Assembly: GCF_002007645.1 (NCBI RefSeq)
Contig: NZ_CP019791.1
Location: 3,030,593 to 3,094,592 of the forward strand
Origin: Anaerohalosphaera lusitana
Lineage (GTDB): Bacteria; Planctomycetota; Phycisphaerae; Sedimentisphaerales; Anaerohalosphaeraceae
Direction: 5' to 3'
Length of the DNA stretch: 64,000 nucleotides
Below the pieces are notes generated by a model. That model saw only the letters and a list, made by a program, of their open reading frames with translations. It was not told the origin of the DNA and made no database searches. A program made the translations under genes and the position numbers. Below, one piece after another: positions 1 to 64,000 of the stretch; the first letter of the stretch is position 1, and the number at the start of each line of letters is the position of its first letter.

Positions 1-8
1 GTTCTCAT
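1..8 (-). CDS. Start of a gene running off the left edge (partial)
   Basis: On the minus strand an ATG lies at positions 8-6, preceded 5 bases upstream by a strong Shine-Dalgarno AAAGGAG (about 14-20). Only two codons are inside the window, so nothing can be said about the product. It lies about 80 bases downstream of the URO-D family gene on the same strand and is probably its operon partner. The call rests only on the ribosome binding site. Confidence 0.45.
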
Positions 9-89
9 TGAAACTCCTTTTACATTAAGAATTACTCGCCATTACTCAGTCAGCCGACGAGGCCGCTGAGGTCCACTTCTAATGCTGCA

Positions 90-1124
90 TTATTGTAATT
101 TCGCTACTTGTTCGGTCATAGCAGTGATGTTCCGGCTGGGTGTTCCGCCCACCATTCCGCCGCCGCAGGATAGGATGATTTTAGTGCGGTCCTGGACATC
201 GCTGAGGGCGGTGTCGACGGCGATCTTGACATCATCCGGCATTCCGATTGCCATGACGTCTCGGGGAGGTATGTTGCCGAGCAGGGTCACTTCGTTGTTG
301 GTCCATTCCTTCATTTGCTGTATGGAATGCATGAAGCTGTAGTTGAACAGGTTTACGCCCATTTGAGCCAGATGCGGTGCGCAGCCGGAGCCATCTGCGT
401 CGTTGTGAAAGAACTTTACCGAGGCATCGAAACAGTTGAACAGCTCGGTGAGGTAGGGCTGGGCGAATTCTTTGAAATCCGGTTCGCCGCAGAAGCCGAC
501 AATGTCGTCGAGCAGGAAGATGCCGTCTATGGTGTTGAACTGTTCTTTCTGCAGCAAAAGCCAGTCTTTTGTATAGTCGGTTACTATGCGAAGGAGCCTG
601 TGGATGCGGTCGGTGTCGGTGCGCAGGCCCATGAGAAACTCGGTCGCGCCCATCAGGAAAGATGCGATGTTCAGGGGGCCGCGGGCGATTGCGAAACGGA
701 TAGCGTGGCCTTGGTTCTGGATATCGTCTTCGTACCTTTTGAGCTTTTTGAGTACGAACGGTGCGAGGCCGTCGGCAGTCGCTTTGGGTTTTTTGATACC
801 ATCGATCTGCTCGGGGCCGCTGATTATTCTGTCTGCGTAGGGCAGTTCGTGTTCGTACCAAGAGCATTTGGCACCGAAGGCGGAGGGTTCTGTGCACATG
901 CCGAATTCAGCCCAGAAGCCGGGTAGCATGAGGACATCCGGAAACTCTTTAACCGCACGGAGGTTCGTTTCGAACCAGGCGGTGTCGCTGGTAAAGTATT
1001 CCAGTTTGTCAATTCCGTTCCACTCGGGCAGCCAGGGGCTGTCAATGATGAAACCAACGGGCATGGGCTCAATGAGCTCGCCGTTGATGGTACGAAGCAG
1101 CGTTTCCCACTGTTTTTGAGTCAA
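90..1124 (-). CDS. Uroporphyrinogen decarboxylase (URO-D) family protein
   Basis: This 344-residue protein has the size and overall pattern of the URO-D / MtaA-CmuA superfamily: a TIM-barrel with a C-terminal glycine-rich strand ending (SCGGGMVGGTPSRN). Family members outside haem synthesis often work as cobamide-dependent methyltransferases or corrinoid methyl-transfer partners, and planctomycetes carry many paralogues. I therefore do not call it HemE. The frame opens with TTG (1124), with AAGGG about 9 bases upstream. It is probably co-transcribed with the partial gene at the left edge. Family confidence is high, but the substrate is unknown. Confidence 0.8.
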   Translation of the reverse strand: MTQKQWETLLRTINGELIEPMPVGFIIDSPWLPEWNGIDKLEYFTSDTAWFETNLRAVKEFPDVLMLPGFWAEFGMCTEPSAFGAKCSWYEHELPYADRIISGPEQIDGIKKPKATADGLAPFVLKKLKRYEDDIQNQGHAIRFAIARGPLNIASFLMGATEFLMGLRTDTDRIHRLLRIVTDYTKDWLLLQKEQFNTIDGIFLLDDIVGFCGEPDFKEFAQPYLTELFNCFDASVKFFHNDADGSGCAPHLAQMGVNLFNYSFMHSIQQMKEWTNNEVTLLGNIPPRDVMAIGMPDDVKIAVDTALSDVQDRTKIILSCGGGMVGGTPSRNITAMTEQVAKLQ

Positions 1125-1436
1125 AATACCGATCCCTTCAAGAATACAAGCACGAAAACACCCATTCAGTCCAATTTTAATGGGTCAGGTTACGGGGGGT
1201 TAAATACCAGGAGAAAATATATCAAACCATGACTCATTTTTAAATAGAAAAACGCTTCTGAATGCAGCATTCTCTGTGATGGAAGAGTACAATGATACAG
1301 AAGTGAAAACACAGGTCATTGTGATGCGCATAATTCGTGTGAGATACTGTCATGATGTGGCTTTGTGCCTCGATCCCCCTGCCAGCAGGTGCTATTGCCA
1401 GCGGTGCCCCCGGTGAAACCTGCAATATAAACTTAA
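1125..1436. other. Intergenic stretch, no gene seen
   Basis: This 312-base gap lies between the URO-D family gene and the 49-residue ORF. The only open frame (1240-1425, minus) starts with TTG, has no ribosome binding site and encodes a compositionally odd peptide, so I do not call it. No convincing terminator or structured RNA was seen. The promoter of the URO-D gene should lie near 1130-1240, but no box is clear. Confidence 0.5.
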
Positions 1437-1586
1437 TCAGGCTGAGAGGGCCATTTCGCTGAGATCGACTTCCATGAGGTGCTCAAGGTAAGTGTCCAAC
1501 TCTTCGCGTGAGAATTGTGCGAGGAATTCCGGCTTTGCGCCTCTATTGAGTTCCATGATGAAGTCGATTATCTCTCTTTTGCTCAT
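1437..1586 (-). CDS. Small protein of 49 residues, unknown function
   Basis: The longer frame begins at 1676, but the start is placed at the internal ATG at 1586. GGAG sits 7 bases upstream of it, and the sequence changes there from low-quality to protein-like (MSKREIIDFIMELNRG onward). The product is acidic, with two probable amphipathic helices (about 3-13 and 27-45) and no signal peptide or membrane segment. It stands alone, with about 310 bases to the next gene downstream and 400 bases of non-coding DNA upstream. No family is recognised. A small helical adaptor or regulator is possible but is a guess. Confidence 0.55.
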   Translation of the reverse strand: MSKREIIDFIMELNRGAKPEFLAQFSREELDTYLEHLMEVDLSEMALSA

Positions 1587-1985
1587 TTTTGTGCTCCATA
1601 TGCAAACCAAACCAATACGTGATAATCTTCGTATCGGGCTTAATGAGCGGAAAACTTCAAAAAAGCGAGATTTCAAGGCATTCGGAATTTTCTAAGCGAC
1701 ATTTCCATATATAGACAAACGACGAGATTTTGCGCAATATCTTGTTGGTGTAATGAGTGGAAAAAGAAGATATTTTTACCACGTCCAATAAAAGGCGGGC
1801 TGGCGGGTTAGATAAGGCAGGGGAAATTTGTAATTTTTTGCAATTTTTTGTTCAGCCTACTGTCTTTTGGGCCGATATGCCCTGTTTTGCTTCGGTTCGG
1901 GGGTGTTTGTGTTGCTTCTTTGCTTGCAAGTGACATTTCAACTGTTTATAAGTAGCGATTAGAGTGAGTTTATTATTGGGATAGC
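1587..1985. other. AT-rich divergent intergenic region
   Basis: This 399-base non-coding stretch separates the 49-residue ORF (minus) from the radical SAM gene (plus). It has several A/T tracts and one plausible plus-strand promoter (1924-1952). No RNA gene, repeat or further ORF is supported. Confidence 0.6.
1924..1952 (+). promoter_or_regulatory. Candidate sigma70-type promoter of the radical SAM/kinase pair
   Basis: A -35 box TTGCAA (1924-1929) and a -10 box TATAAG (1947-1952) are separated by 17 bases, about 34 bases before the GTG start. Confidence 0.45.
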
Positions 1986-3005
1986 GTGACAAGTTTACAG
2001 GAAAACATATTCAACAGCAGGCGGCGGCGGGACGAGAAGAAGTTCAAGCTGTGGAAGTATGCGGGGCTGATGCTCACGTACAAGTGTTCGGCGGCGTGTG
2101 CGTTCTGCTATTACAACTGCAGTCCGGATAAGGGCGGGCTGATGAAGACCGAGACGGCTGTGGGGGCCTGGGAGTCGCTTGAGCGGCTGGCGGGTGCGCG
2201 GGCGTCTGTGCACATTACGGGCGGTGAGCCTTTTTTGTATGCGGACCGGCTTGCAGAGGTGCTGAATGAGGCGAAGCGGATGGGGCTACGTCCCGCGGAT
2301 TCGGTGGAGACTAATGCTTCGTGGGCGGTGAGCTCGTCTGTTATCGAGAGGAATGTGCGGCTGCTGAAGGATGCGGGGGTGGAAAGGCTCAAGATCAGTT
2401 GGGATCCGTTTCATGCTGAGTATATCAGTACGGACAAGATCAAGCGGCTGGCGAGTGCTGCGGAGGATATTCTGGGACGCGAACGGGTGCTGGTGAGGTG
2501 GGCGGATTATCTGGATGCCGAGCTGGATTTTGCAGGAATGACGGAAGAGGAGAAGCAGGCGGTATATAAGTCTGCGATGGGCGATTATCCTTGCAGGCTG
2601 ACCGGCCGGGCCGCGGGGAGGCTTGGGCACCTGGCGGAGAGGAAACCGCTTGAGATCATACAGAAGCAGAACTGCCGGAGGACATGGATGGATGGTAAGG
2701 GCGTGCATATCGATCCTTACGGGAACATATTTTCGGGTTTGTGCAGCGGAATAATCGTTGGCAACGTGGAGGATAGGTCGCTGGAGGATATATGGCGGTC
2801 GCTGGATATCGAGAATGAGCAGATGGTGGCGCGACTGGTCGAGGCGGGACCGGCAGGCTTGCTAAATACAGCACTTGAAGCGGGTTATGAAGTGCGGGGT
2901 GAATATGCCGGTAAATGTCACCTTTGCACCGATATAAGGCAGTTTTTCTTTGACAACGGTAGATTTCAGGGGATAATTGGACCTTTGGAGTGTTATACGG
3001 ATTAG
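1986..3005 (+). CDS. Radical SAM protein with a SPASM-like C-terminal region
   Basis: The 339-residue protein carries the radical SAM 4Fe-4S motif CxxxCxxC at Cys34, Cys38 and Cys41 (KCSAACAFC). A glycine-rich strand follows (HITGGEPF), typical of SAM binding. The C-terminal third has further cysteines in a SPASM/twitch-like setting (IDPYGNIFSGLC, KCHLC), which usually bind auxiliary clusters. This suggests peptide modification or a related radical reaction, but no substrate peptide gene was found nearby. Translation appears to start at GTG 1986 with a weak GGGA upstream. The gene ends 59 bases before the likely start of the kinase gene, so the two are probably co-transcribed. Confidence 0.85.
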   Translation: MTSLQENIFNSRRRRDEKKFKLWKYAGLMLTYKCSAACAFCYYNCSPDKGGLMKTETAVGAWESLERLAGARASVHITGGEPFLYADRLAEVLNEAKRMGLRPADSVETNASWAVSSSVIERNVRLLKDAGVERLKISWDPFHAEYISTDKIKRLASAAEDILGRERVLVRWADYLDAELDFAGMTEEEKQAVYKSAMGDYPCRLTGRAAGRLGHLAERKPLEIIQKQNCRRTWMDGKGVHIDPYGNIFSGLCSGIIVGNVEDRSLEDIWRSLDIENEQMVARLVEAGPAGLLNTALEAGYEVRGEYAGKCHLCTDIRQFFFDNGRFQGIIGPLECYTD

Positions 3006-3064
3006 CCCGGCGGGGGCGCAACTTCAGTTTAGGAAATCGTTGGTTTGTTCCAGGAGACAAGCTC

Positions 3065-4300
3065 TTGAGCGAAACTAATTTTGATACAATGTTCGGCAGA
3101 ATGGCTGTCGATCAGGGCCTGGTCACGGAAGAGGACCTTAAGAAGATCATAAGCGAACTCAAGGCATATCGAGAAAAGAATCGTGCCGTTTCGCTGAGAC
3201 AGTTGATGGTTAAGCGCGGACTGATGACTTCTGATCAGGCGAAGAGGCTCAAGACTTATATAAGTGAGAGTAAATCGGCGGCCGGACAGATACCTGGTTA
3301 TAAGGTTATCGGCAAGCTCGGGGCGGGGGCGATGGCGGTTGTTTACAAGGCCAAGCAGCTCAGCCTGGACAGGATCGTAGCGATCAAGGTGCTGCCGAAG
3401 CGGTACAGCGAAAAGCCGAACTATATCAAGCGTTTCTATAAAGAGGGGAAGCTTGCGGCGAAGCTGAATCATAACAATATCGTGCAGGCGATCGACGTGG
3501 GTGAGGTTGGGGGGCTTTACTACTTCGTGATGGAGTATGTTGAGGGCAAGACGCTTTATGATGATCTGTCGAAGGGTAAGATATTCGATGAGGGTGAGGC
3601 GCTGGATATAATCACTCAGGTGGCTCGTGCGCTGGAACACGCGCATGCTCAGGGCATGATCCACAGGGACGTCAAGCCGAAGAACATCATGATCAATTCC
3701 GAGGGCGTGGTCAAGCTTGCGGATATGGGGCTTGCGCGTGAGACCTCGGATATCAAAGCGGCGGAGAATGAGAGGGGCAAAGCGTTTGGAACGCCCTACT
3801 ACATCGCGCCGGAGCAGGTACGGGGGGAGCTGGACATTGACGGGCGAGCAGATATTTACGCGTTGGGGGCGACGCTGTATCATATGGTTACGGGTAAGGT
3901 GCCGTTCGAGGCGAAGACACCTTCTGAGGTGATGAAGAAGCATGTGACCGAACCGATCGTGCCGCCGGACCATCTGAACACTTCTCTTTCGGCGGGGATT
4001 TCGGAAGTCATCGAAGTGATGATGGCGAAGAAGAAGGAAGAGCGGTATACGAATGTTGCCGAGCTTCTTGTCGATCTGGACGCTGTTAAGGCGGGCCAGC
4101 CGCCGGTGCGGGCTCATGACAAATTCAATCTGTCTGACCTGAGCGAGCTGGAACAGGAAGGTGAGGCTGTCGAGCTCGAGGAAGGCGAGGAGCGGATGTA
4201 TCCTGCGTCAACTGTGACAGGTTACAAGATCGCGGTGACCGTGCTTTCGCTGATAATTGCAATCCTTCTTGTCGTAATCTTATTTATGGCAAATAAATAG
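3065..4300 (+). CDS. Membrane-anchored serine/threonine protein kinase
   Basis: The 411-residue protein has three parts: an N-terminal helical domain of about 75 residues, a Hanks-type kinase domain (about 80-345), and one C-terminal membrane helix at the very end. Catalytic Lys108 (VAIKVL) and Asp202 (HRDVKPKN) are present. The metal-binding motif is DMG (Asp220) instead of DFG, and the glycine loop reads GAGAMA, so the third glycine is missing. The TTG at 3065 is preferred because AGGAGA lies 7 bases upstream. An upstream ATG at 2990 would overlap the radical SAM gene and lacks such a site. With no sensor region beyond the anchor, it is probably cytoplasmic-facing. The substrate is unknown. 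Confidence 0.88.
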   Translation: MSETNFDTMFGRMAVDQGLVTEEDLKKIISELKAYREKNRAVSLRQLMVKRGLMTSDQAKRLKTYISESKSAAGQIPGYKVIGKLGAGAMAVVYKAKQLSLDRIVAIKVLPKRYSEKPNYIKRFYKEGKLAAKLNHNNIVQAIDVGEVGGLYYFVMEYVEGKTLYDDLSKGKIFDEGEALDIITQVARALEHAHAQGMIHRDVKPKNIMINSEGVVKLADMGLARETSDIKAAENERGKAFGTPYYIAPEQVRGELDIDGRADIYALGATLYHMVTGKVPFEAKTPSEVMKKHVTEPIVPPDHLNTSLSAGISEVIEVMMAKKKEERYTNVAELLVDLDAVKAGQPPVRAHDKFNLSDLSELEQEGEAVELEEGEERMYPASTVTGYKIAVTVLSLIIAILLVVILFMANK

Positions 4301-4433
4301 TTTTTTCAGGATTTTCAACCTAGACAGGGTAAGTGCGCCTCTTATTATTGTATATATGGAGGATTATGGCTTTTTGAATAGGTGTTGAAAGCTATTTCAA
4401 AAATGCTGATAATACGAGGAGAAAGCAGGTACG

Positions 4434-4463
4434 GCCGTCAAACAGCCAAGGGGGGCGGCTTTT
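4434..4463 (+). terminator. Candidate intrinsic terminator or attenuator
   Basis: A 6-bp GC-rich stem (GCCGTC with GGCGGC, one G-T wobble) and a 14-base loop are followed by TTTTA. It lies about 135 bases after the kinase gene and 80 bases before the TetR gene, so it could end kinase transcription or sit in the TetR leader. Confidence 0.4.
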
Positions 4464-4544
4464 ATGGGGGACTCACTGGATGCATCAACTTTTTTCTGCT
4501 GTAGGTTTTTCTCTCGGGCAACTGATCTATTAGGAGGATTCATT

Positions 4545-5138
4545 ATGCCTGGCAAGAGTGGAACAAGAGGCCGGATACTGCGGCTGGCAAGCACTTTGTA
4601 CAGCACACACGGGTGTGATGCGACCACGCTGGACGACATACTGACGGCGGGCGGAATCACAAAGGGAGCGTTCTATCATCATTTCAAGAGTAAGGAGCAA
4701 CTGTGCGAAAAGATCATAGATCAGCTTACCAATGATTATGAGGAGCTGATGGGATCTGTATCTCGAAATGCCGATCCGATCGACCGGCTGCGGCTGATCG
4801 TGTATAAGCTGGACGAGCTGCATACCTCCGGAAAATGGGTGAACTGCCGACTAATTTTCCGACTTTACACTGGTACACACAAGTCTAATCCACAGATACA
4901 GTATAAGCTGTCGCAGTTCTGGCAGTGGTATACTAACGAGTTTCGTGAGCTTCTGGTGGAGTGCAGGCAGGCGGGTCAGTTGACCGAAGAGATCAGCCTG
5001 GAGACCCAGCTCGAACTGATCCTGGCGACGATGGCGGGGGCGGTGACGCTGGATCAGGTGGAGCCGACGCCGCACGGATTTGCTCATCTGGTCGATACTG
5101 TTTTGTCAGCTATGTCTGTTGAGCCGGTTGTGATGTAA
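4545..5138 (+). CDS. TetR/AcrR family transcriptional regulator
   Basis: The 197-residue protein has an N-terminal TetR-type helix-turn-helix (about residues 8-50) with the typical sequence GGITKGAFYHHFKSKEQL. It has an all-helical ligand-binding C-terminal domain, as in the AcrR/YxaF-like group. The start at 4545 follows a near-perfect AGGAGG, whereas the longer frame from 4464 has no such site. Neighbours do not show which genes it controls. The likely target is itself or an unlinked efflux or enzyme gene. Confidence 0.9.
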   Translation: MPGKSGTRGRILRLASTLYSTHGCDATTLDDILTAGGITKGAFYHHFKSKEQLCEKIIDQLTNDYEELMGSVSRNADPIDRLRLIVYKLDELHTSGKWVNCRLIFRLYTGTHKSNPQIQYKLSQFWQWYTNEFRELLVECRQAGQLTEEISLETQLELILATMAGAVTLDQVEPTPHGFAHLVDTVLSAMSVEPVVM

Positions 5139-5169
5139 AAAAAGCGTGGATGCGATGATGCACCCACGC
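5137..5169 (-). terminator. Intrinsic terminator of carB-carA
   Basis: Read on the minus strand, a 10-bp stem (GCGTGGGTGC with GCATCCACGC, one G-T wobble) and a 6-base loop are followed by a run of seven T. The plus-strand version has a mismatch and no T-run. The element abuts the TetR stop codon. Confidence 0.85.
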
Positions 5170-5212
5170 CTGAAACATTTCTGGAAGCTTTAGAGCTTTC
5201 ACAGGAAAGCCG

Positions 5213-6343
5213 TCATTTCTTCTTTTTCCATTCGTCCATGAGCCTGGTGAATTCTTCGAAGAGGTAGCTTGCGTCATGCGGTCCCGGGGAGGCTTCGGGG
5301 TGGTACTGGACGGAGAACGCGCCTAGCTTTTTGCTGTAGATGCCTTCGAGGGTGTTGTCGTTAAGGTTCATGTGGGTCAGCTCTACGTCAGTTTCCTTGA
5401 GCGATTCGAGATCGGCGCAGAAGCCGTGGTTCTGGCTGGTGATCTCGATCTCCTTGGTGCGGAGATTCTTTACAGGATGATTCGCACCGCGGTGGCCGAA
5501 CTTGAGCTTGTATGTCGTACCGCCCAGTGCTAGCGAGAGGAGCTGATGGCCGAGGCAGATGCCGAAGATCGGCGCCTTGCCGAGCAGCTTCTTGATGTTC
5601 TCTACTGCGTATGCTACAGCAGCGGGATCGCCTGGGCCGTTGCTGAGGAAGATGCCGTGGGGTTTTCGCTGCATGATCCGCCCTGCTGGTGTGTCAGCGG
5701 GTACGACGTGGACCTCGCAGCCGCGGGAGGCGAGATTTCGCAGGATGTTGTGTTTCATGCCGAAGTCGTAAGCGACGACCTTGTATTTTGGTTTGCCTGT
5801 GTCTTCGGGTTTGTCTGCTTCGACGTCCCAGAGGCCCTCTTTCCAGACAAAGGGTTTTGAGATCGTGGCATTTTTGACGATGTCCCGCCCTACCAGGCCC
5901 GGGTATTTGTCGAGTTTGGCCTGGAGCTTCTGGACGTTCAGTTCGGCGGAGGATATGACGCCGCGCATTGCACCTTTTTCACGGATGTGTTTTACGAGTG
6001 CGCGAGTGTCGATGCCTTCGAGACCAACGATCTTGTTCTTTTTGAGGTAGTCGCTGAGCGAACGGTTGCTTCGCCAGTTGCTGGGGTAGTCGCAGTTTTC
6101 CTTGACGATGAAGCCTGCAACCTGAACGCGGTCGGATTCCCAGTCGTTGTCGTTGGTTCCGTAGTTGCCTATCTGGGGATAGGTCATCGTTATGATCTGC
6201 TCGTTGTATGACGGATCGGTCAGAATTTCCTGGTAGCCTGCCATGGAGGTGTTGAACACAACCTCGCCGCAGGTGGTGCCTTTTGCACCGAAGCCTCTGC
6301 CTTCGAATACTCTGCCGTCCTCAAGTAATAAGATAGCCTTCAC
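5213..6343 (-). CDS. carA: Carbamoyl-phosphate synthase small (glutaminase) subunit
   Basis: CarA hydrolyses glutamine and passes ammonia to CarB to make carbamoyl phosphate for arginine and pyrimidine synthesis. The 376-residue protein has the CPSase small-chain N-terminal domain and a class I glutamine amidotransferase domain, with the nucleophile in GICLGHQ and the His/Glu pair in QYHPEASPGPHD. The GTG at 6343 is chosen because AAGGA lies 7 bases upstream and this gives the usual length. The ATG at 6382 would lie inside carB. The gene follows carB by 10 bases, so the order is carB-carA, the reverse of the common order. A strong terminator follows. Confidence 0.97.
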   Translation of the reverse strand: MKAILLLEDGRVFEGRGFGAKGTTCGEVVFNTSMAGYQEILTDPSYNEQIITMTYPQIGNYGTNDNDWESDRVQVAGFIVKENCDYPSNWRSNRSLSDYLKKNKIVGLEGIDTRALVKHIREKGAMRGVISSAELNVQKLQAKLDKYPGLVGRDIVKNATISKPFVWKEGLWDVEADKPEDTGKPKYKVVAYDFGMKHNILRNLASRGCEVHVVPADTPAGRIMQRKPHGIFLSNGPGDPAAVAYAVENIKKLLGKAPIFGICLGHQLLSLALGGTTYKLKFGHRGANHPVKNLRTKEIEITSQNHGFCADLESLKETDVELTHMNLNDNTLEGIYSKKLGAFSVQYHPEASPGPHDASYLFEEFTRLMDEWKKKK

Positions 6344-6353
6344 TATTATGTCC

Positions 6354-9300
6354 TTACTTTTTGTAGTAAAGTTGAATCGCACGTACGTTAAGTTTTTTGG
6401 CCTTCATTGCTTCGACAGCCTTGCAGACCGCCTGGGCACCTCTTACGGTGGTGACGTATGGGATCTGCCTGTCGAGGGCGCTTCTTCTGATCTGGAACGA
6501 GTCCTCTATCGACTGCTTGCCCACTGTTGTATTAATGATCAGGTCGAAGTCGCCGTTTATGATGGAGTCGACGATGTTTGGTCTGCCTTCGGACATCTTC
6601 AAGACGAACTGGCTTGGAACGTTGTTCTTGATCAGCTCGATGCATGTACCCTTTGTGGCGACGATCTTGAAGCCCATCTCGTGGAGCTGTCTTGCTACTT
6701 CTACCGCTCGCGGTTTGTCGCGGTCCTTTACGCTGATCAGGACGGTGCCTTCGAGCGGAAGGACGTTGCCTGCCGCGATCTGGGACTTTGCATAGGCCAT
6801 GCCGAAATCGCTTGAGATACCCATGACTTCGCCTGTGCTGAGCATTTCCGGGCCGAGCAGGACGTCGCTGTTGGGGAACTTCAAGAACGGGAAGACGGCC
6901 TCTTTGACCGCGTAATGGTCGCGGTTGACCTCTTCGGTGAAGCCGAGCTCTTCGAGCGTCATGCCCGCCATGACTTTGGCAGCGAGTTTTGCCAGCGGGA
7001 CACCGATCGCCTTTGAGACAAAGGGGACCGTACGGCTTGCACGGGGGTTTACTTCGAGGATGTAAATTTCGTCGTCCTTTACGGCATACTGGATGTTGAT
7101 CAGGCCCCGGACTCCGAGTTCGAGAGCGAGCTGTTTTGTCTGGCGTTTGATCTCGTCGAGCACTTCGGGCTTGAGAGAAACGGGCGGCAGAGAGCATGCG
7201 CTGTCGCCGCTGTGGACGCCTGCTTCCTCGATGTGTTCCATGATGCCGCCGATGACGACCCGGTCGCCGTCGCAGATAGCGTCGACGTCGAGTTCAGTCG
7301 CGTCATCGAGGAACTTGTCGACGAGGATGGGATGTTCGCCTGATACGACGAGGGCTTCGTCAACACATTTTTTCAGTGACGGTTCGTCGTAAACGACTGT
7401 CATCGCCCTGCCGCCGAGTACGAAAGAGGGACGGATAAGCAGCGGATAGCCGAGCTTGTTGGCGATCTTGAGGGTTTCTTCGTATGAGCGTGCTGTGCCG
7501 CTGAACGGCTGCTGGAGATCGAGCTTGCTGACGAGGGCGTTCCAGCGTTTTCGGTCCTCTGCGCGGTCGATCGCGTCGGGAGGTGTTCCGACGATGTTCA
7601 CGCCTGCGGCTTCGAGAGAGGTAGCGAGCTTGAGCGGTGTCTGGCCGCCGAACTGCACGATGACGCCGAAGGGTTTTTCCTTTTCGACTATGCTCATTAC
7701 GTCTTCGAATGTGAGCGGCTCGAAGTAGAGGCGGTCGGAGGTGTCGTAGTCGGTGCTGACGGTTTCGGGGTTGCAGTTGACCATTATCGATTCGATGCCG
7801 ATCTCGTCCATTGCAAACGCCGCGTGTACGCAACAGTAGTCGAATTCGATACCCTGACCGATACGGTTGGGGCCGCCGCCGAGGATGATGACCTTTTTCT
7901 TGTCGGTCGGATCGGCTTCGCATTCGCTTTCGAAGGCGGAGTAGAGGTAAGGCGTGTGTGCCTCGAATTCTGCGCCGCAGGTGTCGACGGTCTTGTAGAC
8001 GACCGAGCCTGCGAGCTCTTTTCTTCGGTTGCGGAACTCGACTTCCGTTATGCCGCAGATCTCGGCGAGGTATTTGTCGCTGAAGCCGTACTCTTTGACC
8101 TGACGCATAGTCGCAGCGTCAAGGACGGACAGGCCGCCCTCTTTGATATGGAGTTCGAGTTCAACGATCTGGCGGATGTTGTTAAGGAACCAGGGATCGA
8201 TGCCGGTGATGGCGTAAATCTCGTCGATGCTTTTGCCTCGGCGGATGGCTTCGGCGATGTACCAGAGCTTGTCCCAGTAATTGATCCGCAGTCGTTCGTT
8301 GAGCTCGGTGTCGGAGAGGTCGGGCACGATGTACTTGCTGTCGAAGGAGTACCTGTCGATCTCAAGTGAGCGGATGGCCTTCTGGAGAGATTCCTTGAAG
8401 GTTCGCCCGATGGCCATTGCTTCGCCGACTGATTTCATCTGGACGGTGAGCTCGGGGCTTGTCTTGGGGAACTTTTCAAAGGTGAAACGAGGCCATTTGG
8501 TTACGACGTAGTCAATGGTAGGCTCGAAGCAGGCGGGCGTCTTTTTGGTGATGTCGTTGGGGATCTCGTCGAGTGTGTATCCGACTGCGAGCAGAGATGC
8601 GATCTTTGCGATGGGGAAGCCGGTTGCTTTGGAAGCCAGTGCCGAGCTTCGTGAAACGCGGGGGTTCATCTCGATAACGTACATCTTGCCGTTTTCGGGG
8701 TTGACGGAGAACTGGATGTTCGATCCGCCGGTTTCGACGCCGATGGCACGGATGATCTTGAGGGACGCGTCACGCATCATCTGGTATTCTTTGTCGGTCA
8801 GGGTCTGAGCGGGTGCTACGGTTACGCTGTCGCCGGTGTGTACGCCCATCGGATCGAGGTTCTCGATGGAGCAGACGATGACGACGTTGTCCTTGCGGTC
8901 ACGCATGACCTCGAGCTCGAACTCTTTCCAGCCGACAACAGATTCTTCAACGAGAACCTGATTGATCGGACTGAGGCCCAGACCCCAGTTGATGTATTCT
9001 TCATATTCTTCCATGTTGTATGCGACGTTGCCGCCCATACCGCCGAGGGTGTAAGACGGCCTGATGATGGCGGGGAAGCCGGTCTCTTCGACGATCTTTT
9101 TGGCTTCGGCCCAGGAATGGACGTAGCCGCTTTTGGGGACCTCGAGGCCGATGTCTTCAATGATCTTCTTGAAGCGGTCACGTTCTTCGGCGCGTTTGAT
9201 GGAACGCAGGTTGGCACCGAGAAGCTTGACGCCGTACTTTTTGAGGATGCCCTGCTCGGCGAGTGCGACGGCAGTGTTGAGGCCGGTCTGTCCGCCGAGG

Positions 9301-9566
9301 GTGGGGAGCAGGCTGTCGGGCTTTTCCTTGCGTATGATCTTTTCGACCATTTCGGGCGTGATGGGCTCGATGTAGGTGCGGTCGGCGAGCTCGGGATCGG
9401 TCATGATCGTAGCGGGATTGCTGTTGATCAGGACGATCTTGAAGCCCTCGCGGCGGAGAGCCTTGCAGGCCTGGGCACCACTGTAGTCGAATTCGCAGCC
9501 CTGTCCGATGACGATGGGGCCGGAGCCAATTATGAGAATCTTTTTAATGTCCTTGCGTTTCGGCAT
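6354..9566 (-). CDS. carB: Carbamoyl-phosphate synthase large subunit
   Basis: This 1070-residue protein matches the standard length of CarB. It has two homologous ATP-grasp halves (about 1-400 for carboxyphosphate and 550-930 for carbamoyl phosphate), each opening with a [15 protein letters not shown]-like or [15 protein letters not shown] motif. A linker oligomerisation domain and a C-terminal methylglyoxal-synthase-like regulatory domain (about 935-1070) complete it. It makes carbamoyl phosphate from bicarbonate, ammonia and two ATP. The start ATG at 9566 has GGAAG upstream. It is the first gene of a two-gene operon with carA and has a promoter at 9604-9631. Confidence 0.98.
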
Positions 9567-9603
9567 TACTTATTCTTCCTGTCCATGCTAGTTAAGGGCA
9601 TAA

Positions 9604-9631
9604 ATTATGCGCGCAAAAAAAATCCTGTCAG
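9604..9631 (-). promoter_or_regulatory. Candidate promoter of carB-carA
   Basis: On the minus strand a -35 box CTGACA and a -10 box CATAAT are separated by 16 bases, about 38 bases before the carB ATG. Confidence 0.55.
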
Positions 9632-9702
9632 TTTCAGTATTTCTTGAGCGGCACAACTGTTCATTATTTTTTCAGCTTACTTCAATTTATGAATTCGCTG
9701 TG

Positions 9703-11352
9703 TCAGTCATTCTGATAGTATCGATTCGTTATCGGCATACGTCTATCGCGTCCGAAGGCCTTTGGGGTTATTTTAACGCCCGGGGGCGACTGTCTGCGTT
9801 TGTATTCGTTGCGGTCGACCAGGCGGATGACCCTGTGGACGGTTTCGGCGTCGTTTCCCTGCTCGATTATCTGGGCGGCGGACTTGTCTTCCTCGATATA
9901 GCCTTTGAGAATGCTGTCGAGTATGTCGTAATCGGGCAGAGAATCGCTGTCGGCCTGGTTCTCACGGAGCTCGGCGCTGGGGATACGGGTGATCACGCTT
10001 TCGGGGACAACTTCGCGGCCCTGAGATTCGTTTATGTATCGGCACAGCTCGTATACCATTGTCTTGGGAACGTCGCGTATTACGGCAAAGCCGCCTGCGG
10101 TATCGCCGTAGAGAGTCGAGTATCCGACTGCGGTTTCGCTTTTGTTGCCGGTGGTGAGGACCATGCAGCCGAACTGGTTGGAGTAGGACATCAGGATGGT
10201 GCCGCGGATACGTGCCTGGAGATTTTCGTATGCGACACCTTCGCTGCCCCAGCCCTGTAATAAGGATAGTGTATCGTCAAATTCTTCGAGCACTTCGCCG
10301 ATGGGCACGGTCTCGAACTGAATGCCAAGGTTTTCAGCGAGTTTTTCGGCATCGGTTATGGTCTCAGCACTGTTGAAGCGGGACGGCATTGTGACGGCGA
10401 GTACGTTTTCGGGGCCGAGGGCTTCGGCTGCAATGGCGGCGACAAGGGAGCTGTCAATGCCGCCGCTGAGTCCGAGGATGACTTTTTCGAAGCCGTTTTT
10501 GCCGACGTAATCGCGAGTTCCAAGCACGAGGGCCTTGTAGACCTCTTCGATCTTGTAACGTTCTTCTACATCACCCCACTTCCAGGCGGCTTTTACAGCT
10601 TTTGTTCTGCATTTGCCTGAGTCGTCGGGTTCAATGTCGGCGATGAGAGTGTCTTCTTCGAAGCCTTTGGCGCGTGCGACGACTTCGCCGCTGAAGTCGA
10701 CGAACATGCTGCGTCCGTCGAATACGAGTTCGTCCTGACCGCCTACGAGGTTGCAGTAAGCGATGGCGCAGTTGAAACGTTTTGCACAGCCTCGGAGGAT
10801 CTGGCGACGTTCGTAGAGTTTGCCTGCGTGGAAAGGTGAAGCGGAAATATTGAGCAGGAGGTCCTTTTTGCCGGTCGGGCTGGTGAAATCGTCGAGCCAG
10901 TCCAGCTCCCAGATGTCCTCGCAGATGGTAATGAAGACCCGCATGCCTTCGACTTCGATGTATTCAGGTTTGGTGCCTGCTTTGAAGTACCGCTGTTCGT
11001 CGAAAACGCCGTAGTTGGGGAGCATGCCCTTGCGGTATATTTTTTCGATCTTGCCGTTTTTGAGTACGGCGGCAGAATTGCAGCAGGCATCTTTTTCACC
11101 TTCGGCAAAGCCGACGACCATTACGACTTCGCCGCATGCGCGGGCGAGCCGTTCGAGGCCTGTGCGGTTTGCTTCGAGGAAATGCGGTTTGTGGAGGAGG
11201 TCCTCTGCGGGATAGCCGCAAATGCTCATTTCGGGGAATACCACGATATCTGCGCCGGCTTCGACCAATTCAGCGTAAAGACGTGTCATGGAAGCAACAT
11301 TGCCCGTGATGTCGCCTACTGTCGCGTCAAATTGTCCGAGTCCAACTCGCAT
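9703..11352 (-). CDS. nadE: Glutamine-dependent NAD+ synthetase
   Basis: The enzyme amidates nicotinic acid adenine dinucleotide to NAD+ using glutamine. The 549-residue protein joins an N-terminal nitrilase-type amidohydrolase domain with the triad Glu41, Lys108 and Cys144 (ITICEDIWE) to a C-terminal ATP-pyrophosphatase synthetase domain with the P-loop SGGIDSS (296-302). Both active sites look intact. The ATG at 11352 is preceded by AGGG. The gene stands between the GmhA-like gene and carB on the same strand, with about 200 bases upstream containing a hairpin. Confidence 0.97.
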   Translation of the reverse strand: MRVGLGQFDATVGDITGNVASMTRLYAELVEAGADIVVFPEMSICGYPAEDLLHKPHFLEANRTGLERLARACGEVVMVVGFAEGEKDACCNSAAVLKNGKIEKIYRKGMLPNYGVFDEQRYFKAGTKPEYIEVEGMRVFITICEDIWELDWLDDFTSPTGKKDLLLNISASPFHAGKLYERRQILRGCAKRFNCAIAYCNLVGGQDELVFDGRSMFVDFSGEVVARAKGFEEDTLIADIEPDDSGKCRTKAVKAAWKWGDVEERYKIEEVYKALVLGTRDYVGKNGFEKVILGLSGGIDSSLVAAIAAEALGPENVLAVTMPSRFNSAETITDAEKLAENLGIQFETVPIGEVLEEFDDTLSLLQGWGSEGVAYENLQARIRGTILMSYSNQFGCMVLTTGNKSETAVGYSTLYGDTAGGFAVIRDVPKTMVYELCRYINESQGREVVPESVITRIPSAELRENQADSDSLPDYDILDSILKGYIEEDKSAAQIIEQGNDAETVHRVIRLVDRNEYKRRQSPPGVKITPKAFGRDRRMPITNRYYQND

Positions 11353-11386
11353 TGTGCATCCCTGTCATCTTTACTTGTAATGTTTG

Positions 11387-11419
11387 CGAAAAAGCCGCAA
11401 AGGTGGCGTTGCTTTTTCG
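11387..11419 (-). terminator. Perfect 9-bp inverted repeat, possible terminator of the GmhA-like gene
   Basis: Arms CGAAAAAGC and GCTTTTTCG are separated by 15 bases. On the minus strand the second arm holds a T5 run. It lies between the end of the gmhA-like gene and nadE. An operator role is also possible. Confidence 0.4.
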
Positions 11420-11550
11420 GTTATTCCAAATTCCGGAACAGTCTACAGGCGAATTCGCAAAAGTCAAATCCAAAATCCAGTTTTTCAGCATTGTAAGCCG
11501 TGTGATTATCGCCACTTGTTTAGGGAGGCCCATTTATCGGCCTGGTTCTA

Positions 11551-12117
11551 TTATGTAAAGGTCCGTTCTACGAGATCGCAAATAATGTGATAGGCGAGCT
11601 GGTGGACCTCTTGGGCGCCGCAGGACCATTGAGAATCTACACCGACGCATACATCTGAGAGCTTTTCGAGCGGCGAATCGGGTCTGCCCACGAAGCCGAT
11701 GATCTTGAGGCCCTGAGATTTGGCAGCGTCGACGGCTTTTAGAACGTTTTTGCTGGTGCCGCTGGTGGAAAATGCCCAAAGTACGTCGCCTTTTCGACCG
11801 AGGGCCTGTATCTGACGTGCGAAGACCTCTTCGAAGCCGTAATCGTTGCTCACGCAGGTCAGGACGGAGCAATCGACGCTGAGAGCGACGGCGGGGAGGG
11901 CTATTTTGTCGTGTTTGAGTCTGCCGACAAATTCGCCCGCTACGTGCTGGGCGTCGGCGGCCGAGCCACCGTTGCCGCAGAGGTAGACGGTTCCGCCGGC
12001 TTTGAAGCAGTCCGTGAGCAGGTCAACGGCGGCTGCGACCGAGTCTATGCAGTCTGTTTCGAAGGCTTCGATTAGCTTTTTGTGTTCATTTATGCAGTTT
12101 TGTATTGCGTCTTTCAC
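11551..12117 (-). CDS. gmhA: SIS-domain phosphosugar isomerase, GmhA-like
   Basis: The 188-residue protein has the length and motifs of sedoheptulose-7-phosphate isomerase. These are a single SIS domain with CGNGGSAADAQHVAGEFVG near residues 48-66, FSTSGTSKNVLKA, and a C-terminal helix with QEVHQLAYHIICD. The reaction makes D-glycero-D-manno-heptose 7-phosphate, the first step towards ADP-heptose for LPS or other heptose glycans. The start is GTG 12117 with GAGGG upstream. Other heptose genes (hldE, gmhB) are not in the window, so the exact substrate is assigned by family only. Confidence 0.88.
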   Translation of the reverse strand: MKDAIQNCINEHKKLIEAFETDCIDSVAAAVDLLTDCFKAGGTVYLCGNGGSAADAQHVAGEFVGRLKHDKIALPAVALSVDCSVLTCVSNDYGFEEVFARQIQALGRKGDVLWAFSTSGTSKNVLKAVDAAKSQGLKIIGFVGRPDSPLEKLSDVCVGVDSQWSCGAQEVHQLAYHIICDLVERTFT

Positions 12118-12159
12118 GTTTGATCCCTCATATACGTGAGTTTTAACAGGTTTGGGCGT

Positions 12160-12188
12160 ACTATACCAGATTTGGGGGGCGAGGGCAA
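12160..12188 (-). promoter_or_regulatory. Candidate promoter of the gmhA-like gene
   Basis: On the minus strand TTGCCC and TATAGT are separated by 17 bases, about 43 bases before the GTG start. Confidence 0.5.
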
Positions 12189-12229
12189 TTGCGTAATGCG
12201 GAGAAGAATATCGCAGATCGTGGATGTAG

Positions 12230-12261
12230 AAAAAGGCCGACGCTTAAGAAGAACGTCGGCC
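12230..12261 (-). terminator. Intrinsic terminator of the Bax inhibitor-1 family gene
   Basis: On the minus strand the perfect 8-bp stem GGCCGACG/CGTCGGCC, with an 11-base loop, is followed by five T. Confidence 0.85.
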
Positions 12262-12296
12262 CATTGGATTGCTTGTGAATACGTTCACATACTTTT

Positions 12297-13034
12297 TTAT
12301 CTTCGGCTGTTGAGCTTTGCGAGCAGACGCAGTATCTCGATGTAGAGCCAGACGAGGGTTACCATCAGGCCGAACGCGCCGTACCATTCCATATATTTGG
12401 GGGCGCCGTTGACCGCACCGCGCTCGATGAAGTCGAAATCCAGAACGAGATTAAGCGAGGCTATGACGACGACGAAGATGCTGAAGCCGATGCCGATGAT
12501 GCCGCTGCCGTGAATGTACGGTATCTGGCCGCCGAACGCGTTGGCGATTATACTGACTAGATAAACCAGACCGATCGCACCGGTGGCGGATACCACGCCG
12601 AGCTTGAAGTTTTCGGTGGCTTTTACGATGCCGGATACATAAGCGACAAGCATGCATGCCAACACGCCGAAGGTGAGCAGCACGGCCTGGGGGACGATGC
12701 CCTGGTAGGCCTGGCTGTAGGCGGCAGATATCGCGCCCAGGAAAAGTCCCTGAAGCAAGGCATAAAATGGAGCGGTCAATGGTGCCCACTTCGGTTTGAT
12801 CACGGTCGCGATGGCGAAAACAACTCCGCCGAGAACGCCCGTCCACATCCACGGCATCGTGGCCTGGACAGACTTTTCGGCTGCCATGCCCCACGTCCAT
12901 GAGGCTGTGATAACTGCGAGGATCAGCAGTACGCCGGTTTTGACCGCGGTGCCTGTGATGCTCATTGGGCGGTCGCTCGGGACCGCTACTTCGAATGTGT
13001 TCTGCTTTAATGCGGGATTTGCTGTACGCATCAT
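12297..13034 (-). CDS. Bax inhibitor-1/YccA family membrane protein
   Basis: The 245-residue protein has a polar N-terminus of about 30 residues followed by six to seven hydrophobic segments, as in the bacterial BI-1/YccA group. The last helices carry acidic residues (LVLDFDFIERG) that match the conserved Asp-rich region of this family. Relatives (YetJ, YccA) are pH-sensitive calcium leak channels or modulators of the FtsH protease; neither role is shown here. AGGAACTCAAA precedes the ATG at 13034. It is a single-gene unit with its own promoter and a strong terminator. Confidence 0.85.
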   Translation of the reverse strand: MMRTANPALKQNTFEVAVPSDRPMSITGTAVKTGVLLILAVITASWTWGMAAEKSVQATMPWMWTGVLGGVVFAIATVIKPKWAPLTAPFYALLQGLFLGAISAAYSQAYQGIVPQAVLLTFGVLACMLVAYVSGIVKATENFKLGVVSATGAIGLVYLVSIIANAFGGQIPYIHGSGIIGIGFSIFVVVIASLNLVLDFDFIERGAVNGAPKYMEWYGAFGLMVTLVWLYIEILRLLAKLNSRR

Positions 13035-13083
13035 TTTGAGTTCCTCAATTTCCTAAAAAGCATTTGGACTAAGATCACGAAAT

Positions 13084-13112
13084 ATTTTAATGGCAAAACA
13101 CTATCATGTAAA
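13084..13112 (-). promoter_or_regulatory. Candidate promoter of the Bax inhibitor-1 family gene
   Basis: On the minus strand TTTACA and TAAAAT are separated by 17 bases, each box one base from consensus. Confidence 0.6.
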
Positions 13113-13184
13113 TCAAAAGGCATACGCTTGCACAGCTACTATTGTTCGATGCAGCAGTCAGCGTACTTGAACCGCTTTAAGTTA

Positions 13185-14141
13185 TCACTGTCGGGCGGCG
13201 GTGATCCACATACAGCCTATTTCGTCGTTGGAGCCTGCGACCTGAACGCCTGTAAAGCCCGCGTCGGCAATAACTTCCATGAGTTCGTAGAGTTTGTAGG
13301 CTCCGACCATGATGTTGAACATGGCGGCTGGGACGGGTTTTGCGTCTTCGTCGTTCATTACGAATTCCTGGATAGCGAGCAAAGCGCCTGGCTGCATTGC
13401 TCGATGGGCCTTGGCGAGCTTCATTTCGGCACCGCTGTTGGGGCCGTGGAGGACGTTGGAGAAGAGGACGACGTCGTAACCGCTGCCGAATTCGTCTTCG
13501 TTCCAGTCGCCCGGCTGGGTCGTAATGCGGTCAGTCATGTTCTCACGGGTGATCACTTTTTCGGCTATCTCAGTGGTTTGGGGCAGGTCGAAGACGGTGC
13601 TTTTGAGCTTTGTATACTTTTTGCAGGCGGCGATGGAATAACTTCCGGGGCCGCCGCCAACGTCGAGCATGTTTTCGCGGCCGGTGAGATCGACTGAGTT
13701 CAGGAAGAGGTCCGCCCTGCCGCCGCGGGCGATATTGTCCATGCCCATTATGAAATGGTAATGGCGAGCCTGCTCGGTCGGGGGTGCGGGAGGTTGTTGG
13801 AAGAGTTCGTTTTCGAGGCTGTTCCAGTATTCCTGCACGGAAAAGGCGTGGGCGATGATATTGCCTTGATAGTACGGGCTGGCGGGCAGGAGGTATTTAG
13901 CAGCGAGGTCGGTGTTGGCGAATTCTCCGTCGCTTTCAGTTACTAGATCGAGGGCCTGACATCCTGTGAGCAGTTTGCGGGTCATATCGGGTTTGGTGCC
14001 GCATTTACGGCATATATGATCCAGGTTGGCCGGGCCGTCTGCCATCGCTGTGAAAATATCGGCTTTGACGGCGAGTTCGAGTGTTCTGGCAGTGCGATAA
14101 CCCCAGATTAATTCGTGGATGTATGTAAATCCTTTGTCCAT
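13185..14141 (-). CDS. SAM-dependent O-methyltransferase-like protein
   Basis: The 318-residue protein resembles class I methyltransferases of the acetylserotonin / hydroxyneurosporene O-methyltransferase type. It has an N-terminal winged-helix dimerisation domain (about 10-85) and a Rossmann domain with motif I MLDVGGGPGSYSIA near residue 157. The family methylates hydroxyl groups on small aromatic or polyene compounds. No biosynthetic partner is adjacent, so the substrate is unknown. It lies downstream of the GH18 gene's 3' end on the same strand and could be an independent unit. Confidence 0.8.
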   Translation of the reverse strand: MDKGFTYIHELIWGYRTARTLELAVKADIFTAMADGPANLDHICRKCGTKPDMTRKLLTGCQALDLVTESDGEFANTDLAAKYLLPASPYYQGNIIAHAFSVQEYWNSLENELFQQPPAPPTEQARHYHFIMGMDNIARGGRADLFLNSVDLTGRENMLDVGGGPGSYSIAACKKYTKLKSTVFDLPQTTEIAEKVITRENMTDRITTQPGDWNEDEFGSGYDVVLFSNVLHGPNSGAEMKLAKAHRAMQPGALLAIQEFVMNDEDAKPVPAAMFNIMVGAYKLYELMEVIADAGFTGVQVAGSNDEIGCMWITAARQ

Positions 14142-14236
14142 TTATTTGTGCCCTTGTTATAGATCACTTTGAGCTTCAGTTATCTGCGCAATGGCGGTGC
14201 GAGTCAATGTTGAATTGCTGAAGTTTTAGGCTGGGG

Positions 14237-15388
14237 TTAGTCGGAAGCGGGCCAATGGTGTGAGAAGATGGATAGGTCGGCGAAATCAACTGTCCGGGAC
14301 TGGTTCAGATCGGCGTTGGCACACCAGGCATTGGCGGTTGAACAGCCGGTACTGAGCCAATTTGATGCGAAATGGGCCAGGTCCTGCAAGCCGATGTTTC
14401 CGTCTGTGTTTAAGTCAGGAGGCGAGGATGCGTGTATCTGGTCTGTCATGGCGGTGAGGAGTGAGATATGATCGTTTGTGTCCTGGGTCAGCTCCCAGAA
14501 CATCAGGCCCGCAAGGTTGTTGTCCATGACATATTTTGTCTTGGCTTTGATGGTGTAAATGCCGTTGAAGTGGATGCCTGCGACTTCGTCTACGTCCGGA
14601 GGCGGTGAGTACTGCTGGACGATCTGTTTGTATGAATAGTAGGTCCATGATCCGTCGCGGCCGTAGAACGGGACACCGAGGATGATCTTTGAGTTTGGAA
14701 AGCCGAAAGACTGCCAGTGTTTGACGGCCTGTACCGCACCTTCGCAGGTGGAATGGGGTAATGAAGGGTCGCTGCTCATGTCGTATGCCATGATGTGCAG
14801 GTAGTCGATATCGTCAATTGCGGATGAATAGAACTCGCTGCCTGCGGCGAAGACGGCTACGCTGAGCGTGAGGTCGTGGGGGAGCATGGCGGCCTTGAGT
14901 TCGGCGATGAGAGCGGTGTAGTTGGCACGGTCGGTCGCTGTCGAGACGGGTTCCCAGTCGAGGTCTATGCCGTCGAAGCCGTGATCGAGGCAGTATTGCA
15001 GCAGGTTATTCACGAAAGCGGTTCGGGTTGCGGGGTCGGCAGCGACTGGGCTGAAATTGTCGGAAAGGCCCCAGCCGCCTATGCAGATGGATACATCCAC
15101 ATTATTCTGATGAGCATCGCTGAGCAGCTCGGCTTGCCTGTTGGGGTCTATTTCGCTGGTGTTGAGCGTTCCGTCGATATTTGGATAGATGGAGAAGAAT
15201 ATTACGCGGGTGAGTTTGTCGTAGCGCAGATCGGGTATAGGTGTCCACCAGTAGTCCGGATAGTAGCCGACAACCTGGAAAGAGCCGTAGAAGTCCGATG
15301 CGGGCTGCGTGGCCGCTGTGAGAGCGGTTGGCCGTGCGAACTGTAACAGCAGTGAAAAGAGGATCGCTGTAATTAAAATCTTGCGCAT
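14237..15388 (-). CDS. Secreted GH18 glycosidase (chitinase-like) with dockerin tail
   Basis: The 383-residue preprotein begins with a signal peptide (MRKILITAILFSLLLQFARP). A GH18 barrel follows, with the catalytic motif DGIDLDWEP (acid Glu146) and the conserved strand SICIGGWG. The last 60 residues form a type I dockerin with two Ca-binding repeats (DLNTDGNIGLQDL and DLNQSRTVDFADL). It should hydrolyse chitin or related beta-1,4-GlcNAc polymers outside the cytoplasm. The ATG at 15388 has GGGAG upstream. The longer frame from 15547 would overlap ribF. It follows ribF by 113 bases. Confidence 0.92.
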   Translation of the reverse strand: MRKILITAILFSLLLQFARPTALTAATQPASDFYGSFQVVGYYPDYWWTPIPDLRYDKLTRVIFFSIYPNIDGTLNTSEIDPNRQAELLSDAHQNNVDVSICIGGWGLSDNFSPVAADPATRTAFVNNLLQYCLDHGFDGIDLDWEPVSTATDRANYTALIAELKAAMLPHDLTLSVAVFAAGSEFYSSAIDDIDYLHIMAYDMSSDPSLPHSTCEGAVQAVKHWQSFGFPNSKIILGVPFYGRDGSWTYYSYKQIVQQYSPPPDVDEVAGIHFNGIYTIKAKTKYVMDNNLAGLMFWELTQDTNDHISLLTAMTDQIHASSPPDLNTDGNIGLQDLAHFASNWLSTGCSTANAWCANADLNQSRTVDFADLSIFSHHWPASD

Positions 15389-15501
15389 TTTGCTCCCGAA
15401 TAATCTTTTGAGAAGTTTGAAGTATATCAGAAAAGAGTGGCGGGGTTCAACAGCATTTTGCGGGAGCGATTTTGCCTGCAATGTTGCATCTATTTGCGGC
15501 C

Positions 15502-16494
15502 TTATGAGTCTGCTGCCAAGGTTAGGATCTTCGAGGCGGTTTCGCAATCTGCGTGGATCTGTTGTTTAAGCGTATCTTCGTTAGGGAATCTCTGCTGTTG
15601 GCGGATGAGTTCAACGAAGTCGAGAGAGAGGTATTTTCCGTAGAGGTCCGGATGGTCGTCGGTGAGCAGGTGGGCCTCGATGAGGAGCGGGTGGTCGGTG
15701 ACGAAAGTTTTTGCACGGCCAATCGAGAAGACGGCTGGTAGTTTCTGGTCTGCGGAGCAGGCGGAGGCGTAGTCGGCGGCGATGGAAACGCGGCCTGCGT
15801 AGACGCCTTCGGCGGGGATGATCTGCTTTTGGGGGTGTACGTTTGCCGTTGGGTAGCCGAGCTTGCGTCCGATACCGCGACCGGCGAAGACCTGACCGAT
15901 TAGTCTGTACGGGCGGGTGAGCAGTCGGGATGCGTCTTTGACATGGCCCGTTTCGAGCAGTTGGCGGATGAGTGTGCTGGAGCAGTTTACGGGGCGGTCG
16001 TCGTGGTTTATGGTGAACCGTTCGAACGGGACCTCGATGACCGAGAAGCCGCGGTCAGGGGCGAGTTCGCGGAGGGTGTTGATGTCTCCGGATCGGCCGT
16101 AGCCGAAGTTGAAGTTGGGGCCCTCGATGAGTACTGAGGGTTTTATAGTGCGCATCAGGAATTCGTCAACGAACGCGGTCGGCGAGAGGTTGAGCAGGTC
16201 GTATGAATCCTTTATGACAATGAGGGTGTCGACGCCGAGGGATTCGAGTATGGATGCCTTGAGGTGCAGAGGAGTGAGGACGCCCGGGGCGCGTTCGGGG
16301 CGGAGGATCGCTACGGGATGAGGGTCGAAGGTCATGACTGCCAGGCCTGGGGCATTATGGTCGTTGGCGGCTTGGCGGGCCTGAGCGAGTATCTGCTGGT
16401 GCCCGATGTGGATGCCGTCGAAGTTGCCGATGGACAGTGCCCAGCCGGTGCGGTCGAGGTTTTGCAGTGCTGTTCTGGAATCGTATATTTTCAT
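15502..16494 (-). CDS. ribF: Bifunctional riboflavin kinase / FAD synthetase
   Basis: RibF phosphorylates riboflavin to FMN and adenylylates FMN to FAD. The 330-residue protein has the N-terminal nucleotidyltransferase domain with SIGNFDGIHIGHQQIL (HxGH type) and the C-terminal riboflavin kinase domain with GRGIGRKLGYPTAN. The usual length is about 310-330. It is 15 bases downstream of the Gfo/Idh/MocA gene and probably co-transcribed with it. No FMN riboswitch is seen upstream. Confidence 0.95.
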   Translation of the reverse strand: MKIYDSRTALQNLDRTGWALSIGNFDGIHIGHQQILAQARQAANDHNAPGLAVMTFDPHPVAILRPERAPGVLTPLHLKASILESLGVDTLIVIKDSYDLLNLSPTAFVDEFLMRTIKPSVLIEGPNFNFGYGRSGDINTLRELAPDRGFSVIEVPFERFTINHDDRPVNCSSTLIRQLLETGHVKDASRLLTRPYRLIGQVFAGRGIGRKLGYPTANVHPQKQIIPAEGVYAGRVSIAADYASACSADQKLPAVFSIGRAKTFVTDHPLLIEAHLLTDDHPDLYGKYLSLDFVELIRQQQRFPNEDTLKQQIHADCETASKILTLAADS

Positions 16495-16509
16495 ATCTGT
16501 CGGTGCTTT

Positions 16510-17502
16510 TTAGAGTGTGTGTTCCATTGGGTATTTGAGGTTCCACTGCTTGCGGATATTATCCATTGTGCCCATTATGCGCAGGGTTTCTTCGAGGGGC
16601 ATTTTCGGACTTTGCGTCAGTCCTTCCCTGAGACAGCGGTGCACCTCGGCGGCTTCGTAGTTGTAGCCGTTGCCTTCGAAAGGCACTTCGATGGTTTCGG
16701 TTTTGCCTTCGTCGATGGAGACGGTGGCCTTTGAGGGGCACCAGAACGGTGAGTGTATCTTTATATAGCCTTTTGAGCCGGAGATGGTTGCTTCGCCGGG
16801 CGTTGAGGCCCCTACCGCACAGGAGAGTATTGCGAGAGCGGCGGGTTCATATGAGAGTATGAAGGCGGAAATTTCGTCGACGCCGGTTGAGGCCATGTGT
16901 GCGAGGGCGGCGACTTTTTCGGGGTCCCGCTGGTATACCATCGATGCGAGTGAGATGGCGTAGATGCCGACGTCGAGAAGTGCGCCGCCTGCGAGGTGCG
17001 GGCTGAGGACGCGGCCATCGGGTTCCCAGTCGCCGGAATAGCCGAAATCAGCATGGATCATTTTGGGCGGTCCTATGGTGCCCTGTTCGAGGATATTTTC
17101 GATCTCAAGCATGAGCGGGATGTAGCGGGTCCACATCGCTTCCATGAGAAAGATATTCTTTTCGGCAGCGGCCTGGATCATATGGCGGGCCTGGGTAGCG
17201 TTGAGTGCGAAGGGTTTTTCGCAGAGTACGGCTTTGCCCGCGTCGATGCACTGGAGGGTGTTCTGAGCGTGTGCGGGGTGCGGGGTCGCGATGTAGACTA
17301 CGTCGATGTCGGGATCGCCGGTCAATTCCGCGTAGGAGCCATAGGCGCGGGGGATGTTGTATTCTTCAGCGAAGGCCTTTGCGGTTTCGAGTTTTCGTGA
17401 GCCGACGGCGACCAGTTCAGCGTCTGGGAGGGCCTGCAGGCCTTCGGCGAATTTTCGAGCTATCTGTCCTGTTGCGAGTATGCCCCAGCGTACGGACTTC
17501 AT
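16510..17502 (-). CDS. Gfo/Idh/MocA family NAD(P)-dependent oxidoreductase
   Basis: The 330-residue protein has an N-terminal Rossmann fold (WGILATGQIARKFAEGL), the family motif EKPFALNATQARH near residue 95, and a C-terminal alpha/beta domain. Members oxidise or reduce sugars, inositols or diols such as 1,5-anhydro sugars and trans-dihydrodiols. The start at 17502 is preferred because AAAGG lies 7 bases upstream. The ATG five codons earlier lacks a site. It is divergent from the His-rich membrane gene and has a promoter at 17549-17577. Confidence 0.9.
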   Translation of the reverse strand: MKSVRWGILATGQIARKFAEGLQALPDAELVAVGSRKLETAKAFAEEYNIPRAYGSYAELTGDPDIDVVYIATPHPAHAQNTLQCIDAGKAVLCEKPFALNATQARHMIQAAAEKNIFLMEAMWTRYIPLMLEIENILEQGTIGPPKMIHADFGYSGDWEPDGRVLSPHLAGGALLDVGIYAISLASMVYQRDPEKVAALAHMASTGVDEISAFILSYEPAALAILSCAVGASTPGEATISGSKGYIKIHSPFWCPSKATVSIDEGKTETIEVPFEGNGYNYEAAEVHRCLREGLTQSPKMPLEETLRIMGTMDNIRKQWNLKYPMEHTL

Positions 17503-17548
17503 AGGGTGACCTTTCATCGAACAAAATTTGCGTCTTTTCAGGCCGACT

Positions 17549-17577
17549 ATTCTACAGTGGAACGGGGTCTGTTACAA
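17549..17577 (-). promoter_or_regulatory. Candidate promoter of the Gfo/Idh-ribF unit
   Basis: On the minus strand TTGTAA and TAGAAT are separated by 17 bases, about 46 bases before the ATG. It faces away from the Fur-type promoter and is 30 bases from the first palindrome. Confidence 0.5.
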
Positions 17578-17605
17578 GCGGGGCAAATAAAATTGCGAAA
17601 TCTTG

Positions 17606-17635
17606 TTGCAACTAAGTTGCAGAAAGTGTTATTAT
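17606..17635 (+). promoter_or_regulatory. Candidate promoter of the His-rich membrane protein/Fur operon
   Basis: TTGCAA (17606-17611) and TATTAT (17630-17635) are 18 bases apart. The -35 box is inside the first palindrome, and the expected transcription start (about 17642) touches the second. Confidence 0.5.
17607..17621. promoter_or_regulatory. Fur-family operator candidate, copy 1 (7-1-7 palindrome)
   Basis: TGCAACTaAGTTGCA is a perfect inverted repeat with 7-base arms and a 1-base centre, the architecture known for B. subtilis Fur, Zur and PerR boxes. It overlaps the -35 box. Confidence 0.7.
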
Positions 17636-17643
17636 GCTTCAGA

Positions 17644-17658
17644 TGCAACTCAGTTGCA
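17644..17658. promoter_or_regulatory. Fur-family operator candidate, copy 2 (7-1-7 palindrome)
   Basis: TGCAACTcAGTTGCA has arms identical to copy 1, 37 bases downstream, and sits at the expected transcription start. Two identical copies before an operon encoding a Fur-family protein strongly suggest autoregulation. Confidence 0.7.
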
Positions 17659-17694
17659 AAAACAGATTTGAACGATCGTTCTTCGGAGAAGCAT

Positions 17695-18708
17695 ATGGCG
17701 GTAAAGGCACGGATCAAACATATTGGGGCAGAGCTGAAGTCACATGCGCCGTTTACCTTCTTCGGCGCGTTGCTTGGGGTGGCGTTTATGCTGCTTTTCA
17801 AAAACGCGACGGAGTATGGTGAGACCACGCTTTTCCGGATATTCCATCCGATGCACGTGGTTCTCAGTGCGATGGTTACGGCATCATTGTTCAAGGTGCA
17901 CAAGAATACTAAGAACTTTCTGCTTGTGCTGGTGATCGGCTGGGTGGGAGCGCTGGGGGTGGCAACGCTTAGTGATTCGCTGATACCGTATATGGGAGAG
18001 ACGGTTCTAGGGGTGGCGGTGCCGACGCATGGGGATCTGCATGAGGGACATACTGAGCACGAAGAGCCGGAGGGGGTGGAAGATGGGCATGCCGGGCATG
18101 ACCATGAGCAAGCGGCGCATCAAGAGTCAGAGCACGATGGGCATGATCATGGTGCAGCGGCAGATGTTGAGGGTCATGCTCACGAGTATGCCGGGCTTGA
18201 TCATGAGGAAGAGGAACACGGTGAACCTCACAATGAACACGCAGGGCATTATCACGATGAAGAAGCAGCTCATCAAGAGCACCTGGAGCATGAGGAACAC
18301 GCAGGACATGGTCATGCGGAAACGGACCATGAGGAGGCAGGCGGCCATGAAGGACACGATCATGATGGCGGACTGCACATAGGGTTTATCGAGGACTGGT
18401 ACATCGTGAATCCTGCTGCAATATTGGGTGTGGTAATCGCTTTCTGGCTGCCTGCGACAAGGATGCCTCATGGATTGCATGTTCTTATAAGCACGTGGGC
18501 GTCTTCGGCACACATGTTGATGAACACGCAGGCCGATTTCACAGCGACGCTTCTTCTGGGGATACTGATAGTGCTGTTTCTGGCGGTGTGGCTGCCCTGC
18601 TGTATCAGTGATATCGTATTTCCGCTGTTGTTCGTCAAGTCCGACATAAAGGTGTGCAGTCATTGCCATGGGAAACATCATGATCCGAACAGTTGTGAGC
18701 AGGTCTGA
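17695..18708 (+). CDS. Histidine-rich integral membrane protein, putative metal transporter
   Basis: The 337-residue protein has about three membrane helices (near 19-37, 48-67, 74-95), a long hydrophilic loop (112-230), and three more helices (about 237-255, 263-282, 286-315). The loop holds about 30 His plus many Asp/Glu in repeats such as GHDH and EHEEHAGHGH. Helices carry His motifs (HPMHVVLSAM, MPHGLHVLIS), and the tail has CSHCHGKHH. This pattern fits zinc, nickel or similar cation handling, but I recognise no named family. The ATG at 17695 has CGGAG upstream; the frame opens earlier at 17506. Its stop overlaps the start of the Fur-family gene by one base. Confidence 0.8.
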   Translation: MAVKARIKHIGAELKSHAPFTFFGALLGVAFMLLFKNATEYGETTLFRIFHPMHVVLSAMVTASLFKVHKNTKNFLLVLVIGWVGALGVATLSDSLIPYMGETVLGVAVPTHGDLHEGHTEHEEPEGVEDGHAGHDHEQAAHQESEHDGHDHGAAADVEGHAHEYAGLDHEEEEHGEPHNEHAGHYHDEEAAHQEHLEHEEHAGHGHAETDHEEAGGHEGHDHDGGLHIGFIEDWYIVNPAAILGVVIAFWLPATRMPHGLHVLISTWASSAHMLMNTQADFTATLLLGILIVLFLAVWLPCCISDIVFPLLFVKSDIKVCSHCHGKHHDPNSCEQV

Positions 18709-19157
18709 TGAGTACGAGCAATTCTGACAAAAGAGCCAAAGAGCTTCTGAGCAAGGCTAAACTCAGGAGGACCAAGCAGCGGGTAGATATCCTGTCGGCC
18801 TTGCTGGATGGGAGGGGTCCGATGAGCCAGGAGCAGATATCCGACGCGATCGATGGAACTGGGCCCAACAAGGCAACTGTTTATCGCGCAATGGAGAGCC
18901 TGGTGGGAAAAGGGGTTGTGCACCGGGCGTTTGAACGGAACGGGACGTGCTATTTTGAGCTGGGGGACCGATTCGGTGACAGGCAGTGCCATCCGCATTT
19001 TACGTGTACCGAGTGCAACAGGACACATTGTCTGACTGATTTTGAGGTTCCGATGGTGAAATCTCAGAAGGGTTTCCAGGTATCGCATCAGAAGATCGAG
19101 CTGGAGGGAATGTGTCCGCGTTGTGCAGACAGGCAGGAGGATGAGGTGAGTTTGTAA
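18708..19157 (+). CDS. Fur-family metalloregulator
   Basis: The 149-residue protein has a winged helix with the Fur-type recognition region (GTGPNKATVYRAMESLVGKG). The dimerisation part has histidines and two CxxC pairs (CTECNRTHC and CPRC) of the structural zinc site. Its start overlaps the stop of the His-rich gene (TGATG), so translation is probably coupled. The linked operators and the His-rich neighbour favour a Zur-like, zinc-sensing role, but Fur or Nur cannot be excluded from sequence alone. A terminator follows directly. Confidence 0.92.
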   Translation: MSTSNSDKRAKELLSKAKLRRTKQRVDILSALLDGRGPMSQEQISDAIDGTGPNKATVYRAMESLVGKGVVHRAFERNGTCYFELGDRFGDRQCHPHFTCTECNRTHCLTDFEVPMVKSQKGFQVSHQKIELEGMCPRCADRQEDEVSL

Positions 19158-19170
19158 ATCGCTGTTGAAG

Positions 19171-19196
19171 AACTGGGGATTGATGCCAGTTTTTTC
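19171..19196 (+). terminator. Intrinsic terminator of the His-rich/Fur operon
   Basis: Stem AACTGG/CCAGTT with a 9-base loop is followed by a T6 run, 14 bases after the Fur-family stop codon. Confidence 0.7.
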
Positions 19197-19221
19197 GTCT
19201 CTTTATGGCCTACTTTAAGGC

Positions 19222-19250
19222 TCGACAAGTCGGCGGGTTGTGTATAGAAT
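19222..19250 (+). promoter_or_regulatory. Candidate promoter of the PMI gene, implying a nearly leaderless mRNA
   Basis: TCGACA and TAGAAT are separated by 17 bases. The -10 box ends 7 bases before the ATG at 19258. Confidence 0.4.
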
Positions 19251-19257
19251 ATCCGGC

Positions 19258-20205
19258 ATGAAAACTTATCCACTGAAATTCAAGCCGATATTCAAAGAGC
19301 GTATCTGGGGCGGCCGGAAGTTGAAAGAAGCTTTCGGCAAGGAGCTTCCGGAAGGCGCTAAAATAGGAGAGAGCTGGGAGCTTGCGGATCTGCCGGAGGA
19401 CAAGTCGGTGATCGTCAATGGTGAGCTAGCGGGCAAGACGCTGGCGGAGGCGATCGAGATGATGGGGGAGGCGATCGTGGGGAGTTCCAGCTATGAACCG
19501 CCCTTTCCGCTTTTGATCAAGCTGCTGGATGCCCAGGACAAGCTGAGTGTGCAGGTGCATCCGGATGCCCAAACGTGCAAGCGGCGAGGCAAAGGCGATC
19601 CGAAGACCGAATGCTGGTACATTATTGACAAGGAACCCGGTGCGGTCATTTACAAGGGACTCAAAGAAGGAGTCACGAAAGAGCAGTTTGCTGAGGCGAT
19701 CGAGGATGGGACAGTGGCAGAACTGCTGGTGGAGGTGCCCGTGGAGGTGGGAGAATGTCATTTTCTGCCTGCGGGGACGGCGCATGCGATCGGGGCGGGA
19801 CTGCTGATCGCGGAGATACAGACGCCATCGGATACCACATATCGCGTATTCGACTGGAACCGGGTCGATGATTCGGGCAAAGGTCGGGAGCTGCATGTTG
19901 AGGATGCGATGGAGAGTATCACTTTTGATCAGGATAAATCTGCACTGACGGTTAACAACGTTGGTCGGCTGGTTGACAGTGAGAGTTTCAAGGTAGATAA
20001 AGGCCATCAGGCCAAGGGCTGTGAGATGATTTTGCAGTCGGGGCCGTTGAAAGTTTTGATGATGCTTAGCGGCACAGGTGAAATTCGCTTTGGCGAGGAC
20101 TCGCAACTGCCGGTCGAGGCTGGTGATACGGTACTTTTGCCGGCGGCTTTCGAGGGTGTGATGATCTTTGGTGAAGAAAGCGAGTACCTGGTCGCAACGG
20201 TTTAG
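19258..20205 (+). CDS. manA: Mannose-6-phosphate isomerase, class I (ManA-like)
   Basis: The 315-residue protein has the length of the short type I phosphomannose isomerases of the B. subtilis ManA group. It has cupin metal-binding motifs (QVHPDAQTCKRRGKGDPKTE, and HFLPAGTAHAIG) that supply the zinc ligands, and the N-terminal KFKPIFKERIWGGRKL. It interconverts mannose 6-phosphate and fructose 6-phosphate. An ATG at 19258 fits the family start; a GTG at 19240 is the alternative. No Shine-Dalgarno is visible. It is a single gene between a terminator and the NusG paralogue. Confidence 0.93.
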   Translation: MKTYPLKFKPIFKERIWGGRKLKEAFGKELPEGAKIGESWELADLPEDKSVIVNGELAGKTLAEAIEMMGEAIVGSSSYEPPFPLLIKLLDAQDKLSVQVHPDAQTCKRRGKGDPKTECWYIIDKEPGAVIYKGLKEGVTKEQFAEAIEDGTVAELLVEVPVEVGECHFLPAGTAHAIGAGLLIAEIQTPSDTTYRVFDWNRVDDSGKGRELHVEDAMESITFDQDKSALTVNNVGRLVDSESFKVDKGHQAKGCEMILQSGPLKVLMMLSGTGEIRFGEDSQLPVEAGDTVLLPAAFEGVMIFGEESEYLVATV

Positions 20206-20279
20206 CGGACAAATAATATGGGCCTTTCTGCAAATTTTGGTTTAAAAATGACTTTCTGAAAGCATATACAGGGATAGAG

Positions 20280-20828
20280 ATGTTAAAAGCCAGCGAAAAC
20301 CCACCTGTAGTATGGCCCGAAGGGGTCGGTATTGCCGACTTTGAAGGCACATGGTGGGTAGCACATACAAAGAGCAGGAACGAGAAGGCATTGGCGTGGC
20401 AGATGCTGAAGAAGGAAATCCAGTATTTTCTGCCCATGGCCAAGAAGGTTACGAAGCGGCGAGGCAGGACGATTCGGTCTTTTCTGCCGCTATTTACAGG
20501 CTATATCTTCTTCTGCGGTGACGAGAGCGACCGAATCGAGGTTCTAAAGACCAATCGGGTTGCCAACTTGATACCGGTAAAGGATCAGGACGAGCTGGTT
20601 TCGGATCTGGAACCGATAGAGCGGGTGATCCGTGAGGGTCAGGATATAAGGCCGCACAATTATGTCAAAGCCGGCCAGAAGTGCCGTGTGATCGCGGGGC
20701 CGTTGATGGGCACCGAGGGAATTGCGGTGACGAGCGGCGAAGGCATGCGGCTGGTGCTGCAGGTGGACATGCTCGGGCAGGCTACGAGTGTGGAGGTGGC
20801 GTCTGACCTGATAGAGACGGTGGAATAG
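20280..20828 (+). CDS. NusG-family transcription factor paralogue (RfaH/UpxY/LoaP type)
   Basis: The 182-residue protein has the NusG N-terminal domain (WWVAHTKSRNEKALAWQM, then LPLFTGYIFF) and a C-terminal KOW-type segment (KAGQKCRVIAGPLMGTEGIA). It lies outside the secE-nusG-rplK setting, so it is a specialised paralogue rather than the housekeeping NusG. Such paralogues commonly act as antiterminators on an adjacent long operon. Here the next genes downstream are the galactoside cluster. AGGG precedes the ATG at 20280. Confidence 0.88.
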   Translation: MLKASENPPVVWPEGVGIADFEGTWWVAHTKSRNEKALAWQMLKKEIQYFLPMAKKVTKRRGRTIRSFLPLFTGYIFFCGDESDRIEVLKTNRVANLIPVKDQDELVSDLEPIERVIREGQDIRPHNYVKAGQKCRVIAGPLMGTEGIAVTSGEGMRLVLQVDMLGQATSVEVASDLIETVE

Positions 20829-20893
20829 ACGGTTATTTATGCTGCTGCGGTGTTTAAAATCGTGCAGTGGCAGATATCGAAAGCCATTCGGGT

Positions 20894-20899
20894 TATAAT
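20894..20899 (+). promoter_or_regulatory. Possible -10 box of the galactoside cluster
   Basis: A perfect TATAAT lies 98 bases before the symporter ATG. The best upstream partner, TGGCAG, is 20 bases away, so the -35 is weak. Confidence 0.35.
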
Positions 20900-20996
20900 G
20901 GCTTAATTAATCAGTCGAATTGTCTGCGTTCATAAATTTGGCAGGCATCTGTTCTGTGCTAACAAACTATGCAAAGGCTTTAGGAAAGGAAGCTAA

Positions 20997-23027
20997 ATGG
21001 AATTCAGCTTTATTGATCTAGGTGTGTTTGTTCTATTCGTCGTGAGCGTGATCACGATCGGTGTGATGAAAAGCCGTCAGGAAAAGAGCAGTGAGGACTA
21101 TTTTCTTGCCGGGCGAGGGCTGCAGTGGTGGCTGATCGGCTTTTCTCTGATCGCTGCAAATATTTCGACAGAGCAGTTCGTTGGCATGAGCGGTAACGGT
21201 GCGAGTCATATCGGCCTTGCGATCGCGAGTTACGAATGGATGGCGGCTGTGACGCTGGTGGTGGTTGCGTTCTGTTTTCTGCCGTATTTTCTCCGGGCCG
21301 GGATATTCACAATGCCGGAGTTTCTGGAGGTCAGGTACAACGGTGCGGCTCGGACGCTTATGGCGATAGCTACTTTGCTGATCTACCTGCTGCTTCTCGG
21401 TGCCGTGACTTACTCGGGTGCACTGACGATCAGGACGCTGGGCGCGAAGATCGATTATGATATCACGCTGCTGCAGGGAAGCCTCGCTATCGGCATAATT
21501 GCGATGGTCTACGTTGTGGCCGGTGGTCTTAAGGCCTGCGCGTGGGCGGACTTGATCCAGGGGGCTGCGCTGATTATCGGCGGCATTATTATTATGTTCT
21601 TTGCATTCGACAAGTTGGGCACAGTGGACGAGGCCGCAAAGGTTACAAATGTCACGACTGGTGCTGTTGAAATCCAGGATCTGAAGGAGGGGACTGGGGC
21701 AGTCGAGCGATTCTGGGAATTGAATAAGGTGCGGATGAATATGTTCCTGCCGTCTACCGACAGCACCCTTCCATGGACGGCGCTACTGCTTGGCCTTTGG
21801 ATACCGAATTTTTATTATTGGGGTCTGAACCAGTATATTACGCAGAGGACGCTGGGTTCAGCTTCGCTGGCACAGGGGCAGAAGGGTATCGTTTTCGCGG
21901 CGTTTATGAAACTGATCGTGCCTTTCGCGATCGTGGTGCCGGGGATTATCGCGTTCAACCTTTATCACAATGATATGGCGTTAGAAGCAGTGCCGGATAA
22001 TACGCCCGTAATGGCTAAGTATTACAAGGCCAACCCTGACACAGAATACGTAGAGATCGCTGAAGCGCCTGATATGGATACTGTGAAAAGCTGGAGCGAT
22101 GAAAAGTTCCTGATCGCTGTTTACGAAAACGAGGATGCTGCAAAGAAGGCAGACGAAAACCCATACGTTCTTCCAATACTTAAATCGGAATACGAAGAAG
22201 CAGCACCTGCTGAATACACTGTTTTTGAGTCTGAGGATAAGGCCTGGAAAAGTGTAAACGAAGGCCTTGCGGCGGAGATGGTTGCCTACAATGAGGATGT
22301 TGAAGCGGCGGCTGATGAAGCAGGGGCAGAAACTGAAACTGAGAAAGTTATCGCGTACAAGTACGATACGGCGTTTGGGCATCTTCTCGGTAACGTATTG
22401 CCGCAGGGAGTCGGACTGGTCGGTTTCGTACTGGCGGCGCTGCTTGGTGCTGTTGTAAGTTCACTTGCAGCGATGCTGAATGCGGCTTCTACAATCTTCA
22501 GCATGGACGTATACAAGAAATTTATTTCGCCCAACGCTTCGCAGAAGTCGCTGGTATTTTTGGGAAGGATATGCGTCGTAGCGTTTACAGTCGTTGCTGT
22601 ATTCCTGGCACCTAAACTTGGTGATCCAGCGATAAGCAACAGTATCTTTACGATCATTCAGGAGAGCCAGGGGCTGATCTCGCCTGGTATTCTGGCAGTG
22701 TTTGTGATCGGGCTTGTGCTTCATCGGACACCTAGAATGGCTGGTGTGATAGGCTTGCTGACGAACATAATTGCATATCCGACGATCAAGTTCGCGTTCC
22801 CAGATATCAACTTCTTGAACAGGATGGCAATATGCTTTGGGCTCTGTATGCTGGTTATGGCTATACTGACTGTTTTGAAGCCGCTGCCTGAACCGATAGT
22901 GTTCAAGCAGAATACCGAGATCGAGCTCAAGACATCCAATGGAGCAAAGATAGTAGGTATCGGTATCGTAATTTTGACGATCGCTCTGTATATTCTGTTC
23001 AGTCCGATCGGCATTTCCAAGATGTAA
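20997..23027 (+). CDS. Sodium:solute symporter (SSS/SGLT family) with a large acidic insertion
   Basis: The 676-residue protein has the SSS fold, with a start typical of the family (DLGVFVLFVVSVITIGVMKS), DYFLAGRGLQWWLIG, and about 13-14 membrane helices. It imports a solute with Na+; the neighbouring galactokinase-like and beta-galactosidase genes suggest galactose or a galactoside. A hydrophilic, acidic insertion of about 130 residues (roughly 325-455) interrupts the usual loop and is rich in Glu, Ala and Lys. AAAGGA precedes the ATG. A terminator separates it from the kinase gene. Confidence 0.92.
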   Translation: MEFSFIDLGVFVLFVVSVITIGVMKSRQEKSSEDYFLAGRGLQWWLIGFSLIAANISTEQFVGMSGNGASHIGLAIASYEWMAAVTLVVVAFCFLPYFLRAGIFTMPEFLEVRYNGAARTLMAIATLLIYLLLLGAVTYSGALTIRTLGAKIDYDITLLQGSLAIGIIAMVYVVAGGLKACAWADLIQGAALIIGGIIIMFFAFDKLGTVDEAAKVTNVTTGAVEIQDLKEGTGAVERFWELNKVRMNMFLPSTDSTLPWTALLLGLWIPNFYYWGLNQYITQRTLGSASLAQGQKGIVFAAFMKLIVPFAIVVPGIIAFNLYHNDMALEAVPDNTPVMAKYYKANPDTEYVEIAEAPDMDTVKSWSDEKFLIAVYENEDAAKKADENPYVLPILKSEYEEAAPAEYTVFESEDKAWKSVNEGLAAEMVAYNEDVEAAADEAGAETETEKVIAYKYDTAFGHLLGNVLPQGVGLVGFVLAALLGAVVSSLAAMLNAASTIFSMDVYKKFISPNASQKSLVFLGRICVVAFTVVAVFLAPKLGDPAISNSIFTIIQESQGLISPGILAVFVIGLVLHRTPRMAGVIGLLTNIIAYPTIKFAFPDINFLNRMAICFGLCMLVMAILTVLKPLPEPIVFKQNTEIELKTSNGAKIVGIGIVILTIALYILFSPIGISKM

Positions 23028-23043
23028 TTGATGGCGAGTTTTT

Positions 23044-23079
23044 AAAGGTACGTCTGTAATAAGCGGGCGTACCTTTTTT
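23044..23079 (+). terminator. Intrinsic terminator between symporter and galactokinase-like gene
   Basis: Perfect 9-bp stem AAAGGTACG/CGTACCTTT with a 15-base loop, followed by T6. Only 26 bases remain to the kinase ATG, so downstream expression would need read-through or antitermination. Confidence 0.85.
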
Positions 23080-23105
23080 GTGCATTTGAATTATGAGGGA
23101 TTTAC

Positions 23106-24338
23106 ATGGTTACGCATGACAAAGAGTCTGCAAGCGTTTTGAACGGAATGGCAAAGAGGAATGGTTTGGACATTGTCGGCGGTAAGATACGCCGGTCGTC
23201 TTCGCGGTTCTGTCTTGGTGTCGAGCACGGTGATTATAACGGTACTGAGCTTTTCGGCGTCGGGACGGACAGGTTCATCTGGCTTGGCTATAAGCCCAAC
23301 GGTACGGATAAGGTGAGGATGTTCAGCGGGAACTTCCCGGATGACGGTGTTGTCGAGTTTACGCTGGGCGATGTGCCCGAGCCGCAGAGTACGCCGGACA
23401 GTTGGGCGAGGTTTCCGTATGGTGTGAGCTATATTCTCAAGCGTGAGGGGTATGAGCTGACGCAGGGTTTTGACGCTGTGATATACGGCAATATTCCAGG
23501 CGGCGGAATGAGCCGGAGTGCTTCGCTGTCGCTGAATCTGATACTTACGATGCTGGAAGTGAACGGCATCGAGATGGGTGATCAGCTCAAGATAGTTGAT
23601 CTTGCGCAGGCGGTGGAGAATGATTATATAGGTTCGCCGTGCGGGCAGTTGGACCAGATCATGATCCTGTTCGCGAAGGAAGGCATGGGGACGCATTACA
23701 ATCCCGCGGACAGGTCGATCAGCTATGTGCCGTTTGGGGGCGACGTGGACGAGTTCAGGATCGTCGGGCTGGACACCGGTACGGATCGGCCGGGCCTGGA
23801 AAAGAGCACGTATAAGGTACGCAGGACCGAATGCGATGATTTCGTCAAGCTGCTGCAGGCGGGTGGTTACGAGATAGAGTCGCTTGCGGATGTGAAAGAC
23901 GAGCAGCTTTATGGAAAGATAATGGAGCAGTTCGGCGAAAGTCATGCTGATCTGTGTGACCGGCTGACCTATATCTACAAGGCGCAAAAGCGTTTCTATG
24001 AGATGATGGAGGCGTGGAAGAAGGGCAACATCAAGCGGGTCGGCGAGATATTCCGCGAGGACGGTATCGGCCTGCGGGATGAGTACAAGATCAGCGGGCC
24101 TGAGCTGGAGACGATGTGTGATGTCGTTCGCAGCGTTGAAGGCGTGCTCGGTGAGAGAATGCTTGGCGGCGGCGACAAGGGTGCGTCGGGCGCGATCGTG
24201 AAGGCGGACGCAGTGGACGAAATGAAAAAGGCGGTCGATGTGGGTTACCCGAGAAGCAGGCCGGACTATGCGGACAAATATGCCGTGCATTCATGCAAGG
24301 TAGTGGACGGCATGAAGGTCATGGACGGACTGCTATAG
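23106..24338 (+). CDS. Galactokinase-like GHMP-family sugar kinase
   Basis: The 410-residue protein resembles galactokinase by length and order of motifs, but with changes. The substrate-binding signature reads GVEHGDYNG (40-45; usually GEHTDYN), and the ATP loop reads PGGGMSRSAS (131-140; usually GGGLSSSA). The C-terminal GHMP motif is recognisable (GERMLGGGDKGASGA). It probably phosphorylates galactose at C1 after lactose or galactan breakdown, but the altered sites leave room for another sugar. GAGGG precedes the ATG. It sits between the symporter and the beta-galactosidase. No galT or galE is in the window. Confidence 0.75.
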   Translation: MVTHDKESASVLNGMAKRNGLDIVGGKIRRSSSRFCLGVEHGDYNGTELFGVGTDRFIWLGYKPNGTDKVRMFSGNFPDDGVVEFTLGDVPEPQSTPDSWARFPYGVSYILKREGYELTQGFDAVIYGNIPGGGMSRSASLSLNLILTMLEVNGIEMGDQLKIVDLAQAVENDYIGSPCGQLDQIMILFAKEGMGTHYNPADRSISYVPFGGDVDEFRIVGLDTGTDRPGLEKSTYKVRRTECDDFVKLLQAGGYEIESLADVKDEQLYGKIMEQFGESHADLCDRLTYIYKAQKRFYEMMEAWKKGNIKRVGEIFREDGIGLRDEYKISGPELETMCDVVRSVEGVLGERMLGGGDKGASGAIVKADAVDEMKKAVDVGYPRSRPDYADKYAVHSCKVVDGMKVMDGLL

Positions 24339-28196
<3,858 letters not shown>

Positions 28197-28265
28197 GGGC
28201 AGAAACTGTTCAGCAGAATTGCTTAAGCTTGTATTTGACGGGGCTAACCGGAAAGGAATGGTCTT

Positions 28266-28640
28266 ATGGTCACATTGGTCAAAATAGTTGGATTGCTGGT
28301 GGTCATAGATGCGGTCATTATTCTGGTTAGCCCCGGTTTATATCGGCAGGTACTGGAATTCGTCAAGCTGCATCGCCTCTTTTATATTTCCGGGCTGCTC
28401 AAACTTATCACGGGCATCGTGTTTTTCATGGCAATAAGTGCTGAGCCGGCACCAGACAGCCCGTTGCTGATCGGCCTGCTGGGGCTGACGGCTTGTGTAT
28501 CAGGTCTTTTTCTGTTTGCTGTACGTAATGAAAAGCTTTCAGGCATCAGCGGCTGGCTCATTAATAAACCGGATTGGTTTTTGAGAGCAGCAGGTGTTTT
28601 AGTCGGTATTTGGGGAGGGTTAGCGGTTTATGGAGCTTAG
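28266..28640 (+). CDS. Small integral membrane protein, unknown function
   Basis: The 124-residue protein is almost entirely hydrophobic, with four predicted helices (about 5-22, 38-57, 68-86, 105-122) and short polar loops. AAAGGA precedes the ATG at 28266. It follows the beta-galactosidase gene by about 70 bases, with no terminator seen, and may be co-transcribed. I recognise no family and no functional residues. Confidence 0.65.
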   Translation: MVTLVKIVGLLVVIDAVIILVSPGLYRQVLEFVKLHRLFYISGLLKLITGIVFFMAISAEPAPDSPLLIGLLGLTACVSGLFLFAVRNEKLSGISGWLINKPDWFLRAAGVLVGIWGGLAVYGA

Positions 28641-28791
28641 AACAGGGTCTTGCCACCGTGGGGGTAGGATTCGGGCGAAGCTGAGAGCGATAAAACTGTT
28701 TTCCAAATAGATTTCGTAATTGGAATCAGTAGATAATAATGGATTGTAATAAAACTGGTCCGTGTGGCAGGGATTGTCAGGAGTACGTACC

Positions 28792-29805
28792 ATGAAAAAC
28801 ACTGGAAACAAATTCTGGGCAGCATCGTTGATTTGGGTCTTAAGCTTGTTAATCTTTTGCGGTTTTTCCTACGCTATCATTTGGCATCCGGAGAGCGAAC
28901 CGACACAAGAGTGGATCGACCGCCCCGCCGACAAGCTGATCGGACGCTGGGGCACAAATGGAAGCTGTGTGCCGATCTCTCCCTGGCATGTCGTGACCAC
29001 AAGACATCAGGGCGGCAGTGCGGGTTCGACAAGCATTATGATCGATGGGAAACAGTTTGGGATAGTTAAGATATGGAACCATCCAACCGCTGACCTGCGT
29101 ATTGCACGGGTAGATAAACGGCTGAGCGGATATGCACAGGTTTACAGGAAAGAGGATGAAAACGGCAAAAATGTGGTCGTGGCCGGTTACGGTGACGGCC
29201 GTAAAGACATACTCAGCACGGACGGCTACACCTATGGGTATTCGTGGGATAATTCAACTAACAGTACGCTCAGGTTCGGAACAAACCTGATCGAGGAAAT
29301 CACTCAGACACCCAAAGGGGCTCCCCTGCCCAGCGAATTGGTGGTTATACGGTTCAACGATCCGGATGCTACTGATTATGAGTGCGCGATAGCGGATCAC
29401 GACAGCGGGGGTGGGTGGTTCATATATGAAGAGGATGTCTGGAAACTTGCCGCTTTGAGTCGGGGCGTGGAGCACGTTGGCGAGAGTCTATTTCGTGATG
29501 CGCAACGACCGAAACAGTGGGCCGATCCGGACTTCTGTCATGGAGTTCGTTTAAGCCAGTACGTTTCATGGATATCTGGCGTATTGGGAGGCGATCTTGT
29601 TGAAGTTGACTGTGACCTGAACGGCGATCGGCTGGTTGATTACAGTGACTGGAATCACTTACAGGAATGCTGGCAGCGGATTGATTGTGACCCTGTGAAC
29701 GGTCACTGCGGGGGCGGGGATGTTGACAAGGACGGCTGCGTGGATATTATCGATGTTGCAAACTTCGCATCGCAGTGGCTTTGTGAAACGCCCGCCGTTT
29801 CCTGA
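28792..29805 (+). CDS. Secreted trypsin-like serine protease with dockerin tail
   Basis: The 337-residue preprotein has a signal peptide (about 1-28) and a divergent S1-type protease domain. A plausible catalytic triad is His72 (HVVTTRHQGG), Asp101 (NHPTADLRIARV) and Ser205 (DHDSGGGWF), in the order and context of chymotrypsin-fold enzymes. Residues 264-332 form a dockerin-like pair of Ca-binding repeats (DLNGDRLVDYSDW and DVDKDGCVDIIDV). AGGAG lies 8 bases before the ATG at 28792. It ends 2 bases from the convergent FeoB-associated gene. The fold assignment is by motif only. Confidence 0.72.
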   Translation: MKNTGNKFWAASLIWVLSLLIFCGFSYAIIWHPESEPTQEWIDRPADKLIGRWGTNGSCVPISPWHVVTTRHQGGSAGSTSIMIDGKQFGIVKIWNHPTADLRIARVDKRLSGYAQVYRKEDENGKNVVVAGYGDGRKDILSTDGYTYGYSWDNSTNSTLRFGTNLIEEITQTPKGAPLPSELVVIRFNDPDATDYECAIADHDSGGGWFIYEEDVWKLAALSRGVEHVGESLFRDAQRPKQWADPDFCHGVRLSQYVSWISGVLGGDLVEVDCDLNGDRLVDYSDWNHLQECWQRIDCDPVNGHCGGGDVDKDGCVDIIDVANFASQWLCETPAVS

Positions 29806-29807
29806 GA

Positions 29808-30011
29808 TCAGCTTTTGTTTTCGGGTTCGTTTACAGTGCTCTGGCTCTCCTGATTCAACTGTCTTTTTGTCTCATCTGAACAGACATTCCCGGACGGACA
29901 TGACGCGCAGCCACCTGAGTCACAAGGCGGATTTGATGCTTTTCGTTTGTAGTAAACGATCAAAGACACTAATGAAACAAGCACTATTGCGATTATGATC
30001 AGATGTTCCAT
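29808..30011 (-). CDS. FeoB-associated Cys-rich membrane protein
   Basis: The 67-residue protein has one N-terminal membrane helix (about 4-21) followed by a short Cys cluster (CDSGGCASCPSGNVC) and a polar tail. This matches the FeoB-associated Cys-rich family found after feoB in many bacteria, whose role in Fe(II) uptake is unclear. AGGAA precedes the ATG. It is the last gene of the iron operon, 32 bases after feoB. Confidence 0.85.
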   Translation of the reverse strand: MEHLIIIAIVLVSLVSLIVYYKRKASNPPCDSGGCASCPSGNVCSDETKRQLNQESQSTVNEPENKS

Positions 30012-30043
30012 TTTTCATTTCCTGAATTCAAGGCGTTTTTACG

Positions 30044-32116
30044 CTATGTCCCGATCCCGAAGAAAGAGCCGGCCTGATAGACCACCAGAGTGAGAACGTA
30101 AGCCAGAATTGTCAGTCCCGCTACCTGGAACAGTGCCCAGCCCCATGAGCCGGTTTCATGACGGGTCATCGCAACGGTCGCGACACATGGCATCGCTGCC
30201 AGGCAGAACAACATGATGCAAAATCCCTGCAGAGGCGTATAGTTGTCTCGAAGCTTCTCGGTTAATATCTCGGATGATGCTTCGGTGTGGCCGCCAAGCG
30301 AATATACTATGCCCATCTGTGAAACGAAAACTTCCTTTGCAGCGAAGGCCCCTACCAGGGCCGTTCCTATTTTCCAGTCGAAGCCTAGCGGCTTGATGAC
30401 TGTCTCTATTGCAGAGCCTGCCTTACCAACATAAGAATGCTGCAGTTGTGCGGTTTGTGCCTGCTGTTCGTTCAGGCCTTCCAGTTCCGATTCGTCGATC
30501 TGGGGGTATGCAGCCGCGGCCCAGAGCAGGATCGATATCGCGAGGATAATCGTGCCTGCCTTGCGGAGGTACATCCAGCCGCGGTGCCATGTATGAATGA
30601 GGACGCCGTGGATTGTCGGGACGCGATACGGGGGCAGTTCCATGACGAAAGGCGTCGTTTCGCCTCGGAAGATCGTTTTACGCAGCAGCTTGACGGCTAC
30701 TATAGCAAGAGCGACACCGATCAGATAGATCAGCGTCATGACCAGTCCCTGATGATGCGTGAAAAAGGCGGTAGTTATCATGATATATATGGGCAAGCGC
30801 GCACCGCAGCTCATGAGCGGTACGACCATTATGGTGGTCAGTCTGTTTCGTCTGTTTTCAAGGATGCGTGTGGACATTATTGCGGGCACGGAGCACCCGA
30901 AGCCGATCAGCATTGGGATGAAGCTCTTGCCGTGAAGGCCTATTTTGTGCATGATCTGGTCCATTACGAAGGCCGCCCGGGCCATGTAGCCGGAGTCTTC
31001 GAGTATGGATATGGCGCAGAAAAGGATCAGGATGTTAGGCAGGAAGGACACCACGCCGCCGACGCCGCCGATTATTCCATCGACGATGAGGGATAGAATC
31101 TGGCTGTCGGGCGAGCCGGGCCAATGGGTGGTTATCGTGTTGCCTGCCCAACTGAACAGCGTCTGCAGCCATTCCATCGGATAATTGCCCAGGGTGAAAG
31201 TCAGATGGAACACCAGGGCCATCATGCCGATAAATATCGGCAGACCCAGTATGCGGTGAGCGAGCAATTTGTCTATCATGTCCGAGACGTCATGACGGAG
31301 CTCGATCGTTCTTTTGACGGATTCATGACAGGCACCGGAGATAAAGCCGTAACGGCGCTCGGCGATCAGGATCTCCGGTTCATCGTCAAATATCCTGATA
31401 AGATGTTTGCGGCTATGCTTGACCGCTTCCAAAACTTCACTGCTGTGGCCCTTGTCCATTACCTGACGGTCATTTTCAAGCAGTTTGACTGCCAGATAAC
31501 GGCTGCCGTATTTCTGAACCAGATCGTGTTCAGTATCAACCAGCGGTTCGATCCTGGCGAGTTCTTCCTCGATCTCAGTACCGTAGTGGACACGGCCCGC
31601 AAGCTCTTTGGGAGGTTCGCCGGCCTTTTTTACTATCGCATCGAGCAGATCGTCGATCCCCTTGCCCTTGTTTCCAACCGTGAGAACGATAGGAGCACCG
31701 AAAAAGAGCGAGAGCTGGTCGAGATCGAATTCCAGACCCTTCTGGCGGGCGAGGTCGGACATGTTGAACGCCAGAACGAGGGGTACATTCATCTCCATCA
31801 ACTGCACGGCCATGTAGAGGTTACGCTCAACATTTGATGAGTCGATGATGTCGACGACTACGTCGGGGTGCTCATCAAATATGAAGTCACGTGCCACACG
31901 TTCTTCTATAGAATACGCATCCAGGCTGTAAGTACCCGGAAGATCGACGATCTCAAGCTCGGCGCCCTTGTGATTGGCCAAACCGATCTTTTTCTCAACC
32001 GTCACACCCGGGTAGTTACCAACATGCTGCCGGGAACCGGTTATCTTGTTGAAGACGGTCGTCTTGCCGCTGTTTGGATTGCCCGCTATTGCTATTTTGA
32101 GTTTCTTGTTTGACAT
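30044..32116 (-). CDS. feoB: Ferrous iron transport protein B
   Basis: FeoB imports Fe(II) across the cytoplasmic membrane. The 690-residue protein has an N-terminal G-protein domain (G1 GNPNSGKTT at 12-20; DLPGTYSLDAYS), a GDI-like spacer domain, and a C-terminal membrane part with two Gate repeats (GCSVPAIMSTR and the region around KEVFVSQMG). The start ATG at 32116 lies 48 bases after feoA. A second DtxR-type operator sits in that gap. The order on the minus strand is dtxR-feoA-feoB-Cys-rich protein. Confidence 0.97.
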   Translation of the reverse strand: MSNKKLKIAIAGNPNSGKTTVFNKITGSRQHVGNYPGVTVEKKIGLANHKGAELEIVDLPGTYSLDAYSIEERVARDFIFDEHPDVVVDIIDSSNVERNLYMAVQLMEMNVPLVLAFNMSDLARQKGLEFDLDQLSLFFGAPIVLTVGNKGKGIDDLLDAIVKKAGEPPKELAGRVHYGTEIEEELARIEPLVDTEHDLVQKYGSRYLAVKLLENDRQVMDKGHSSEVLEAVKHSRKHLIRIFDDEPEILIAERRYGFISGACHESVKRTIELRHDVSDMIDKLLAHRILGLPIFIGMMALVFHLTFTLGNYPMEWLQTLFSWAGNTITTHWPGSPDSQILSLIVDGIIGGVGGVVSFLPNILILFCAISILEDSGYMARAAFVMDQIMHKIGLHGKSFIPMLIGFGCSVPAIMSTRILENRRNRLTTIMVVPLMSCGARLPIYIMITTAFFTHHQGLVMTLIYLIGVALAIVAVKLLRKTIFRGETTPFVMELPPYRVPTIHGVLIHTWHRGWMYLRKAGTIILAISILLWAAAAYPQIDESELEGLNEQQAQTAQLQHSYVGKAGSAIETVIKPLGFDWKIGTALVGAFAAKEVFVSQMGIVYSLGGHTEASSEILTEKLRDNYTPLQGFCIMLFCLAAMPCVATVAMTRHETGSWGWALFQVAGLTILAYVLTLVVYQAGSFFGIGT

Positions 32117-32129
32117 AAACCAGACCTAA

Positions 32130-32147
32130 AGTTAGTTGCCGCTAACA
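32130..32147. promoter_or_regulatory. DtxR-type operator candidate 2, before feoB
   Basis: AGTTAGttgccgCTAACA repeats the arm pattern of the operator at 32923-32940 with the same 6-base centre. On the minus strand it overlaps a possible internal promoter (TTGCCG, 16 bases, TAACTT). Confidence 0.55.
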
Positions 32148-32164
32148 TTTCGGCAAAAAAATTT

Positions 32165-32410
32165 TTATTTACAGGCTTCCTCGACCATCACCTTGTGCGC
32201 AACCCCCCTGCCAAGTACGACCTTTGAGCCGCGTACATTGATCACGAATGGGCCGAAACCGCCGTTACTTACCACTTTGAGACGGGCGTTGGGCACCAGC
32301 CCCATTGCAGCGAGGCGTGAGCGCAGTTCACATCCGGCGTCAACATTGCTGAAGATTACGGTTTGGCCGGAAGAAATGCCTGAAAGCGGTTTTTTGCCAT
32401 TATCAGCCAT
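32165..32410 (-). CDS. feoA: Ferrous iron transport protein A
   Basis: The 81-residue protein has the SH3-like FeoA fold pattern (SGISSGQTVIFSNVDAGCEL, then RLAAMGLVPNARLKVV), which supports FeoB from the cytoplasmic side. The ATG at 32410 is preferred over 32449 because GAGG precedes it and the family begins near here. It overlaps the end of the DtxR-type gene by 8 bases, so translation is probably coupled. Confidence 0.93.
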   Translation of the reverse strand: MADNGKKPLSGISSGQTVIFSNVDAGCELRSRLAAMGLVPNARLKVVSNGGFGPFVINVRGSKVVLGRGVAHKVMVEEACK

Positions 32411-32888
32411 TTGAAGCCTCTTTGATGGTTTCACCGACATCATTTGCATTACAAAACTCCCTGAATTGCTTTACCAGATCAGTACCCTGGCTGCTTTGGC
32501 GAGAGAAAAATTCGACAAAACTAACCAGTTTGTTAATTATCTTTGGGCCGAACGAGTGTTCAGCTTCGCACGCGGCCTGCTGGGCCGTATTGTGGTCTAT
32601 ACCCAGGATATCGACAAAGAATAATTTGATGATATTATGCTTGTGCACTATTCGTCTTGCCTCGTTCTCGCCCTCAGGGGTCAAAGTGACCAGGCCGTAA
32701 GGTTTGTAATTTACCAGTTCCTTTTCAGCCAGCGTACGAAGTGCACCGGTCACAGAGGCCGGCGAAACATCCAGCATTTGAGCGATGTCCTTACTGCGTG
32801 CAACGCTTCCTTTGGCCGATATGTTGAATATGGCTTCGAGGTAATCCTCGAGCGAGGCAGTCAGATTGTAGTCGGTAGTTGGGCTCAT
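32403..32888 (-). CDS. DtxR/MntR-family metal-dependent regulator
   Basis: The 161-residue protein has a winged helix (EDYLEAIFNISAKGSVARSKDIAQML, in two parts of the same fold) and the metal-binding dimerisation domain with EAEHSFGP and the conserved HN/H residues. It lacks the C-terminal SH3 domain of full-length DtxR, as in MntR-size members. Iron is the likely signal because it heads the feo operon, but Mn cannot be excluded. Two matching palindromes (32923-32940, 32130-32147) suggest it controls itself and feoB. Confidence 0.92.
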   Translation of the reverse strand: MSPTTDYNLTASLEDYLEAIFNISAKGSVARSKDIAQMLDVSPASVTGALRTLAEKELVNYKPYGLVTLTPEGENEARRIVHKHNIIKLFFVDILGIDHNTAQQAACEAEHSFGPKIINKLVSFVEFFSRQSSQGTDLVKQFREFCNANDVGETIKEASNG

Positions 32889-32917
32889 GTTTTCGTCTGA
32901 TTAACTTTACAGTGATT

Positions 32918-32946
32918 AATATAGTTAGCTAAGACTAACTTTTCAA
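32918..32946 (-). promoter_or_regulatory. Candidate promoter of dtxR-feoAB
   Basis: On the minus strand TTGAAA and TATATT are separated by 17 bases. The spacer consists of the operator palindrome. Confidence 0.6.
32923..32940. promoter_or_regulatory. DtxR-type operator candidate 1, inside the promoter spacer
   Basis: AGTTAGctaagaCTAACT is a perfect inverted repeat with 6-base arms and a 6-base centre. It fills the space between the -35 and -10 boxes, where a repressor would block RNA polymerase. Confidence 0.65.
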
Positions 32947-33100
32947 GTAAAAAGTCAAAATTTCCAATTTAGTTCATTACATTCTGGTCCATTTTGAACA
33001 ATTAGCCCATATTCACAAAAACACATTTAAATGTTTACATCCGACGACAAATTGCCGAAATTTACTATAGCGAACATATTTTCCTTTGGGAGGAAGTTTT

Positions 33101-34966
33101 ATGTGTGGAATAGTCGCTTATATAGGCGAAAAAGAGGCCCAGCCAATACTACTGGAAGGTCTCAAAAGGCTCGAATATCGTGGTTACGATTCAGCAGGCG
33201 TGTCGCTGCTCGTCAGTAAATCTTTTAGGATACGCAAGACAACGGGACGGATTACGGCCCTTGAGGCAGAGATCGGCAAGGAAACCAGGCATGAAAGCCT
33301 GGGCATCGGTCATACCCGCTGGGCCACTCACGGCAAACCCACAACTGCCAATGCGCACCCGCATACCGACTGCTCAGGCAAGATATGCCTGGTTCACAAC
33401 GGCATTATCGAAAATTACGCAACGCTGAAGAAGTGGCTGGAGAGCAAGGGCTGTACGTTTGCCAGTGAAACCGACACGGAGGTAATAGCTAATCTGATCG
33501 GCTATTTCTATTCCAGTGAAAACGGGGATGGAGATGCCGAACGCGAAGGCATTAACAAGTTTGAGTGGGCCGTCCAGCAGGCACTACGCGAGTTGGTGGG
33601 TACTTACGGGCTCGCAATTTTGTGCAGCGATTTTCCGGATATGCTCATAGGTGCTAAAAAGGGAAGTCCGCTGATATTGGGGGTGGGCGAGAACGAATAT
33701 ATAGTCGCTTCGGATGCCGCCGCAATAGTAGAGCATACTACGCAGGCGATCTACCTGAGTGATAACGAGATCGTGACGATCAAGGGCAATACGTTCCGCA
33801 CGAAGACAATTGACAACATCACGGTCAGTAAAAAGCTGAGTGAACTGGAATTTTCGCTGGGTGAGATCGCGCTTGAGGGCTATGAGCATTACATGCAGAA
33901 AGAGATCGCGGAGCAGGTCGATGCGCTTTCTACATGCATGAATGGGCGGATCGATTTGGCAGGATCACGGGTTGTTCTTGGTGGTCTGAGTAACTATCTG
34001 CGTGACCTGGCGAGGGTTAAACGCATCATTCTTACCGGCTGCGGAACCGCATGGCACGCGGGATTGATAGGCGAGTATCTGTTCGAACAGCTTGCCCGAA
34101 TTCCTGCCGAGGTCGAATATGCGAGCGAGTTCAGATATCGGAATCCAATAATCGAAGACGGCACCATAGTGATTGCAATAAGCCAGTCGGGCGAGACGGC
34201 AGATACGCTGGCTGCGATCGAACAGGCCAAGGACCGCGGTGCGCCGGTTTTCGGGCTGGTCAACGTGGTCGGTTCTACTATCGCACGGACAACGGACGCG
34301 GGGGTATACCTGCGCGTCGGGCCGGAGATAGGTGTGGCAAGTACGAAGGCGTTTACGGCACAGGTTACGGTGCTCACTATGCTGGCGATAGAGCTGGGCA
34401 GGCGAAGGCATCTGAGCCAGTCGGATGCACACGGGCTGCTGGAAGACATGCTAAATCTGCCCGAGAAGATAGCAAAAGCACTGAAATTGTCCGAAGAGAT
34501 CAAAAGAATCGCGAAAGCAAATATCGATCAGCCGAACTGGCTGTTCCTTGGGCGTGGACTTAATTACCCTGTCGGGCTCGAGGGAGCACTGAAACTCAAG
34601 GAGATCAGCTATATCCATGCGGAGGGTCTGCCCGCTGCGGAGATGAAGCACGGACCGATCGCGCTCATAAGCGAAGGGATGCCGGCCGTATTCGTAGCGA
34701 CTCAGTCAAGCAATTACGATAAGATCATCGGCAATATTGAAGAGGTTCGTGCGCGTGGTGGCCGAACAATCGTGATCGCGAGTGAGGGAGACGAACAGAT
34801 CGCAGATTATGCCGATCACCTGATAAAGGTGCCGGAAGTGCGTGAACCGCTGCAGCCGGTGGTGAACGTAATCCCCCTTCAACTACTCGCATATCATGCT
34901 GCAGTACTAAAGGATTATGACGTTGACAAGCCGCGAAACCTGGCGAAAAGCGTAACTGTAGAATAG
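33101..34966 (+). CDS. glmS: Glutamine-fructose-6-phosphate aminotransferase (isomerising)
   Basis: GlmS makes glucosamine 6-phosphate for cell-wall and LPS amino sugars. The 621-residue protein starts with MCGIVAYIG, where Cys2 becomes the N-terminal nucleophile of the class II amidotransferase domain. Two SIS isomerase domains follow, and the standard C-terminus KPRNLAKSVTVE. The ATG at 33101 has GGGAGG upstream; the frame opens 5 codons earlier. It is divergent from the iron operon. No glmS ribozyme is seen. It converges with the ACT gene 10 bases away. Confidence 0.97.
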   Translation: MCGIVAYIGEKEAQPILLEGLKRLEYRGYDSAGVSLLVSKSFRIRKTTGRITALEAEIGKETRHESLGIGHTRWATHGKPTTANAHPHTDCSGKICLVHNGIIENYATLKKWLESKGCTFASETDTEVIANLIGYFYSSENGDGDAEREGINKFEWAVQQALRELVGTYGLAILCSDFPDMLIGAKKGSPLILGVGENEYIVASDAAAIVEHTTQAIYLSDNEIVTIKGNTFRTKTIDNITVSKKLSELEFSLGEIALEGYEHYMQKEIAEQVDALSTCMNGRIDLAGSRVVLGGLSNYLRDLARVKRIILTGCGTAWHAGLIGEYLFEQLARIPAEVEYASEFRYRNPIIEDGTIVIAISQSGETADTLAAIEQAKDRGAPVFGLVNVVGSTIARTTDAGVYLRVGPEIGVASTKAFTAQVTVLTMLAIELGRRRHLSQSDAHGLLEDMLNLPEKIAKALKLSEEIKRIAKANIDQPNWLFLGRGLNYPVGLEGALKLKEISYIHAEGLPAAEMKHGPIALISEGMPAVFVATQSSNYDKIIGNIEEVRARGGRTIVIASEGDEQIADYADHLIKVPEVREPLQPVVNVIPLQLLAYHAAVLKDYDVDKPRNLAKSVTVE

Positions 34967-34996
34967 CGAAGACGATCTATTTGCGAGGGCTTCGCT
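34965..34996. terminator. Hairpin at the convergent ends of glmS and the ACT gene
   Basis: Perfect 7-bp arms AGCGAAG/CTTCGCT with an 18-base loop, followed by only three T. It overlaps the last codons of the ACT gene, so it is at best a weak bidirectional terminator. Confidence 0.3.
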
Positions 34997-35423
34997 TTAC
35001 GGGTTTCTTTTTCTTTGTGGTGGTTTTGCCGCCGCCCTGCAGCACTTTCATTGCCTTTTTGACGTCGGCAACCTTGATAACACCGGTCGTGCGCCCACCG
35101 CGTGCCCCGGCTGTGCAGTAGGCGTATGAGATGTTTATGTGAGCCTTTGCGAGTTTGTTGGTTATCTCGGCCAGTGCACCACTTTTGTTGGACAGGTTGA
35201 CACAGAGGACATCTGTTTCGCTGAACTGCATATTGAGATCAGTAAGAAGCTGGCAGACTTTTTTATGGTTTTTCGCTACGACCCGCAGTACACCGTGTTC
35301 CACTGAGTCCATCATGGTCAGAGCCTGGATGTTGACGTTGGAGCGTGCGAATTCGTCCAGAAGCTGCGCGAGGACCCCGGGTTTATTTATCATGAAAACG
35401 GAAAACTGCGTTTCGAGGTACAT
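34977..35423 (-). CDS. Tandem ACT-domain protein
   Basis: The 148-residue protein has two ACT domains: about 4-70 (FMINKPGVLAQLLDEFARSN) and 72-130 (VNLSNKSGALAEITNKLAKA). A lysine-rich tail follows. Stand-alone ACT pairs bind amino acids and act as small regulators, often of amino acid metabolism. AGGAGA lies 10 bases before the ATG at 35423. It follows the STAS gene by 31 bases and is probably in the same operon. The ligand is unknown. Confidence 0.85.
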   Translation of the reverse strand: MYLETQFSVFMINKPGVLAQLLDEFARSNVNIQALTMMDSVEHGVLRVVAKNHKKVCQLLTDLNMQFSETDVLCVNLSNKSGALAEITNKLAKAHINISYAYCTAGARGGRTTGVIKVADVKKAMKVLQGGGKTTTKKKKPVKRSPRK

Positions 35424-35454
35424 CAATTTGATCTCTCCTGCGGATGATTAAGAT

Positions 35455-35808
35455 TTAGATCGAGTTGAGGGCCTGCTGACGGTCAGGGTAGAGCTTGAAA
35501 AGCTTGTCAAGATTTGTGATCTTAAACACACGGCCGAGCTGCGGGTTCGTGCCGCTGATCATAAAAACGCCGCCATACTCACCCAGTCTTCGCCAGATAT
35601 CGACTAGCAGGCCAAGCATTTGTGATGAGAAGAATTTTACGCCCTCAAAATCGATGATGAGTTTTTGCGGCTTTACGCTGTCGACGTATTGTCTGAGCTC
35701 CGTGCTTAGCTCTTCGACGTCAGTAACGCCGCAAATGGAAGTGACATTAAATGAAGCGACGGTCACTCCGTCAATGCTATTGAGATTAAGGATTTTACTT
35801 CCAACCAT
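35455..35808 (-). CDS. STAS-domain protein (anti-sigma factor antagonist family)
   Basis: The 117-residue protein is a single STAS domain with the phosphorylatable region FEGVKFFSSQMLGLLVDIW. In SpoIIAA-type proteins the Ser here is phosphorylated by an anti-sigma kinase. No kinase or sigma factor gene is adjacent, so the partner is unlinked. It is the first gene of a pair with the ACT protein and has a promoter at 35877-35904. Confidence 0.88.
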   Translation of the reverse strand: MVGSKILNLNSIDGVTVASFNVTSICGVTDVEELSTELRQYVDSVKPQKLIIDFEGVKFFSSQMLGLLVDIWRRLGEYGGVFMISGTNPQLGRVFKITNLDKLFKLYPDRQQALNSI

Positions 35809-35876
35809 TTTTGCTGCTCCATGCTGATCATACGGTTCAGCCGTGCATGCTGTCTCAAACTTTTACCTGTCTGGCC

Positions 35877-35904
35877 ATTATATCACGAAAGGAAAACTCG
35901 TAAA
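35877..35904 (-). promoter_or_regulatory. Candidate promoter of the STAS-ACT pair
   Basis: On the minus strand TTTACG and a perfect TATAAT are separated by 16 bases, about 70 bases before the STAS ATG. Confidence 0.5.
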
Positions 35905-35947
35905 GAATTAACGTCCCATATTCGATGCCTCAATTGCCCTGCCATGC

Positions 35948-36931
35948 TCATATGGACTTACATTTCCAACATGCCGCCATGTGGCCCGGTTCCTGTGTGT
36001 CCAGTACCTGCAGTTCTTCTTTGCAACGGTCCTCGGCATATTGACATCGCGGGTGGAAGGGACAGCCGCTGGGCGGGTTCGAGGGACTGGGGACCTCTCC
36101 GCTGAGCACGATACGCTGTTTGGTCTTTATCGGTTCGGGTTCGGGGATCGCACTCATCAGGGCCTGGGTATACGGGTGAAGCGGGTTTGCGTAAAGTGTC
36201 TTGGCGTCGGCGTATTCGACGATCTTGCCGAGATACATGACTGCCACGAAATCACTGATGTGTTCAACTACAGCCAGATCGTGCGCGATGAAAAGGTATG
36301 TAAGTCCGAGCTCGTTCTGTAGATCCTGCAGGAGATTGATTACCTGCGACTGGATCGACACGTCAAGGGCACTGACCGGCTCGTCACATATAATGAGTTT
36401 GGGATCGAGTGCGAGCGAACGTGCTATGCCAATCCTCTGCCGCTGACCGCCGGAGAATTCATGCGGGTAACGGCTGGCATACTGCGGCGCCAGGCCGACG
36501 CGGTCGAGAAGTTCTGCGACCTTGATGCGGCGTTCGCGGCCGCTCATGAGCCCCTGTATCTCCAGGGCCTCGCCGACTATCGTTCCAACGTTCATGCGGG
36601 GATTCAGCGAACCATAAGGGTCCTGAAAGATCATCTGCATATCGCGACGCAGAAGCCGCATCTGTTTTTTAGACAGGTCGAAGACGTTCTCACCTTCGAA
36701 TTTAACAACTCCGTCGGTATGCGGAATAAGTCCGAGCATAGTCCGCCCCACCGTTGTCTTTCCGCAACCACTTTCGCCTACAAGACCGAGCGTCTTGCCT
36801 GCGGGCACGTTGAAACTGACACCATCAACCGCCTTCACGTGGCCGACAGTTTTCTTGAAAATGCCCTTTTTAATGGGAAAGTGGGTTTTAAGGCCTTCGA
36901 CCTCAACCAGATATTTGTTTGTGCTTACCAT
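35948..36931 (-). CDS. oppF: Oligopeptide ABC transporter ATP-binding protein (OppF type)
   Basis: The 327-residue ATPase has Walker [10 protein letters not shown], signature [15 protein letters not shown], Walker [13 protein letters not shown] and the C-terminal oligopeptide-binding region with [14 protein letters not shown]. It powers import with OppD. The start at 36931 is set by the family N-terminus; the frame continues far upstream into oppD. The overlap with oppD is 29 bases. It is the last gene of the opp operon. Confidence 0.93.
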
Positions 36932-37949
36932 ATTTAGCTTCGTACTCTTTAAATTCCTGTTCAGTCTCGTATCCTCTTGCGTACCAGCACGCGACGCATC
37001 TGCCCGGCTCGACTTCCCGCAGTTCAGGTTCTTCACTCCGACAGCGGGGATCATCGTTTCCAATAGAACACCTCGGATGGAACTTGCATCCGGATGGGAA
37101 ATTCAGTGGGTTCGGCACAGAGCCGCCGATGACGTCTAACCTTTCCTTTTCTTCGCCTAGTCTTGGCAGAGATGTCAGCAACCCCTTTGTGTATGGGTGA
37201 AGCGGATCATGGAAGAGCGGCTCAGCGTCGGCCTTTTCCGCGACGCGTGAAGCGTACATGACAACGACATGATCCGAATTTTCTGCAACCACGCCAAGGT
37301 CATGTGTGATGAGCATTATGCTCATATTATGTTGTGCCTGGAGCTCTCTGAGCAGTTCCAGTATCTGGGCCTGGATGGTTACATCGAGAGCAGTCGTCGG
37401 TTCATCGGCGATTAGCAGTGCAGGATTGCAACTCAGTGCCATGGCGATCATGACACGTTGACGCATGCCGCCTGAAAGCTGATGAGGGTATTCACGAACG
37501 CGCTTTTCCGGGTCGGCGATACCTACCTGACGGAGCATCTTTGTGGCGGCTTCCCACGCTTTGGCACCCTTGATGCCCTGGTGCAGACGTATGACCTCGA
37601 TTATCTGATTGCCTACGGTGTAGACGGGATTGAGGCTCGTCATAGGTTCCTGGAAGATGATCGCGATATCATTGCCCCTGATCCGCCGCATCTGCTTTTC
37701 TGTTTTGTGAAACAGATTTTCACCGCGGAAGTATATCTCGCCGTTCATGATCTTGCCGGGGGGATTTGGAACCAGGCGAAGAACTGAGAGCGATGTTACA
37801 CTTTTTCCGCAGCCGCTTTCACCTACAACGGCAACTGTCTTGCCGTGGGGGATGTCGAAGCTGACATCCTGAACGGCCTTTGCAACACCGTCTTCAGTGA
37901 AGAAATGAGTGGTTAGATTCTGTATTGATAGCAAATTGTTTTCAGCCAT
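36903..37949 (-). CDS. oppD: Oligopeptide ABC transporter ATP-binding protein (OppD type)
   Basis: The 348-residue ATPase has Walker A GESGCGKS, signature [15 protein letters not shown], Walker [13 protein letters not shown] and the family's C-terminal Cys motif ([16 protein letters not shown]). It pairs with OppF on the cytoplasmic face of the OppBC permease. It starts 6 bases after oppC and overlaps the start of oppF. Confidence 0.95.
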
Positions 37950-37955
37950 TTGCGA

Positions 37956-38912
37956 TTAAGTCCTCAATTTCGGGTCAAGCGAATCCCTGAGAGCATCACC
38001 AAATATGTTCAGTGCCAGCGAGATTATCGCGATCGCGATAGTTGCAGAGGTCATCTGCCACCAGCAGCCGCGACTGAGTTCATCCTTTGCCAGCGAGATC
38101 ATATTGCCCCAACTGGGCTTGTCTGGATCTCCCAGGCCCAGGAAGCTCAGGATAACTTCTGCGTGGATGAAGGCAACGAATCTAATTGAGAAGGTGATGA
38201 TGACGATGTGAAAAACGTTTGGTATCAAGTGGGAGAAGATGATGCGATGATTCCTGGCACCAAGAGCGCGGGCAGCGAGAACGTATTCGCTTTCTTTTCG
38301 CTTTATGATCTCACCTCTTATCAATCTGCAGATACCGACCCAACTGGTCAATCCCATGGCCAGGTAGACAGTCGTAGAGCCGGCTATTTTCATGCCGAAT
38401 ACGGTTTTGTCCTTCAGCACAAGTGCGAAAGCCATCATAAGTATAAGATACGGGATGGTGCTGAGCGTACTGTAAAGCCAGACGATGAATTCGTCCACGA
38501 CGCCGCCGAAATAGCCTGCGATAGCTCCAAGCGGAACGCCGATCAACACACTCAGGACAGATGCGAACAGAGCTACCGTTAGCGAAACTTTAGCTCCGTA
38601 TATCGTGGCCCTGAGCACCGATCTTCCAAGGAAGTCGGCACCGGCGATGGTACTGATCGCGGAATGACCTTCGAGAGGTTCCGCGCCGGGTTCGGCATAA
38701 GATTCGGCTACAGTCTCGTCATACTGGATCAGGCTGATGTCGAGATTGAACATTTCAGCGAACCAGACGAATCCGGCAAGACCAAAGTAGATCACGATGA
38801 TGCCCAGACAGAACATGGCGAACTTGCGTCTTTTGAGTCGACGCCAGCCATCGGCCCAAAGGCTCTGCCCTTTCTCTTTGGTGGTGTTTTTGTTGTTATT
38901 TTGACTACTCAA
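37956..38912 (-). CDS. oppC: Oligopeptide ABC transporter permease (OppC type)
   Basis: The 318-residue permease has an N-terminal OppC_N segment with one helix and the BPD_transp_1 domain with five more, including the EAA-like loop (AARALGARNHRIIFSHLIPN). A TTG at 38912 with GAGGG 6 bases upstream is the likely start and overlaps the oppB stop by 8 bases. A longer TTG start at 38930 is possible. It forms the channel with OppB. Confidence 0.94.
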   Translation of the reverse strand: MSSQNNNKNTTKEKGQSLWADGWRRLKRRKFAMFCLGIIVIYFGLAGFVWFAEMFNLDISLIQYDETVAESYAEPGAEPLEGHSAISTIAGADFLGRSVLRATIYGAKVSLTVALFASVLSVLIGVPLGAIAGYFGGVVDEFIVWLYSTLSTIPYLILMMAFALVLKDKTVFGMKIAGSTTVYLAMGLTSWVGICRLIRGEIIKRKESEYVLAARALGARNHRIIFSHLIPNVFHIVIITFSIRFVAFIHAEVILSFLGLGDPDKPSWGNMISLAKDELSRGCWWQMTSATIAIAIISLALNIFGDALRDSLDPKLRT

Positions 38913-39843
38913 GTTTAACCCTCGGATCAACTAAGGCGTAACATACGTCTGTAAGAACGTTAAATACCACGTAAAGGATCGCGACCATGAACGTCAAGGC
39001 ATTGATAACCTCGAAATCTCGCGAACCGATCGCGTCCAACATCAGATAACCCAGGCCCGGTATCCCGAAGAATCTTTCAAGCAAGAAAGAGCCCAGGATC
39101 AGATACGGGATGGTCAGGACTACATTCGTTATCACGGGTATCAATGCATTTTTCAGGACGTGCTTGAAAAGTACGGTCTTGGTGCCGAGCCCCTTGGAAA
39201 AGGCGGTTCGGACATAATCAGCACGCATCTCGTCGAGCATGACAGTGCGGTAGAATCTAAGCTGAAAACCGAGTCTTGCCGCCACGCCTATGATGATCGG
39301 CAGTATCACGGACTGTGCCAGGCTCATGTACGGCTGATAGAACACAGGAAAGCCGAAGTTGCCCTTATAGGCGAGGAAATACTGTCCGAAGAGGATGTAG
39401 CTGAGGTACGGTATACTCATTCCGATGATACATGCTATCACAATGGCGAAATCGCCTATGGTCCCTCTGATAAAGGCTACGATCAGTGCCAGGCTGACAC
39501 CTATAGTTACCAGCAAGAAGAAGACAGGGACCGAGATGGCAAGCGAGTACGGCACGCCCCGTTTGATCTTGTCGATCACCAGCTCACGGTCGCGAGCCCT
39601 TGCAGAAAAGGTCAGTGTCTGCTTGAGGTGGTGCGTGAATTGACTGTCCCAGGCCAGTATGACGGGCTTGTTGAGGCCCAGCTCTTCCCGGATCTCTTCG
39701 ATCGTCTCAGGAGTTGCGTTCTTGCCCGCGTACTCCATCGAAACGTCACCTCTGATAACGTTGAAGAGCAAAAAGGTGACAACCAGAACACCGAATACGA
39801 TCGGTATGCAGTAAAGCAGTCGTCTAATCACATATGCAATCAT
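38905..39843 (-). CDS. oppB: Oligopeptide ABC transporter permease (OppB type)
   Basis: The 312-residue permease begins with the OppB signature MIAYVIRRLLYCIPIVFGV and has six helices and the EAA loop (TAFSKGLGTKTVLFKHVLKN). It follows the binding-protein gene by 16 bases. Only one permease set serves four upstream binding lipoproteins. Confidence 0.95.
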   Translation of the reverse strand: MIAYVIRRLLYCIPIVFGVLVVTFLLFNVIRGDVSMEYAGKNATPETIEEIREELGLNKPVILAWDSQFTHHLKQTLTFSARARDRELVIDKIKRGVPYSLAISVPVFFLLVTIGVSLALIVAFIRGTIGDFAIVIACIIGMSIPYLSYILFGQYFLAYKGNFGFPVFYQPYMSLAQSVILPIIIGVAARLGFQLRFYRTVMLDEMRADYVRTAFSKGLGTKTVLFKHVLKNALIPVITNVVLTIPYLILGSFLLERFFGIPGLGYLMLDAIGSRDFEVINALTFMVAILYVVFNVLTDVCYALVDPRVKLE

Positions 39844-39859
39844 TTACCGTATATCCTTA

Positions 39860-41641
39860 CTAGTATGCTGCTCTTTCGGCGGTATCCACTTTTCTGAATT
39901 TGCCCGTGCCGTTGTAAAAGACGTTGGGCTTATAGTTCTCAAGCCAGCCGTGCATTACCATGTAGTTCACGCGATGCGTGATGAATGCCGCTGGGCAATC
40001 TTCCAGTACGATCAGCTCGGCCTGGCGATAAAGCTCGGTTCGCTCAGGGCTGTCGGGCATCGCTACAGCCTTTTTGTATATCCGGTCAAACTCTTCGCTG
40101 CTGTAGTTGAAGTTATTCGGGCCCGGAGCAGCATTTTTACTGTAGAATAGCTGCAGGAAGTTCTCCGCGTCAGGATAATCCGCGATCCAGCCCGAAGAGA
40201 AAAGCTGTGCACTCTTGGTGCTGATCTTCTGCAGATAGATGGGCCAATCCGTATATTCTACATCAACCTTTAACCCGATATTCTCAAGACAACGCTTGAG
40301 GAAGACACCGCGATTCCTGTTCATCGTGTCTGTCCCTGGCATCGAGATTTCCAGTTCCGGGATCTCGCCGCCCTGGATCTCGCGAGCTTCTTTCAATAGC
40401 TCGCGTGCCTTATCCGGGTCGTACCTTTGGCCGAGCTCCTTAATATCGGGATTATACGCCTTCATAAGGGGCGGTATGAATCCAGAGGCCATATCATATC
40501 GACCGTTCCAGAAAATCTCAACTTCTTTTGCTCGGTTAATTGAATAACTTATAGCTTTTCTGAGGGGCATATTCTTACCCAGGATCGGATCCTCCATGTT
40601 GAAACCGAGCCAGAAGGTGCTCGGGTCCTTGAAGGTGACTAGATCGATGTTTCTTTCGGCCATTTCGTCCGTAAGGGTCATATCAGCGCTTACGGCTGAT
40701 CCGAAATTATCCTTCGGGATACCCAGTGCGTCTACATCGCCCTGCTGGAACTGGAGCCACCTTGGCTGATCCTCTGGAATAATGAGCCACATTATACGAT
40801 TGACAAATGGAATCTGCTTGCCGGCGTCTTCGAGCAGCCCAGCTTCTACGTCCTGCGGTTCACCTTCTGTGGGATATGTGGCATGACGGTAATTCTCATT
40901 GCGGACAACTTCTACATAACTACCAGGGTGCCAGGTATTGAGCTTGAAAGGTCCCGTTCCCACAGTGTGCTTCATGAGATCATCATCGCCGTAGTACGCT
41001 ACTGCCTCTGGAGGCATTGGAGCGGAGGGCTGATGAGCGAGAATGTAAAGGATCTGCGGCCATTTTTTAGTCAGCCTGATAACAAGAGTGTGATCATCCG
41101 GGGCCTGCAGACCCTCAACAGGTCGTGAGTAGTCAACCTCTTCCGCGTCTTTTGTATATTCACGGAAATCGTCAAGGCCGACGATCTTATCGTCGAAGAT
41201 CCACCAGTTCTTACTTCGGAACTTAATGTTGGCCAGGCGTTTCCATGCGAAAATGAAATCGTTTGCTACAAGCTCACGGGCTTTGCCGTTCTCAAAACAG
41301 GGATCGTCGGAATAGAGCACGCCCTTTTTGATCTTGATGGTATACGTCGTTCCGTCATCACTGATCTCGGGCATTCCGTCAGCTACCAGAGGAACAACCT
41401 CGTATGGGCGTTTCAGGTAGTGGTACGTGTACAGAGTTTCATAACAGTGGCTGTGGACCTTAGAGGAATACGTGTCGCTTGTCGCTCCGGGATCGACACC
41501 TTCGATCTTGTTCGGCAAAACGCTTTTGAGTGTTACGTTGCCTTCATCATTGTCGCCGGGACCGCTTTTGCCGCAGCCGGATGAACCCAGGACAATCGCG
41601 ATTAGCAGTGTCAGCATCAATGTTTTCATGATCTTGTTCAT
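39860..41641 (-). CDS. oppA: Oligopeptide-binding lipoprotein, paralogue 1 (nearest the permease)
   Basis: The 593-residue protein has a lipoprotein signal with lipobox LGSSGC and an SBP_bac_5 (OppA/DppA) fold. The ATG at 41641 has AAAGG upstream; a longer frame starts at 41677. It is the fourth of four tandem paralogues on the minus strand and lies directly before oppB. Shared blocks include FDDKIVGLDDFREYTKDAEE and DDHTLVIRLTKKWPQIL. The ligand is probably a peptide, but OppA-like proteins also bind sugars and other solutes. Confidence 0.9.
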   Translation of the reverse strand: MNKIMKTLMLTLLIAIVLGSSGCGKSGPGDNDEGNVTLKSVLPNKIEGVDPGATSDTYSSKVHSHCYETLYTYHYLKRPYEVVPLVADGMPEISDDGTTYTIKIKKGVLYSDDPCFENGKARELVANDFIFAWKRLANIKFRSKNWWIFDDKIVGLDDFREYTKDAEEVDYSRPVEGLQAPDDHTLVIRLTKKWPQILYILAHQPSAPMPPEAVAYYGDDDLMKHTVGTGPFKLNTWHPGSYVEVVRNENYRHATYPTEGEPQDVEAGLLEDAGKQIPFVNRIMWLIIPEDQPRWLQFQQGDVDALGIPKDNFGSAVSADMTLTDEMAERNIDLVTFKDPSTFWLGFNMEDPILGKNMPLRKAISYSINRAKEVEIFWNGRYDMASGFIPPLMKAYNPDIKELGQRYDPDKARELLKEAREIQGGEIPELEISMPGTDTMNRNRGVFLKRCLENIGLKVDVEYTDWPIYLQKISTKSAQLFSSGWIADYPDAENFLQLFYSKNAAPGPNNFNYSSEEFDRIYKKAVAMPDSPERTELYRQAELIVLEDCPAAFITHRVNYMVMHGWLENYKPNVFYNGTGKFRKVDTAERAAY

Positions 41642-41651
41642 ATTGCTACCT

Positions 41652-43451
41652 TTACTTCTTATAGTTATCACGTGCATCTGTATCTATGCGAATAAATTTT
41701 GCTGTATTGTAAGAGAACGGATTCGGCTTGTAGTTCTTGTACCAGCCGTGGTGGAGTATATATGCAACTCTCTGGTTGATGAATGCTGCCGGGTAGTCGC
41801 TCATCACTATTTTCTCTATCTTCTGATACAAGCGGTTCTTCTCTTCTGAGGGGAACATCACCCTGACCTGTTTGTAAAGCTTGTCAACCTCTGCGTTCTT
41901 GTAGTTGAAATGGTTCGGTCCGGGCGAGGCATTTTCAGAGTAGAAAATCGGTATCATGCTGATCGCCTGGGGGATTCCGCCGGAAACGCCCGAAGCGAAC
42001 AATTGAGCACTCTTTGTGTTGAGCTTTTGCATGTAGGTGGGCCAATCCATGTAGTCGATCTCGACATCCAGATCGATCTCGGAGAACAGTTTATTTAGAA
42101 ACTGCCCGTACTGTTTGTGAAAACTGTCGGTGCCTGGCAGGGAGATCGTAAGCGTCGGGACAGGTCCGCCATTGACCTCTTCAGCCTCAGCGAGAAGCTC
42201 TTTCGCTTTTTGCGGATCATAAACCGAAAAGCCCATGTCTTTGATCTTTGGGTTGTAAGAGGCGTAAATCTGTGACAAGATGCCATTCGCGATCATGTCT
42301 CGACCGTTCATAAAGGTATCGATAAACTGCTGGCGATCGATCGCATGGCTGATGGCCATCCTCAGGGGTTTATTATTCCCAAGGACCGGGTCCTCCATAT
42401 TGAACCCGAGCCAGAAGATACCTGCATCGAGGTAGGTCTTCAACTGGACGCCTCGGTCACGCATTTCGTCGGTGAGATCACCGCTGCCTGCGACCGCCTG
42501 GTCGAAATTATCTTTTGCGATGCCGGTAGAATCCAGATCCCCATTCATAAAGAGCAGCCACGATGGCTGTGATTCCTCGATAACGGTGTAAACGATCCTC
42601 TCAGCAAAAGGCATCATCTTGCCTGCATCTTCGAGCAGACCAGCCTCGAGGTCGCCTTCTTCACCTTCGGATGGATATGGCTGGCCGCGGAAATTAGGAT
42701 TCCGAACGAGTTCTATAAAGCTGCCGCGTTTCCATGTTTTAAGCATGTACGCACCCGTACCTACAGGGTGCGCGATAAGCTCCTCACCGTAGTATTCCAG
42801 AGCTTCGGGAGGTAAAGGCGGCATAACTATCCCGATAAGAGCGGCCTCTATGAACTCGGGCCAGGGTTTTATCAGCTTGAACTGAAGTGTATGGTCGTCA
42901 AGGGCCTGTGCACCTTCGATAGTGCGCGAATAGTCAACGTCTTCAGAATTTTCGCATTCTTTGCTGTATTCACGAAACTCATCGAGCCCGACGATGCGTT
43001 CGTCAAAATCTGCCCAGAGATGGCTCAGGTTGTTGATGTCAGCAAATCGCTTGAGAGAAAAGATGAAATCGCTGGCCTTCAGCAGACGTCCTTTGCCGTC
43101 AGGGAAGCAGGGATCATCCTGGTAGCGAACGCCCTTTTTGATCTTGATCGTGTATTTCAGGCCGTCTTCGCTGATCTGGGGCATGCCGTCAGCCAGAAGA
43201 GGAACCGGCTCATAAGGCCGTTTGAGGTAGTGGTAATCGTAGAGACTCTCGTAGATCTGGCTGCCAACCTTCATCTGGTAAACATCCCGGCAAGTCACCG
43301 GATCCAGACCCTTGAGCTTGGCATTGAGCATGCTGCGGATAACCATTTCGTCAGGCTTCTTACCGGAATCCGTATCGCAACCCGCAAAGAAACCGGCTGC
43401 GATGCAGAGAACTGCCAACACTGCCAACGGAAATATTATTATAAATTTCAT
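41652..43451 (-). CDS. Oligopeptide-binding lipoprotein, paralogue 2
   Basis: The 599-residue protein has a lipobox AAGFFAGC and the SBP_bac_5 fold. It shares FDERIVGLDEFREYSKECEN and DDHTLQFKLIKPWPEF with its neighbours. AGGAG precedes the ATG. It is separated by 10 bases from paralogue 1, so all are in one transcript. It is the most diverged of the four in the central part by eye. Confidence 0.9.
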   Translation of the reverse strand: MKFIIIFPLAVLAVLCIAAGFFAGCDTDSGKKPDEMVIRSMLNAKLKGLDPVTCRDVYQMKVGSQIYESLYDYHYLKRPYEPVPLLADGMPQISEDGLKYTIKIKKGVRYQDDPCFPDGKGRLLKASDFIFSLKRFADINNLSHLWADFDERIVGLDEFREYSKECENSEDVDYSRTIEGAQALDDHTLQFKLIKPWPEFIEAALIGIVMPPLPPEALEYYGEELIAHPVGTGAYMLKTWKRGSFIELVRNPNFRGQPYPSEGEEGDLEAGLLEDAGKMMPFAERIVYTVIEESQPSWLLFMNGDLDSTGIAKDNFDQAVAGSGDLTDEMRDRGVQLKTYLDAGIFWLGFNMEDPVLGNNKPLRMAISHAIDRQQFIDTFMNGRDMIANGILSQIYASYNPKIKDMGFSVYDPQKAKELLAEAEEVNGGPVPTLTISLPGTDSFHKQYGQFLNKLFSEIDLDVEIDYMDWPTYMQKLNTKSAQLFASGVSGGIPQAISMIPIFYSENASPGPNHFNYKNAEVDKLYKQVRVMFPSEEKNRLYQKIEKIVMSDYPAAFINQRVAYILHHGWYKNYKPNPFSYNTAKFIRIDTDARDNYKK

Positions 43452-43475
43452 GCGATTACTCCTGCAATACGGAAA

Positions 43476-45272
43476 TTACTCTTCCGTTGTTTCTTCTAGC
43501 TCGATCCGGCGGTACTTGGAGAGTTTGTGAGAGAATACGTGCGGCTTGTAATTCTTGTACCAGCGATGGTGAACGACGTATGCAACGCGGTGATTCATGA
43601 ATGCCGCCGGGCAGTCCTCGAGGACGATGTTTTCCATCTGGCGATAGAGGTTCGTCCTTTCTGGCGAATCGGGCATAATCTCGGCTTTCTGAAACAGCTC
43701 GTCAAATTGTTCGTTCTTATAGTTAAAGTTGTTTGAGCCGGGCGCCCAGTCCCTTGAATCAAAGAGGCCGAGAAAGTCAATAGCATCGGGTATGGAGGCA
43801 CTGACTCCTGAGACGAATATCTGGGCACTTCGGGTGTTGATCTTTTGAAGATACGTCGGCCAGTCCATGTAATCGATCTGGATTTTAAGGCCCAAGTTGT
43901 TGAATGCGGTCTTTAAGAATTGACCGTATTGCTTATGAAAGTTACCCGTTCCGGGCATGGACACTTCCAGTTCAGGAATCGGTCCGCCATTAAGCTCTTC
44001 GGCTTTTTTGAGATAATCTTTTGCAAGCTCCAGGTCGTATTTGGCATGTCCTTTTTCAGCGATATCTTCCTGGTACGACTTGAGCGTTGGAGGTATTACG
44101 CCGTGGGCAACTCTGTGGCGACCATTGAAGAAAAGATCGATGAATCTTTCGCGATTGAGGCAATGGTTGATAGCCTTTCGAAGCGGTTTATTGTTGCCCA
44201 GAAGTTCATCCTGCATGTTGAAGCCTATCCAGAACACAGACGGCTCATCGAATGTCTTGAGCTGAATTCCGTACTCCTTCATTTTCGGCGTCAGTTCTAG
44301 ATCCTCACCGACGGCGGCATTCCAGTTGTCCTTAGGTATGCCGATCGCGTCTATCTTGCCCTGCATGAAAAGCAGCCAGCGAGGCTGCTGTTCCTCTATA
44401 ATGCGCCATACAAGTCTGTCAGCAAATGGAACGACTTTGCCTGCATCATCGAGATAACCAGCCTCTTTGTCTCCGGGCTCACCTTCAGTGGGGTAGGTAA
44501 CTGTTCGATAGTTCGGATTTCGTACAAGTTCGATCAGGCTGCCGCGTTGCCACTTGTCCAACATGTAAGGCCCGGTGCCGACAGGATTGGATATGATCCC
44601 CTCGCCGTAATGGTCTACGGCTTCTCTGGCAATGGGAGCTGTGGCGATGTCTGCAAAGGCAACGCCCAATATCTGGGGCCATGGTTTGGTCAGTTTTATA
44701 ACCAGGGTATGATCATCGACTGCCTGCAACCCTTCCACAGGTCTGTCAAAGTCTACATTCTCGGAGTCAACATCCTTTGTATATTCACGGAACTCATCGA
44801 GGCCCACGATTCGTTCATCAAAGATGGACCAGTTGCGACTAAGATAGTTAATGTCAGCGATCCTCTTGATGGCGTAGACAAAATCCTGGGCCTTGAGCTC
44901 CCGGCCCTTTCCGTCCTCGAAACAGAGGTCGTCCTGAAAGTAAACACCATTTTTGATGGGGATGGTATATGTCAGCCTGTCTTCGCTGATCTGCGGCATT
45001 GCTGCTGCAAGCTGAGGTTCGAGAACATAAGGCCTTTTAAGGAAATGATACTGGTACAATGTCTCGAACATCTGACCGGCAACCATAAATGAATATACAT
45101 CTCTCATGTTGCCGGGGTCCAGACCATCAATCTTGGTCAACAGAGAACTGTTCAAAACTTCAGGTCCATCTCTTCGCTCGGGAGCACGTTCACCGCAACC
45201 GCTGATCACTATCATGCCGGCAAGTGCTGCTATCAGCATAAGCGAAGTAAAACGGGTGATTCTGTTATTCAT
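43476..45272 (-). CDS. Oligopeptide-binding lipoprotein, paralogue 3
   Basis: The 598-residue protein has lipobox VISGC and the SBP_bac_5 fold, with FDERIVGLDEFREYTKDVDS and DDHTLVIKLTKPWPQIL. AAGGA precedes the ATG at 45272. It lies 24 bases upstream of paralogue 2. By eye it is most similar to paralogue 2, including matching stretches around KQYGQFL and IDYMDWPTYLQK. Confidence 0.9.
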   Translation of the reverse strand: MNNRITRFTSLMLIAALAGMIVISGCGERAPERRDGPEVLNSSLLTKIDGLDPGNMRDVYSFMVAGQMFETLYQYHFLKRPYVLEPQLAAAMPQISEDRLTYTIPIKNGVYFQDDLCFEDGKGRELKAQDFVYAIKRIADINYLSRNWSIFDERIVGLDEFREYTKDVDSENVDFDRPVEGLQAVDDHTLVIKLTKPWPQILGVAFADIATAPIAREAVDHYGEGIISNPVGTGPYMLDKWQRGSLIELVRNPNYRTVTYPTEGEPGDKEAGYLDDAGKVVPFADRLVWRIIEEQQPRWLLFMQGKIDAIGIPKDNWNAAVGEDLELTPKMKEYGIQLKTFDEPSVFWIGFNMQDELLGNNKPLRKAINHCLNRERFIDLFFNGRHRVAHGVIPPTLKSYQEDIAEKGHAKYDLELAKDYLKKAEELNGGPIPELEVSMPGTGNFHKQYGQFLKTAFNNLGLKIQIDYMDWPTYLQKINTRSAQIFVSGVSASIPDAIDFLGLFDSRDWAPGSNNFNYKNEQFDELFQKAEIMPDSPERTNLYRQMENIVLEDCPAAFMNHRVAYVVHHRWYKNYKPHVFSHKLSKYRRIELEETTEE

Positions 45273-45281
45273 ACGAGTTCC

Positions 45282-47069
45282 TTAAAACTTTTTTCGTTTA
45301 TCCATATCCGCTGAGCGGTATTTTCTCAATCCATATCCCGGGTCGAAAGCGGCCAGCCGGTAATTCTCGAGCCAGTCATGATAGAGCGAATACATAACGC
45401 GATGCTTTATCGGGATCATGGGGCAGTCTTCCATAACTATTCGCTCGGCCTGCCGATAGAGTTCGGTACGCTCGGGGCCGGCAGGCATCATAGTTGCCTC
45501 TTCGTAAATCCGGTCGAATTCAGGACTGGAATAATTGAACTGGTTCGGGCCGGGCGACTCGTTCTTGCTGTAGAAGACCTGCAGAAACGTTTCGGTATCC
45601 GGGTAGTCGGCACGCCAGCCAAGCTGGAAGATCTGTGCGCTTTTGGTATGGGTCTTTTCCAGAAAGATCGGCCAATCCAGATACTCCGTCTCGATGTCGA
45701 GCCCGATAGCTTCGAAATTGCGTTCGAGCAGAGTGCCCATCTTGCTGTGCAGCGAGCTGGTGCCGCCCATGGTCAACGTTATGGTCGGAATCTCCCCGCC
45801 CTGCACTTCACGGGCCTGTTCGAGGTACTCGCGGGCTTTGTCCGGATCGTAGTGAGGCCCAATTTCTTTTATGCCTGGATCATAGGCTTTCATTACCGGC
45901 GGTATGAAGCCGTAAGCAGGCTCATCGCGATTGTTTGTGAAAAGCTCGATGTACTTTTTACGGTCGACAGCATGCGCCAAAGCAAGTCGGAGGGGTTTGT
46001 TGCCGCCAATGAGCGGATCTTCCATATTCAGTGCTACCCAGTCGGTGCAAGGTTCATCCATCGTGGTCAGTTGGATGTTGTTTTTCTTCATCTGCGGCGT
46101 CAGTTCGTGGCCGATCTCTATGGCTTGATCGAAATTGTCGGCAGGCGGAGTTAGAGCGTCGATATCGCCCTGCTTGAACTGGAGCCAGCGAGGCTGAGAT
46201 TCTTCAACAACCATAAACAGTATCTTGTCGGCAAGCGGCAGTTTATTTTCAGCCGTTCTGGAGGCTCCCGGATTGTATTCGGTCCTGAAGTTGGGATTCT
46301 TGAGAGCCTCTACATAGCTGCCCCGCTGCCAGTGTTTGAGAACGAACGGGCCGGTCCCGACGGGATTAGAAACAATGTCCTCACCATAGTAGTCGACTGC
46401 CTCGGGCGGCACCGGAGCGGAAGCGAGATATGCAAGCACCAGCGGCAACTGGGGCCAGGGCTTTTTCAATTTGATGACCAGCGTGTGATCGTCAACGGCC
46501 TTGAATCCTTCGACCGGCCTTGAGTAATCGACTTCTTCGCCCTTGCCGACTTCAGTGGTATATTCGCGGAATGCATCGAGGCCGACAATTCTACCGTCGA
46601 ACATCCACCAGTTTTTACTTCGGAATTTTATGTTTGCGATCCTCTTCCATGCAAAAACAAAGTCCGACGCCTTGAGCTCTCGCCCTTTTCCATCGGGAAA
46701 ACATGGGGAATCGCTGAATTTAATGCCTTCCTTGAGCTTAATGGTATATGTCAGCCGGTCATCGCTGATCTCGGGCATGCTATCCGCCAGCATGGGAACC
46801 AGTTTATATGGCCGGGCCTCGTAGTCAAATCCATAGAGCGTTTCATAAAAGCAGCCGGTAACAGTGGCTGAAGTAGTGTCCGAAACATCCCCCGGATCAA
46901 GGGAACGTATCTTCGAGACCAGTGCGTCTCTGAGCACAACCATATCTTCGCTGTCACCAGGATCAGAACCGCAGCCGGCCAGGGTCAGCACAACAAAAAG
47001 CAATAATGCACACACTACTGGGCTTTTGAAGCAGCTTAACACAGATTTATTGTTGGCGTGGATATTCAA
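45282..47069 (-). CDS. Oligopeptide-binding lipoprotein, paralogue 4 (first in the series)
   Basis: The protein of about 595 residues has lipobox LTLAGC and the SBP_bac_5 fold. The open frame begins with TTG at 47102, but an internal TTG at 47069 has AGGAGG 4 bases upstream and gives a normal lipoprotein signal. It shares FDGRIVGLDAFREYTTEVGK and DDHTLVIKLKKPWPQLPLVL with the others. It resembles paralogue 1 most in the C-terminal third (SAQIFQLGWRADYPDTETFL). Confidence 0.88.
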   Translation of the reverse strand: MNIHANNKSVLSCFKSPVVCALLLFVVLTLAGCGSDPGDSEDMVVLRDALVSKIRSLDPGDVSDTTSATVTGCFYETLYGFDYEARPYKLVPMLADSMPEISDDRLTYTIKLKEGIKFSDSPCFPDGKGRELKASDFVFAWKRIANIKFRSKNWWMFDGRIVGLDAFREYTTEVGKGEEVDYSRPVEGFKAVDDHTLVIKLKKPWPQLPLVLAYLASAPVPPEAVDYYGEDIVSNPVGTGPFVLKHWQRGSYVEALKNPNFRTEYNPGASRTAENKLPLADKILFMVVEESQPRWLQFKQGDIDALTPPADNFDQAIEIGHELTPQMKKNNIQLTTMDEPCTDWVALNMEDPLIGGNKPLRLALAHAVDRKKYIELFTNNRDEPAYGFIPPVMKAYDPGIKEIGPHYDPDKAREYLEQAREVQGGEIPTITLTMGGTSSLHSKMGTLLERNFEAIGLDIETEYLDWPIFLEKTHTKSAQIFQLGWRADYPDTETFLQVFYSKNESPGPNQFNYSSPEFDRIYEEATMMPAGPERTELYRQAERIVMEDCPMIPIKHRVMYSLYHDWLENYRLAAFDPGYGLRKYRSADMDKRKKF

Positions 47070-47131
47070 TCTACCTCCTGATGATAATGACCGCTTTGAC
47101 AATCCTTTAAAGCCTGAGCTCAGATCATGAA

Positions 47132-48292
47132 TCAGGCGTTCTCTGACTCAGCACCGAGATCGGGGACAGGTGGAGGTGACAATGTCCTCGGTCCGGAAAG
47201 CTTTTGCCCCGCTTTATCAGTACCGTAATCAAGAGTGTTGTCATATTCAAGCAGGCCTTTTCTGCCCGTAGAACCGAACAAACGGTCGTGTTCCTGCTTC
47301 AGCTCCGTCAGGTTCCCCCTGTCGAGGGCCTTTCTTATGGAGTCCTGAGGTCTGCCCAGCAGTTTGGGCAATATCTTCTGTTCAACCTCAGCCATTGTCG
47401 CGATCAGGTAATTCTCGTTTTCCTTATCGAGCAGGTCCTGGCCGAGTATGTAACGTTGGATAGTGTAAGAATAGAGCTGGGCAAATGCGCCCAGGAATCT
47501 GGCCTTTTGCGAACCGCTCAAGTTCTGTGCCTCGCCGGCAAGTACAGCCAGTATCTCAGCGTCAGCTTTCTCATAATCAACCGTCCAGTCCTCGTAGTCC
47601 CTCATCCTTACGTCAACTATCTTGAGAAGCATATCGTTCGTGGCCGGTGCTTCAAGATCCGCAGCAAATCGCGAGATCACCGCAAGTACCTCAGCAGTGG
47701 TATTGGGACCGATATAGCCATTCAATGCTGTCAAAATCTTGTCCGTAATATTCTTGTCTGCTGTTATTGGGTCATTCAGCATCTTCACCAGGCGATCGCC
47801 CGTCAGCGACTTAACCGCCCAGTATCGTATCACAATATCATCCTGGGAAAGCATATTTACCGCGAAATCAACCAATTGGGGACTTTGCAGACGTGCAGCA
47901 AGAATGATGAGGTTGGTCTGTATCTGCTTTTTTCGCTCACCAGCCTCCCAACTGCTGACGTAGTTCACTGCATCCAGGAGATTTTCTTCAAGAATATCCG
48001 AAAAAGCCAAACGGTATTTACTGTTTTTATCGGACAACATGCGTGTGCTGATGCCCGTGCGAACGGCTATCATTTCAGATCCGTTTTGGGCACTAACAAG
48101 CTCGTCAATAGAATCGCTGACAAATTCAGATATGATTTCACGGTCGCTGCTGCTCAGATCTGCTGCGGAGGTGCCTGCTCTCTGAATAAGAGCATCGATC
48201 TCTTGTGTTTCGGCTGCGCGGGTTACTGAAGCGAAGCTGACAAAAATAGCTGCAACGCAAACAATTACGATAGATATGCGTATGTTTTTCAT
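47132..48292 (-). CDS. Secreted HEAT-like repeat protein, unknown function
   Basis: The 386-residue preprotein has a signal peptide (MKNIRISIVIVCVAAIFVSF, then ASVTRA-AE). It is otherwise mostly helical, with HEAT-like repeats in the middle (LIILAARLQSPQLVDFAVNM and RYWAVKSLTGD). The ATG at 48292 has GAGG upstream. Its 3' end is about 60 bases from the likely start of binding protein 4 and on the same strand, so it probably heads the opp operon. No catalytic residues are recognised. A periplasmic scaffold is possible. Confidence 0.7.
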   Translation of the reverse strand: MKNIRISIVIVCVAAIFVSFASVTRAAETQEIDALIQRAGTSAADLSSSDREIISEFVSDSIDELVSAQNGSEMIAVRTGISTRMLSDKNSKYRLAFSDILEENLLDAVNYVSSWEAGERKKQIQTNLIILAARLQSPQLVDFAVNMLSQDDIVIRYWAVKSLTGDRLVKMLNDPITADKNITDKILTALNGYIGPNTTAEVLAVISRFAADLEAPATNDMLLKIVDVRMRDYEDWTVDYEKADAEILAVLAGEAQNLSGSQKARFLGAFAQLYSYTIQRYILGQDLLDKENENYLIATMAEVEQKILPKLLGRPQDSIRKALDRGNLTELKQEHDRLFGSTGRKGLLEYDNTLDYGTDKAGQKLSGPRTLSPPPVPDLGAESENA

Positions 48293-48353
48293 GCGTAAAC
48301 CTCGAAAACTTATGTGATCCAATTAAGGCGTTAAGTGTGCAGGAATTAACGAG

Positions 48354-48382
48354 AGACTAACCTGCAGGCGGTATATTGTCAA
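48354..48382 (-). promoter_or_regulatory. Candidate promoter of the HEAT-like/opp operon
   Basis: On the minus strand a perfect TTGACA and TAGTCT are separated by 17 bases, about 60 bases before the ATG at 48292. Confidence 0.5.
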
Positions 48383-48635
48383 GACTATTTAGAACTACGT
48401 AAGTGCATTACTGAGCAGTCCTTTACGGACCTATTGGCTCGGTCGGACACGCTAAAAGATACTCGTGACAGAGCAAAAAGTTCTGCCAATTTGCATTTGT
48501 AATAAAAGACTCACGTTATGTTGATTAGTAATCGTGACGATATCTTCGTTGTGTAAAGCTAAAATTGCGTCGCGGAGGGCTGTTTATCCGGCCTTATTGT
48601 AAGCATATTAGATTTTTATTTGCATTATTCACGAC

Positions 48636-48664
48636 TTGATATATCATAGTATACGGTTTAATCT
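48636..48664 (+). promoter_or_regulatory. Weak candidate promoter of the DUF547 gene
   Basis: TTGATA and TAATCT are separated by 17 bases, only 11 bases before the ATG, which would give a very short leader. An alternative TTGCAT box lies at 48620. Confidence 0.3.
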
Positions 48665-48675
48665 TTTGGAATAAT

Positions 48676-49911
48676 ATGGCACATAAATTCCTACTAATTA
48701 CAGCTTTTATTTGCGTTCTGGGCGTCTGGGGATGCGTGGAAGATGCTGACGGGGGGACGTATTCTTCGCCTGCCCAGTCAGAAACAACTTCAAATCCTGC
48801 CCCGAGTCAAGCCCAACCTACCATTTCTTTAATTAACTCCCCTGCTGAACCGCTGGCGAGTGATCCAAACGATAATTCCGCCCCCCCTGCCCAGACACCT
48901 CCTGAAGGGGAAAATGATGAGGTAAAAGACTCAGGCAAGGAATCAGATAGTCCAGACAAGCAGTCACCCTCTGAGGATACAGACGGAACAGAAAGCAGGG
49001 AAAAGGGTGAAAATGCAACCGAAGTGGGCAATAAAGAGGGCAAAACCGGCTCCGATGAAACCGGTCGGGATGAAAGTGACGCTGCATCAGACAAAGACGA
49101 ATCTGACAGAGAACGCGCCATAACTATATTGAACGAAAAACTTGCCAGATACCTCAACAATTGTAACAAGCTCTTTAAGACCTATGTGGATGAAGATGGG
49201 CGGGTGGATTATGCATTGCTTCGCCGCAAGAGGATCGACCTCATCGAGGTACACCGCACATTAAACGACATAAGCAATGCCGAATACATGGCTTACAGTC
49301 GCGATGAGAAGATTTGTTTCTGGATAAATACGCATAATTTACTGACACTCAAGCTGGTTGTGGACAATTATCCTATTCAGCCGCGGTGGTACATGCTGAC
49401 ATATCCGGACAACAGCATTATGCAGATTCCCGGCGGGCGCGAGAAAGTCCTGTTCGAGGTCTGGTCAAACAAGACGGAACACACTCTCCAGGAAATAGAA
49501 GAACGCCTGATGAAAAAGTTTGGCGACTTGCGAATAGCCTTTGCTTTGAGCTACGCAAGCCGCGGAAGCGCTTTTCTTCGCAATGAGGCCTTTTACCCCA
49601 AAAAGCTGGACGAGCAATTGGACGAGCAGGTTCAAAAGTTTATCGACTCCAGCCGCGGCGTTGTTTTCGATGTTGCCGACAACGAGATCAAGCTCTCGGA
49701 CGTATTCAACCGCTATAAACAATATTTCGCCAACAGCAAGTATGCCGAGATTAAGCGATATCGTGACAGAAGTGATTTCGTACGATCCTGCCTCAATTTC
49801 CTGCTCGAATATGCGGATGATGGTGAAAGGGCTATCCTGCTTGACAAGGATTTCAAGGTCACTTTCATAATCTACGACTGGCATCTGAACGAACAGCCTG
49901 AGGACGATTAG
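48676..49911 (+). CDS. DUF547-domain lipoprotein with long acidic linker
   Basis: The 411-residue protein has a lipoprotein signal (LGVWGC), then about 120 residues very rich in Ser, Pro, Glu, Asp and Gly, then a DUF547 domain (about 160-400). The domain's typical features can be seen, such as FWINTHNLLTLKLVVDNYP and the FALSYASRGSAFLRNEAFYP region. DUF547 proteins are widespread in envelopes, but their reaction is not established. No SD is obvious before the ATG. It is a single gene upstream of metK on the same strand. Confidence 0.85.
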   Translation: MAHKFLLITAFICVLGVWGCVEDADGGTYSSPAQSETTSNPAPSQAQPTISLINSPAEPLASDPNDNSAPPAQTPPEGENDEVKDSGKESDSPDKQSPSEDTDGTESREKGENATEVGNKEGKTGSDETGRDESDAASDKDESDRERAITILNEKLARYLNNCNKLFKTYVDEDGRVDYALLRRKRIDLIEVHRTLNDISNAEYMAYSRDEKICFWINTHNLLTLKLVVDNYPIQPRWYMLTYPDNSIMQIPGGREKVLFEVWSNKTEHTLQEIEERLMKKFGDLRIAFALSYASRGSAFLRNEAFYPKKLDEQLDEQVQKFIDSSRGVVFDVADNEIKLSDVFNRYKQYFANSKYAEIKRYRDRSDFVRSCLNFLLEYADDGERAILLDKDFKVTFIIYDWHLNEQPEDD

Positions 49912-49954
49912 AAATTCACCAATATGGGGGTTACAATTGCCTTCGCCGAAATAG

Positions 49955-49983
49955 TTGACTGGGTCACTCGGGGTAGGTATATT
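49955..49983 (+). promoter_or_regulatory. Candidate promoter of metK
   Basis: TTGACT and TATATT are separated by 17 bases, each one base from consensus, 44 bases before the metK ATG. No SAM riboswitch is seen in the short leader. Confidence 0.6.
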
Positions 49984-50027
49984 GGTTTTGTTAAATATCA
50001 AATCCTATCACTCAGGAGACACGAGTA

Positions 50028-51266
50028 ATGGCAAAGAAGAAGACCAAACCTGCGGGTCCAGGCAAGGCAAACAATGGCGGACATCTCTTTACGAGCGAAT
50101 CTGTAACTATGGGGCATCCGGATAAGGTTGCCGATCAGATATCGGATGCTGTACTGGATGCAATGATCGCGCAGGACCCGCACTGCCGGGTTGCATGTGA
50201 AACGATGGTAACCACGGGCCTGGCGATGGTTGCCGGCGAAATAACAACAGATTGCTATGTCGACATACCCGAAGTGGTTCGCAGGACCATCAGCGAGATA
50301 GGCTATACCGATCCGTCAATCGGTTTTGACGGTGAGAATTGCGCGGTTGTCACCAGCATCGACAAACAGAGCCCCGACATTTCACAGGGTGTAAGTGAAG
50401 GCGAGGGCATGCACAAGGAACAGGGCGCCGGCGATCAGGGTCTGATGTTCGGCTATGCTTGCAAGGAAACACCGGTGCTCATGCCGATGCCGATCTATCT
50501 TGCTCACCGCATCACCGACAGACTCGCACGAATGCGTAAAAACAATAAGCTGCCCTGGCTTCGTCCTGACGGCAAGAGTCAGGTCACTGTAGAATATGAC
50601 GACAAAGGCAAGCCGCTGCGTGTCCACACTGTCGTCGTTTCGACCCAGCACACCGAAAAGGTCAAGTATAAGGCCCTTCGCAAAGGTATTGTTGAAGAAG
50701 TGATCATGCCTGTGCTGCCCAAGCGGCTTGTTGATGACGAGCTCATCATACATGTCAATCCTACCGGCAGATTTGTCATAGGCGGCCCGAAGGGTGACTG
50801 CGGGCTGACCGGCCGAAAGATAATCGTCGACACGTATGGCGGTCGAGGCAGCCACGGCGGCGGAGCATTTTCCGGCAAGGATCCGTCAAAGGTGGATAGG
50901 TCCGCAAGCTACATGGCACGCTACATCGCCAAGAATGTCGTAGCAGCAGGTTTGGCAGATGCATGCGAAATACAGCTTTCATACGCGATCGGCGTAGCTG
51001 AGCCTATCAGCGTCCTGGCGAACACCGAAGGCACGGAAAAGATTGACCAGCGTGAGATAGAACGCATCGTCCGCAAGGTATTCCCGCTAACGCCAAAGGG
51101 TATGATCGATCATCTCAAGCTCAGACGACCGATCTACTGCAAGACCGCCCGCAACGGTCACTTCGGCCACAAGGACGGCGACTTCACATGGGAACACACA
51201 GACATGGTAGACGCGATCCGCAAAGAGGCGGGAATGGAGCCGCTTAAGAAAGGCAAGAAGAAATAG
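50028..51266 (+). CDS. metK: S-adenosylmethionine synthetase
   Basis: MetK makes S-adenosylmethionine from methionine and ATP. The 412-residue protein has the three-domain layout with [20 protein letters not shown] at the start, [12 protein letters not shown], and [20 protein letters not shown]. It has a slightly longer lysine-rich N-terminus and C-terminus than usual (about 385). AGGAG lies 10 bases before the ATG. It is a single-gene unit between a good promoter and a strong terminator. Confidence 0.98.
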
Positions 51267-51286
51267 TTTTGATGTATGGTAATAAC

Positions 51287-51317
51287 AAAAGAGCCCGGTT
51301 CATGGCCGGGCTCTTTT
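51287..51317. terminator. Bidirectional intrinsic terminator between metK and purH
   Basis: Perfect GC-rich stem GAGCCCGG/CCGGGCTC, flanked by AAAA and TTTTTT, serves the convergent metK (plus) and purH (minus) genes. Confidence 0.9.
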
Positions 51318-51351
51318 TTATTCGCTAAATATTTCTATGTGCTGGTGCTTC

Positions 51352-52962
51352 TTAGTGTTTGAAATGACGTTTGCCGGCAAAGACCATCGCGATGCCGAGT
51401 TCATCCGCAGCAGCAATCACATCCTCATCCTTTTTGGAACCGCCTGGCTGGATTATGCAGGATACGCCCGCCTTGGCAGCGTTTTCAACGTTGTCCGGGA
51501 ACGGGAAGAATGCATCCGAACCGAGTGCGGCACCCTTGGACATCTCACCGGCATGCTTGAATGCGATAAGGCCCGACTCTACACGGTTCATCTGCCCCGC
51601 ACCGACGCCAACAAGCTTTTTGCCGTTGACCAGTGTGATCGTATTACTCTTGACGTGCTTTGCGGTGATCCACGCAAGACGCAGATCTTCGAGCTGTTCT
51701 TCAGTTGGCTTGAGCTTTGTCGGATATGTCAACTGATCCGGCTCCCATGCTACCATGTCACGCTTCTGCAGCAGCAGACCGCCGACCAGACAGCGAACAT
51801 CGTATTCATTAGTATCGACGGCGTTGCGATCGATCTGGCCGGTAGCGATCAGACGTACCCGCTGACCCCAGGCCTTGAGGCTTCGGATGGCTTCGAGAGC
51901 ATCCGTATCGAATGAAGGTGCGATGATAACCTCGGCGAAGAAACCGCTGGCACCGTTGGCCTTGCCGAAACGATTGTATGATTCCATTATAATTGTTGCC
52001 AGATCTACATCGACAGGACGGTTCAGAGCAATTATGCCGCCGAAAGCACTGACAACGTCGCCCAGATAAGCTTTTTCGTAAGCGACTGCGATGTCGCTGT
52101 CAACCGCACATCCGCACGGGTTAAGATGCTTTACGACAACCGCTGCAGGATCATCGAATTCCTTGACCAGCTCAAATGCAGCGTTGGTATCAAGCAGATT
52201 GTTGAAACTTATCTCCTTGCCGCCTTCCAGCAGTTCACCGCTGCAGACGCTTACTTCCTTGCTGCCCGGCATCGTATAGAAAGCAGCGCTTTGATGCGGG
52301 TTCTCGCCATACCGCAGGCCGGTTTCCTTACTGACCGACAGAGATACACGCTCGGGGAACTCGACGCCGGACTTTTCGTTGAGATACGAAGAAATCGCCG
52401 CATCGTACGAAGCTGTCAGACCGAAGGCGACTCTTGCAAGGTCGGTACGCGTTTCCTGGCTCACGCCGCCATCGTTGTTCTTCATTTCCTCGACTATGCC
52501 GCTGTACTGAACAGGGCTGGTCACGACAGAGACGTATTTATGGTTCTTGGCCGCCGAGCGAACCATACTTGGGCCGCCGATATCAATATTCTCGACAGCA
52601 TCCTCAAATTTGCAGTCCGGCTTGGCAATCGTGGCTTCGAAAGGATACAGATTGACGCAAACCAGGTCGATCGGCGTAATATCATGATCCTTAAGTGCTG
52701 CGGCATGGCTGTCCTTATCACGCAGAGCAAGCAGACCGCCGTGTATCTTGGGATGCAGCGTTTTAACCCGACCATCCATCATCTCGGGAAAACCGGTAAC
52801 TGAGTCGATACTCGTGATCTCGATACCAGCTTCTGAAAGCTTCTTTGCCGTGCCGCCTGTGCTTATGATGTTAACACCCATTTCGCTGAGGCTCTTCGCG
52901 AAATCGACAACCTCCGTTTTGTCAGAAACGCTGATCAATGCGGTTTTAATCTTAACAACCAT
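51352..52962 (-). CDS. purH: Bifunctional AICAR transformylase / IMP cyclohydrolase
   Basis: PurH performs the last two steps of IMP synthesis. The 536-residue protein has the N-terminal MGS-like cyclohydrolase domain (ALISVSDKTEVVDFAKSL; TGGTAKKL) and the C-terminal transformylase domain with the catalytic KHLNPCGCA. The length is standard (about 520-535). GGGAG precedes the ATG at 52962. It is 52 bases downstream of the beta-propeller gene and may be the last gene of the minus-strand series that begins with the atp operon. Confidence 0.98.
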   Translation of the reverse strand: MVVKIKTALISVSDKTEVVDFAKSLSEMGVNIISTGGTAKKLSEAGIEITSIDSVTGFPEMMDGRVKTLHPKIHGGLLALRDKDSHAAALKDHDITPIDLVCVNLYPFEATIAKPDCKFEDAVENIDIGGPSMVRSAAKNHKYVSVVTSPVQYSGIVEEMKNNDGGVSQETRTDLARVAFGLTASYDAAISSYLNEKSGVEFPERVSLSVSKETGLRYGENPHQSAAFYTMPGSKEVSVCSGELLEGGKEISFNNLLDTNAAFELVKEFDDPAAVVVKHLNPCGCAVDSDIAVAYEKAYLGDVVSAFGGIIALNRPVDVDLATIIMESYNRFGKANGASGFFAEVIIAPSFDTDALEAIRSLKAWGQRVRLIATGQIDRNAVDTNEYDVRCLVGGLLLQKRDMVAWEPDQLTYPTKLKPTEEQLEDLRLAWITAKHVKSNTITLVNGKKLVGVGAGQMNRVESGLIAFKHAGEMSKGAALGSDAFFPFPDNVENAAKAGVSCIIQPGGSKKDEDVIAAADELGIAMVFAGKRHFKH

Positions 52963-53014
52963 AGCAACAGTATCTCCCTTAAAGTAGCAAAAATGAAATG
53001 AACCGGTAAATCGG

Positions 53015-54130
53015 TTATTTGACTATTTCGATCGCCATGAATCGGCCATCGTCATTTGCAATGTACATCTTATCTTCGGTGTTTACAGCGTAATCCGTAA
53101 CATCGCTGAAATTGACAGAATACAGCTTCTCGCCAGCATTATTGTCCATTACGGTGAGAACACCGGGTGCTGTGAAAATGTAGGCACTGCCTGATTCTTC
53201 AGTGAGTACCTCGAGCCCGCCTTTCAGTTCCCATACGGCCTTGCCGGTTTCTTTGTCCGCTGCATAGAAACCGCTCTGACCGGCGTACTGGTAGAAAACA
53301 TCCTGACCAAGACGAACAGACTTCTGAAGCGGACTGCCAGCTTCAAAAGGTATCGGCCATTCGCTTCTGCCGTTCGAGATATTCAGCTTATAGACTTTTG
53401 TATCCAGACTGCTGATATAGACCGATCCATCTTCGTCGACCAGCGGAGCCTTGAGCCCTTCTGCTCCGATGAACTCCCAATCCTTCTCCGGACTCAGCGG
53501 GTCGATGGCAAACACTGTCCCGGGTGTGGTTGCAAAAACGAGATAATCACTCGAAGCCACAAATGAATAGATTGGAGAATCATCGTCGGCCGTTGCCTGG
53601 AAACTTTTGATGTAAGTTTCCGGATTGATCGCTGTCAGACGATTATTAGAGCCCGCAACGTAGAGCATTTCTTCCGTTTTGGCGATGCCGCAGTAAGCGG
53701 ACCGGCCGATTGCTGGCAATTCCTGCGACTCCACAATTGAGCCAACCGCAGGATCGACGATCTTAAGATCGTTGCCGATTATAAAATAGAGCTTATTCTC
53801 TGCGTAAGTAGGGTTGCACACAGGCAGACCCTTCGAGGCGAGCTCAAGGCTGAACCGCGGAGTACCCGTTTTGGTGTTTATGCAGAACAGGAAGTTCGAA
53901 TCAGTCAATACGTAAGCATAATCATCGAAAACAAATATTCGGTCAATGTCCTCATCCGCTTTGAGCGGCATGTTTATCTGCCAGGCCATAGCCATACCCC
54001 CAGCCTGCAGCAGATCGTTGGAAACCAGCCAGTCGCTTTCGTTCTCCATTCCTGATTGAGTCTGCGCGGAAGCTGACGGAGCCATAGCGGATAAGACTAT
54101 AAAAGCAAAAACTACCAGATATTTGAACAT
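53015..54130 (-). CDS. Secreted PQQ-like beta-propeller protein
   Basis: The protein of about 371 residues has a signal peptide (MFKYLVVFAFIVLSAMAPSA) and a series of WD40/PQQ-like blades (DDYAYVLTDSNFLFCINTKT, LYFIIGNDLKIVDPAVGS, VFYQYAGQSGFYAADKETGK). Such proteins resemble the BamB-type propeller fold but lack a lipobox here. No quinone-enzyme residues are recognised. The start may be 54130 or 54139. It lies between the 96-residue gene and purH. Confidence 0.75.
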   Translation of the reverse strand: MFKYLVVFAFIVLSAMAPSASAQTQSGMENESDWLVSNDLLQAGGMAMAWQINMPLKADEDIDRIFVFDDYAYVLTDSNFLFCINTKTGTPRFSLELASKGLPVCNPTYAENKLYFIIGNDLKIVDPAVGSIVESQELPAIGRSAYCGIAKTEEMLYVAGSNNRLTAINPETYIKSFQATADDDSPIYSFVASSDYLVFATTPGTVFAIDPLSPEKDWEFIGAEGLKAPLVDEDGSVYISSLDTKVYKLNISNGRSEWPIPFEAGSPLQKSVRLGQDVFYQYAGQSGFYAADKETGKAVWELKGGLEVLTEESGSAYIFTAPGVLTVMDNNAGEKLYSVNFSDVTDYAVNTEDKMYIANDDGRFMAIEIVK

Positions 54131-54171
54131 GCTATCCATTCCCGTAAATATTCTCAACAAAACACATTTAC

Positions 54172-54462
54172 TTAGATCTTCACAAACTTCGAGAGGTCTA
54201 TATCGTTTTCCTTCTCAAATTTCATCAGCTCTTCGATGCGTTCAACGTCACCTTTTATTCGATTCGCGAGCTTGAAAATATAAGGCTTACCCTCAAGCCT
54301 GTTATTGAGGTCATCAAGCATCGGCTGCCATGAACCGCCATACAACTGCGCCTTCAAGACGAGCAGCATCTTGTGCTCCGGACTCAATGTCTCAACATAA
54401 GCCCTGGCTTTTTCCTCAGCCGCACCATTATGATCATTATTTTTGCCCGAAGCTTCTGCCAT
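54172..54462 (-). CDS. Unknown 96-residue cytoplasmic protein downstream of atpC
   Basis: This soluble, mostly helical protein has a polar, low-complexity N-terminus (about 1-17) and a conserved-looking core (ETLSPEHKMLLVLKAQLYGG, then SWQPMLDDLNNRL). It has no signal peptide, membrane helix or recognised family. It follows atpC by 87 bases, with a weak hairpin between, and precedes the beta-propeller gene by 41 bases. Confidence 0.65.
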   Translation of the reverse strand: MAEASGKNNDHNGAAEEKARAYVETLSPEHKMLLVLKAQLYGGSWQPMLDDLNNRLEGKPYIFKLANRIKGDVERIEELMKFEKENDIDLSKFVKI

Positions 54463-54512
54463 TTTGAAACCTCATTTGGCTCAAATCCTAACCTGCCATG
54501 ACCGAATATGCA

Positions 54513-54554
54513 AAACAAAATTCAAGCTGACAGGTGCCGGCGGGCATTATCAGC
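54513..54554 (-). terminator. Weak terminator at the end of the atp operon
   Basis: On the minus strand GCTGATA pairs with TGTCAGC (one wobble) around an inner GCC/GGC stem, followed by TTGAATTTTGTTTT. It overlaps the atpC stop. Confidence 0.35.
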
Positions 54555-54993
54555 TCTCAGTTTCGTCAAATTTGTCAAGTTCAGCCAGATGAACCAGTAA
54601 CCTGGCCTTTTCAGGGGTGATCTCGGTCTTTTTCTGGTGCTGGATATATCCTTTTCCGGCAACCAGCTCACGAGACTTGCGAACCAGCTCCTTCGCTTCC
54701 TCCAGCTCCATATCCCGCAGATTCGTAGCATCGTAAGCTAGTATGGTCACGTGATTTTCATTTATACGAGCCAGACCACCCTCTACCAGATAATACCTGT
54801 CCGGCTCACCGGCGATCTCGTGCACTTCCATTATCCCCGTACCAAGCTGACAGAGCATCGGACAGTGATTGTAAAGAATACCCCGCATACCGTCATGTGC
54901 CGGGATATTCAGCAGAGCAACCTTGCCCTCCATCAGCGACTTGCCCGGGGTAAGTATTGAAAGATTGAATTTTCTTCCGATAAGTCCAACCAT
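54550..54993 (-). CDS. atpC: ATP synthase epsilon subunit
   Basis: The 147-residue protein has the N-terminal beta-sandwich (FNLSILTPGKSLMEGKVALL; HDGMRGILYNHCPML) and a C-terminal helical part. Epsilon links gamma to the c-ring and inhibits hydrolysis. It is the last core gene of the operon, 15 bases after atpD. Confidence 0.93.
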   Translation of the reverse strand: MVGLIGRKFNLSILTPGKSLMEGKVALLNIPAHDGMRGILYNHCPMLCQLGTGIMEVHEIAGEPDRYYLVEGGLARINENHVTILAYDATNLRDMELEEAKELVRKSRELVAGKGYIQHQKKTEITPEKARLLVHLAELDKFDETES

Positions 54994-55008
54994 TTTCAGC
55001 GGATACCC

Positions 55009-56442
<1,434 letters not shown>

Positions 56443-56478
56443 TCAAGTCAAATTAGCTGATTACTGCTGCTTGTTCGA

Positions 56479-57366
56479 TCACTGCAACGCACCGCCGAGA
56501 ATGTCAAGAAGCTCGTTTGTGATCTGTGACTGTCTTTCGCGATTATATTCATGCGTTAGTGATTCGATCATTTCCTGGGCGTTGTCCGAGGCACTCCTCA
56601 TCGCGATGACCCGTGAAAGATGTTCGCTGAGCACCGCTTCATGAAAGCAACCGGAAATAACTGTTCTGATCATCATCTTCGCCAGGCCGTCGAATATCTG
56701 CTCGGGGTCAGGCGAGAGCAAAAAATCCTCGAATTCAACTTCCCACGGCCATATCACTGTTGCACGCGTGGTCAGGTCGTCGATAAGTTCGGCAACAGGA
56801 AGCACTGAAAGAGTCTGGGCCTGCTGACTTGCGGCACTGAAGAACCGCGTATAGACCATGCCGAGTCTGCCGATCTCGCCCCGCATGTACTGTTCTATAA
56901 AATGGTTGGCGATCTCTTCAGTCTGATCAACTGATGGAACATCCTCAAACTCATCGTAGATATGCTCGATCGGCACCTGCTGGCTGCGAAGATGGTTTAT
57001 GACCCTGTTACCCTTGGCGTATATCTTCAACTCACGGTTGAACCTCTTTGCCATTTTACGATGCACATCGAGCAGCTTGAAAATATTGCTGTTGTACGCA
57101 CCGCAAAGACCGCGGTCACTGCCGATCACTACCAACGCATGTGTTCGCGACTGATTATCGAACAGCAGCGGATGTTCGATAGTCTGCTCTGCGGTAACGA
57201 TCAGATAGGCAAGACGAGCCAGACTGTCATAGAACTCCTGTCCTTCGTACCAGCTCCCATAAAGCTGCCTGTAGCGCACCGCAGATATGGTCTCCATAGT
57301 GCCAGTGACCTTATTTATGTTCTGTGCCGCCCTTCGGCGAGATAGAATTTGCCGCGTACTTGCCAT
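56479..57366 (-). CDS. atpG: ATP synthase gamma subunit
   Basis: The central stalk subunit, 295 residues, has the N-terminal coiled coil (ILSRRRAAQNINKVTGTMET) and C-terminal helix with ITNELLDILGGA. Between them is the Rossmann-like part with VIGSDRGLCGAYN. It is 13 bases downstream of atpA. Confidence 0.95.
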   Translation of the reverse strand: MASTRQILSRRRAAQNINKVTGTMETISAVRYRQLYGSWYEGQEFYDSLARLAYLIVTAEQTIEHPLLFDNQSRTHALVVIGSDRGLCGAYNSNIFKLLDVHRKMAKRFNRELKIYAKGNRVINHLRSQQVPIEHIYDEFEDVPSVDQTEEIANHFIEQYMRGEIGRLGMVYTRFFSAASQQAQTLSVLPVAELIDDLTTRATVIWPWEVEFEDFLLSPDPEQIFDGLAKMMIRTVISGCFHEAVLSEHLSRVIAMRSASDNAQEMIESLTHEYNRERQSQITNELLDILGGALQ

Positions 57367-57379
57367 TGTTTACAGGTAA

Positions 57380-58903
57380 CTATTTTCCAAACGAGAATCT
57401 GTAGATGGTTTTATATGCCTCGATCGCCGAGACTATGCTCTCGCGCATTTCGTCCGTCAGATCACCCGATTCGTTCACTTCCGTAATGTATTCAGGGGCT
57501 TCGAGCTTCATCCATGAAAGCATCTCTGTCAGGAAATGCAGCACATCATCGGTCCTTATATCATCCAGCATTCTGGTAGAGCCTGCCAGGATCGACACGA
57601 CCTGCTCACCAATACTGAGCGGCGAGAACTGCTGCTGCTTGAGCACTTCGACCATTCTGAGCCCGCGATCGAGCTGAGCCTGGGCTGCCGGATCCAGCTC
57701 CGTACCGAGCCTTGCGAAGTCCTGCAGTTCACGGAACTGAGCGAGATCGAGCCTGAGCTTGGGAGCGACCTTCTTCATCGCAGGCGGCTGTGCGTCACCA
57801 CCCACACGACTGACAGAAATTCCCACGTCCACAGCGGGCCTTATGCCGCCAAGGAACAGGTCACGCTGGAGGTAGACCTGGCCGTCAGTGATCGAAATAA
57901 TGTTTGTCGGGATATACGCGGAGACCTGCCCTTCTAGTGTTTCGATGATCGGCAGCGCGGTAAGTGAACCGCCGCCTTTATCATTGTGGAGTTTGGCACT
58001 GCGTTCGAGCAGTCGACTGTGCAGATAGAAGATATCACCCGGATATGCTTCACGTCCCGGCGGTCTGCGAAGGAGCAGACTAAGCTCACGGTAGGCATTC
58101 GCATGCTTGGAAAGGTCGTCATAAATACAAAGCGTATCCATGCCGTGCTCATACATAAAATACTCCGCCACTGCGGTACCAGCGTAGGGCGCGATATACT
58201 GCAATGCGGCACTTTCGGATGCACTGGCCGAAACAACAACCGTATGTTCCATCGCACCATGATCTCTGAGCGTCCTGACGACCTCTGCGACTGTAGATTC
58301 TTTCTGGCCGATCGCTACGTAGACGCAGATGACGTCCTGTCCCTTCTGATTGATGATCGTATCCAGCCCAATCGCTGTCTTACCGGTTTTGCGGTCACCG
58401 ATGATCAGCTCCCGCTGTCCCCTGCCGATCGGTATCATAGAGTCGATGCTCTTCAGACCGGTAATAAGCGGATTCCGCACGGGCTGTCGATCAGCGATGC
58501 CCGGCGCCGCTATTTCGACCAGCCTCTTGGATTGTGTCTCGATGTCACCTTTTCCGTCGATGGGCTCGCAGAGCGCATTTACCACCCTGCCGCAGATCTC
58601 GTGACCCACCGGCACAGTAAGAACCTTGCCGGTGGCGCGGACCTGAGAATCTTCCTGTATTTTTTCATACTCGCCGTATATGACAGCGCCGACGCTCTCG
58701 TCTTCGAGATTGAACGCCTCGCCTACAACACCGTTCTCGAATTCGAGCATCTCGCCGGCCATGGCATTATCTAGGCCGTAAACACGCGCGATACCGTCAC
58801 CAACTTCCAGCACTTTACCGACCGTGGCTACGTCAACCTCTTTGCGGTAGCGCGTTATCTCCTGCTTTATAAGGCTTGATATTTCGTTAACATCGAATTT
58901 CAT
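57380..58903 (-). CDS. atpA: ATP synthase alpha subunit
   Basis: The regulatory nucleotide-binding subunit of F1, 507 residues, with P-loop GDRKTGKTA, the signature region [14 protein letters not shown] and the standard N-terminal [10 protein letters not shown]. The length is standard. It follows atpH by about 90 bases. Confidence 0.98.
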
Positions 58904-58993
58904 TTACTAATGCCTTGTCAGATGCAAAACAGAAATACTGCTAATCTTAATAATTTAATGAACAAAACAAGAATCTAAATCACAAACGCGGAA

Positions 58994-59623
58994 TCAGATG
59001 CGTTCATTCGGCTTGCGAACTGCCGGAGCTTTTTTACCAGCAAAGCCTGACTTGCTTTTCTTTAGCTTCGACTTTGAATTTTCGACGACCGAGTTCACGG
59101 CTCTGCCCAGAATGTTCTTGAGCGAATTATCGATCATCCGGTCACCGATCTTTATAATAACGCCGCCCATTATCTCGGGCTCGATATCCACCCTGAGCTT
59201 GACTTTCGCCTTTAGAGCGTCACTAAGTTCAGATTTGAGCTTTTCCAGCTTTTCGGGCTTGGGCTTCTGGGCAAATGTAACTTCCACTAAAGATATATTC
59301 TGCTGGGCGTCGAGCATGACTTCGTACTGATCGAAGATGCTCGCAAGAAAACCGATCCGATTACGGCGGGCCAGAACACATAGAAAATCCAAAGCCAGGT
59401 CTGATATTTTTTCCTTAAATACCCGCCTGACCATTTCACTTTTTTCCTGCCCTTTCAACTCCTGAGACGCGAGCAGACTTGCAAATTCAGGCTGTTCCTG
59501 CAGTATCTCGACCACGCGTTCGAGATCTTCCATCACTTTGTCGACACAGCCTGCCTCCTCGGCCAGCTCAAACAGAACTTCCGAATATATCTCTCGAACA
59601 ACATGTCTGACTGATTCTGGCAT
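58994..59623 (-). CDS. atpH: ATP synthase delta subunit
   Basis: The 209-residue OSCP/delta protein has the N-terminal helical domain (YSEVLFELAEEAGCVDKVME) and the C-terminal conserved region (EPEIMGGVIIKIGDRMIDNS). It carries a Lys/Arg-rich tail of about 25 residues beyond the usual end (about 180). It joins F1 to the b stalk. Confidence 0.93.
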   Translation of the reverse strand: MPESVRHVVREIYSEVLFELAEEAGCVDKVMEDLERVVEILQEQPEFASLLASQELKGQEKSEMVRRVFKEKISDLALDFLCVLARRNRIGFLASIFDQYEVMLDAQQNISLVEVTFAQKPKPEKLEKLKSELSDALKAKVKLRVDIEPEIMGGVIIKIGDRMIDNSLKNILGRAVNSVVENSKSKLKKSKSGFAGKKAPAVRKPNERI

Positions 59624-59627
59624 AGTT

Positions 59628-60257
59628 TTAGCCGCCTGAGACGTTTTCTTCTTTACGGGTCTGTTCGGATTTCAGTTTCTCGATCGCCTGATCGATCATA
59701 CGCGAATTGTCGTCCGTCGTAAGTGATTTGCCAAGCACTTCATGTCCAAGTCTTAGCACCATCTCACCGGCCTGATCCCAAAGCTGAGCCTGGGCCTCGA
59801 TCCGGCTTCTCTCGATGTCCTCAGCAGCCTTCTCCTTCATCTGCTCGACTTCCTGCCGGGCTTTAGTAAGTATCTCTTTACTCTGCTTTTCGGCCTTGCT
59901 TGTATGGGCCACAACGATCTTCTTGCCCTCCTCGTCGGCCTTTGCCAGTTTATTCTTGTAATCCTGAAGGACCTCGTTGGCCTGGTTGCGGATTTTTTCA
60001 GCGTCGGAGATCTCTTTCTTGATGTGCTCCTGACGAGCTGTCAGGCTGGCCAGTAGCGGCTTCCAGGCTATTTTCCAAAGGACAGCAAGAAGCAGAAAAA
60101 AAGCCAGAACGGTCCAAAAGGACTCACCCAAATAGCCGGTGAAGATGCTGGGAGCTTCGCTCTCGCCCTCCCCATGCGCAGGCGCCTCCTCAGCGGCCAA
60201 CGCACAGGCATTACAGGCCCACAGCAGCAGAACTGCACAAACACTTCTGACTTTCAT
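59628..60257 (-). CDS. atpF: ATP synthase b subunit with a signal peptide
   Basis: The stator subunit, 209 residues from the ATG at 60257, follows the atpE stop by one base. It begins with a signal-peptide-like segment (about 1-23, ending ACALAAEE) and a short acidic stretch. The usual membrane helix follows (FWTVLAFFLLLAVLWKIAWK), then a long charged coiled coil (about 75-200). Such extra N-terminal sequences occur on b subunits in some phyla. The longer frame to 60335 would overlap atpE. Confidence 0.92.
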   Translation of the reverse strand: MKVRSVCAVLLLWACNACALAAEEAPAHGEGESEAPSIFTGYLGESFWTVLAFFLLLAVLWKIAWKPLLASLTARQEHIKKEISDAEKIRNQANEVLQDYKNKLAKADEEGKKIVVAHTSKAEKQSKEILTKARQEVEQMKEKAAEDIERSRIEAQAQLWDQAGEMVLRLGHEVLGKSLTTDDNSRMIDQAIEKLKSEQTRKEENVSGG

Positions 60258-60258
60258 A

Positions 60259-60528
<270 letters not shown>

Positions 60529-60558
60529 CTACATATTCTCCAATTGTCAGATGCTGTA

Positions 60559-61353
60559 TCAGTGCTCAGGAAATACAGCGAAACCAATAAAAATAGTAGT
60601 CAAAAACGTAAATATGTAAGCCTGCAAGAAGGCCACAAACAATTCGAGTATGGAAAAAGCGATATAGGCCGGAACAGCCGGAAACGCCGTAAGATAATTC
60701 TTGAATAGAATTATCAGAAATATCAGCACACCAAGAAGTATATGACCGGCAAGCATATTCGCATAAAGACGAATTGCAAGGGCAAAAACTCTTACGAATG
60801 AGCTTATCGTCTCCATAAGATACATAAGCGGTATCAGCGGCCAGGGTACTTTGGGTATGAAGCTCTTGAAGTAATGAGCAAGACCGTTCTCACGTATTCC
60901 CGCCCAGTGAAAGGTCACAAATGATATGCTGGCAAGTGCCCCCGTGATCCAGATATTGCCCGTAGCCGTACCGCCGTAATGATTTTGCTTGTCGGTAATA
61001 AAGAAAATGATCCTGTCCATGGGTATCAGCCCGAACAGGTTCATGGTCAGAATGAAAAAGAACATAGTCCAGATAAAACCAATGTATTTGTCCGTTTTTT
61101 CTCCAAGGAACGGTCGAGCCACTTCTTCTCGCAGATACAGACAGATCGCCTCGATCGCATTGCCGAACCCCTTCCTCACGAGCTTTCTTCGCCCTATGGC
61201 AAGTGGCATGACGATGCAAAGACCGATTACCGCCAGCGTCATCATCAGCATGTGGTTGGTAAACCTGAATGCCCCGATAGTAAACAGGTCCTTGCTGGCA
61301 ACATGGTCCAACAGGCTCGTCGAAGCTAAAATATTTTGCAGGCCCGAACTCAT
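60559..61353 (-). CDS. atpB: ATP synthase a subunit
   Basis: The 264-residue membrane subunit has five to six helices and the essential Arg in FALAIRLYANMLAGH. It forms the proton half-channels with the c ring. It starts 3 bases after the atpI-like gene. Confidence 0.95.
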   Translation of the reverse strand: MSSGLQNILASTSLLDHVASKDLFTIGAFRFTNHMLMMTLAVIGLCIVMPLAIGRRKLVRKGFGNAIEAICLYLREEVARPFLGEKTDKYIGFIWTMFFFILTMNLFGLIPMDRIIFFITDKQNHYGGTATGNIWITGALASISFVTFHWAGIRENGLAHYFKSFIPKVPWPLIPLMYLMETISSFVRVFALAIRLYANMLAGHILLGVLIFLIILFKNYLTAFPAVPAYIAFSILELFVAFLQAYIFTFLTTIFIGFAVFPEH

Positions 61354-61356
61354 AAA

Positions 61357-61761
61357 TCAGTAATCAGCCTCTTTTTTCATTAATCTTAAAGCAAGCAACG
61401 TTTCTATTAACAGGAAAACCAGGTAAAACAAGCTGCCGAACAAAAAAAACCAGCCATTCGACATCCCCATCGCTGCAACGATGATAAAACCTATGACTGT
61501 CAGAAACAGCCTCACGACCGAACCAATGATTGCCGCGATGCCGACCACGAAAAAACCGCTCGCAATCGCGAATAAGACCGGCAACACCGATACAAAAGAA
61601 GTCGAAACTGTGACCACGATCGCCAAACCACAGCCGTACTTCGCTTCCGGCCCATGCACTTCGCTAACGCGGTAAACAAAACATAAGCCAAAGGCTACAA
61701 GAAAGAGAAAAGCTATTGATTTTGCTATTCCCGCTTTCACCTCTACAAGTCCATCTACCAT
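61357..61761 (-). CDS. atpI: AtpI-like subunit I of the ATP synthase operon
   Basis: The 134-residue protein has four hydrophobic helices and sits in the usual atpI place between atpZ and atpB. AtpI proteins help c-ring assembly. Sequence similarity in this family is low, so the call rests on topology and position. Confidence 0.75.
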   Translation of the reverse strand: MVDGLVEVKAGIAKSIAFLFLVAFGLCFVYRVSEVHGPEAKYGCGLAIVVTVSTSFVSVLPVLFAIASGFFVVGIAAIIGSVVRLFLTVIGFIIVAAMGMSNGWFFLFGSLFYLVFLLIETLLALRLMKKEADY

Positions 61762-61775
61762 CTCAACAGCAAAAC

Positions 61776-62033
61776 TCAGTCGTCTGAGCCCCTATTCTTG
61801 CTGCCGTCTCCTTTAAGGCCTCCGGCCCTCTGGATCATGATGTAAAGCATCAGTGCGAATCCGACAAAAAATCCGATAATCATAAAGCCCGGAAAAGTAT
61901 CCTGAAGCTTGTCCAGCTTACTGCCGAGCCACATAAAAAAACCAACGACTGCACAAAACTCTATTCCGATACCCATCCAGGCGAAGGCCGCCCAACGATC
62001 ATTTTGATCTCGCTGGTCATTGTTTTCCGACAT
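61776..62033 (-). CDS. atpZ: AtpZ/AtpI-type small membrane protein
   Basis: The 85-residue protein has two helices with the AtpZ-type pattern (GIGIEFCAVVGFFMWLGSKL, DKLQDTFPGFMIIGFFVG). The ATG at 62033 has GGAAAG upstream; an earlier frame start at 62066 lacks one. In other bacteria AtpZ with AtpI forms a Mg/Ca channel or assembly factor. Confidence 0.85.
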   Translation of the reverse strand: MSENNDQRDQNDRWAAFAWMGIGIEFCAVVGFFMWLGSKLDKLQDTFPGFMIIGFFVGFALMLYIMIQRAGGLKGDGSKNRGSDD

Positions 62034-62046
62034 AAAGTCTTTCCAG

Positions 62047-62074
62047 AATAAAGCCCGGCCACTCAAAAACCGGG
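62047..62074 (-). terminator. Hairpin between the HEAT-repeat gene and the atp operon
   Basis: On the minus strand CCCGG/CCGGG with an 11-base loop is followed by CTTTATT. The 5-bp stem and short T-run make it a weak terminator or attenuator. Confidence 0.35.
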
Positions 62075-62079
62075 ATTGG

Positions 62080-63867
62080 TCAGCTTCTGGCCTGATCGAG
62101 GATCAGGTCCGTGACCTTTTCGCTCGGCAGATTCAATGCGCCATACGCACTGGCTGCTGCAGTTCGCAGATCAGGGTCGGCATCCTTGGAACTGACCAGA
62201 CCATATACATCGTCGATCTGACCATCTTCAAGAAGATTACCGTTCTTTTTCGCAGAGATCGCAAGCGATCCAAACGCGCTGATCCGTACGTCCATCGGAT
62301 TATTCTGAGCTAGAGCAGCAGTTGCCAAAGCCCTCTGCGCGTCGGGACTTTCCAGTCTCGCCAGCGTCCTGCCCGCCTCTGTCTGCATTTCAGGCCAGTC
62401 ATAGTTAGTCGCCTTGATAAGAACAGGGCGAGCCTTTGAAAGGTCCACAACCTTGTTCTCAGCAATCGCAAGTCGTGTCATCACTTTCGCTGCACGCATA
62501 GCATAAATTCGCGACAGTTGGTCGCCGAGATCATCGACGCCCTGCTCGAAATCAACCGCATTCGAGAGATTCTCTATGATCAGCTTGCTTCCAACAAATT
62601 CTTCGCTTGGATCAGCACTGCCGATAGCAATTGCCGCACTGTACCTTACAGCCATATCGGAGAAGCTCAGCGCCTCTACCAACGGCTGCTTAACGCCCAG
62701 TGAATAAAGCAGAGACTTTTCACCGGCACTGGCTGCAAGCGCCTCAACAGAGTACAAGGCAACATGTGCGTTCTCATCCTTCAGTGCCCTTTCGAGCGAC
62801 TGATGCAGGTACTTCGGACCGGCCGTCTTAGCGTATGTGATCGCATCGGCGTGCCCCTCGCCAAAGTAGTCTGGCTGATCGACGCCGGTTCCTTCTGCCT
62901 TGAAGAACGAAGCGATCCAAAGCGAAATAGCCTTGCCGAACGAATCATCCGCTTTCAGCGAATTCTCACAAGATCGCATGGCCATGAGCTCATTGAAATA
63001 ATCTTTTGCCACCTCTTCACGGACCAGCTTCTTCTGGTCCTCGTCCCAGAACCAGATATTGCCAAAATCATAGTCCGCCGAGGGTGCAAGCGACTGGTTG
63101 TGATAGTAGTACCTTTCCCCGAGCTGGAAGAAAAGCTCTGCCGCTGATACCTTCACTGCCGAGGGGTCGATGTCCTTGATCATCTCCACTGCGAGCTGAC
63201 GCATCTGGTCTGACGCGGCATTCTCAGCAACATACTTGAGATACGGTACGCTCTGGAAATAACCGATCTTACCAAGGGCACGAACGATCTCCATTTTGAC
63301 AGCCATGTTATCGGTCTGCAATGCTGCCGCAAGGGGCCTGATGGCTTCGCGCCCTATCTTCGGCAGTGCATTTACGATGTTTGCAAATTCGTCTTTCCTG
63401 CCTTCATCCGCAAGAGCGTCAAGCATGTACGGAATAGCGTATTCGCCCGCGTTCTGCAGACGTTCAGTTGCCGCGATCCTGCCGCGGATGGTGGTGCTTA
63501 GTCTGCGTATTTCCTGCGTAATGATCTCAGGATCTGTCCTTCTTATGTACCGCCCTGCTTCTATGATCTCAAGAACCTGGGAACTCACTTCTTCAAGCGC
63601 TGATTCGGTACTGATAAGCTTGAGCAGAAGCTGGTACCCCTGAGGGTTGTCCTCACTGATTGCGAGAACATTCAGCGGATCGGGGTCGCTTGCTATCAGC
63701 TCCTGTGCATATCCTTCGGCCAGGTCAAATCGGCCTATGCGAGCATAATGCAAAAAATCGGTCCAATTGTTCTTTAATTCTCTTGGTATGTCTTCCTGAG
63801 CCAGGGCAGTTCCGCCAGCGAGAATAACTATAGAAAACAACACAAGTGACAGTTTTTTGGCAAACAT
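62080..63867 (-). CDS. Secreted HEAT-repeat protein upstream of the atp operon
   Basis: The 595-residue preprotein has a signal peptide (MFAKKLSLVLFSIVILAGGT) and then many HEAT-like helical repeats, such as AIRPLAAALQTDNMAVKMEI, RALGKIGYFQSVPYLKYV and DVRISAFGSLAISA. The ATG at 63867 has GGAG upstream. It ends 46 bases before atpZ, so it may be the first gene of the ATP synthase transcript, with only a weak hairpin between. No enzymatic motif is seen. A binding or scaffold role in the periplasm is inferred. Confidence 0.8.
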   Translation of the reverse strand: MFAKKLSLVLFSIVILAGGTALAQEDIPRELKNNWTDFLHYARIGRFDLAEGYAQELIASDPDPLNVLAISEDNPQGYQLLLKLISTESALEEVSSQVLEIIEAGRYIRRTDPEIITQEIRRLSTTIRGRIAATERLQNAGEYAIPYMLDALADEGRKDEFANIVNALPKIGREAIRPLAAALQTDNMAVKMEIVRALGKIGYFQSVPYLKYVAENAASDQMRQLAVEMIKDIDPSAVKVSAAELFFQLGERYYYHNQSLAPSADYDFGNIWFWDEDQKKLVREEVAKDYFNELMAMRSCENSLKADDSFGKAISLWIASFFKAEGTGVDQPDYFGEGHADAITYAKTAGPKYLHQSLERALKDENAHVALYSVEALAASAGEKSLLYSLGVKQPLVEALSFSDMAVRYSAAIAIGSADPSEEFVGSKLIIENLSNAVDFEQGVDDLGDQLSRIYAMRAAKVMTRLAIAENKVVDLSKARPVLIKATNYDWPEMQTEAGRTLARLESPDAQRALATAALAQNNPMDVRISAFGSLAISAKKNGNLLEDGQIDDVYGLVSSKDADPDLRTAAASAYGALNLPSEKVTDLILDQARS

Positions 63868-63930
63868 TAAAAATCTCCACATACCAATAGCAGCTATTAA
63901 CAGGCTCGGCCTGAAAAAACAGTTCGTGCC

Positions 63931-63958
63931 ATTATAATTTACGCACCCACTCTGTCAA
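63931..63958 (-). promoter_or_regulatory. Strong sigma70-type promoter of the HEAT-repeat gene (and possibly atp)
   Basis: On the minus strand TTGACA and TATAAT, both perfect consensus, are separated by 16 bases, about 64 bases before the ATG. Confidence 0.75.
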
Positions 63959-64000
63959 TTAAAAACCACACCTTGGACTGTCGCCCAGGGGGCAAACTAA

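Follow-up and report, generated by a model that had tools for sequence, protein, structure and literature searches.

This locus raises the question of what a histidine-rich membrane protein of no recognised family does when its gene runs into that of a Fur-family regulator behind two perfect palindromes, and to which metal the two respond. We examined it within a 64,000-nucleotide stretch of the Anaerohalosphaera lusitana genome (the window), together with related genomes. Our best explanation, to which we give a probability of roughly 60% for the whole chain, is an autoregulated, Zur-controlled zinc-starvation operon in which the membrane protein (MEM) would be a zinc importer.

Architecture of the locus

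The two palindromes lie at 17607-17621 (operator 1, TGCAACTAAGTTGCA, of 7-1-7 form) and 17644-17658 (operator 2, TGCAACTCAGTTGCA), neither assigned to a strand. Their start-to-start distance is 37 bases, as an earlier sequence-only reading of this DNA had stated, and they are the only exact copies of TGCAACTnAGTTGCA in the 4,250,973-base single-contig genome. Their placement at the -35 box and start point of an operon also agrees with a promoter-like site, TTGCAA-18-TATTAT, at 17606-17635 on the plus strand (a consensus match alone, 9/12): operator 1 overlaps the -35 hexamer, which falls inside it, and operator 2 starts 9 bases past the -10 hexamer, close to the expected start point. MEM follows at 17695-18708 (plus strand), a protein of 337 residues with six predicted membrane helices and a His/Asp/Glu-rich loop at residues 105-228 which holds 30 His, matching the count of about 30 given earlier. 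The gene of the Fur-family regulator, probably Zur (149 residues, 18708-19157, plus strand), shares one base with the MEM stop codon, the overlap originally described. The terminator said to close the unit fared less well: a hairpin running into a T run is present at 19167-19195 (plus strand), but it is weaker than claimed, folding at -10.5 kcal/mol (z -1.46) with 18 of 200 shuffles folding equally well, and a terminator consensus scan, which accepts loops of up to 8 bases where this hairpin has one of 9, found none.

Once mismatches are allowed the pattern becomes less informative. The window held three operator matches with up to three mismatches against 2.58 expected, so the mismatched pattern says little there, and the whole genome held 18 operator-like places with up to two mismatches against three for the reversed pattern, a weak control for this count because its base order differs. 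Sixteen of these places carry two mismatches; among the 13 that were fetched, nine lie within open-reading frames and four are intergenic, and by eye a metal role was seen in none of the genes beside those four. Promoter-like sites on the minus strand (17631-17660) cover operator 2 and are directed at an oxidoreductase-like gene at 16510-17517. Control by the operators could therefore extend to this divergent gene, which had no cluster partner at the other loci compared.

The operator tracks the regulator

Of 59 relatives, the own genome counted among them, 47 encode MEM and 27 carry the exact operator, against 0 of 59 for the reversed control, which is also absent from the A. lusitana genome as an exact pattern. 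The 30 exact places found in relatives comprise 27 before MEM, two before a Fur gene alone and one before a porin gene. From the 50 stretches around MEM collected from relatives, 49 loci were judged, an operator being counted as present where at least 12 of the 14 fixed bases occurred within 300 nt. Operator and downstream Fur gene were both present in 32 loci and both missing in 15, leaving two discordant cases: L094, with an operator and no Fur gene, and L020, with a Fur gene and an 11/14 site. The palindrome thus precedes 33 of 49 orthologous MEM genes, a check that the sequence-only reading had proposed, and the association has a Fisher P of 1.6e-10, to be read with the kinship of the loci in mind, since they are related by descent and do not count as independent events. 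The operator tracks the regulator, including in two genomes (G023 and G026) where the site stands directly before a Fur gene with no MEM in between; these two Fur proteins score 168 and 166 bits against the regulator profile, compared with 66 and 50 bits for other Fur-family genes at L209 and L101. Given this linkage and the reversed control, a chance palindrome is ruled out.

We also considered and rejected a phylum-wide motif: among 392 genomes searched in the phylum, five had the exact site and three (G063, G400 and G403) the reversed control. Two of the five belong to the organism's own family and three fall beyond the order (G207; G340, which has two sites; G398), so that three site-bearing against three control genomes in the 392 searched puts occurrence outside the order at control level; the open-reading frames within ~1.5 kb of these outside sites included, by eye, neither MEM nor the regulator. 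One of them (L191:1501-1515, G398) lies ~83 bases before a NifX-like gene, which at control frequency is possibly chance.

The emphasis that had been placed on a double operator holds for the window, but among relatives this is a minority state: 25 of 51 MEM upstream regions carry one site and nine carry two, spaced 31 to 39 bases, which makes the double operator the rarer form (9 of 34 loci with an operator). In one genus the arms are altered at four loci, with TGCAAA on one side or on both (TGCAAATCATTTGCA in L060, L063 and L066; one arm in L073). The regulators of these loci carry VDKATVYR or TDKATVYR, compared with PDKTTIYR in two genomes of that genus with the usual site (L054; L061 and L103 of G030). 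The window regulator reads PNKATVYR and its site is the usual one, so the arm change goes with the first residues of this stretch only. These few cases, perhaps a single event, would fit co-evolution of regulator and site.

Zinc genes beside the unit in relatives

In three relatives the MEM-Fur pair continues into zinc-transport genes: ZnuA (158 bits) and two ABC-3 permeases in L081; ZnuA (150 bits), an ABC ATPase and an ABC-3 permease (115 bits) in L020; and, in L070, ZnuA (145 bits) and a partial gene which clusters with the L020 and L081 permeases and has no Pfam match of its own. The operators before these runs keep 14/14 bases in L070 and L081 and are degenerate in L020 (11/14). The single ZnuA match in the A. 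lusitana genome, spanning profile positions 105-263 of 263, has no operator, the best site reaching at most 10/14 within the 3,465 bases searched. In G034 a second exact operator (L106:1501-1515) lies between an upstream FeoB-type gene and an OprB-family porin gene (198 bits), whose product is a candidate outer-membrane member of the regulon.

On the minus strand at L056:1503-3066, some 3 kb distant from a MEM-Fur pair, two genes group with the ABC permease and ATPase genes of L020 and L081. A small, secreted-looking Cys/His protein follows the Fur gene at L110:1955-2374, L109:639-1061, L062:2865-3245 and L020:7036-7338; the L110 protein (G026) comes near DUF2946 at 19.9 bits, under the cut-off of 23.7, and the others were read by eye.

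Among the closest known systems is the Desulfovibrio znuABC-zur_D operon. The sequence-only reading had set the palindrome arms apart from the boxes of B. subtilis, and they do differ, but the box had already been predicted as a Zur box in Desulfovibrio: in the accessible part of that report ATGCAACnnnGTTGCAT is placed before znuABC-zur, and the D. desulfuricans site contains TGCAACTGAGTTGCA exactly, with half-sites equal to those of the operator and a three-base spacer (PMC545781). As the half-sites are those of this predicted Zur box, the operator is not new in kind. The likeness comes from the box and from operon content, a Fur-family gene and zinc uptake genes lying in one operon under the site; the Desulfovibrio operon is given as znuABC-zur, and the same portion of the paper mentions no MEM (PMC545781). 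A further parallel is offered by the ZepA loci, also of the PVC superphylum, in which, as far as the available text goes, a Fur-family gene lies near an unusual zinc-acquisition protein; however, ZepA is an exoprotein with a PEP-CTERM domain and MEM a six-helix membrane protein (PMC10957091). With ZnuA and ABC genes in three relatives and the half-sites of the Desulfovibrio Zur box, zinc is likely to be the metal in A. lusitana as well.

The regulator

The regulator matches PF01475 at 43.4 bits (cut-off 23.1) over residues 17-131, upholding its original assignment to the Fur family, and the genome has three further Fur-family genes. Among 33 regulators compared, the two CxxC pairs of the structural zinc site (C100, C103, C136 and C139) are invariant, as are H72, E84, C94, H95, H97 and C108. 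Residue 89 (window 18972-18974) is Cys in 32 of the 33 and Phe in the window's copy. The Zur sensory ligands of E. coli are reported as His77, Cys88, His96 and Glu111 in the parts of the literature available (PMC4219657, PMC6103462). H72 aligns with His77, the only one of these ligands that matches an invariant residue; Cys88, His96 and Glu111 have no residue-for-residue counterpart, Cys89 lying three residues from Cys88 in the alignment and Cys108 two residues beyond Glu111. In the alignment Phe89 lies close to known sensory ligands, and the window regulator may have an altered zinc affinity. According to the accessible text of a review, E. coli and actinobacterial Zur share no strictly conserved zinc-coordinating residue at that site (PMC4219657, PMC6103462), which makes a further variant plausible and means that residues alone cannot prove zinc. 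In the same sources E. coli and actinobacterial Zur have in common with the regulator the Fur fold, the two CxxC pairs and a His at the place of His77, and their boxes often lie over the -35 and are doubled in some promoters, as here, whereas their operator arms differ from TGCAACTnAGTTGCA (PMC4219657, PMC6103462).

None of the curated PerR, Fur and Zur models comes near its cut-off; the Zur model NF008646 gave 41.5 bits against a cut-off of 167, and the PerR model 45.9 bits. As NF008646 covers one kind of Zur (PRK11639), we call the regulator Zur-like and not an equivalog member. That the regulator, taken by itself, is a zinc sensor we regard as very probable.

MEM, a protein family of two repeated halves

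As in the sequence-only reading, no family could be put to MEM. The window protein had no match above cut-off in Pfam or NCBIfam (best DUF4257, 15.1 bits against 27). Sixty-nine members gave matches to 47 Pfam families at E up to 1, DUF4257 being the commonest among the best 25 (28 members, best E 7.5e-4), and NCBIfam matches were likewise weak and scattered (best 25 of 34). A MEM profile found one chance-level match among PDB sequences (E 0.59) and so no solved relative by sequence, and no paper on MEM was recognised in a literature search that had most subscription journals outside it.

In these 69 members H13, H50, D98, P102, G134, H148, H151, S155, P190, C191, D195 and P199 are invariant (numbering of the loop-less relative L096) and H47, S97 and S194 nearly so. 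The two halves of MEM align with each other as an internal 3+3 duplication (hhalign probability 95.2, E 2.8e-8), which pairs HPxHVxLS with PHxGHVLxS and TLSDxxxP with CCxSDxxFP, giving one HxxH and one SD per half. By mean K+R counts the N-terminus (3.2), loop 2-3 (3.0) and loop 4-5 (1.8 in 8 residues) are more likely to be inside, and loop 5-6 (0.1) and the His loop (1.6 in 44 residues, with 9.0 D+E) to be outside; loop 1-2, outside in the proposed topology, has 1.6 in 11 residues, per residue barely below loop 4-5, and speaks neither way. Acidic and poor in K and R, the His loop is probably periplasmic, and with three helices per half this topology would make the repeat an inverted one, with one HxxH-SD set towards each side of the membrane.

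Fold comparisons gave no close relative. The complete window protein was modelled at a mean pLDDT of 72, with its His loop disordered, and returned a single meaningless Foldseek match; the model of L096, with six long helices (pLDDT 93, pTM 0.90), returned nothing at E <=0.001. The core showed no clear match to a known non-metal transporter; such a match was what the sequence-only reading had named as counting against it. The best structural matches of the loop-less model were TRIC cation channels (5h36, 5wuc and others), with Z 9.7 to 8.0 and rmsd 2.8 to 3.2 over 130 to 134 of 193 to 197 residues at 9 to 12% identity, starting at MEM helix 2; the top one had Z 9.7 and rmsd 3.0 over 132 residues, and the next structural group reached Z 6.3. 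This likeness may reflect a common helical-bundle arrangement, as bundles often reach such Z scores. ZIP zinc transporters (BbZIP 5tsa and others), likewise membrane metal proteins, matched weakly (Z 5.5, rmsd 4.4, 150 residues), and one of the 69 members matched PF02535 at E 0.0036, with no family-level sequence similarity seen.

The loop is the variable part of the protein. Its His count ranges from 1 to 30 across 48 members, the window copy having the maximum; it is short in 26 remote Planctomycetota members, and the 20 Omnitrophota proteins examined, at 199 to 228 residues, have too few residues for a long one. The long His loop is, on these comparisons, an add-on of the present group. Such variation, together with the placing of MEM beside ZnuA and ABC genes in three relatives, would suit a Zur-regulated MEM that is no transporter and instead serves as a membrane-anchored periplasmic zinc buffer or partner feeding another importer, such as ZnuABC. 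We think this unlikely: the helical core holds the invariant residues, the loop none of them, and relatives with short loops retain the core, so it is the core, and not the loop, that is conserved.

Distribution and remote relatives

Wider sampling of the phylum (392 genomes) found MEM in 35, of which 26 lie outside the order; in Omnitrophota, the phylum of L022, 58 genomes out of 193 sampled have it. Among the MEM loci, L016, L017 and L019 belong to Planctomycetota, and L020, with MEM, regulator and zinc genes, to Sedimentisphaerales. The Nitrospirae locus L023, with 31% identity over residues 114-308, mostly within the His loop, gave no MEM match. In a plasmid collection one partial MEM (42% of the query) was found, at L228:6001-6270 on a plasmid of Peptoclostridium acidaminophilum (Bacillota), with 61% identity over 90 residues and a feature table that is blank at that place.

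Metal genes adjoin MEM in 4 of 20 Omnitrophota loci (Pfam-confirmed), and none were recognised by eye in the other 16. L215 has FeoB, L208 a CDF gene and L220 a CsoR-type repressor with a CusB-like protein; in L209 a Fur-family gene lies upstream of MEM, with DUF1007 and NicO genes nearby, a combination that we take to be the make-up of the zinc system ZevAB. In the available part of the source ZevAB has a role in zinc-limited growth (PMC3872050). MEM leans loosely towards metal genes, and its link with a zinc-type regulator is found in the present group. The loop-less type of Planctomycetota (L096, L100 and L161) sits, by eye, with NifX-like proteins and ParA/MRP-like ATPases that carry ferredoxin-like Cys motifs, and in L100 a ZIP gene (81.7 bits) is close by.

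These neighbours bear on two further explanations. The first is that the unit serves a metal other than zinc (nickel, cobalt, manganese or iron) under a regulator of Fur, Nur or Mur type, as PerR and Fur models scoring as high as the Zur model would allow, along with the FeoB, NicO and CsoR-type neighbours of remote MEM relatives and the G034 operator between FeoB and porin genes. The continuation into ZnuA in three loci argues against it, although ZnuA-type proteins can also serve manganese. The Cys and His residues of the regulator and the Desulfovibrio Zur box (PMC545781) weigh on the same side, and we hold another metal to be distinctly improbable. The second, that MEM exports or detoxifies metal and is induced by a surplus of it, has in its favour two of the 20 Omnitrophota loci, with a CDF efflux gene or a CsoR-type repressor and CusB-like gene, and is very improbable, since importer genes follow in three relatives and an operator over the -35 suits metal-dependent repression, the established behaviour of the Fur family, by which an exporter would be silenced just when metal is in excess.

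A probable zinc-starvation operon

We therefore return to the zinc-starvation operon with MEM as importer. Zinc-bound Zur on one or both TGCAACTnAGTTGCA sites would block the promoter; when zinc is scarce Zur would release, and MEM and more Zur would be produced. MEM would lie in the inner membrane as two homologous three-helix halves in opposite orientation, its periplasmic His/Asp/Glu-rich loop would collect zinc, the HxxH and SD pairs of the two halves would create one outer and one inner metal site, and zinc would be handed inward to the Cys/His-rich tail of the protein. Since MEM matched no known transporter family, we argue for transport from its residues and context. The earlier proposal of a self-contained metal unit, with zinc most likely, gains from the operator-regulator linkage, the ZnuA/ABC neighbours, the Desulfovibrio box and the regulator residues. 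Against the zinc-importer operon stand Phe89, a PerR score slightly above the Zur score, a ZnuA gene in the same genome that carries no operator, the 15 of 49 MEM loci with neither operator nor Fur gene, and four Omnitrophota metal neighbours that point to different metals.

Much is known about Zur regulons, in which the membrane component is mostly an ABC, ZIP or TonB system. In the present unit regulator and operator belong to a known kind, and the MEM family, whose architecture makes metal transport plausible, is without a name in the libraries searched. More tentatively, we suggest that MEM could represent a new family of metal transporters in which two three-helix repeats are inverted and their HxxH and SD pairs create two zinc sites, one outward and one inward. 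In one planctomycete order this family may have been brought under Zur control and have acquired a periplasmic, zinc-collecting loop with as many as 30 His. The operator offers a regulon probe for the order, and the fixed His, Asp and Cys residues of MEM a precise test of a further metal-transporter type in these phyla.
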